Positions 1 to 29,291 of a DNA stretch of 29,291 nucleotides are shown here, in pieces. Origin of the DNA: a virus. Every line of letters begins with the position of its first letter. Positions within the stretch are counted from its first letter, which is position 1. Under the pieces are notes generated by a model. That model was given only the letters and a program-made list of their open reading frames with translations, was not told the DNA's origin and searched no databases. The stretch spans positions 1-29,291 of the IMG/VR virus record IMGVR_UViG_3300006802_000377; one strand, given 5' to 3'. A program made the translations under genes and the position numbers.

Positions 1-1526
1 CCTCCGCATCCGAGGCAGTCGAGCCTGTATCCGACAGGAAGGTTCGCATTGCAGCACGAGCAAGGCGTGTCCGTTCCAGGCGATCGACCGCCGCCCTTGA
101 ACGACTCGATGCACGATCCATCGCCGCGACCATCACCGAGCAGGATCGACAGGATCTCGTCGCCCTGGCATGTGTTCGCTCCCCAGCCTGCCCACTGCCA
201 TCCGCCGGGACGCCCACGGAAGTAGACCCACTGGCGCTCCGCCCAGTAGTCGTAGTCGTCCTGCGCGGTCGCGCCCGTCGTCGGCCCCGGATAGGCGACG
301 AAGCAGTCAGCCTGCAATGGCATGAGGTCTGGGTTGTCGACAACATCGTTCTTGCGAAGGAGCGGCTGCGTGCTCGTGCCGACAGTCTTGTACGTCATCC
401 GCTTCCTGAACGGTCCGAGCGTGTGCATGAGGTGCGTGTCCTCGATGCAAGACGCATAGCCCGCTCCAGGGAATCGGTCGTTGAGCTCGATGAATGCCTG
501 ACGCTGCTCGTCGCGCCAGTCGTTCGCGCGGATGTAGCCGGCGACCGCGAGCTTTCTTAGGATCGTCTGCGACGGATGGCGGCATCCATCGCCGAGGTCG
601 TCGAGGACCTGGATCGCCTCCGCCTCGGTGATGACCTCGAAGCGCACCGCGTCGATCAGGTCGCCTGCGTAGAGCGGGATTCCGCTGCAAGCGAAGATCC
701 ACCACTTCGGCACGAGCTCCGTCGACTGGTATATGTTGCCGCCGCAGTTGATGCCGCCAGTCCCCTGCGTGCAGCCAGGGACGTAGATGCGCGCGCCCTC
801 GGGGCACTCGGCGATCTTCCACCAACGCTCGAAATGAACGACGCAGAGGGCTTGGTTCAGCAGGCGGCTGCAATTTCCGTATGTGCTGATTCCGTCGCTC
901 GTCGTGATCGTCTCGCAGTCGGACAGCGATCCGAGGTCAAGCCCGTTCTTGTGGCAGACCGCCTCGACGAACCACTTCCATCGGTCGACCGATGCCATGC
1001 GCCTCTTGCGCCACTCGGACATCATGCCCGTGTTGCAGTTGGCGCAGCACGGGATGCTGTTCTGACTCCATTGCTGGTTGTTGTAGTCGGGGTCGTTGCA
1101 ACAGAAGCAACTTGGATCCCTGAACGCAAGGCATGGAAGTGGAACGGGATTTCCGTTCTGGTCGACGCCGTAGTCGCATGTCGCCGGCGGGCACATCTCA
1201 GCGAGCGGCTCGACGCCGGGAAGTCCAGGCAGGCCGAGCTTGATGCAGCGCCAGTAGCAGTCGTGGTACTTGTAGATCGCCTGGATCGGCTCTTCCTGCG
1301 GCTGGCTGTGGTCGCAGCAGAGCTCCTTGACGAGGATGCCGCCTAAGTTCTGCGGGTCAGGTCCAACGGATGAGATGTTGGTGCGCAGGTTGTAGGAGTT
1401 TCGCTCCGCCCAGAAGAGCAGAACGTCGTCCTTGTGGCAGCATCCGCTCTCGATCTCCGTGCCCCAGATGCAGTCCTTGTCGCATTTGTCGTTGGGCGTG
1501 CAGCAGCAGCCCCTTGCGGTGCTCAA
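1..1526 (-). CDS. Cysteine-rich protein of unknown function, partial (runs off the left edge)
   Basis: An uninterrupted frame of 508 codons runs from a TTG start off the left edge. The TTG overlaps the stop of the upstream gene (TTGA) and is preceded by GGAGG at 1534-1538 with a 7-nt spacer, so this non-ATG start is well supported. About 38 of 508 residues are cysteine, many as CC pairs. One arrangement occurs twice: CxCCN followed by CxxC, at Cys140/142/143 with 161/164 and at Cys489/491/492 with 504/507. Trp and Tyr are also frequent. No signal peptide or membrane segment is seen at the N-terminus. I do not recognise the family. The Cys pattern suggests metal binding (zinc knuckle-like) or many disulfides. 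Position after the adhesin genes suggests a virion or tail-associated protein, but that is inference. Confidence 0.8.
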   Translation of the reverse strand, partial: MSTARGCCCTPNDKCDKDCIWGTEIESGCCHKDDVLLFWAERNSYNLRTNISSVGPDPQNLGGILVKELCCDHSQPQEEPIQAIYKYHDCYWRCIKLGLPGLPGVEPLAEMCPPATCDYGVDQNGNPVPLPCLAFRDPSCFCCNDPDYNNQQWSQNSIPCCANCNTGMMSEWRKRRMASVDRWKWFVEAVCHKNGLDLGSLSDCETITTSDGISTYGNCSRLLNQALCVVHFERWWKIAECPEGARIYVPGCTQGTGGINCGGNIYQSTELVPKWWIFACSGIPLYAGDLIDAVRFEVITEAEAIQVLDDLGDGCRHPSQTILRKLAVAGYIRANDWRDEQRQAFIELNDRFPGAGYASCIEDTHLMHTLGPFRKRMTYKTVGTSTQPLLRKNDVVDNPDLMPLQADCFVAYPGPTTGATAQDDYDYWAERQWVYFRGRPGGWQWAGWGANTCQGDEILSILLGDGRGDGSCIESFKGGGRSPGTDTPCSCCNANLPVGYRLDCLGCG

Positions 1527-1789
1527 TCGTCATCCTCCTCTTCCTCTTCGCGCTCGCACTCCGACTCCTCCTGCTGCTCGCTCGTCTTCGTGACGAGCGC
1601 GTTGCAGAGCATGGCGTTCCCGAGCTGATGCCGCCAGTATTTCGTCGCGCGCCCGCTCTGCGTCGTCCAGACGACAACGACCGCGTCCGCTCCGACCTGC
1701 TCGATGAACCCACGGCAGAGCTGCTCTGCGTGGTACAGGGGAGTGAGGTCGATCCGGTCGTCCTCGTCCTTCTTCGGCTTGCGCGCCAT
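1523..1789 (-). CDS. Small protein with acidic C-terminal tail, unknown function
   Basis: An 88-residue protein. The start at 1789 is fixed by a strong GGAGG just upstream (plus strand cctcc at 1795-1799), although the frame is open further upstream. It has a basic N-terminus (MARKPKKDED), a short globular-looking middle with a hydrophobic strand (ADAVVVVW), and ends in a run of Glu and Asp. The stop overlaps the TTG start of the next gene, so the two are probably co-translated. The sequence shows no family I recognise. It sits between the YadA-like adhesin and the cysteine-rich protein and could be a small accessory or chaperone for either, but nothing in the sequence proves that. Confidence 0.7.
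   Translation of the reverse strand: MARKPKKDEDDRIDLTPLYHAEQLCRGFIEQVGADAVVVVWTTQSGRATKYWRHQLGNAMLCNALVTKTSEQQEESECEREEEEEDDD
1534..1538 (-). promoter_or_regulatory. Ribosome binding site deciding a TTG start
   Basis: GGAGG lies inside the 3' end of the preceding gene, 7 nt before TTG at 1526. The only nearby ATG (1533) opens a different, short frame with shadow-like composition, so the SD position selects the TTG frame. Confidence 0.7.
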
Positions 1790-1800
1790 GAATACCTCCG

Positions 1801-3291
1801 TCAGCCAGTGACTTCGGCGATCTCGAGACGGCACACCCACTTGATCGTGGTCGATGCGATGCCCGTGGCCATGATGCGGAGGGTGGCTCCGCTCACGGTC
1901 GCAGTCACGTCGCACGCGGACATGTTGGTCGGCGTCGACGATTCACCGAGCGTGGTCACGCCGACAGTGCCGACGATGGCGGCGGTCCCGCTGTCGTTGT
2001 GGACAAGGCCCTTGACCTCGTAGCCGACGCTCGAGTTGGTCGCGGAATCCCTGCCGACCACGAGCGCGCGGAAGCTCCATGCGGTGTCGTTCCGCATCGT
2101 GAGCGACGTGCCCATCGACTGCATCTCGGTGGCCGTGGCGTCGGTCGTCTGGCACTTCAGGACGTACACGGACGATTGCGCGTCTCCGACCGCGGAGAAA
2201 GCCTGCCCGCCCTGCACGAATCCACCTGCATTGCGCGCCTGCGCACCGCGTCCGAACGAGGTCGCGTATGCCGCCTGGACCTGGTTGTCGACGCCGCCGA
2301 TGACGGTTCCGCCGATGTTGTTGACGAGGTTGTTCCATCCGCCGATGATGGTCGAGTAGGAGCAGTCCGATACAAGCGGGAAACCAGCGACGGCGCGCGC
2401 GATGCGGTTGTTCAGTCCGCCGCCGATCGACATGTATGCGCCGGCATTGATCGGTCCGTCTGCTTCGGGAGGACCGCCCGCAGCAGGCGCGAGGTTGATC
2501 GAGTTGTCCTTGCCTCCGCAGATCGTTCCGCCGGTCGTGGCGAAGATGTTGTTCGACCTTCCGCCGCCGATGGTCGAGTGCTCGAGGCTCGCCGATGTGG
2601 CGTAGTCCTTGGGCTCGTCGATGATGTTTGAGTATCCGCCGGCGATGACGCTGTCCTTCAAGCGGACGTTGTTCTGGTATCCGCCGCCGACGACGGCTGT
2701 GTAGCCGCTGTTTGAGTTGCCGTATCCTCCAGAGATGACAGCGCAATATCCATTTGACACGCTGGCGTACTCGCCTGCGGAATATGCGCCCTGCTTTTCC
2801 TCGATCTTGTTGTTTCGGCCTCCGCTGATAATTCCGAAGTCTCCGTTCGTTATTTCATTGAACGCGCCTCCGACAATCGTTCCGTGGCTGGGGATGCTCG
2901 TCCGATCCTGATCGTTCATCACGATTCGGGCATGGGACCCTCCGAGCACCTGGCTGTTGATGCCCTCATTGACATCAGTGTTCGCCGCCCGTCCGATGAT
3001 GTTGTTGTATCCGCCGATGATGGTGCGCAGGCTCGTAGTCCCGCGCATCAGGTTCGGGTTTGCGGTGTTTCCGCCGGCAATGATGATGTTCGACCAGACG
3101 CCGGCATTGGCGGCGGCTCCCTCGATGTCATTCACCGAGTCGTTGAAGATGTAGTTGAGCTGGGTCGACGTGCCGCCATAGGACTTCGCCTCCTGAATCG
3201 CTGAGTTCGCCTGGATGTACGATGGTGGCGGCAGGAAGTACGAGCCTGAGATCGTGACGGTGTTGTTGGTCTCGGTGACGGTAACGCTCAT
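1801..3291 (-). CDS. YadA-like beta-roll tail fibre / adhesin
   Basis: A 496-residue protein. From about residue 50 to 355 it carries many short repeats of the type I-x-GG-x-x-N, spaced about 15-30 residues apart (for example IIGGYNN, VVGGGYQNN, SIGGGLNN, VIGGVDNQ). Repeats of this kind build the left-handed parallel beta-roll of the YadA head and of trimeric autotransporter adhesins. The C-terminal 130 residues are a different, Thr/Ser-rich beta domain ending in a Trp-containing strand. There is no signal peptide or YadA membrane anchor, so it is read as a phage receptor-binding or tail-spike protein, probably a trimer. Its ATG overlaps the stop of the preceding gene (ATGA). Confidence 0.8.
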   Translation of the reverse strand: MSVTVTETNNTVTISGSYFLPPPSYIQANSAIQEAKSYGGTSTQLNYIFNDSVNDIEGAAANAGVWSNIIIAGGNTANPNLMRGTTSLRTIIGGYNNIIGRAANTDVNEGINSQVLGGSHARIVMNDQDRTSIPSHGTIVGGAFNEITNGDFGIISGGRNNKIEEKQGAYSAGEYASVSNGYCAVISGGYGNSNSGYTAVVGGGYQNNVRLKDSVIAGGYSNIIDEPKDYATSASLEHSTIGGGRSNNIFATTGGTICGGKDNSINLAPAAGGPPEADGPINAGAYMSIGGGLNNRIARAVAGFPLVSDCSYSTIIGGWNNLVNNIGGTVIGGVDNQVQAAYATSFGRGAQARNAGGFVQGGQAFSAVGDAQSSVYVLKCQTTDATATEMQSMGTSLTMRNDTAWSFRALVVGRDSATNSSVGYEVKGLVHNDSGTAAIVGTVGVTTLGESSTPTNMSACDVTATVSGATLRIMATGIASTTIKWVCRLEIAEVTG

Positions 3292-3635
3292 CGCGTGATC
3301 TCCCCTGAAAGGCTGATGGTTCCCTGGAGCAGGCGCGTGACGGTGGTTCCGCTCACGAGCTCGAGGTCATAGACGCCGCCGACAGGAAAGTTCGACGTGT
3401 CCGTCGCGGAAATTGACAGGACGATCGTTCCATTGGCAGGAGTCGGTATCGACAGGTTCGCGGATGGAGTCGTGTACGAGAAGATGGTCGCCGTCGAACC
3501 GATGTTCGCACGGCACTGCATACGCGCCGTGTAGCTCGTCAGGTCGACGGCGTTTCCGTCGTCGTCCTTCCATGTGAACGCCTTTGTGAACGTAGCACCC
3601 TGCTCGATCGTGAAGTTGTAGATTCCCGCCGCCAT
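3288..3635 (-). CDS. Small conserved tail-associated beta protein
   Basis: A 115-residue protein predicted to be all beta. The N-terminus has the pattern YNFTIEQGATFTKAFTWKD followed by a DLTSYTARMQ segment, which I recognise from many small phage structural-region proteins lying near fibre or baseplate genes. The rest alternates Thr/Ser-rich strands and ends with a GxYDLEL strand. Its start overlaps the stop of the phosphoesterase (TGATG) and its stop overlaps the adhesin start (ATGA), so it is embedded in the fibre operon. A role as a baseplate or fibre-attachment module is inferred from context; no biochemical function is known to me. Confidence 0.7.
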   Translation of the reverse strand: MAAGIYNFTIEQGATFTKAFTWKDDDGNAVDLTSYTARMQCRANIGSTATIFSYTTPSANLSIPTPANGTIVLSISATDTSNFPVGGVYDLELVSGTTVTRLLQGTISLSGEITR

Positions 3636-4507
3636 CAGCGCGCCTCCGTAATGTCGTAGTCTACTGTGCCGTCCGCAGTGATTCTAGCCCTGAGCCAGAG
3701 CGCCCCACGAGGCTTCGGCGGTCCGCCGCGCTCCGTGTGCCACCCATCCTGCGGCGTGAACTCGTCCTTGTAACCTGGGGTCCTGACGTGGACCTGACGG
3801 TCCGTATAGGGGCTGTCCGCGTGCGTGACCCTGTATCGCTCGATCGGCATGATCCACTGGTCGTGGGTATGCCCCGTCCAGACGATCTGCGCGTCAGGCA
3901 GGTAGACCGCCATGCGCGAGGTCTGGATCGTGCCGCGCGTCACGGGACCTCCGCCGCCGTAGCCATGATGCCGGTAGATCCACAGGCTCCCCGACCGCCG
4001 CGTGTTCGGCGCGAATATCAGGAGTCGAATCCACCCAGCGTACCCGCAGGCGTGCAGGCTGCCGGCTCCCTCGAGCTTGAGCCTCTCGACGACCCGCTCC
4101 GTCAGGTTCGTCTCGTGGTGCTTCAGGATCGCCGTCTCATGGTTGCCAAGACCCATCATGCACCAGTTAGGCGCATACGGGCCATAGAACTTGACCGCTT
4201 CGTCGACCAGACGGTCAAGGTAGTTCCCGAACTGGTACTCGGGTCGCATGGCGCTGCGGTCGGCTCTCTTGTCCCACCGCCCCTGCATCGCGCAGTGCAG
4301 GTCGCCGTTGTCGAGGATCAGCGCCTCTCGGCGCTTCGCCTCCTCGAGATGCCGGCGCTCCATCTCGATGTCCGTGTGTGCGTTGTCGTGGTGCGCGTCC
4401 GAGCGGAGCAGCATCCACAGGTAGTCCGATCCGCGCTCCGGTCGGAACTCGATCCGAAGCACGGCCTTGTCTGCCTTCCTCACCGAGACTCTGTCGAGGA
4501 TTCCCAT
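3635..4507 (-). CDS. Calcineurin-like metallophosphoesterase
   Basis: A 290-residue protein carrying the metal-binding motifs of the calcineurin-like phosphoesterase superfamily in the right order: SDAHHD (Asp37, His39), DNGD (Asp66, Asp69), GLGNHE (Asn122, His123), RHHG (His180/181) and TGHTHD (His213, His215). All expected dinuclear-metal ligands are therefore present, so it should be an active hydrolase of phosphomonoesters, phosphodiesters or nucleic acid ends; the substrate cannot be told from sequence. ATG at 4507 is preceded by AGGGG and matches where the protein-like sequence begins; the frame stays open upstream but reads as a shadow of the lipoprotein gene. It lies between the lysis cassette and the adhesin genes, an unusual place for a DNA-metabolism enzyme. 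Confidence 0.88.
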   Translation of the reverse strand: MGILDRVSVRKADKAVLRIEFRPERGSDYLWMLLRSDAHHDNAHTDIEMERRHLEEAKRREALILDNGDLHCAMQGRWDKRADRSAMRPEYQFGNYLDRLVDEAVKFYGPYAPNWCMMGLGNHETAILKHHETNLTERVVERLKLEGAGSLHACGYAGWIRLLIFAPNTRRSGSLWIYRHHGYGGGGPVTRGTIQTSRMAVYLPDAQIVWTGHTHDQWIMPIERYRVTHADSPYTDRQVHVRTPGYKDEFTPQDGWHTERGGPPKPRGALWLRARITADGTVDYDITEAR

Positions 4508-4523
4508 GACACCCCTGTTTCCG

Positions 4524-4763
4524 TCATTCCCTGACGTAGGAGGGAGGCACGATGTACCAGCCCTCGGGGATCGCGACTTCGTTGGAGGATAGCTCCCAGT
4601 CGGTCGATCCCTGCGTCCTGATCCAGACCTTGAACCGAGCCTTCGGGCCGATCCGCATCGGCGAAGCCTCGGGGACGAATACAGTCCTATTTCCTGCCGT
4701 CCCGCATCCACTGAGAGATGCGGTCGCCAGCGCGGCGAAGAGCATCAGGATCAGGAGCAGCAT
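4524..4763 (-). CDS. Phage lysis-region lipoprotein
   Basis: A 79-residue protein starting with a hydrophobic signal (MLLLILMLFAALATAS) and a lipobox LSGC, predicting an outer-membrane lipoprotein. The mature part ends in a pattern (RIGP ... IPEGWYIVPP) that I know from small phage lipoproteins next to holins. Its 5' part overlaps the 53-residue gene 4687-4848 in another reading frame, as Rz1 overlaps Rz. The start is uncertain: ATG 4763 has no good SD and no basic n-region, while a GTG at 4853 would add 30 residues including an RR. I prefer 4763 because the extra stretch has Ser/Arg-rich composition typical of an out-of-frame shadow. A spanin-like role is possible but unproven. Confidence 0.65.
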   Translation of the reverse strand: MLLLILMLFAALATASLSGCGTAGNRTVFVPEASPMRIGPKARFKVWIRTQGSTDWELSSNEVAIPEGWYIVPPSYVRE

Positions 4764-4848
4764 CCGTGCCCACTGGGCTCTGCGATATGCGCTTGTCGAG
4801 CCATGCGATGAGCGCGACGGTGACCTGTGCGACGATGCGCTCGAGCAT
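4687..4848 (-). CDS. Small lysis-cassette protein overlapping the lipoprotein gene
   Basis: A 53-residue ORF starting MLERIVAQVTVALIAWL, then an acidic linker, then an amphipathic segment (RRAGDRISQWMRDG). I recall similar short proteins, with a hydrophobic N-terminal helix and a conserved AG-x-RI-x-WM-like end, lying between small membrane proteins and a nested lipoprotein in other phages; that is recollection, not a search. Its start lies 5 nt into the frame that follows the holin-like gene's stop, and its 3' part overlaps the lipoprotein in another frame. It is too short for a classical i-spanin (Rz), and the hydrophobic stretch is short for a full membrane span. Function unknown. Confidence 0.5.
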   Translation of the reverse strand: MLERIVAQVTVALIAWLDKRISQSPVGTDAAPDPDALRRAGDRISQWMRDGRK

Positions 4849-4849
4849 G

Positions 4850-5038
4850 TCACTTCTTCACCATCGTGCGGCTGACCGTGTAGCCGAGGGCGGTGAGCAC
4901 GGTCGCCGCGAGACCGAGCACCTTGTCGCCCGCGCTCTCCGCAGGGAAGATCCCCGACGCGAAGGCCGCGCCGATCACCATCGCCACGAAGGCGAGCCAG
5001 AACTCGGTAGTCTTGTATCCGGGCTTAGTTCCGTCCAT
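4850..5038 (-). CDS. Holin-like small membrane protein
   Basis: A 62-residue protein with two predicted membrane segments (about residues 13-31 and 39-55) and a basic C-terminus (SRTMVKK). The N-terminal motif GYKTTEFWLA is one I know from small phage membrane proteins found in lysis regions. The start at 5038 is chosen because AGGAGG lies 7 nt upstream; the longer open frame upstream is Ser-rich shadow of the preceding gene. Size, hairpin-like topology and position next to a second membrane protein and a lipoprotein fit a class II-type holin or antiholin. There is no direct proof, and the partner endolysin is not visible here. Confidence 0.65.
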   Translation of the reverse strand: MDGTKPGYKTTEFWLAFVAMVIGAAFASGIFPAESAGDKVLGLAATVLTALGYTVSRTMVKK

Positions 5039-5225
5039 TTGTGTTCCTCCTGATCTGGTCGAGCTCGTGCTCGATGCGTCTGATTCGCTCTCCGTAGTCG
5101 TCAAGCTTCGATGCGAGCACCTCGACCTTCACGGCAAGGCGGTTGAGGCTGTTGTGAATCCAAGCCGACGCCGCAAGGATCGTCGCCATCGGCGCAATGA
5201 TGGTTCCAAGTTGATCGAAGCTCAC
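5025..5225 (-). CDS. Small membrane protein with coiled coil, holin/antiholin candidate
   Basis: A 66-residue protein from a GTG start that overlaps the upstream stop (GTGA); GGAG with a 7-nt spacer supports GTG over an ATG 12 codons further in. Residues about 8-24 are hydrophobic (IIAPMATILAASAW), and residues 25-60 form a charged heptad-like helix (KVEVLASKLDDYGERIRRIE) predicted as coiled coil. This layout of one membrane anchor plus a short coiled coil is reminiscent of XhlA-like or spanin-like lysis accessories. It overlaps the next membrane protein gene by 14 nt, so the two are likely translated together and may act as a pair in the inner membrane. Confidence 0.6.
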   Translation of the reverse strand: MSFDQLGTIIAPMATILAASAWIHNSLNRLAVKVEVLASKLDDYGERIRRIEHELDQIRRNTNGRN

Positions 5226-5629
5226 GACAGGATCTCCGTCTTCCTTTCCGCCGTCACGATGCCGACGCTGACCGCGTAGTCCATGCCGGCGACCGTCATC
5301 GGATCGTCGGACACGACTTCCTGCGCTGCCTGTAGCAACTGGAGGAAGTCGGCGACGTTCGCATCCGTCTGCGCGAGCGAGCGCATCGTTGCGCGCTCTG
5401 CCGCCGTGAACCGCTGGAGGAACTGGTACGCCGTCCAGACGCGGGCTTCTTGCAATCCTGATCCGAAGAATCGCGGGTTCGCGTTCGCATCGAACTGCTG
5501 ACCGCTCACGCACGACTCATCTTCTGCAAGTTCAACCGCGACTAGCACGCCAGAAAGTATGGAAGGAAGCGTGCCATCGTCCACCGCGACCGTCAACACG
5601 ATTCCGTCCCTGATGATTGCGTGCCTCAT
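5222..5629 (-). CDS. Conserved phage protein of the fibre region
   Basis: A 135-residue protein. The N-terminus (MRHAIIRDGIVLTVA) resembles the opening strands of small fibre-associated proteins. The C-terminal half is helical, with a pattern FLQRFTAAERATMRSLA followed by a DFLQLLQAA segment and an ending VTAERKTEIL, which I recognise from hypothetical proteins next to tail-fibre genes in many phages. Function is unknown; fibre assembly or attachment is the usual guess from context. The start overlaps the stop of the glycine-rich fibre gene (ATGA), and its stop overlaps the GTG of the first membrane protein, so it links the fibre block to the lysis block. Confidence 0.68.
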   Translation of the reverse strand: MRHAIIRDGIVLTVAVDDGTLPSILSGVLVAVELAEDESCVSGQQFDANANPRFFGSGLQEARVWTAYQFLQRFTAAERATMRSLAQTDANVADFLQLLQAAQEVVSDDPMTVAGMDYAVSVGIVTAERKTEILS

Positions 5630-6594
5630 CGGTATGCCTCAATCAACACATAGCCGTTTCCGCCACGACCGCCCGTGCCAGCGGTGAAGTTCGCCGCCGA
5701 TGCGCCGCCGCCGCCGCCACCGCCGCCACGGTATCCGTTTCCGCCGTTGCCAGCGTTCTGCGTCCGACCTGATCCGCCTCCAGTACCGCCGAAGCCGCAG
5801 GAATACGGACTGCTTCCGATCATCTCAACGGCAGTGACTCCGTTGCTTCCAATCGCCCCGCCTTCCATGATGTAGTTGCCCGTCACTAGTCTCGTGGTAA
5901 GCAGATTCTCCGTATCAGGGACACTCGCAAGCCCTTGGCGACCTCCCGTAAATGCAGCAGATGTCGAAAGCCCTCCTCCTCCAGTTCCACCACAAGCGAC
6001 AACGGTGGAGACGTTGTTGTCGCTGCCCTTGGTACTCAATCCACCATTTGTCCCCGTGTTGGATAAAATCCCGTTTGCGCTGACCGTTCCTGTAACGAGG
6101 TAGTGGAAAAAAACGCGGAGTGAGGAAGCGGCGGCTCCTCCTGTCGTGGTTGTTCCTGCTGATGCGTTGGATGCGCTTCCCAAAGCAGTCAAGAGTGTCT
6201 TTCCACTTGGCAACAACAGAAGCGTGTTGTTCCCAATGCTGCCGCTGCTTCCGTTAGAACCATTGGTAGTTCCGCCCGCGCCACCCAAGCCGCCCGCACC
6301 AATGGCGACCACGATGTCTTGTCCGCGACCACCGAAATGCTCAACAGGGAGGTCTGGCGCGAAGCACACGCGACCGCCCATAGAGCCAGCGCCTCCACCT
6401 GTCGCCGTTATGTCGTTTGCAGCACGCGCACCGCCACCGCCGCCACCGCCCCCTCCAACAGCCCAAACGGTGAGGAATGATGCGTTATCTGGTATTCGAT
6501 ACACGCCGCTGTAGTCGAACTCGACGCGAGAGATCAGCGACCCCTGTGCGCCGCCAGAGTTGATCCGAGAGAATCCGTAAAGACCCTCGTTCAT
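5626..6594 (-). CDS. Glycine-rich tail fibre / adhesin tip protein
   Basis: A 322-residue protein dominated by glycine. It contains runs of Gly (residues about 47-55 and near the C-terminus), many GG-T/N-G elements, and ends GGRGGNGYVLIEAYR. Such Gly-rich domains with a terminal GYVLIE-like strand occur in phage fibre tips and in adhesins such as the gp38 type of T-even phages, where polyglycine helices form sandwiches that carry variable receptor-binding loops. The first 45 residues form a short attachment domain (SRVEFDYSGVYRIP). ATG at 6594 overlaps the stop of the upstream gene (ATGA). DNA coding the Gly runs is low-complexity CCGCCA/CCGCCG, a place where length changes are easy. Confidence 0.75.
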   Translation of the reverse strand: MNEGLYGFSRINSGGAQGSLISRVEFDYSGVYRIPDNASFLTVWAVGGGGGGGGGARAANDITATGGGAGSMGGRVCFAPDLPVEHFGGRGQDIVVAIGAGGLGGAGGTTNGSNGSSGSIGNNTLLLLPSGKTLLTALGSASNASAGTTTTGGAAASSLRVFFHYLVTGTVSANGILSNTGTNGGLSTKGSDNNVSTVVACGGTGGGGLSTSAAFTGGRQGLASVPDTENLLTTRLVTGNYIMEGGAIGSNGVTAVEMIGSSPYSCGFGGTGGGSGRTQNAGNGGNGYRGGGGGGGGASAANFTAGTGGRGGNGYVLIEAYR

Positions 6595-7004
6595 AGCAGT
6601 CCAGACTCCACGACGATGTTGAAGGTCTCTGCATTGTTGGTGCTTGCGCGAAGCAGGCAAGAACCTCCACCCACCAGCATCAGACCGATGAGTTCAGCAA
6701 CTTCTGTACGGAAGACCGTTGTGGATGTGTTTGGCGTTACTGCTGGTACAAGGCGTTCGCACACGAGGCGGTTCGTTGTTCCGTTGTCCGTAGAGAGGTA
6801 GAATCGAATCACGCCAGCGGTCGTTGACCCAGTAGCGATGACCGATACGCGGGTGATGCGTTTGCCGACACCAGCCGCAGCCGCCGTGCTTGGACCAGAT
6901 GCCACGGTCACAATCGTTCCCGTGCCATCCCGATTCGTGTTTGCCGTGCTGACTTGCGCGATGTCGATGATCGGCTGTGCCGTGAACTGTGCAGTTGTCG
7001 CCAT
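6591..7004 (-). CDS. Small structural beta protein of the fibre block
   Basis: A 137-residue protein rich in Thr, Ala, Val and Ser, with alternating strands and no charged helices; it contains a central RITRVSVIATGSTTAGVIRFYLS segment (given here as the region around residues 49-71) and ends in VVESGLL. I recognise this general type from small phage virion proteins that bind fibres or decorate tails, but I cannot name a family. The ATG at 7004 overlaps the stop of the previous gene (TAATGG) and the stop overlaps the glycine-rich fibre start. Tight coupling to both neighbours suggests all three belong to one adsorption structure. Confidence 0.65.
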   Translation of the reverse strand: MATTAQFTAQPIIDIAQVSTANTNRDGTGTIVTVASGPSTAAAAGVGKRITRVSVIATGSTTAGVIRFYLSTDNGTTNRLVCERLVPAVTPNTSTTVFRTEVAELIGLMLVGGGSCLLRASTNNAETFNIVVESGLL

Positions 7005-7372
7005 TAGATGATGCCTTGTGAGAATGCTGCGAGGATCGTCACCGACGAAAGGTCTCCGCCTCCTCCTGACGGAGCCGCCCACGCTCCATCACCACGCAGG
7101 AATGTCGTGTTGTCTGGCGTACCTGTCGCGCTGATCTTGGAGACAGTCACGGCTGCATTGTCGATGGTGAACGTCTGACCGTTCGCCGACACCGTGATGT
7201 CGCCCTTGTCGCCATCGTTCAGCGGGCAGAACTGGACAATCGCGTCCTCAAAATCACGGATGAACAACTTCTTGCTGCGATAGTTGATCGCAAGTTCACC
7301 GACCGCTAGGTTTGCCGTAGTCGGGACTGCGCTGGCTGTCGCGCTTCGCTTGAGCAAAATCGTGTTCGCCAT
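7004..7372 (-). CDS. Short tail-fibre protein with shared N-terminal module
   Basis: A 122-residue protein that begins MANTILLKRSATASAVPT and continues with GELAIN and a KLFIRD strand. This opening module is also present at the start of the proteins at 11402-11887 and 7385-8620. It resembles the N-terminal domain of major tropism determinant-type proteins and many fibre proteins (a Lys-Arg-rich first strand, then L-x-x-GELA-x-N). The rest has a linker, then DGAWAAPSGGGGD and a short end. It may be a truncated fibre or a tip subunit sharing an attachment site with the larger fibres. A strong AGGAGG precedes the ATG. Confidence 0.75.
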   Translation of the reverse strand: MANTILLKRSATASAVPTTANLAVGELAINYRSKKLFIRDFEDAIVQFCPLNDGDKGDITVSANGQTFTIDNAAVTVSKISATGTPDNTTFLRGDGAWAAPSGGGGDLSSVTILAAFSQGII

Positions 7373-7384
7373 CGAATCCTCCTA

Positions 7385-8620
7385 TCAGAACGATCCGCCA
7401 TCGACGGTCACATTGTCGAGGTTGGTCCCAGAGAGGACCATCGTGCCGCCAATGTAGTACGCCTTGCCGCTCGCGAGGTTGAAATTCTCGCTGCTCGTCC
7501 ATGCGTCGGTCGAATCCACCCACGTCAGGGTCTTGTCGGTCGCGCCCTTGAGCGTGATTCCGCCGCCATCCGCCGTCACGTCGGTCGGGGTCGCTACGTC
7601 GCCGATCACGATGTTCTTGTCATCGACGGTGAGCGTGGTCGAGTTGATCGTCGTGGTCGTGCCGTTGACGGTCAGGTCGCCCGTCAGCGTCAGGTTGCCC
7701 GACACCGTGCCGCCCGAGGTCGAGAGGTACGGCAGGCTCGGGATGTCGGCTGCTACCAACGTGCGGAAGGCCGGCGTGCCGCTCGACCCGTTCGGAGCCG
7801 CGAAGACGTGGTTAGCCGTCTGCGAGGCAAGCGATCCCGTGAGCGTGCCGCTTGTGGTGACAGGCGATCCCGTGACAGTGAAGATCGACGGAAGCGAAAG
7901 CCCGACGCTAGACACGGCGCTGGTCAGGTATCCCTGCGCGTTCACCCATGCGGTCGTAGCGACCTTCGTCGTGCTGTCGATGGTCGGCGGGGTCGTGGCG
8001 GTCGCGCTGCTCCCGAGCGAAACCGTGCCCGTGAACGACGTGTTGCCCGACACCGTGCCGCCCGTGGACAGACCGAGATAGGTTGAGGTCAGGGAAGGGA
8101 TGTCGGCGGCGACGAGCGAGCGGAACGTCGGAGTGCCGTTGCTTCCGTTCGGCGCGGCGAACACCTGATTCGCGGTCTGCGAGGCGAGCGAGAGCGCGAT
8201 GGTTCCCGCTGAGGTGATCGGGCTACCGCTGACCGAGATAAACGAAGGCGCGGTCAGCGCCACGCTCGTTACGGTTCCGAGTCCCGACCCGCTCAAGGCG
8301 CTCTGCACGAACGCGGTCGTAGCGACCTTCGTCGTGTTGTCACCCGTGGTCGGCGTGGTCGCCGTCGCGGATGAGCCGAGCGCAACCGTTCCACTGAACG
8401 TCTTTGCTCCCGTGATCGTCTGCGTGCCCGCAAGGTCCATGAACGCGCCGATGCCGCCGATTGCCTCGACGGTGGTCGCCGTTCCGCCGGCTCCACCCGT
8501 TCCCTTGCCGTAGTAGAGGACGTTGTCAACCTCGTTGAACGCGAGTTCGGCGTTGGCGAGCGAGGTAGGTGCTCCAGTTGCTCCAGAGGCACGACGCTTG
8601 ATCCGAAGTGTATTTGCCAT
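7385..8620 (-). CDS. Tail fibre protein with internal duplication
   Basis: A 411-residue protein. Residues 1-40 are the shared fibre attachment module (LRIKRRASG ... LANAELAFNEVDN). Residues about 76-195 and 196-312 are two copies of a roughly 118-residue unit, each with GTV-x-LGSSATATTP, TTKVATTA, SLASQTAN, VFAAPNGS, LVAADIPSL and GGTVSGN elements. A C-terminal module follows (VNGTTTTINSTTLTVDDKN), common in fibres of environmental phages, and the protein ends VTVDGGSF. This composition (Thr/Ser/Gly/Ala-rich, beta-helical repeats) is typical of a long trimeric fibre shaft with a terminal receptor-binding part. AGAGG precedes the ATG. Confidence 0.85.
   Translation of the reverse strand: MANTLRIKRRASGATGAPTSLANAELAFNEVDNVLYYGKGTGGAGGTATTVEAIGGIGAFMDLAGTQTITGAKTFSGTVALGSSATATTPTTGDNTTKVATTAFVQSALSGSGLGTVTSVALTAPSFISVSGSPITSAGTIALSLASQTANQVFAAPNGSNGTPTFRSLVAADIPSLTSTYLGLSTGGTVSGNTSFTGTVSLGSSATATTPPTIDSTTKVATTAWVNAQGYLTSAVSSVGLSLPSIFTVTGSPVTTSGTLTGSLASQTANHVFAAPNGSSGTPAFRTLVAADIPSLPYLSTSGGTVSGNLTLTGDLTVNGTTTTINSTTLTVDDKNIVIGDVATPTDVTADGGGITLKGATDKTLTWVDSTDAWTSSENFNLASGKAYYIGGTMVLSGTNLDNVTVDGGSF
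7685..8395 (-). repeat. Tandem duplication inside a tail fibre gene
   Basis: Two adjacent units (8036-8395 and 7685-8035) encode homologous 117-120 residue segments. Near-identical DNA remains in places, for example gcggtcgtagcgaccttc in both, while other parts have diverged. This is an old duplication that extends the fibre shaft. Confidence 0.8.
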
Positions 8621-8632
8621 CCCAGTATCCTC

Positions 8633-9790
8633 TTAGAAGTTGCCGCCGTCGACCAGGTCGGTCTGGGGAGCGTTTACCCACTTCCCTATAGCGGAAGAAT
8701 ATTGCAGTACGTTCTTGTCAGCAACGGCGCTGACAGCAAAGTCTGTTAGATCGGTAATTAGGTGTGCATGGGCTGTAGGCGTCCTGGCATCACTCAGGCG
8801 GGCATCGTCTGCCCGAACAGCCTTCGTCGTGCTGACCGTACCGCTCGTGGCGAAGTCGACCGCGAAGCTGCGGCTGGCCGTCAGGTCGCCGCCTCCGGTC
8901 AATCCGACCCCTGCCGTCAGCGTGGTGCTGGTGTCGACCTTCGTGGCGTCCGAGACCGTGGAGATGGACAGCTGGGGCTTTCCGCCAACCGTGCCCCATA
9001 CGAACTGGTTGGAAAGCTTGATCTCCTGCGCCACCCTATTGCTGGCGTTCGAGCGACCGAGCAGAGACGAAGCCTCGACATTCTGGATGCTCGAGTAAGA
9101 GACCTTCTCGTTCTTCCAAAGCCCAGAGGCGGCGTCGTAGATCAGGGCCTCGTTGTCGAGGGGATTCGCGATCAGGACATCGTGCAGCTCGTCGAGCTCG
9201 GGGTAGTTGATGACCTTGACGAAGATGCTGCCCGCGCCCGCGCCCGCGCTCTTGACGATCCACCCGATGAAGACCCCGTGGTCAGGCTGAGTCGGACGGG
9301 TCGTGGTGAACGAGCCTGCCGTGGCGGAAAGCCAGATCGCGTCTCCGGCATTTCCGATGGCGGTTGTCGCAATACCCGTCAGCAAGCCCTCGGTGACGAC
9401 GAATCCATCGGCTCCGTTGGCAATGTCCTCCCATACGACTCCAATGGTCTTCGCCGACATGCTCTCGATATTGGCATCGGCGAGGGCGACCGTGATCTTG
9501 TCCACGCCGTTCGATCCCGTGACGTAGACGACGTTTCCCTTCGTCAGGGTCGCACCAGTGCCGTTGTGGACGAACGCACGAACGTCGGATCCTGAGATCG
9601 GCCTGTAGGTCGCAGTGCCATTGGGAAGCTTCCCTAGAACCCACATGCGTCCGGTTCGGAGGCAGGTGATGATCTCACCAAACTCACCGGAATCACCCGA
9701 AACAGAAAAGGCATCGGGATTTGGGGCAATCGCAGGGGTATTCTGGCTTGCTCGGAATGCGCATGGAATGACTGGTCCGGTCAATGGCAT
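8633..9790 (-). CDS. Tail fibre protein
   Basis: A 385-residue protein. Residues 1-75 are a distinct N-terminal region (FGEIITCLRTGRMWVLGK), residues about 70-200 a beta domain with VRAFVHNGTGATLTKGNVVYV and AGDAIWLSATAG elements seen in phage adhesion modules, and residues 285-385 a fibre region with GLTGGGDLTASRSFAVDF and a DARLSDARTPTAHAH segment, a His/Ala motif very common in phage fibres. It ends VDGGNF, close to the VDGGSF end of the next gene. GGAG precedes the ATG. It is a structural adsorption protein; the receptor is unknown. Confidence 0.82.
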   Translation of the reverse strand: MPLTGPVIPCAFRASQNTPAIAPNPDAFSVSGDSGEFGEIITCLRTGRMWVLGKLPNGTATYRPISGSDVRAFVHNGTGATLTKGNVVYVTGSNGVDKITVALADANIESMSAKTIGVVWEDIANGADGFVVTEGLLTGIATTAIGNAGDAIWLSATAGSFTTTRPTQPDHGVFIGWIVKSAGAGAGSIFVKVINYPELDELHDVLIANPLDNEALIYDAASGLWKNEKVSYSSIQNVEASSLLGRSNASNRVAQEIKLSNQFVWGTVGGKPQLSISTVSDATKVDTSTTLTAGVGLTGGGDLTASRSFAVDFATSGTVSTTKAVRADDARLSDARTPTAHAHLITDLTDFAVSAVADKNVLQYSSAIGKWVNAPQTDLVDGGNF

Positions 9791-9802
9791 GGATTTACTC
9801 CG

Positions 9803-10891
9803 TCATGTCAGTATCGAGAGGATCTGCTGCTCCACGGTCTCGGTTGCGTGCGCTCCCGTCCTGCGCGCGAACGTGAGCGGATTTACTGGAGATCCCCTCG
9901 CGCTGAAGTATTCGTAGAGGTTCCTTGAGACACCAGGCTTGTTCGCAAGGTATCCCGGAGTCGGAGGCGACATCGGCTGCTGTAGCGGCTGGTTACCGAC
10001 GAGTTCGTTCGGGAATTTCACGGATGCCACGAGGACGCCCATGACACCGTCTCCCGCAGCCGCGCTGGTCGGTGGCTTGATCTCGGCGAGGGCGAATGTC
10101 CCGCTGTCGTGAAGGAACACCTCGACATCGACCGGAGATTCAGTTCCATCGGGGTTCACCGCCTTGAACAGCGAACGAAGGTCGCCGCTGTCGACGTAGT
10201 TCCTGACGGATCGGACCCTGATGACCTTATGGTTGCTGTCAAGCAACCATGCCGTCTGCCCCAACGACATCGACCTGCAATCCACTGGGATGATCGGCGG
10301 AACGTCCGATGGATCAAGGCACTCGAATACATTGAGGTCGACCGCCATCTGGAATGCGATCGACTGGTATGTATCCGATCCGAACGGAACGATGTTCTTT
10401 GGATCAGCGGCGAACCGAAGGCTGTTGTCCGCGTTCAGCCATCGCGTCGATGCGGTGAACAACGCATCGAACCGACCATTGACCGTATACCCACCCGTTC
10501 CGACGAGCCTCACTGACGGATTCCTTGGTATGTCGAAATCCGAGTAGCAATGCGCGCAGCTGACCGCGAATCCATCCGCCAGCATCAGGAACGTCATCGG
10601 GAACGAGTTGTACCAAACCGGCCTCTTGACAGGATTGGATGGGTCGTTGTATGTGCTGTACGGAGCCGTCGTTCCCGTACCGATCCTTACATTCTCGGTA
10701 TCAAGGGTTCTCAGCCTCGCCGAGATGCCGATGAGCGAGTTTCTATAGCCATAGAGCGGACTGCTCGGATTCCATGCGTACGGCTGCTTCACGACCTGGC
10801 TTCCAGGGGTCGGAACAGTCCATGATATAGTGATGTCCTGGTAGAGCCAGAGATCCTGCGTCACGGGATCGTAGGGGTATCCGATCAGCAT
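9803..10891 (-). CDS. Tail protein with a possible chymotrypsin-like serine protease domain
   Basis: A 362-residue protein. In the middle lies GFAVSCAHCY, resembling the catalytic His motif (TAAHC) of chymotrypsin-like proteases, with His114. It is followed by VDLNVFECLDPSDVPPI, which resembles the Asp strand plus loop (DIALLxL-x-xP) with Asp185, and then by FLHDSGTFALAE, which resembles GDSGGP with Ser263. The order and spacing (71 and 78 residues) are plausible for the fold, but the GDSGG glycine after Ser-Gly is missing, so activity is uncertain. Residues 1-100 and 280-362 look like structural tail segments. The ATG overlaps the upstream stop (TGATG). It is embedded in the fibre operon, so a virion-bound protease or a dead protease fold is the best reading. 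Family assignment rests on motif reading alone. Confidence 0.5.
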   Translation of the reverse strand: MLIGYPYDPVTQDLWLYQDITISWTVPTPGSQVVKQPYAWNPSSPLYGYRNSLIGISARLRTLDTENVRIGTGTTAPYSTYNDPSNPVKRPVWYNSFPMTFLMLADGFAVSCAHCYSDFDIPRNPSVRLVGTGGYTVNGRFDALFTASTRWLNADNSLRFAADPKNIVPFGSDTYQSIAFQMAVDLNVFECLDPSDVPPIIPVDCRSMSLGQTAWLLDSNHKVIRVRSVRNYVDSGDLRSLFKAVNPDGTESPVDVEVFLHDSGTFALAEIKPPTSAAAGDGVMGVLVASVKFPNELVGNQPLQQPMSPPTPGYLANKPGVSRNLYEYFSARGSPVNPLTFARRTGAHATETVEQQILSILT

Positions 10892-11349
10892 CAGGTCTGG
10901 TCCCAGGATCCGCCGTTCACACCGTTCACAGAGATGTCGTTGACGAGGAAATCGACCGTCGCGAGGATCTGCTGCTGCGTAGTTGCGCTCGCCACGTCGT
11001 TGTTCTGCGTTGCCGACGTGACTCGTCCATACTGATCCACGGTCACGTTCGCGAAGTTGAACGTGCCGGCAGGCGACGGCACGAGCGGAGTCAGGCCTCC
11101 TCCTCCTGTCGCGAGCTCGAGCCATGTGTTCGGAAGAGCCGTCAGCGTGAAATACTTCGCCTCCGACTGGACGTACACGAGCATTCCGACCTTCTTGCGG
11201 TCGTCCGAGATCGTGCCACGGGCGGTTAGGTCGGCGACGGACATAAGTCCGCCGCGCCCGTACTCGGCGATATGGGTCGGGTTCGTGTCGGTCGGCTCCG
11301 TGGGCGCGATCGGCACTCCGAGCGGGAAGACTGATTCCGTATGAGGCAT
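10891..11349 (-). CDS. Small fibre-related protein
   Basis: A 152-residue protein. It has a Pro/Thr-rich start, then RKKVGMLVYVQSEAKYFTL and TWLELATGGGG, a pattern common at the start of phage fibre and tail-spike proteins, then AGTFNFANVTVDQYGRVTSA, a fibre shaft motif, and ends NGGSWDQT. It therefore looks like a short fibre subunit or connector. It has no recognisable SD: only 7 nt separate its ATG from a CATAAT hexamer, so it may start on a leaderless transcript (see promoter entry). It is the first gene after one of the few gaps in the tail region. Confidence 0.75.
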   Translation of the reverse strand: MPHTESVFPLGVPIAPTEPTDTNPTHIAEYGRGGLMSVADLTARGTISDDRKKVGMLVYVQSEAKYFTLTALPNTWLELATGGGGLTPLVPSPAGTFNFANVTVDQYGRVTSATQNNDVASATTQQQILATVDFLVNDISVNGVNGGSWDQT

Positions 11350-11385
11350 GGCGGCGATTATGAAGGCTAGGTTTTGCTCGGTCTA
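11350..11385 (-). promoter_or_regulatory. Possible promoter giving a leaderless transcript
   Basis: On the minus strand TAGACC (11380-11385) and CATAAT (11357-11362) are separated by 17 nt, and CATAAT is followed after 7 nt by the ATG at 11349. Transcription would start at or near the A of ATG. The spacer holds AAACCTAGCCT, an 11-mer that also occurs upstream of the terminase gene. The gap of 52 nt has no SD. Weak -35, so moderate confidence. Confidence 0.4.
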
Positions 11386-11401
11386 GGGAAATCGCTTCCA
11401 G

Positions 11402-11887
11402 TCAGTAGTTCTGCCCCACGGTCGACGCGATCCATGTCGAGCCGTTGTCGAGGGACAGGAACGAGAACACGTCCTTCTTTCCGTTCGCGCTCGTCAGGGT
11501 CGGCGGCGTTCCTCCCGGCCACTTGACCGATGCAGGCCACGAGATCGTCCGTGCCGTCCCATCCATCGTCAGGGACAGCCTGAACGAGATGGCGATGCCG
11601 GAGGTCTGGTCGGGGTTCGAGATGGTCAGGGTCGTCACGCTGGCGTTGAGCGCCACGTCGAACGCGCTCGCGACGGCGAGGTCGAGCGCCAGCGTCCCGC
11701 TCGAGATGGCGGGCGATGCCTTGTACTCGAGGTGGTCGGCGACGATCGACGAGACCGTCCCGTTCGTGCGCTTGACGTAGATGCGGGCGTCGACGGTGTT
11801 GACGGCGAGCTCCCCCGTGGCGAGCTGCGTGGGCGCGGGCACGGATCCAGCCGTGGCCGACCTCTTGAGCAGGATCAGGTCAGCCAT
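11402..11887 (-). CDS. Tail fibre protein with shared N-terminal module
   Basis: A 161-residue protein. It starts MADLILLKRSATAGSVP, then LATGELAVNTVDARIYVKR, the same attachment module as in the proteins at 7004-7372 and 7385-8620. Residues 55-161 form a second beta domain with LALDLAVASAFDVALNASVTTL-like strands (residues about 66-87) and a TISWPASVKWPGGTPPTL segment, a type widely found at fibre tips of tailed phages. The protein ends STVGQNY. The ATG overlaps the stop of the 800-residue gene upstream. It is most likely a short fibre or tip subunit. Confidence 0.78.
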   Translation of the reverse strand: MADLILLKRSATAGSVPAPTQLATGELAVNTVDARIYVKRTNGTVSSIVADHLEYKASPAISSGTLALDLAVASAFDVALNASVTTLTISNPDQTSGIAISFRLSLTMDGTARTISWPASVKWPGGTPPTLTSANGKKDVFSFLSLDNGSTWIASTVGQNY

Positions 11888-14289
11888 CAGTAGGTCCCTC
11901 CGTCAAGGCTCTGGTCGAGCGTGAGGGGAGTCGGGCACTCGCCGTCGATGGCGTTCGTCAGGCAGAAATAGGCGACTGGAAGGCGAGACTTCTGGGCAGG
12001 AGACACCAATGTGTCCGCAAAAGACCTTTCATCGGACCAATACAACATCGCCTGCACGATGACCTCGTGCTGGTTCCCATCCCGATCCTTGCCGATGGGG
12101 AGAACGTCGAAGCCCTGCTGCGAGATCGGCATCTTGTAGCCAGGAGCGGAGAACGAGGTCGTGTTCGCCAGCTCGGCGAGGTTGTATGCGATCAGCCAAT
12201 CCTCGTTGTCTGAACCGGATCCGAAGAAGTCGACGAGCTGACCTGAATATTCAAATTGAGAATTAGGGTTTATTGGATATCGCTTGGGGAACGACGAATT
12301 ATTCCCACCCTGTCCCTTCATCACGACCTTTGCCTTGTATATCCATGCCTTGACACCGGGGTTTAGCTGTCCTCCTCCAGCACCCGTTTCCAGTCCGATG
12401 ATCTTGATGAGGCATGGGATGCCGAATGGCCATGCGACATGCACGCGCGTCTTGCCGTCGCTGTCGCGCCATGCCTTCGCAAGACCCGTGGCTCGGATGT
12501 CGAGCGGCTTGTCGTCCGCGACGGAGCAGAACATCGGGTCCTCGAAGTCGCTCCAGATGCGGGTTGTCGGAAATCCGAATCCGTCCTCATCGGTCTGGAG
12601 CCGGAGCTCGATCCACGCCGCTCCAGTCCATACTTCATCCGTTGCAGGCATCCACCATTTGTTCAGCCAGATGTCGCATGGATGATGGCCGTCACGAATT
12701 GAAACCAGCGATTCTCCATACAACATTCTCTCATCCGCAAATGTCTGCTCATTGTCGACGGGAGCAAGTGGTTTTCGCTTGTTTGTTTCTTCTGTTCGAT
12801 ACCAGACATCGGTTCCATCCTCCCTGTAAAGAAGGGATTGGCCCTGATACCTGTTCCTTTCCTGCCATTCTCGAATAGTAGATGACGAAGTCCGGTCGAT
12901 GTACGCGGAAGGAAACTTCTTATGCGCGATGAATCGCGGCTTGGTGTAATACTGGATTCCAACGGTGTCGCTGAAATCCTTTACAACAAGGTCGTATGGC
13001 TGGAACTCTGAGAATGGGGACGGAAGGTACTGATGCGTGTTGACAAAAAAACCCGTGTCAAAGCTTGACTCGCCATACGCCGAAATGTTGAAGAAGACAT
13101 CTGGAGGTCTTCCGTCTGGAATCGAAGCCCGATGCGCAATCAGAATGGAGTGATCCGACCTGATCGACTTCGTGATAGGAGCGAGGTTTATCATCCTCGG
13201 CCATCGGCTTGAGTAATTAGAAGTCGGGCTATCGAACTCGGCATTCGGGAAAGATTGCGTATCAACCGCCCCGGCAATGACATTGTCGCCATGTCTCGTG
13301 ATGAAGTTACGCAGGTTCGTTCCAGTAGTGGTAGAAAAGTCATTTATTGCAAACGAATACTTTCCCTGATAGCCGTTTGCAATGGATCCAGAATGGCGGT
13401 ATGCGATCGTCAGATGGCAATCCCTGCATATCTCATCAATCACCTCGACGACCGGGCGATGCCTGTCGAAGTTACCCGATGCAGCTCGAAGTCCGCGTAT
13501 GTTGTTTACCGTGAATTCGTCCTGTCTTGACTCCCTGAACAATCCATATCTATTCTGGTCATTTCCATCTCCAAGACCGCATCCGAACTGAGATTTGCCT
13601 TTCAGGAGCTTTTCAATCATGGAGTCGGCAAAACCCGCCCCAGGAACATTTCCCTTGTTATGAGATTCAACCCATGAAGTGCTGAATGGAGTCTGAGATG
13701 GATATTCGAGTCCGCAGCTACCTGTTCCAGCTGCGACCCACGGGCTGAACGTGAACTTGCGGAACGAGGACCACCACCATCGGTCACACCTGAACTCGAT
13801 GATGTAGAGGGCCTCGCCCTCATGGACATCGTCTTCAATCTGAGTGCCGAAATCGTCTACAACTGGATCGCCGTTCTCATCGACTTGCGGGACCTTCTTC
13901 ACATAGCCGTTGCCGGTCACGGCGAGCGGAGTCACCTTCGCGATGTGCATCCGAGTGAAGACCTGACCCTCGTCCGCAGGATCATCCGTGCATCGGAACC
14001 AGATGCGATATTCATTGCGGAGCGTGTATTCTGATTCGCCTTCGGGTATCTCTCCCTCTGGGGCCTCAGCCAGCATGAGGAGAAGATCGGTGCGCAGCAT
14101 CAGCAGCTTGCACACGGCATGGCGGGACAAGCCGAACAACGGCCACTTCATCGAGTTGATGTCGCGGGTCTCGATGTTCTGGTTCCGGATCAAGACCTCG
14201 AGCTCGGGCGTGAGCAGTCGGGCATAGGCATTCCTGCCTTCGCCCTGCGTGTGCCAAGCCGTAGTGACCATGATCTCCGGCGTGCTCAT
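11887..14289 (-). CDS. Large tail-tip or baseplate protein, unknown family
   Basis: An 800-residue protein. The N-terminal 170 residues read as a folded domain with ELEVLIRNQNIETRD, a helix LSRHAVCKLLMLRTDLLLMLAE, and DEGQVFTRMHIAKVTPLAVTGNGYVKK (residues about 107-133); the middle is rich in Trp, Tyr, Phe and Cys (FRCDRWWWSSFRKFTF); the end is LDQSLDGGTY, matching the Gly-Gly-aromatic ends of nearby fibres. Size and place, right after the other large tail protein and before the fibres, fit a tail-tip, baseplate hub or central fibre protein. I do not recognise a family. The part coded at about 12640-13700 is clearly richer in A+T than the rest, suggesting a segment with separate history. Starts with ATGA overlap. 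Confidence 0.7.
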   Translation of the reverse strand: MSTPEIMVTTAWHTQGEGRNAYARLLTPELEVLIRNQNIETRDINSMKWPLFGLSRHAVCKLLMLRTDLLLMLAEAPEGEIPEGESEYTLRNEYRIWFRCTDDPADEGQVFTRMHIAKVTPLAVTGNGYVKKVPQVDENGDPVVDDFGTQIEDDVHEGEALYIIEFRCDRWWWSSFRKFTFSPWVAAGTGSCGLEYPSQTPFSTSWVESHNKGNVPGAGFADSMIEKLLKGKSQFGCGLGDGNDQNRYGLFRESRQDEFTVNNIRGLRAASGNFDRHRPVVEVIDEICRDCHLTIAYRHSGSIANGYQGKYSFAINDFSTTTGTNLRNFITRHGDNVIAGAVDTQSFPNAEFDSPTSNYSSRWPRMINLAPITKSIRSDHSILIAHRASIPDGRPPDVFFNISAYGESSFDTGFFVNTHQYLPSPFSEFQPYDLVVKDFSDTVGIQYYTKPRFIAHKKFPSAYIDRTSSSTIREWQERNRYQGQSLLYREDGTDVWYRTEETNKRKPLAPVDNEQTFADERMLYGESLVSIRDGHHPCDIWLNKWWMPATDEVWTGAAWIELRLQTDEDGFGFPTTRIWSDFEDPMFCSVADDKPLDIRATGLAKAWRDSDGKTRVHVAWPFGIPCLIKIIGLETGAGGGQLNPGVKAWIYKAKVVMKGQGGNNSSFPKRYPINPNSQFEYSGQLVDFFGSGSDNEDWLIAYNLAELANTTSFSAPGYKMPISQQGFDVLPIGKDRDGNQHEVIVQAMLYWSDERSFADTLVSPAQKSRLPVAYFCLTNAIDGECPTPLTLDQSLDGGTY

Positions 14290-16367
14290 GCGAGGATGTC
14301 CTTCGCGCCGAGGCCGGCGGTGTAGGAGGGGCGCAGGTTCTCGTCCTCGATCGAGGCATATTCGCCCTGCGTCATGTCCTGCGGCATGGCGAGCTTGTCG
14401 GGGAAGAATCGGATCACGCTCGTCGTCACGCCGTTCATCACGACCGTCGTTCGGTCGAACGCAGGGTTGGTCGGAGATGATCCCGATGTCGGAATGTCAT
14501 CGGGGCACGTCACGACGGTCACGCGGTCGCTCGCCATCGACTGATTGCGGTTTCCGTTGAGGTCGCCGTGTCCGCTGTTGACCGCGAACGAGTAGTTCGC
14601 GATGTACGCGCCCTTGCCGCCGGCGCGCTCGGGAAGCATCCGCTGCGGAGACTCGTTCATCGTCGTCGCGTCATGGAAGTCGGTGATCGTGGCAACGGGC
14701 ATCCTGAACTGCACGAGACGTGTCTTCGGCGTGACTGATACGCTCGGTACGGCGAACAGCCCCGTGCTGACATCGACCTTCGACCCTGCCTTCGACTTGT
14801 GCGGGCCGCGCCTCGGGAGCGGGATGTTCCCGTTTGATCCGCCAGTGTTCGGCGTGGCGTTGCGCTCGAGGTCCTTCCTGTTCACGCCACCAGGGACCCT
14901 GCCGATGATGTTTCCGCCCTGACCGACATATCGGTTGATGCGATCATCAGTCTGGCCGAACGCAGCGTCGAACAGCCCGTTCGGGAACGAGTAGACGACG
15001 GGATTCTGCTCGGAGAGCTGGAGCGTCGTCGGCATCTGGAACTCGGCGGAGTTGCCGAACTGCATCCTCGTCGCGTCGTAGACGCTCGGAGTCACCCTGA
15101 CGATGAGGGATCCGCCATACGCATCAGGCTGGAACGCGGGCACGAACTCGAACGTCCCGTTTTCCGTCTTGAGAGGCGAAAGGATGTTCCGCAGAAGAAG
15201 GTAGTCGTCCTTGATCGGCGTGACGCTTCCTGCTGATCCCTCTCCCTCGGTGGAGATGGCGGAGAACTCCTGCGAGGAAGTCGCCTTCGCGATGACCTCG
15301 AAGGTGATCGCGTTCTCGGTGAGCATGTTCTCCTCTGTGACGCGGATCTTCATGATGAAGTCCTGCGCCCAGTTGATCCTGTTCTGCGAAAGCCTGATGC
15401 AGAGCGTGAGGAGCGCGCCTGCGGTCACGTTCCTGTCGCCCTTGACCGAGGCGATGAAGTGCTTGATGCCGAGCAGCGCGTTGTCCTCGAGCGACCGCTC
15501 GAAGGTGTACGAGCAGTTGCCGACGCGGGCTGGCGCTGGCAAGCCGCGCGCGAACTCCTGGTCGGTCACGTCGAAGACGAGCCGCGTTCGGCTCTCGTCC
15601 ATCGCGTATTCCTGCCTCATTCGGCGGAATCCACGGTACAGGTTGCCGCTGACGAACCGGCGGTAGTAGTCGGCGAAGTGGCCTCCGAGCTCGTTCGACG
15701 TGATGAAGTCGACGACCACGTCGTTTCGCGCGTAGTCTCCGACCCTGTACGGATCATCGAATGTCACGCTGTCCGGAGATCCAGCCCTGTCGAATGCAAG
15801 TCCCGCGACACGGAACTGGCCTGGAGCGTAGAAGTTCGGCTGCGAGATGATCTGAAGCGATCCCGTCTTCCTGATCGTCGTCATGCCCATCTCGTCGATG
15901 GAGAACGAAGCCGTGCAGTAGAACGACTTGATTCGGTTCAGCGGAGCGGAAACCGCCTGCGCGAACTCGACGGTGAAGTTCACCATCAGCGCCTTCGTGC
16001 CGGTGATCTGCGTCACGTTCGCCCGGAAGAACGGGCCATAGCCGTTGTCGGTGACGTAGATGTCTCCAGCCGTGCTTCCCGCCGTCGTATCGACGAGCGT
16101 GAACTCATCCTGCCCGCCCGTTCCCGTCTCGATCTTGATCTTCAGCGACCTGCGCGGAACGTTCAGCTTGTTGACGAGGTCGATGCAGAAGTTCTGGTTG
16201 GACGAGAAATCGCCCGATTTGTTGAAGACGAGCGCCTCTCCGCTGACCGAGTGCAGGAGTACCTTCGACTGCGGTGAGTCGTGGTTCGCTGGGTTGTCGA
16301 TCCTGTATTCGGTGATCCGAACCTGATCGAGCGTGACGCCGTTGTAGAAGACGGTGGTTGAGCTCAT
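14286..16367 (-). CDS. Large tail protein, probable tail hub / baseplate component
   Basis: A 693-residue protein starting MSSTTVFYNGVTLDQVRIT, an opening common in phage tail-tip proteins. It has long beta-rich stretches (for example RRSLKIKIETGTGG and ALMVNFTVEFAQ), a basic linker (PRRGPHKSKAGSKVD) near residue 525, and a C-terminal beta region. In siphoviruses the gene after the tape measure codes distal tail and tail-tip hub proteins, so that is the likely role; no motif allows a firmer name. ATG 16367 is chosen because it overlaps the stop of the previous gene (ATGA); an upstream in-frame start five codons earlier would increase overlap. Confidence 0.68.
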   Translation of the reverse strand: MSSTTVFYNGVTLDQVRITEYRIDNPANHDSPQSKVLLHSVSGEALVFNKSGDFSSNQNFCIDLVNKLNVPRRSLKIKIETGTGGQDEFTLVDTTAGSTAGDIYVTDNGYGPFFRANVTQITGTKALMVNFTVEFAQAVSAPLNRIKSFYCTASFSIDEMGMTTIRKTGSLQIISQPNFYAPGQFRVAGLAFDRAGSPDSVTFDDPYRVGDYARNDVVVDFITSNELGGHFADYYRRFVSGNLYRGFRRMRQEYAMDESRTRLVFDVTDQEFARGLPAPARVGNCSYTFERSLEDNALLGIKHFIASVKGDRNVTAGALLTLCIRLSQNRINWAQDFIMKIRVTEENMLTENAITFEVIAKATSSQEFSAISTEGEGSAGSVTPIKDDYLLLRNILSPLKTENGTFEFVPAFQPDAYGGSLIVRVTPSVYDATRMQFGNSAEFQMPTTLQLSEQNPVVYSFPNGLFDAAFGQTDDRINRYVGQGGNIIGRVPGGVNRKDLERNATPNTGGSNGNIPLPRRGPHKSKAGSKVDVSTGLFAVPSVSVTPKTRLVQFRMPVATITDFHDATTMNESPQRMLPERAGGKGAYIANYSFAVNSGHGDLNGNRNQSMASDRVTVVTCPDDIPTSGSSPTNPAFDRTTVVMNGVTTSVIRFFPDKLAMPQDMTQGEYASIEDENLRPSYTAGLGAKDILA

Positions 16368-17656
16368 GGACGGTAATCCCACCAGTTGCGCTTGTTCGCT
16401 GCCTTGTTCGTGTATGCAGACGATGTGCTGAACCTGCCGCCGGTCATGGTCTCGAGGTCAAGCTCGAACTGAGACTGGACAACATTGCGCATGTTTGCGA
16501 GTCTTCCGGACAGCCAAGTCTCATATGCCATCCTCATCCACATGAAATGAGGCATCAATGACCCGCCAACACCCATTGCGCCCATCACGGCATTGCTCAT
16601 ATTTCCACTGAAAAGACCCGTTATCAAAGTCGACGCCGCCGATCCAAGCGTGAGCCCGAGAGATCCAATCTCAGCGGCAGATTGCGTGAAGAACTGCCTG
16701 ATCGGGCGCGTCTCCTGGATGAAGCCAAGCTGTGCCTGCGTGAATGCCCTGTATGACGAGACCACGCCACGGTTGTTGGCGATCTTCATCTGATCGAGAA
16801 TCTCGGCCATGCGGACATTCATGTTCATCTGCGCCATCGGGACGCTGACGTTGCCCATTCGGGTCCGCATGTCGACCGCAAGGTTCGGGACATACCTGAC
16901 GAAGCTGACGATGGACCTGATCGCCGTCCCGATCATGCTGATCGTCGCGAGGACCTTGCCGACCCCTGAGACGAGCGCCATGATCGCGCTCTGCTCGGAA
17001 ACAGGCTTCTCAGGCTTATCTGGACGAGCCGCCTTGTCCGATCCCGGAATCAGCCGTCCGGTCTTCAGGTCATATCTCGCACCGACCTTGAGCGCATCGC
17101 TTCCCGTGCCCATGACGCCAGGAATGCCGCCGAAACCAGAGCTCTGGAGCGAGAAGAATCCATACTGCTTCTGGTTCACAGGATCGGTCTCGAATCCGAA
17201 CGGAGTCGGGACCTTCGGCCTGTTCGCCTCTGCGGCTGAAGGCGGAAGGAGAAGTCCTCTCCTGATCCTGCCCATCGCCCGCATGTGCTCCGCCTGTGCG
17301 CGAAGGGGGGAGAATGGAGCTGAACTCGCATACGAAGGCGAGGCATATGGAGAGTAGGGGACGATCGCCTTGCGTGGATCGACATGGAACACGCGCTCGA
17401 CGCCTACACCGGCTCCCCTGCCTACTCGGCTACCGATTCCAGCCTCTCCGCCAAGCGATCGTCCGCTCGTTGCGATCCGGCGAAGCGTGTCCAGGATCGC
17501 ACGCACGTTGCCGTTGATCGCGCCGACGTTGACCTGAATGTGCTTCAGCGTCTCGAGGACGGAGTTCATTCCTCCGTCGCCGCCACCGCGAGCGGGATCT
17601 CCTCCGCCGTCGTCGGGGAACTGGAACACGAGGTTGTGCGTCGGGATATCCGCCAT
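16364..17656 (-). CDS. Candidate tape-measure-like or minor tail protein with hydrophobic core
   Basis: A 430-residue protein. The N-terminal 30 residues are Asp/Gly-rich, followed by a helix (SVLETLKHIQVNVGAINGNVR near residues 32-52), a Pro/Gly/Arg-rich middle, and from about residue 230 a helical, hydrophobic half with several membrane-like stretches (LVSGVGKVLATISMIGTAI, LGLTLGSAASTLITGLFSG). It lies after the tail assembly chaperone and before the tail-tip proteins, which is where tape measure genes lie. At 430 residues it would measure only a short tail of roughly 60-70 nm, assuming about 1.5 angstrom per residue. Alternatively it is a minor tail protein and the true tape measure is absent. 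Start overlaps previous stop. Confidence 0.6.
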   Translation of the reverse strand: MADIPTHNLVFQFPDDGGGDPARGGGDGGMNSVLETLKHIQVNVGAINGNVRAILDTLRRIATSGRSLGGEAGIGSRVGRGAGVGVERVFHVDPRKAIVPYSPYASPSYASSAPFSPLRAQAEHMRAMGRIRRGLLLPPSAAEANRPKVPTPFGFETDPVNQKQYGFFSLQSSGFGGIPGVMGTGSDALKVGARYDLKTGRLIPGSDKAARPDKPEKPVSEQSAIMALVSGVGKVLATISMIGTAIRSIVSFVRYVPNLAVDMRTRMGNVSVPMAQMNMNVRMAEILDQMKIANNRGVVSSYRAFTQAQLGFIQETRPIRQFFTQSAAEIGSLGLTLGSAASTLITGLFSGNMSNAVMGAMGVGGSLMPHFMWMRMAYETWLSGRLANMRNVVQSQFELDLETMTGGRFSTSSAYTNKAANKRNWWDYRP

Positions 17657-18456
17657 CAGCCGATCTCCAGCCTGTACGACAGGTTAGTCGCCGTCGTCGG
17701 GTAAGCCCTGCGGTATCGGTAGTACGTCACGCCGTCCTGCACGACGGTTCCCGTGGCGGGACCGCTCGGCGGCAGGAAGCCCGAGTGGTAGAACGGCTCG
17801 AGACCCTGCGCGGTCTTGAACGTCACGCCGCGCGCATGTATGTCCTGCGGGATCAGGAACCACGCATAGGCGCTCGATGTCCCCGCACGGTTCACCGATG
17901 TCGTGAAGTTCAGCGACCCGTTGTGGAACGACTCGCTCGGAAGGTCGCCCCATGCTGGCTGCGTTGCGCTGTAGCCGAACTTCATCGCGCCGGCGACAGG
18001 CCACGCAAGGGCATACGAGCAGACGAAGATGTCCGTGGCGGACAGGTGGAGCTGCGCCCGAGGCTCGAGCCTGACGGGACCGCTCGAGACGAACCTGATC
18101 GGGACCTGGAGGATCCCGCCGAGCTCGTGCTGGATCAGCGCGCTCCTGATGGCTCCCTGACGCTCGATGACGCCGTGGTCCTCGCCGGCGAGCTGCCGGC
18201 TCTGCTTGATGTCGTTGTCAGATGCCGTGCGGACGAACGTGGTGACGGCGAACCGCTCCGTGACGAACCCGAGGCCAGTTCGGTTCATCTCGTTCGTCGC
18301 GCCGGCGGCGAGAGGCGAGATCTGCACGACGAAGTCCATCGCCTCGGTGAAGCGCGGCTCGTTCGTCAGGTAGACGCGGCTCTCCGGCAGGTCAAGCGCG
18401 TCGACGAGCCTTGCGCGGAGCGAGCGGTAGAGATGTGCCTGCGTGATAACGATCAT
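17656..18456 (-). CDS. Tail terminator-like protein with an extra C-terminal domain
   Basis: A 266-residue protein. Residues 1-155 look like a tail completion or terminator protein: an N-terminal helix (LYRSLRARLVDALDLPESRVYL), then strands with FVVQISPLA and ERFAVTTFVRT, a helix, and a final strand, the general layout of gpU-like proteins. Residues 160-266 form an added Tyr/Trp/Gly-rich beta domain (FGYSATQPAWGDLP ... YPTTATNLSYRLEIG) of a type often seen on phage structural proteins. Terminator proteins are usually about 130-150 residues, so the second half is an extension. It overlaps the frameshift product's stop by ATGA. Confidence 0.6.
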   Translation of the reverse strand: MIVITQAHLYRSLRARLVDALDLPESRVYLTNEPRFTEAMDFVVQISPLAAGATNEMNRTGLGFVTERFAVTTFVRTASDNDIKQSRQLAGEDHGVIERQGAIRSALIQHELGGILQVPIRFVSSGPVRLEPRAQLHLSATDIFVCSYALAWPVAGAMKFGYSATQPAWGDLPSESFHNGSLNFTTSVNRAGTSSAYAWFLIPQDIHARGVTFKTAQGLEPFYHSGFLPPSGPATGTVVQDGVTYYRYRRAYPTTATNLSYRLEIG

Positions 18457-18964
18457 CGCGGGAACCCCGACTTCTGCTTCATCGCCTCGATCTTCATCTT
18501 GGCGATGTCCTTTGCGGATCCGCCGCAGTCCTTGATGAGGTCGGCATTCGCGTCGGCGGAGAGGCAGGCGGCGATACCCCGTGCGAACATCGCGCTCTGG
18601 ACAGCCAACGCGGTGCGGATGTTCTGGAATAGTCCCACTGCCTCCTCCTCGTTCTTGCAGGCACTCGGCGGGAACCCGTAGGCGGCGGCGAAGAGCGCAG
18701 CCGCCTTTAGGCGTTTCCCGCTTTGTTCATCAGCCTGGACAGGCGCACGCTGAGAGCCCAGATCTCATGGTCGCTGAGTCCTTCGTGGTTGTCCATCGCC
18801 GCCTTCATCGCCTCGATCACCGCCTCCTTCGGGGGGTTCTCGTCGCCCTTCGTCTTGTCGAGCAGGATGCTCGTGTAGACGAGGGAGTCGATGCGGTACT
18901 CCAGCTCTCCCTTCGCGAAGGTGAAGTTCCACTCGTCGTTGCCGATCTCGATTCGTTGTGGCAT
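18453..18964 (-). CDS. Tail assembly chaperone, long -1 frameshift product (gpGT-like)
   Basis: Slippage by -1 on GGGAAAC (18713-18719) joins 84 residues of the short form to 86 residues read in the -1 frame (first codons CGC CTA AAG), ending at 18453, for a predicted 170-residue protein. The -1 frame stays open across the stop of the short form and downstream. The extension is helical with a VGLFQNIRTALAVQSAMFARG stretch (near residues 110-130) and ends KQKSGFPR. Without frameshifting the extension would need a GTG start at 18638 with SD-like GAGGAGGAG too close to it. Known role of this arrangement: the minor fusion binds the tail tube protein while the G part coats the tape measure. Confidence 0.78.
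18684..18719 (-). promoter_or_regulatory. Programmed -1 ribosomal frameshift site
   Basis: The slippery heptamer GGGAAAC (18713-18719) is followed by a 7-nt spacer GCCTAAA, which contains the zero-frame stop, and then a GC stem GGCGGC (18700-18705) / GCCGCC (18684-18689) with a 10-nt loop. Slippery site, spacing and stem all match canonical -1 frameshift signals; lambda G-T uses GGGAAAG. Confidence 0.85.
18707..18964 (-). CDS. Tail assembly chaperone, short form (gpG-like)
   Basis: An 85-residue, mostly helical, acidic protein coded right after the tail tube gene; SD AGGA precedes the ATG. Lambda-like siphoviruses have here gene G, whose product and -1 frameshift extension gpGT chaperone the tape measure during tail assembly. 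The gene ends with codons GCG GGA AAC GCC TAA, giving the slippery heptamer GGGAAAC in the exact X XXY YYZ phase two codons before the stop. Sequence similarity to lambda gpG is not claimed; the call rests on size, position and the frameshift signal. Confidence 0.8.
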   Translation of the reverse strand: MPQRIEIGNDEWNFTFAKGELEYRIDSLVYTSILLDKTKGDENPPKEAVIEAMKAAMDNHEGLSDHEIWALSVRLSRLMNKAGNA

Positions 18965-18974
18965 CTCTCGTCCT

Positions 18975-19517
18975 TTATGTTCCGCCCTTTGTGCTTGTCG
19001 TCAAGGGCGTGTTCGTTCCGTCAGCCACGCTCGTGAACGAGAGCGCGATGCGCTTGACGGTGTTTCCCATGTCCATGTACTCGGGTCCCGCGCTCAACAT
19101 GCAGTTGAACCTGTAGACCGTCTCTCCGGCGCGGTCAGGCTCGACCATGATCGTGACCACGCGGGTTCCGCTCGTCACGACCACTCCGCCCACCGTGGCC
19201 TCCTCGCCTTCATCCGTGATGATGGGGTTGTTCACGATTCCCTGCCGGCACTTCTTGAGGAGCTTGTTGAGCTCGCCCTGGTCCCACGCGACCATCGTGA
19301 AGTCGATCGACCACGTCGTGCCGGCGAGCACCGCCTCCGCGATCATGTCGCCGAGGTCGCTTCGCGAGAACGTGCGGTAGTGGTCGCGGCCCGTGATGCG
19401 GACGAGATCCTCGTTGTCGGTTCGACCGAGCTCGGAGAGGTTGGATCCGCTCTGGTTCGTGCCAGCGCCCCAGTAGATCTTCGTCGGTCCATTTACATGA
19501 AAGTCGCCTGCGGCCAT
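18975..19517 (-). CDS. Major tail tube protein
   Basis: A 180-residue protein, mainly beta, with a short N-terminal motif (MAAGDFHVNGPTKIYWG), a middle with GTTWSIDFTMVAWDQGELNKLL and VTSGTRVVTIMVEP, and an end LSFTSVADGTNTPLTT. Length, all-beta character and position just before the frameshifted chaperone gene match the tube subunit of siphovirus tails, where hexamer rings stack around the tape measure. SD GGAG is 7 nt before the ATG, and only 1 nt separates it from the previous stop. No Ig-like C-terminal domain is present. Confidence 0.78.
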   Translation of the reverse strand: MAAGDFHVNGPTKIYWGAGTNQSGSNLSELGRTDNEDLVRITGRDHYRTFSRSDLGDMIAEAVLAGTTWSIDFTMVAWDQGELNKLLKKCRQGIVNNPIITDEGEEATVGGVVVTSGTRVVTIMVEPDRAGETVYRFNCMLSAGPEYMDMGNTVKRIALSFTSVADGTNTPLTTSTKGGT

Positions 19518-19518
19518 G

Positions 19519-20019
19519 TCATGCTCCAGCGATGCGGTCCATCGCGTTGTTCACGATATCGTTCATGTCATCCCTCGAGATGTCGTTCCACGGCCTCGAG
19601 GGAACCCTCACCTTCTTCTTGACGACGAAGTCGACGCCCTCGGTCAGCTCGGCGAAGTTTCTCATCCTGCGGATGCCCTTCGTTCGACCGAGATACACGT
19701 TGCCGAACTCCCCTCCGCGCGCTTGCTCGACGCCGTAGTCCCTTGACAGGATAGCGACGTTCACCTGCACTCCGCCATTGCCAAGCGACGACATTTCGGG
19801 GTTGCCGACCTTCACGGACTGGTACAGGTTCCCCGTGTCAAGAAGCGGCCTGTCCGCGTTCGTCCTGTCCGCCTCGAACGGGATGAACTTGCTGTCCCAG
19901 ATCGCGAGCGGCTCGAGCCGAACGCGGTTTCCCCCCTGCGCGCCCTCGCTGCGCTCCAGGTTCCGGCGAAGCGCCTCCGCCACGTCGTTCGACACGGCTG
20001 CGACGATCGAGCGGATCAT
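19519..20019 (-). CDS. Head-tail joining protein, HK97 gp10-like
   Basis: A 166-residue protein with an N-terminal helix (VSNDVAEALRRNLERSEG), then PLLDTGNLYQSVKVGNPEM, a motif typical of the HK97 gp10 / phage virion morphogenesis group (P-LxDTGxLxxSV), then strands, a GVEQARGGEFGNVYLGR segment and a helical C-terminus (DDMNDIVNNAMDRI). Such proteins sit at the head-tail interface. ATG 20019 has GAAGG 6 nt upstream. A GTG at 20040 overlapping the previous stop (GTGA) would add seven residues and is a real alternative. Confidence 0.78.
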   Translation of the reverse strand: MIRSIVAAVSNDVAEALRRNLERSEGAQGGNRVRLEPLAIWDSKFIPFEADRTNADRPLLDTGNLYQSVKVGNPEMSSLGNGGVQVNVAILSRDYGVEQARGGEFGNVYLGRTKGIRRMRNFAELTEGVDFVVKKKVRVPSRPWNDISRDDMNDIVNNAMDRIAGA

Positions 20020-20036
20020 GGCGAGCCTTCGCGGAG

Positions 20037-20528
20037 TCACGATGCCGTGTACTTCCTTCTCGGGAAGAACTCGCTGTCGGCGACCATCCCGAGGTTGCCG
20101 CGCTGGACCTGGCTGATGACCGACAGCATCGGCTTCGATGCGTCGATGTTCGCCGCGACGGGGAACACCCTGCCGCCGTCGCGGAGATCGAGCAGCATCG
20201 CGTTCGCCTTGTCGATCCTGTCCTTGATTGCATCGCCGAACGGACCGCCACGGCGCGCGAGCAGGATGCCGAGCGCCAGGTCGCACACGACGCCGATCAG
20301 GCTCCAGTTCGCGGACGACTGGAGCGCATCGAGGTCGGACTCGTCGTACACGCCGCCACGGAGCGCATAGGTCTGCACCTCGTGCGATGCCCGAGTGAGC
20401 GCCGTGACGATGATCGTGTTCGTGTTGTCGACGACGCCGTCCGCCTCCGCGTCGATCCCGAGCTCCGATAGGAGCCGCTGGTCGACCGCAAGGATGAACT
20501 GCGCCACGGTCGCGTATGGAACGGGCAT
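20037..20528 (-). CDS. Head-tail connector protein, DUF1320 / Mu gp36-like
   Basis: A 163-residue protein, mainly helical: YATVAQFILAVDQRLLSELG at the start, then NTIIVTALTRASHEVQTYALRGGVYDES, helices covering WSLIGVVCDLALGILLARRG, and a C-terminal MVADSEFFPR. This pattern (Y-x-T at the start, a residue series predicting four helices, about 140-165 residues) is that of DUF1320 proteins such as Mu gp36, adaptor proteins below the portal. SD GGAGG lies just before the ATG and directly after the hairpin that follows the capsid gene. Confidence 0.75.
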   Translation of the reverse strand: MPVPYATVAQFILAVDQRLLSELGIDAEADGVVDNTNTIIVTALTRASHEVQTYALRGGVYDESDLDALQSSANWSLIGVVCDLALGILLARRGGPFGDAIKDRIDKANAMLLDLRDGGRVFPVAANIDASKPMLSVISQVQRGNLGMVADSEFFPRRKYTAS

Positions 20529-20542
20529 GTGCCCTCCGATAA

Positions 20543-20576
20543 GGGGAGGGATGGGTTCTTAGGCCCACCCCTCCCC
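20543..20576 (-). terminator. Strong G-rich hairpin after the capsid gene
   Basis: Arms 20543-20555 and 20564-20576 pair over 13 bp (one G-U) around an 8-nt loop. On the minus strand it follows the major capsid stop by 26 nt and precedes the SD of the next gene. There is only a short TTAT after it, so it may be a partial terminator, an RNA processing or stability hairpin that keeps capsid mRNA abundant, rather than a full stop. Confidence 0.65.
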
Positions 20577-20602
20577 CCACGAAAAGAGAGAGATCGTCCC
20601 GA

Positions 20603-21655
20603 TCAGGCGAAGATGTTCGCGACGTAGATGCCGGCGAGCGGAGCGGTCAGCTCGGGGACGCTGTTGTCCACGATGCTGCCGACCGTGCGGCGGTTCTTCG
20701 GGTCATCGAAGGTCTCGACCGTCATGTCCTCGTAGACGAAGTTGGTGATGGTCGCGAAGTTCGACCCACCCTCGACGCCGACGAGACCCTGCGGACGGGA
20801 CAAGAAGAGGACACGGCCATCGCCGAGGATGTAGTCCGCCGCTCGGGTCGCGCCCTTCTGGGTCGAGACCTTGACCGCGTCCTCGATGACGATGTCGCCG
20901 ATGCCGAACAGCGCGGGAGCGAGGCCGTAGCGGGAGAAGTTGCCTTCGCCCTTCATCAGGTCAACGCCCTGCGTGTACTTGATGAGGTCCTTCATTTCCG
21001 CAGTGCGCGACAGGCGGAAGGCCGTCTTGGGCGACATGACGCAGATGATGTCGCTCATCTGGATCGCGCCACCCGTGTTGACCATCAGCTTCTCGGTCGC
21101 GGTCTGGAAGAGACGCGCGGCATAGGGCTTGTCGGTCGCGTTGCCGTCCTCGACGCCGTTCGTCGTGGTGGCCGCTCCAAAGGCCAGAGCGTCGAAGTCG
21201 GCGAAGTAGTTGACGTTGTTCGTCCAGTTGCCCGCAGTGGTCAGCACGTTGAGCACGCGCTGCGTGCGGAGCGTCATCAGCTGGGCTGCGCGGCTGCGGG
21301 CGTGCTGCGCCACGATGTCCCATGCGGCGACCTTCGCGGTCTCGTAGGGGATGTGGAAGCCGCGCTCGAACCGCTTGGTCGTGAACTGCGCGAACTCGAA
21401 GTCGTTGTTCACGCCGGTCGGACGGTCCTCGCCGTATGCCCAGCGGAAGTCGTTCTCATCGACCACGCGGACGGCCTCGTCCGAGTTGATCTTGAGGTAG
21501 TAGCCGCTGACGGTCGAGACGGGGACGAGCTTGGTGTAGCGGTTCAGCGCGAACGACTTGACGTTCCGCGTGAACTCGGTCTGGATGAGGCCGGTCGCCT
21601 CGCTGAAGGTGGGCACGAACGTATTCAGTCCGCCACCGATGTTTGCATCTGCCAT
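20603..21655 (-). CDS. Major capsid protein, HK97 fold
   Basis: A 350-residue protein lying after the scaffold and decoration genes, as expected. Features of the HK97-type capsid fold include an N-arm (ATGLIQTEFTRNVKSFALNRYTKL region, residues 20-43), an RFERGFHIPYET segment followed by a long helix (DIVAQHARSRAAQLMTLRTQRV) as in the spine helix, and a late domain with ADYILGDGRVLFLSRP. No long N-terminal delta domain is present, in line with the separate scaffold gene. GAGGT precedes the ATG. Expected to be the most abundant virion protein; a strong hairpin follows the gene. Confidence 0.88.
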   Translation of the reverse strand: MADANIGGGLNTFVPTFSEATGLIQTEFTRNVKSFALNRYTKLVPVSTVSGYYLKINSDEAVRVVDENDFRWAYGEDRPTGVNNDFEFAQFTTKRFERGFHIPYETAKVAAWDIVAQHARSRAAQLMTLRTQRVLNVLTTAGNWTNNVNYFADFDALAFGAATTTNGVEDGNATDKPYAARLFQTATEKLMVNTGGAIQMSDIICVMSPKTAFRLSRTAEMKDLIKYTQGVDLMKGEGNFSRYGLAPALFGIGDIVIEDAVKVSTQKGATRAADYILGDGRVLFLSRPQGLVGVEGGSNFATITNFVYEDMTVETFDDPKNRRTVGSIVDNSVPELTAPLAGIYVANIFA

Positions 21656-21689
21656 GTGTGTTTACCTCGTTGGTTGGTGTGCGGACGAA

Positions 21690-22088
21690 TCAGGCAATGA
21701 CGGTCATCGGCATCTTGTAGACGCGGATGATCTCGCTGGCACCTGCGGCGGGCTCGAGAGCGATGCCGAAGGGGAACTGCGTGGCGACTGCGGTCTGGGC
21801 TCGGCCATTGGCGCTCGGGGCGACCCGCGCTCCTGCAAGGATCGCGGCAGCTGCCTCGACCAGGACGACGTTGCCGCCCTGGAGGTTGATCGGATCGCCT
21901 GCTGCGGCGTGAAGGTTGGTCACGCCGGTCGCGGGGAACGACTTGCTGGAGCCATCGGCAACGCCAACGGCGATGTTCGTGATGGCATCGCAGGTGATGC
22001 CCAGGTTGCGACCGCTGACGCGAACGAAGCGGTATGCGGTGCAATCGCCGCTTGCGACGAGTGATGGAGTGTCAGAGTATGCGCTCAT
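21690..22088 (-). CDS. Capsid decoration protein, DUF2190-like
   Basis: A 132-residue beta protein. The pattern of a polar start, ITCDAITNIAVGVADGS, ... GDPINLQGGNVVLVEAAAAI, GARVAPSANGRAQTA, FPFGIALEPAAGASEIIRVY matches DUF2190-type proteins and other capsid cement proteins of tailed phages. It lies directly before the major capsid gene, the usual place. It should bind the outer capsid surface and stabilise the head after expansion. GGAAGG precedes the ATG. No other function is suggested. Confidence 0.8.
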   Translation of the reverse strand: MSAYSDTPSLVASGDCTAYRFVRVSGRNLGITCDAITNIAVGVADGSSKSFPATGVTNLHAAAGDPINLQGGNVVLVEAAAAILAGARVAPSANGRAQTAVATQFPFGIALEPAAGASEIIRVYKMPMTVIA

Positions 22089-22108
22089 GTCTGGAGCCTT
22101 CCTTTAGA

Positions 22109-22702
22109 TCAGACGCCGCTCTTCGCGCGCGCCATGAGGGTCTTGAACTTCTCGGAATCGCCAGCCGCCTCCGCGACGAGCTTGGCAACGGTCTCACGGT
22201 CGATGCCCGACTGCGCGGGCTTGACGCCGCTGCGCGGAGCAGCCGCGATGCGGGTGTTGATGGGGTCGCGGCGGAAGTTCTCGCGCCAGAACGCGATCTT
22301 GCGCTGCGGGTTCGACGAGGAGACGAGCTCCTCGATCATCTCGTCGCGGCAGCAGTCGACTGCAAAGCCATCGGCGGCCATCGAGTCGAGCTCGCGCGAG
22401 AAACGCTCCTTCGCCAGCTCGGTCTCGAGCGCGGCGATGCGCCTCTCGAACTTCTCCTTCATGCGGGAGAACTCGATCTTGTCGCCGGACTTGGAGTTCT
22501 TGGACTTCATGGCCTTCGCCGTGTCGTCCTCCTCATCCTCGTCCTCATCGCCCTCGTGGGAGTCGATGTCGACGTGGGTCTGGTTGTACATCTTCCGGTT
22601 CTCTTCCTTGAGGCGCGCGATCTCCGCGTCCTTCTCGGCGATGAGCTTGGACATCTCGTCCTTCTCGTCCTTCTTCTCGTCTGCCTTGGCTTCGTCAGCC
22701 AT
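22109..22702 (-). CDS. Nested in-frame scaffold protein (Mu gpZ / lambda Nu3-like)
   Basis: Within the protease gene and in the same frame, ATG 22702 is preceded by AAGGAG (22709-22714) with a 6-nt spacer, a better SD than that of the full-length gene. It opens a 197-residue protein starting MADEAKADEKKDEKDE, with coiled coil (SKLIAEKDAEIARLKEENRK), an acidic run, a second coiled coil (FERRIAALETELAKER) and a C-terminal segment that likely binds capsid. In-frame nested scaffolds inside protease genes are known in lambda (C/Nu3) and Mu (I/Z). Separate expression is inferred from the SD and domain border. Confidence 0.75.
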   Translation of the reverse strand: MADEAKADEKKDEKDEMSKLIAEKDAEIARLKEENRKMYNQTHVDIDSHEGDEDEDEEDDTAKAMKSKNSKSGDKIEFSRMKEKFERRIAALETELAKERFSRELDSMAADGFAVDCCRDEMIEELVSSSNPQRKIAFWRENFRRDPINTRIAAAPRSGVKPAQSGIDRETVAKLVAEAAGDSEKFKTLMARAKSGV

Positions 22703-23269
22703 GTTGGACTCCTTCTTCTTCACGGCTGCGCCGGGTACGAACACGTTGCCCACCCCGGGCGCAGCCTCGAAGCAGGAGGAGCATTCAATCGCGAACACGG
22801 TCTTCTCACCCTGCTTGGAGAAGCGGGTGTCTGGAAGCGGGCGGCGCGGGGTGTCCCGACCGAGCAGCGCCACCTCGCTCATGTGGTCGTCGTTCCATAT
22901 CTCCGCCGAGCGGCGGGGATACCTGTTCGACGCGATGTACGAGTCGAAGTCGCCCCGCGACATCTCCACGTCGCCGACGACGAAGGGCACGCCGTTGCGC
23001 TCCTCGAGCTGCACGTCGAGGATCGCGCCCACGGCCTCCTTCGGCTCGGAGTGGTCCTCCTGGGCGTGCATGATGACGAGCCGAGGGTGCTGCCGGCGGC
23101 TGATGAACTGCCGGGTGCGGTCGACGATGCGCGCCACCTTGCGGCGGTCGAACCGCTTGATCTCCTCGTCGGAGCCGTCGTCGATGGTCGGATCGAAGCC
23201 AGAGAACAGCTCGAGCCGCCTGATGACGACCTTGTCCTCGGATTCGTCGATGTCGTGGGATCCATTCAT
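22109..23269 (-). CDS. Prohead protease with C-terminal scaffold region (Mu gpI-like)
   Basis: A 386-residue protein. Residues about 55-165 form the protease part: LVIMHAQEDHSEP with His73, then AVGAILDVQLEE, VVGDVEMS, and RYPRRSAEIW with Ser121, followed by a VALLGRDTPRRPLP segment. This His ... Y-x-x-RSAEI ... LLG-x-x-P layout is that of Mu gpI-like head maturation proteases. Residues 190-386 form a charged coiled-coil scaffold with an acidic stretch (HEGDEDEDEEDD). The C-terminal half can also be made alone from an internal start (next entry). ATG 23269 has only a weak SD; it is preceded by the AT-rich gap 23270-23373. A TTG at 23359 would prefix a signal-like peptide and is not favoured. 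Confidence 0.8.
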   Translation of the reverse strand: MNGSHDIDESEDKVVIRRLELFSGFDPTIDDGSDEEIKRFDRRKVARIVDRTRQFISRRQHPRLVIMHAQEDHSEPKEAVGAILDVQLEERNGVPFVVGDVEMSRGDFDSYIASNRYPRRSAEIWNDDHMSEVALLGRDTPRRPLPDTRFSKQGEKTVFAIECSSCFEAAPGVGNVFVPGAAVKKKESNMADEAKADEKKDEKDEMSKLIAEKDAEIARLKEENRKMYNQTHVDIDSHEGDEDEDEEDDTAKAMKSKNSKSGDKIEFSRMKEKFERRIAALETELAKERFSRELDSMAADGFAVDCCRDEMIEELVSSSNPQRKIAFWRENFRRDPINTRIAAAPRSGVKPAQSGIDRETVAKLVAEAAGDSEKFKTLMARAKSGV

Positions 23270-23373
23270 CCGTGCGTATAACGCATCAGAGGCAAGGGAA
23301 AAGCAAATAGATAATGCAAGATAGACTGCGATTAGTGCCGATAAGCGCACTAATATCAATCATTCATCTAACA
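23270..23373 (-). promoter_or_regulatory. AT-rich intergenic control region before the protease gene
   Basis: A gap of 104 nt, clearly richer in A+T than its surroundings. It holds an 8-bp perfect dyad ATTAGTGC (23331-23338) / GCACTAAT (23347-23354) with an 8-nt loop. On the minus strand TTGATA and ACTAAT are 17 nt apart across this dyad, a weak promoter-like pair, so the dyad could be an operator or a hairpin. The motif GTTAGATG (23365-23372) also occurs near the terminase control region. No gene is seen. Confidence 0.4.
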
Positions 23374-24267
23374 TCATCGGAAACGCGGGTCGGGGTACTG
23401 GCCTCGGTCGATGTAGCCCTGCCTGTCGCCGTTGTACGCCCTGATGGCGGCGAAGTCGACCTGGCCGGCGGAGTCGACGAGCCCGAGCGTCTCTGCGCGC
23501 TCGCGGCTGACGGGGAACAGGCTCGCTCGGCAATTGCGCCCGCATGGGGGCACGCAGTCCTGACGAACGATCTCCTCCATCGTGTTGATGTAGCCGCTGA
23601 CCTGCCAATGGTAGCCGTCGTCGGGGAAGTCGCCTGACGGGTTGCCGCGCGTCCTGCGGTCCATGATCTCCCTGATCTCCCAGAGCGGGAACCGACGCCT
23701 CGGAGCCGGCGCGTCAGGACGGATCTCCGCATCGGGCGCGGAGATTCCAGCCTCGGCGATGCCGACGTTGTACGAACGGCGTGCCTCATTGAGCGCAGGC
23801 AGCACCGACCGCCTCGGGATCGTCCTGACGAGCGCCTGCATGTCCGCATCCTGCCCGAGGATCTCGAGCCCAGTGCGCGCCTGCGCGATCGGGATGTCGA
23901 ACCGTGCCGCGCGCCTCGAGATCGCCACAGGGACGCCTCGGGGTATCTGGCGCATGTTGGCGTCGTCTTCGTCGAAGAAGAGCAGGTAGATCGCGGCGAC
24001 CATGTCCTCGCCGTGACGCGCCGATGCCGCCGCGTACCTCGGCTCGACCTCCTGCATCGCGCGCATGGTGAGCCTGCGTGACGCCTCGAGGAAGCGGGCG
24101 ATGTCGACACCGCCCGCCCCCTCGGGGAGATACAGCCTGCTTCCGCTGTCCCATGCGGATGCAAGCGCATCGCCGACCTCGCGCGCCATGCCGTCCCAGC
24201 GACGGCGCGCAAGCCCGCGCTTCCATGCGGCATCCATCATGCGCTCGATGGCGGACATCGAGCTCAC
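23374..24267 (-). CDS. Minor head protein (Mu gp30 / gpF-like position)
   Basis: A 297-residue, mostly helical and Arg-rich protein. The start is GTG 24267, overlapping the portal stop (GTGA), because GGAGG lies 7 nt upstream of it; ATG 24258 is too far from that SD. The C-terminal part has SGYINTMEEIVRQDC and a Cys cluster (Cys238, 242, 246: DCVPPCGRNC) followed by RASLFPVSRE, which resembles the HxxCRCxLxPV end of phage minor head proteins (PF04233) in a diverged form. Located between portal and protease as in Mu. It probably joins the portal inside the prohead. Confidence 0.72.
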   Translation of the reverse strand: MSSMSAIERMMDAAWKRGLARRRWDGMAREVGDALASAWDSGSRLYLPEGAGGVDIARFLEASRRLTMRAMQEVEPRYAAASARHGEDMVAAIYLLFFDEDDANMRQIPRGVPVAISRRAARFDIPIAQARTGLEILGQDADMQALVRTIPRRSVLPALNEARRSYNVGIAEAGISAPDAEIRPDAPAPRRRFPLWEIREIMDRRTRGNPSGDFPDDGYHWQVSGYINTMEEIVRQDCVPPCGRNCRASLFPVSRERAETLGLVDSAGQVDFAAIRAYNGDRQGYIDRGQYPDPRFR

Positions 24268-26573
24268 TGGTCGTCCTCCTCCTGGGAGTCGAAGTCGAAC
24301 GGACCCTTGAGCCCGTCGACCTTGCCGTTCTTCGTCTTCTCGGCGTCGAGGCGGGCGACGATGCGCTTCGCCCACGTCCATCCTGCGTCACCGCCCCAGC
24401 CGTTCCACGCCTGCCAGCCCTTGCCCTGCTCGTCCCACGTCTCGCCCTTCTTGTCCGACTGGTGGCGGTCGAAGTACCGCACCATGCGGCGGACGGTCTC
24501 CTCGGACAGGCGCTTCCTGTTCGCGAGGTCGCGGGCGCGCGCGAGTCCGACTGCGGTCATGCCGCGCTCGGACTCAGGCTTCGTCTCGCGGACATCGAGG
24601 GCACGGCGCGCGTTCGACGCGACCTTCTCGGGCGGAAGGTATCCCTCCGCCTCGTCGAACGTCTCCTTCTCGCCGACCTTCTCCTCCTCGCGGTCGAAGG
24701 TGTGCGTGTCGCCCTTGATGACCTCTCCGCCGCGCTCGAGCATCGAGTCTCGGGCGGCGATGCGGACCGCCTGCTCGACGCTCAAGCCCTGCCTGACGAG
24801 GTCGCCGGCACGGTCCTTGCGGGATTCCGTGTCGAGAGCCTTCGGCGGACGGCCATGCTCGCTCTTCGATTCGCCGCACATCGAGTAGGCGATGGCCCAC
24901 GCCTGGTCGTCCGAATATCCCTCGTCGACCAGCACGCGGTGCTTCTCGATGACACAGTCGCCGACGCCCTTCCCGTTCCTCTTCTTCGCCTTCTTCGTCG
25001 GGCTCTTTCGGGTCTCGGGATAGTCGTGCTTGCCTGCCGCGCAGTTGTTCGCATCGGTGAATCCGCCGAACCCGTTGCCGCAGTTCCCCTTCGGCTTCTT
25101 GCGTCGACGGCGCACCGCCTCGCGGTTCAGCTCGCCTGGAGTCATCCTCGAGAACACGTCCTTCGCGTTCAGGATCGGGCCGTCGTCGTCGCCGCCATCA
25201 GGCGACAGGTCGGGCAAGATGTCCTTGACCTTGCCGGTGAGCACGGGCTCGTCCACGTCGGGGATCGCGAGCCCGAGCATCTTGCGGGTCTCCGCCTCGC
25301 TGACCGTGCCGCCGAGCTCGTTGACGAAGATGCGCACGGCCTCGAGCTTCTTCTCCATGTCGACCGACTCGATCGAGAACTCGAAGCGCGGGTAGTCCTC
25401 CTGCGGACCGAAGTTCATGTCGACGATCTCGCGCACGAACTGGTGCGTGATCGTCTCGGCGAGGCCGTCCGCAACGAACTTCATCTGCCGCGTGAACGTC
25501 TTCGAGTGCTCCTTGCCGACGCTCGATCCGAGTCCCGTCGACACCGCCTCGCTCGTCGCGCTCTGGCCGACGATGAGCTCCTTGATGTTCTTGGCGAGCC
25601 ACTCGGTCAGGTCGGCGAAGACCTGCGCGCGGGCCGCACCGGGCTCCTTGATCTCGATCTCGTAGTCCTTCTGGCCGGGGGTCGTGCGCGGGACGACAGC
25701 CGACACGTCGCCGACGAGGTTCCGCAGGATCGTCTCCATCTCCTCCTTGCCGCCCTTCTGCGCCATCGGGTAGTAGCCGACGCGGATGCCCTGCGCGTAG
25801 CGCTCGGCATACGTCGCCCAGTTCTGGAGCACGGCCTGCTTCAGGTTCCAGTACCACCAGACCACGTCGCGAACGCCCTTGCCCATGTACGAGTACGCCG
25901 TCTCGTATGGATCGTCGAAGTCCGGCCCCTGCACCATGTAGCGATGCCAGAGCACCGCGCGGCGCTCGATGTCGGTGAAGAGGTGGACGCGGCTATCGAA
26001 TCCCTGCTGGGTCTCGCCGCCCGTGCCGCCCATCTCGCCGTAGTAGCGCGGGCCGACCTTGATGCCGGGAGTGCCGTCCTCATGGACGATGAGCACGTCG
26101 GGGTTGAACGGGATCCAGTCGACGGGAACGATCTCGCCGCGCTCGGTGCGCGAGTAGATCACGTTCAGCGCGCTCGAGCCGTACCACACCGCGTCGAGGA
26201 GATGACGCACCATGTCGGCGAACCTCGGGAGCCGGCGGAGGATCTCGGCGACACGCTCCGCCATCTCCTCCTGCATCGGGTCCCTCGAGTCGAACGGCTT
26301 GACCTGCCACTCGAGCCCCGCGATCGACACCTGGAGCTGCGTGAGGGGACCCATGCAGTCGGGGTCGTTCCTCATCTGCTTCATCAGCTGCCGGTCCTTG
26401 CGGTACGACAGCGACGGATTGCGCAGGATCTTGGCGACGGACGCATAGAACGTCCGCTGCATCTCGATCGGCATCGCGACGGGGACCATCATCTTCGACG
26501 GAAGATCGCCCTCGACCGCCTCGCTCGCCTTGCGCTTCCCACGACCACGACCCTTCTTCAGCATCTCATCCAT
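24264..26573 (-). CDS. Portal protein, DUF935 (Mu gp29-like), with long C-terminal extension
   Basis: A 769-residue protein. Residues about 35-450 carry the DUF935 portal pattern: DPDCMGPLTQLQVSIAGLEW, a WIPFNPDVLIVHEDG segment, then KELIVGQSATSEAVSTGLGS and GKEHSK near 331-357. Mu gp29-like portals are about 500 residues, so some 270 residues are extra: a Gly/Cys segment (GNCGNGFGGF, 497-506), a C-x(25)-C helix pair (DCVIEKHRVL ... IAYSMCGE, 539-568), a helical piece (LVRQGLSVEQAVRIAARDS) and a Trp-rich module (PPEKVASNARRALDV ... WGGDAGWTWAKRIVARL, 647-742) that I have seen as a stand-alone module on other phage virion proteins. SD GGAGG precedes the ATG; it overlaps the terminase by 8 nt. 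Confidence 0.87.
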   Translation of the reverse strand: MDEMLKKGRGRGKRKASEAVEGDLPSKMMVPVAMPIEMQRTFYASVAKILRNPSLSYRKDRQLMKQMRNDPDCMGPLTQLQVSIAGLEWQVKPFDSRDPMQEEMAERVAEILRRLPRFADMVRHLLDAVWYGSSALNVIYSRTERGEIVPVDWIPFNPDVLIVHEDGTPGIKVGPRYYGEMGGTGGETQQGFDSRVHLFTDIERRAVLWHRYMVQGPDFDDPYETAYSYMGKGVRDVVWWYWNLKQAVLQNWATYAERYAQGIRVGYYPMAQKGGKEEMETILRNLVGDVSAVVPRTTPGQKDYEIEIKEPGAARAQVFADLTEWLAKNIKELIVGQSATSEAVSTGLGSSVGKEHSKTFTRQMKFVADGLAETITHQFVREIVDMNFGPQEDYPRFEFSIESVDMEKKLEAVRIFVNELGGTVSEAETRKMLGLAIPDVDEPVLTGKVKDILPDLSPDGGDDDGPILNAKDVFSRMTPGELNREAVRRRRKKPKGNCGNGFGGFTDANNCAAGKHDYPETRKSPTKKAKKRNGKGVGDCVIEKHRVLVDEGYSDDQAWAIAYSMCGESKSEHGRPPKALDTESRKDRAGDLVRQGLSVEQAVRIAARDSMLERGGEVIKGDTHTFDREEEKVGEKETFDEAEGYLPPEKVASNARRALDVRETKPESERGMTAVGLARARDLANRKRLSEETVRRMVRYFDRHQSDKKGETWDEQGKGWQAWNGWGGDAGWTWAKRIVARLDAEKTKNGKVDGLKGPFDFDSQEEDDQ

Positions 26574-28014
26574 ATAGCCTCCACAGCCTGTTCCTGCCGC
26601 TCGAAGTCAACTCGGGCCTCGCGGTCAGGCCGTAGCCGGCCCTCATGCAAGCCTCCATGAGGTCGACGACAGCGTCGACCGTGTCATCATGGTCCCCTGC
26701 GGGGAATGTCGTCATCTCCTCGTAGAGAGGCGCGTGCTCCCGGCAGACCTTGCCGCGATCGCCTCGGAGCCGAAGCCTGCCCGTCTCGACGAAAGACTGC
26801 TTCTCGCTCGCGCGCGAGAGCTTGTCCTTCGTTCGGACAAGCGGAACGACGCTCGCCGTCTCGCAGGACATCGAGAGCTGCTGCACCAGGCCCGCCTGCG
26901 GTCCGTTTCCTTCCGCCATCAGCACGCTCACGTTCGACGACCTGCATTCCCTCGCGCAGATGCGAAGCCACTCGGGGAACGGAACGCGCGCGCGCACGAC
27001 CCTGTCGACGTAGCAGTATCCATCCATCGACCGATACCCAGTCACGAGCACCGAGTAGTCGGGATCGCCCTTCTTCACCGTCTTGTCGCTGAACGCGAAG
27101 TCGGTCGCGGCGATCGACTGTCCCGTCGCGCGCACGAACTCGGGCACGTTGCCCTCGTAGAACGCGCGGTCGAGCCACCAGTGGTCGAACACAAGCTGGT
27201 CGCTCGAGACAGGCGAGAGCTCGTAGCTCCTCGCATAGGCGATCGGACCAAGCTTCTCCCGCAGGTCCTCGAGCATGTCCGACGTGAACACCTCCGGCCA
27301 CGGACCCTCGTACCCGCGCACGGGACGGCGGAACAAGCCACCGCGATCCGAGTGATACGCACGCCACTCAGCCGTGATGTCGGCGACGTGATATGGCGTG
27401 CCGAACTTCCAGATGCGCGGCCTCGGGCTCGACCTGTCGAGCGTCGGCATCCAGATCGTCTTCCAGCTCTCCTTCACCTGCTCGCGCAGGCTCGGCTGCT
27501 GCACCGCGTTCCGAAGATCACACACGTCGTCGGCGATCAGGAGATCCGATCGACCGCCGGCGCGACCGAACACGCTCACCGCCTCGACGGTCGGGTCGCG
27601 GATCAACTTCGCTCGCTTCACCGTGAACGCCGTGTTGCCCCAGGTCGAGTGTCCGTCAGGCTCGATCGACGGGAACACCTTGCGGTACTCCTCGCTCTCG
27701 ATCAACTTGCGGATCATCGTGACCGTCTTCGCCGCCTCGTCGTCCGTGCTCGCGACGATCTTGACGCGGATCTCAGGGTTCCTGCCGATCTCCCACGCCA
27801 CCCGCGCAGCCATGTTGCTCGTCTTCCCGTGTCCACGGGGCAGCTCCACATAGCAGTCCGCGGCCTCGTCGAGCATGAACTGGAGCTCGTCGTGCAGACG
27901 CCCGTTCTCCACCCCAAGCAGGTACGGACAGAACCAATGGGACGCCTCGCGGCATCCCCACCAGAACTCCTCGAGAGTGAGCCCCTGTGCTTCCACAAAC
28001 AGGAAGATAAACAT
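26566..28014 (-). CDS. terL: Terminase large subunit
   Basis: A 482-residue protein that packages DNA into proheads through the portal. ATPase: Walker A PRGHGKT (residues 59-65), Walker B DLLIADDV (157-164), coupling motif FGTPYH (205-210). Nuclease: ATDFAFSD with Asp305, EGNG with Glu368, and GDHDDTVDAV with Asp441/443/444, the usual three acidic centres of the RNase H-like fold. All catalytic groups are intact. ATG 28014 is favoured (AGGGG upstream, 7-nt spacer); GTG 28032 would add six residues. No small subunit gene precedes it in the window, as would be usual; it may lie elsewhere or beyond the right edge. Confidence 0.95.
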   Translation of the reverse strand: MFIFLFVEAQGLTLEEFWWGCREASHWFCPYLLGVENGRLHDELQFMLDEAADCYVELPRGHGKTSNMAARVAWEIGRNPEIRVKIVASTDDEAAKTVTMIRKLIESEEYRKVFPSIEPDGHSTWGNTAFTVKRAKLIRDPTVEAVSVFGRAGGRSDLLIADDVCDLRNAVQQPSLREQVKESWKTIWMPTLDRSSPRPRIWKFGTPYHVADITAEWRAYHSDRGGLFRRPVRGYEGPWPEVFTSDMLEDLREKLGPIAYARSYELSPVSSDQLVFDHWWLDRAFYEGNVPEFVRATGQSIAATDFAFSDKTVKKGDPDYSVLVTGYRSMDGYCYVDRVVRARVPFPEWLRICARECRSSNVSVLMAEGNGPQAGLVQQLSMSCETASVVPLVRTKDKLSRASEKQSFVETGRLRLRGDRGKVCREHAPLYEEMTTFPAGDHDDTVDAVVDLMEACMRAGYGLTARPELTSSGRNRLWRLYG

Positions 28015-28067
28015 CCACCTTCCCCTTACCACAACCCAATAACGAATACCCTCGTCGTGTTAGGCTA

Positions 28068-28111
28068 GGTTTCATGTCAATCGCAAGAACTCTTGCGATT
28101 GGGTCGAAACC
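28068..28111 (-). promoter_or_regulatory. Large dyad overlapping a consensus -35 box, operator candidate
   Basis: Perfect arms CAATCGCAAGA (28078-28088) and TCTTGCGATTG (28091-28101) with a 2-nt centre are flanked by a second pair GGTTTC (28068-28073) and GAAACC (28106-28111), 4 nt further out on each side. On the minus strand TTGACA (28075-28080) lies in the dyad, about 60 nt before the terminase ATG. No clear -10 at 16-18 nt is seen, so an activator-dependent promoter or an RNA hairpin is also possible. Confidence 0.55.
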
Positions 28112-28218
28112 GCGTCTAACGCAACCCCTGCTTCCCAGTTTCCACATATACAGGGGGTCACGACCCAGCACCGGGTAACAACCGTCTAACGAGACTTGGG
28201 ATAGGGTCCTTTCGCGCA

Positions 28219-28246
28219 GGAGGGGGTATGTTATCCCCCCCCCTCC
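28219..28246 (-). other. G-rich hairpin
   Basis: GGAGGGGG (28219-28226) faces a C-run ending CCCCCTCC (28239-28246) across a short AT-rich loop. On the minus strand this is a run of nine G followed by ATAACATA and CCCCCTCC. It resembles the hairpin after the capsid gene in layout. It could block transcription or form a G-quadruplex; no function is evident from sequence alone. Confidence 0.45.
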
Positions 28247-28401
28247 CATGCGTCACGTTGTCGGAACGCGCGCCGATCGCGCTGCCCGCGTAGCGGTTCG
28301 GTCGATGCGCTACGGCTTGTGGTCCGTTCCCGCCCTGGTTCGGTTGTCGGTGTTCATTGGGTTCAGCGTTAACCCCTCATCCCTGCGAGCTTCCGACTCG
28401 G

Positions 28402-28493
28402 CTACGCTCTCTCTGCTACTTCGTCGCTCGTCTTCGCCTACTTCGTAGCAGGCTTGCCCGTTCGCTTCGGGGCTTCGCCCCTACGCTCTCTCT
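28402..28493. repeat. Short direct repeats in the control region
   Basis: CTACGCTCTCTCT occurs at 28402-28414 and 28481-28493. Between them CTACTTCGT occurs twice (28416-28424, 28438-28446) and CTTCG five times. The stretch also holds a GGGGC/GCCCC hairpin at 28469-28481. Structured RNA or protein-binding repeats are possible; nothing identifies which. Confidence 0.5.
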
Positions 28494-28605
28494 CTCCGTC
28501 GCCGATACGCGCGTCGATGGTACGCCAAGTGTGGTATCGAAAGTCAATCTAAAGCGCGCGGAATCCCTCCGAGAGTCTGCCGTCTGGCTGGCGCGCGCCT
28601 CGGTT

Positions 28606-28647
28606 CATCTAACAAAGACAAACGCCGTAGGGGTTGCCTACGGCGTT
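28606..28647 (-). terminator. Rho-independent terminator of the GP88-like gene
   Basis: A perfect 11-bp stem (28621-28631 / 28637-28647) with a 5-nt loop is followed on the minus strand by TGTCTTTGTT. It begins 29 nt after the stop codon of the gene at 28677. It separates that gene from the terminase operon, implying a new promoter downstream. Confidence 0.85.
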
Positions 28648-28676
28648 CGCGGGGTCGGTCTGTCGTCCTGGTGGCG

Positions 28677-29291
28677 CTACCAAATGGCGCGCGGGTCGTC
28701 GGGCATGATCGCGAAGCCGAAGCGGTTCGCCTGCGCGACCCGCGCGGGGTCGCGAGTTGCAAGCGGTCCCTTGCCCTTCAATGCGACGACGACCCCGCGC
28801 GGGTCGGTCGTTCGGTCGTCGGTTTCGTCGCCATTGATGCATTGCCAAGCGCGCCCGCCGATGGTGAACGCGCGCGGCATCGGGCGCGCGTAGCGTCCGA
28901 TGCCGAGTCCCGCGAATACCACTGCGACATTGCCACCAGTGGCGAGATACTCGCACGCGAGTTGCTCCGATGCGCATTCGCTCCATGAGTAGACGATCCG
29001 CGTAGCGTTCGCGAATCCGCCCGCGCGCATCGCGAGGCGGACCGCGTACGGTCTCTTCGTGTACGCGTACCCTTCGATCTTGAATCGCGCGAAAGCCGCG
29101 CCGAGTTCGTCGAACGTCTCAAAGGGCAGGTCCGTGCCGACGTTCAACCGAGCGACGGCACGGACGCCGAGCGATGACGCGAGACGCGAGACGCGCCCGA
29201 TGCAGCGGGCGAGTTCCGCGCCCGCGGCTACGGGGTGTTCCCGCAGGGCGACGACCCGTCGCGCGCGGGCGCGCATGATGGTATCGGCGCC
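28677..29291 (-). CDS. GP88-family phage protein, 5' end beyond the window
   Basis: A frame of 205 codons open to the right edge and ending at TAG. The visible part matches the pattern I know for gene product 88 proteins of mycobacteriophages and many other phages: ARLNVGTDLPFETF, then an EGYAYTKRP segment, TRIVYSWSE, GGNVAVVFAG, and CINGDETDDRTTDPRGVVVALKGKG near the C-terminus. The Cys-rich N-terminal part usual in the family would lie off the edge, so an ATG at 29276 is probably internal. The function of the family is not known to me. Codon use is strikingly rich in CGCG compared with the structural genes. The gene has its own terminator. Confidence 0.8.
   Translation of the reverse strand, partial: GADTIMRARARRVVALREHPVAAGAELARCIGRVSRLASSLGVRAVARLNVGTDLPFETFDELGAAFARFKIEGYAYTKRPYAVRLAMRAGGFANATRIVYSWSECASEQLACEYLATGGNVAVVFAGLGIGRYARPMPRAFTIGGRAWQCINGDETDDRTTDPRGVVVALKGKGPLATRDPARVAQANRFGFAIMPDDPRAIW

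Follow-up and report, generated by a model that had tools for sequence, protein, structure and literature searches.

The window analysed here, the whole 29,291-nt stretch, is a viral metagenome record whose structural genes are encoded on the minus strand. The genes follow one another in the order terminase, portal, scaffold, capsid, a putative tail tube gene, a pair of overlapping reading frames, and genes for proteins of ~258-271, 391-520 and 676-703 aa. The first frame of the pair (18707-18964, minus strand) is an 85-codon gene that starts at an ATG with AAAGGACGAGAG upstream and specifies a short, G-like product of 85 aa, a putative tail assembly chaperone. The 3′-end of this gene reads ...AAA GCG GGA AAC GCC TAA. 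As an earlier note on this DNA had claimed, the heptamer GGGAAAC is present near the stop in exact X_XXY_YYZ phase (18719-18713, minus strand); it is read as G_GGA_AAC within the overlap of the two frames, and the 0-frame stop codon TAA (18709-18707, minus strand) lies one codon past it. The 7 nt that follow, GCCTAAA, form the proposed 7-nt spacer between the heptamer and a GGCGGC arm. In the -1 frame, a T-like extension beginning with GKRLKAAALFAAAYGFPPSAC (18453-18719, minus strand) is open for 86 codons past the heptamer and ends at a TGA (18455-18453) sharing an ATGA with the start codon of the next gene (ATG, 18456-18454). Both the open frame and the overlap had been described in the note, and the predicted frameshift fusion, computed at 170 aa, has the length given there for the long product.

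The pair is located between the putative tube gene and a tape-measure candidate, with one gene intervening; tube and tape measure are assigned mainly by position. The upstream neighbour (18975-19517, minus strand) encodes a 180-aa protein that is a putative tail tube protein by position only, and the family searches returned no match for it. The downstream neighbour, which overlaps the extension through the ATGA, encodes a putative tail protein of 266 aa (17656-18456, minus strand). It is followed by the candidate short tape-measure protein of 430 aa (16364-17656, minus strand), which has a variable middle and one hydrophobic stretch. Among the relatives L062, L063, L071, L073 and L038 and the window, this protein ranges from 391 to 520 aa between flanking genes of near-constant length, and because its length varies it fits a short tape measure. 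It has a conserved N-terminal helix and, in most members, a C-terminal MTGGRF...WW. No confident family match was found for the candidate, and the one PHROG tape-measure match is weak and confined to L038 (E 0.03). Elsewhere on the minus strand of the window, a 353-aa ORF with a GTG start (19519-20580) overlaps a 163-aa ORF (20037-20528) and is probably over-extended, its first half resembling a non-coding frame. The protein adjoining the terminase (28677-29276, minus strand) matches Pfam GP88 at 38.4 bits, above the cut-off.

Heptamers of the XXXYYYZ form occur in phase nine times in the 5638 codons of 14 window genes, and by our arithmetic from this count a given gene has a chance of ~0.5% of carrying one within its last three codons. 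On its own the heptamer is only mildly unusual, and its conservation is the deciding evidence. A second in-phase GGGAAAC is found at 19068-19062 (minus strand), inside the putative tail tube gene and 29 codons before its stop; as a shift site it is probably a chance occurrence, since the -1 frame stays open only briefly beyond it.

Homologues were collected by scans with the short protein, the tube candidate, the next gene, and alignments of the fusion and extension as queries. About 23 contigs including the window were retrieved, and around the site they represent 22 distinct sequences. In all 22 the heptamer is in exact phase and reads either GGGAAAC or, in L033 and L034-L036, GGGAAAA, and every homologue has its 0-frame stop, TAA or TGA, one codon past it. 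The earlier note had suggested checking that homologues keep heptamer and extension; they do so in 22/22 distinct sequences, and none of the homologues found has a broken heptamer together with an extension that carries its own start and Shine-Dalgarno sequence. A search blind to the site, with the 266-aa neighbour alone as query, recovered 17 contigs that were all already in the set, with the heptamer in 17/17. Among 2.9 million contigs, a 35-nt DNA pattern containing the heptamer matched 20, all of the window's phage group. The G-like proteins diverge to 20% identity (the short protein of L037 compared with that of the window) while heptamer, phase and stop stay fixed. Because the heptamer is conserved in 22 distinct homologous sequences, a chance origin is removed altogether. 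Two contigs binned into metagenome-assembled genomes (MAGs) carry relatives and are labelled as an alphaproteobacterium and an actinobacterium, labels that are unreliable as host evidence given how phage contigs are binned; a terminase family was looked for in those two MAGs and was not found.

The pattern of substitution changes at the heptamer. Upstream, mean pairwise diversity is highest at the third position of the 0 frame (0.47 versus 0.28 and 0.20 at the other positions); downstream, it is highest at the third position of the -1 frame (0.40 versus 0.14 and 0.09), so that the fast-changing codon position switches frame at the heptamer. From the heptamer onward the -1 frame bears the mark of protein-level selection: it encodes the peptide GKR[LM]KAAAxFAAAYGFPPSxC, which is invariant except at the marked positions even in L037, and its codons 1-21 form the most conserved peptide in the whole protein. 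In the window the -1 frame opens 15 codons before the heptamer and contains no ATG, GTG or TTG until codon 27. Between the heptamer and this possible internal start, third positions of the -1 frame vary in 22/24 cases and the other positions in 13/47 (Fisher p ~2e-7).

The choice of codons at the site points in the same direction. Glycine is encoded by GGG in 56/498 cases in the 14 window genes, and GGG AAA would be expected in ~0.3% of Gly-Lys codon choices. The protein sequence does not account for the invariant AAA within GGG AAA, because AAA makes up only 6/232 of the lysine codons in these genes. The last base of the heptamer (Z) seems, from the alignment, to be held to C or A by the -1-frame protein: the -1 frame must encode Arg next (CGN or AGR), so GGGAAAC and GGGAAAA are allowed and GGGAAAG is forbidden. 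Comparison of the homologous sequences demonstrates both coding in two frames and selection on the slippery site.

A GC-rich hairpin (18680-18706, minus strand) begins 6-7 nt past the heptamer, within the 5-9 nt expected of a stimulatory structure. Its arms, 18706-18696 and 18690-18680, enclose a 5-nt loop and contain one U-C mismatch in the window. The 6-bp GC stem described in the earlier note is present as the core, where GGCGGC (18705-18700) pairs with GCCGCC (18686-18681), and the real stem is longer: from the A18706-U18680 pair outward, the fold comprises 7 bp, a 1x1 mismatch and 3 further bp (-21.5 kcal/mol). Its stability is ordinary for the GC composition, no better than that of shuffled sequences (z = -1.0). 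Across 18 distinct sequences 94.9% of hairpin cells are paired, and the pairs are mostly invariant among relatives, with G-U variants and one compensatory switch. At alignment columns 21 and 39, which are G-C, G-U or C-G, the C-G pair of L031 and L032 represents a double change. This conservation lends modest support, as judged from alignment, to a stimulatory structure. A dnaX-type upstream Shine-Dalgarno stimulator was looked for by eye, and no conserved SD-like string was found between -32 and -1.

These observations are best accounted for by a programmed -1 ribosomal frameshift of the lambda G/GT type, to which we assign a probability of about 0.92. The majority of ribosomes would read the 85-codon gene to the TAA and release the short protein. 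In a minority, tRNA-Gly on GGA and tRNA-Asn on AAC would shift back by one base onto GGG AAA, with the help of the hairpin that begins 6-7 nt downstream; the slipped ribosomes would go on in the -1 frame to produce the 170-aa fusion, such that the frequency of slippage would set the ratio of short to long form. We infer both the slippage itself and its frequency. In E. coli, AAC performs less well than AAG as the second codon (PMC5009743), and the efficiency of frameshifting at an AAC-ending site in the phage's own host is uncertain. By analogy with lambda, the N-terminal part shared by both forms would be expected to cover the tape-measure protein, with the less abundant long form bringing in tail-tube subunits through its extension.

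Gene order, protein sizes, architecture and the confidently modelled short form make the tail chaperone role likely. AlphaFold2 predicts the short form as a beta hairpin with three helices (mean pLDDT 91) and the extension as all-helical at lower confidence (pLDDT 77). The best match to the short form in BFVD is an unnamed viral protein of the same size, A0A516L3X5, which matches at full length (E 0.002, TM 0.75); the best BFVD match to the extension is weak. Searches of short form and extension against Pfam, PHROG and PDB sequences returned nothing convincing. None of 16 G-like members had a confident match in Pfam or PHROG, the extensions had no confident PHROG match, and Pfam, run on the window fusion only, gave no match to a tail assembly chaperone (TAC) family. 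A PDB fold search with the short form was not significant (best E 0.38). TAC families share little sequence, and the missing family match therefore weakens membership and does not exclude it. The G/GT chaperone pair claimed in the earlier note accordingly holds as to order, sizes and architecture, and lacks a match to a sequence family or structure database. It is unlikely that a real -1 frameshift here yields a product other than a tail chaperone, for example another morphogenesis protein made in two forms. Such a product would agree with the failure of every library searched to link it to a known chaperone by family or fold, and with the single gene that sits before the tape-measure candidate; position, sizes, fusion design and low similarity are, however, typical of the chaperone family, and an intervening gene has also been described for KL1 and HK97 (PMC3483164).

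The frameshift reading also has to be weighed against other ways of making the extension. A possible internal GTG start at 18638, with GAGGAGGAGG upstream, would yield a 61-aa product (18453-18638, minus strand) that could be a rival or an additional product. The locus might then make three proteins, namely the short form, the frameshift fusion and a free C-terminal part initiated at this GTG or, in some relatives, at an ATGA, although we consider this rather improbable. That the extension is a separate small gene, expressed as a free 61-aa protein from GTG 18638 with no frameshift at all, is very unlikely. The start is preceded in the window by an AGGAGG-like Shine-Dalgarno sequence, and an ATG, GTG or TTG is found at the same or a neighbouring codon in 20/22 distinct sequences, preceded by the Glu codons GAGGAGG. 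The start is lost, however, in L028 (TTA) and L037 (ACC), and the protein family is therefore, on the aligned sequences, not dependent on it. Furthermore, over the 24 codons that precede it the -1-frame protein sequence is conserved and changes cluster at third positions, a pattern for which initiation at codon 27 cannot account; the invariant GGGAAA would be left without explanation.

There is similarly little to commend termination-reinitiation at the 0-frame stop, by which a free T-like protein would be started from an ATGA. A -1-frame ATG overlaps the 0-frame TGA in this manner only in L031, L033, L034, L036 and L037; at this place the sequence is CTA or CTG in the window and most relatives, the heptamer is equally invariant with and without the ATGA, and reinitiation accounts for neither the heptamer nor the conserved peptide that precedes the internal start. 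The identical two frames would also be fused by transcriptional slippage or by an assembly indel, but the chance of either is negligible, as the site has only GGGAAAC and no long homopolymer, and the same frame arrangement recurs in independent assemblies from many samples and in diverged sequence.

A -1 slip that provides two forms of a tail chaperone has long been known in phage lambda and many other phages. Frameshifting of this type is widespread in tail chaperone genes, and the product ratio in lambda is ~30:1 (PMC5009743). The programmed frameshift proposed here resembles that of lambda gpG/gpGT in that two small proteins share one start, a -1 shift takes place at a GGGAAA-type heptamer ending the short ORF, and the genes lie between those of tube and tape measure, both of which are candidates assigned mainly by position in the window. 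The systems differ in that no sequence similarity is detectable, the lambda heptamer is GGGAAAG whereas that of the window's group ends in C or A, and the window has one gene before the tape-measure candidate and products of 85 and 170 aa. In gp18/gp19 of Burkholderia phage KL1 a shift is predicted at a GGGAAAC directly before the stop, and a tail gene likewise intervenes before the tape measure, but the proteins are longer, at 142 and 264 aa (PMC3483164). GGGAAAC is also given as the site of the g-t shift in haloarchaeal virus HCTV-1 (PMC5009743) and has been proposed for the G/GT tape-measure chaperones of Caulobacter phage Colossus (PMC3556154), both of which have genomes unrelated to the window as far as tested.

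Among 50,697 phage records, near-DNA and tblastn searches with the window region, the tube candidate, the fusion and the 698-aa protein gave no match, as did tblastn with the 689-aa protein of L063; the extension of L037 gave only weak matches (E ~5). Rfam returned no match.

In kind the system is ordinary and of low surprise, being a probable sequence-orphan case of a well-known type of frameshifted chaperone. Two forms of a small tail-building helper protein very probably arise in this uncultured tailed phage through a slip at GGGAAAC. The locus contributes a well-conserved example of a G/GT-type frameshift from a phage lineage for which no cultured relative was found and which is absent from the protein-family libraries; automatic gene calling would give a truncated gene plus a gap here. 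If three products are made, their ratio would be set jointly by frameshifting and internal initiation. The slippery site also illustrates how the last base of a heptamer can seemingly be fixed by the encoded protein, here through an Arg in the -1 frame.
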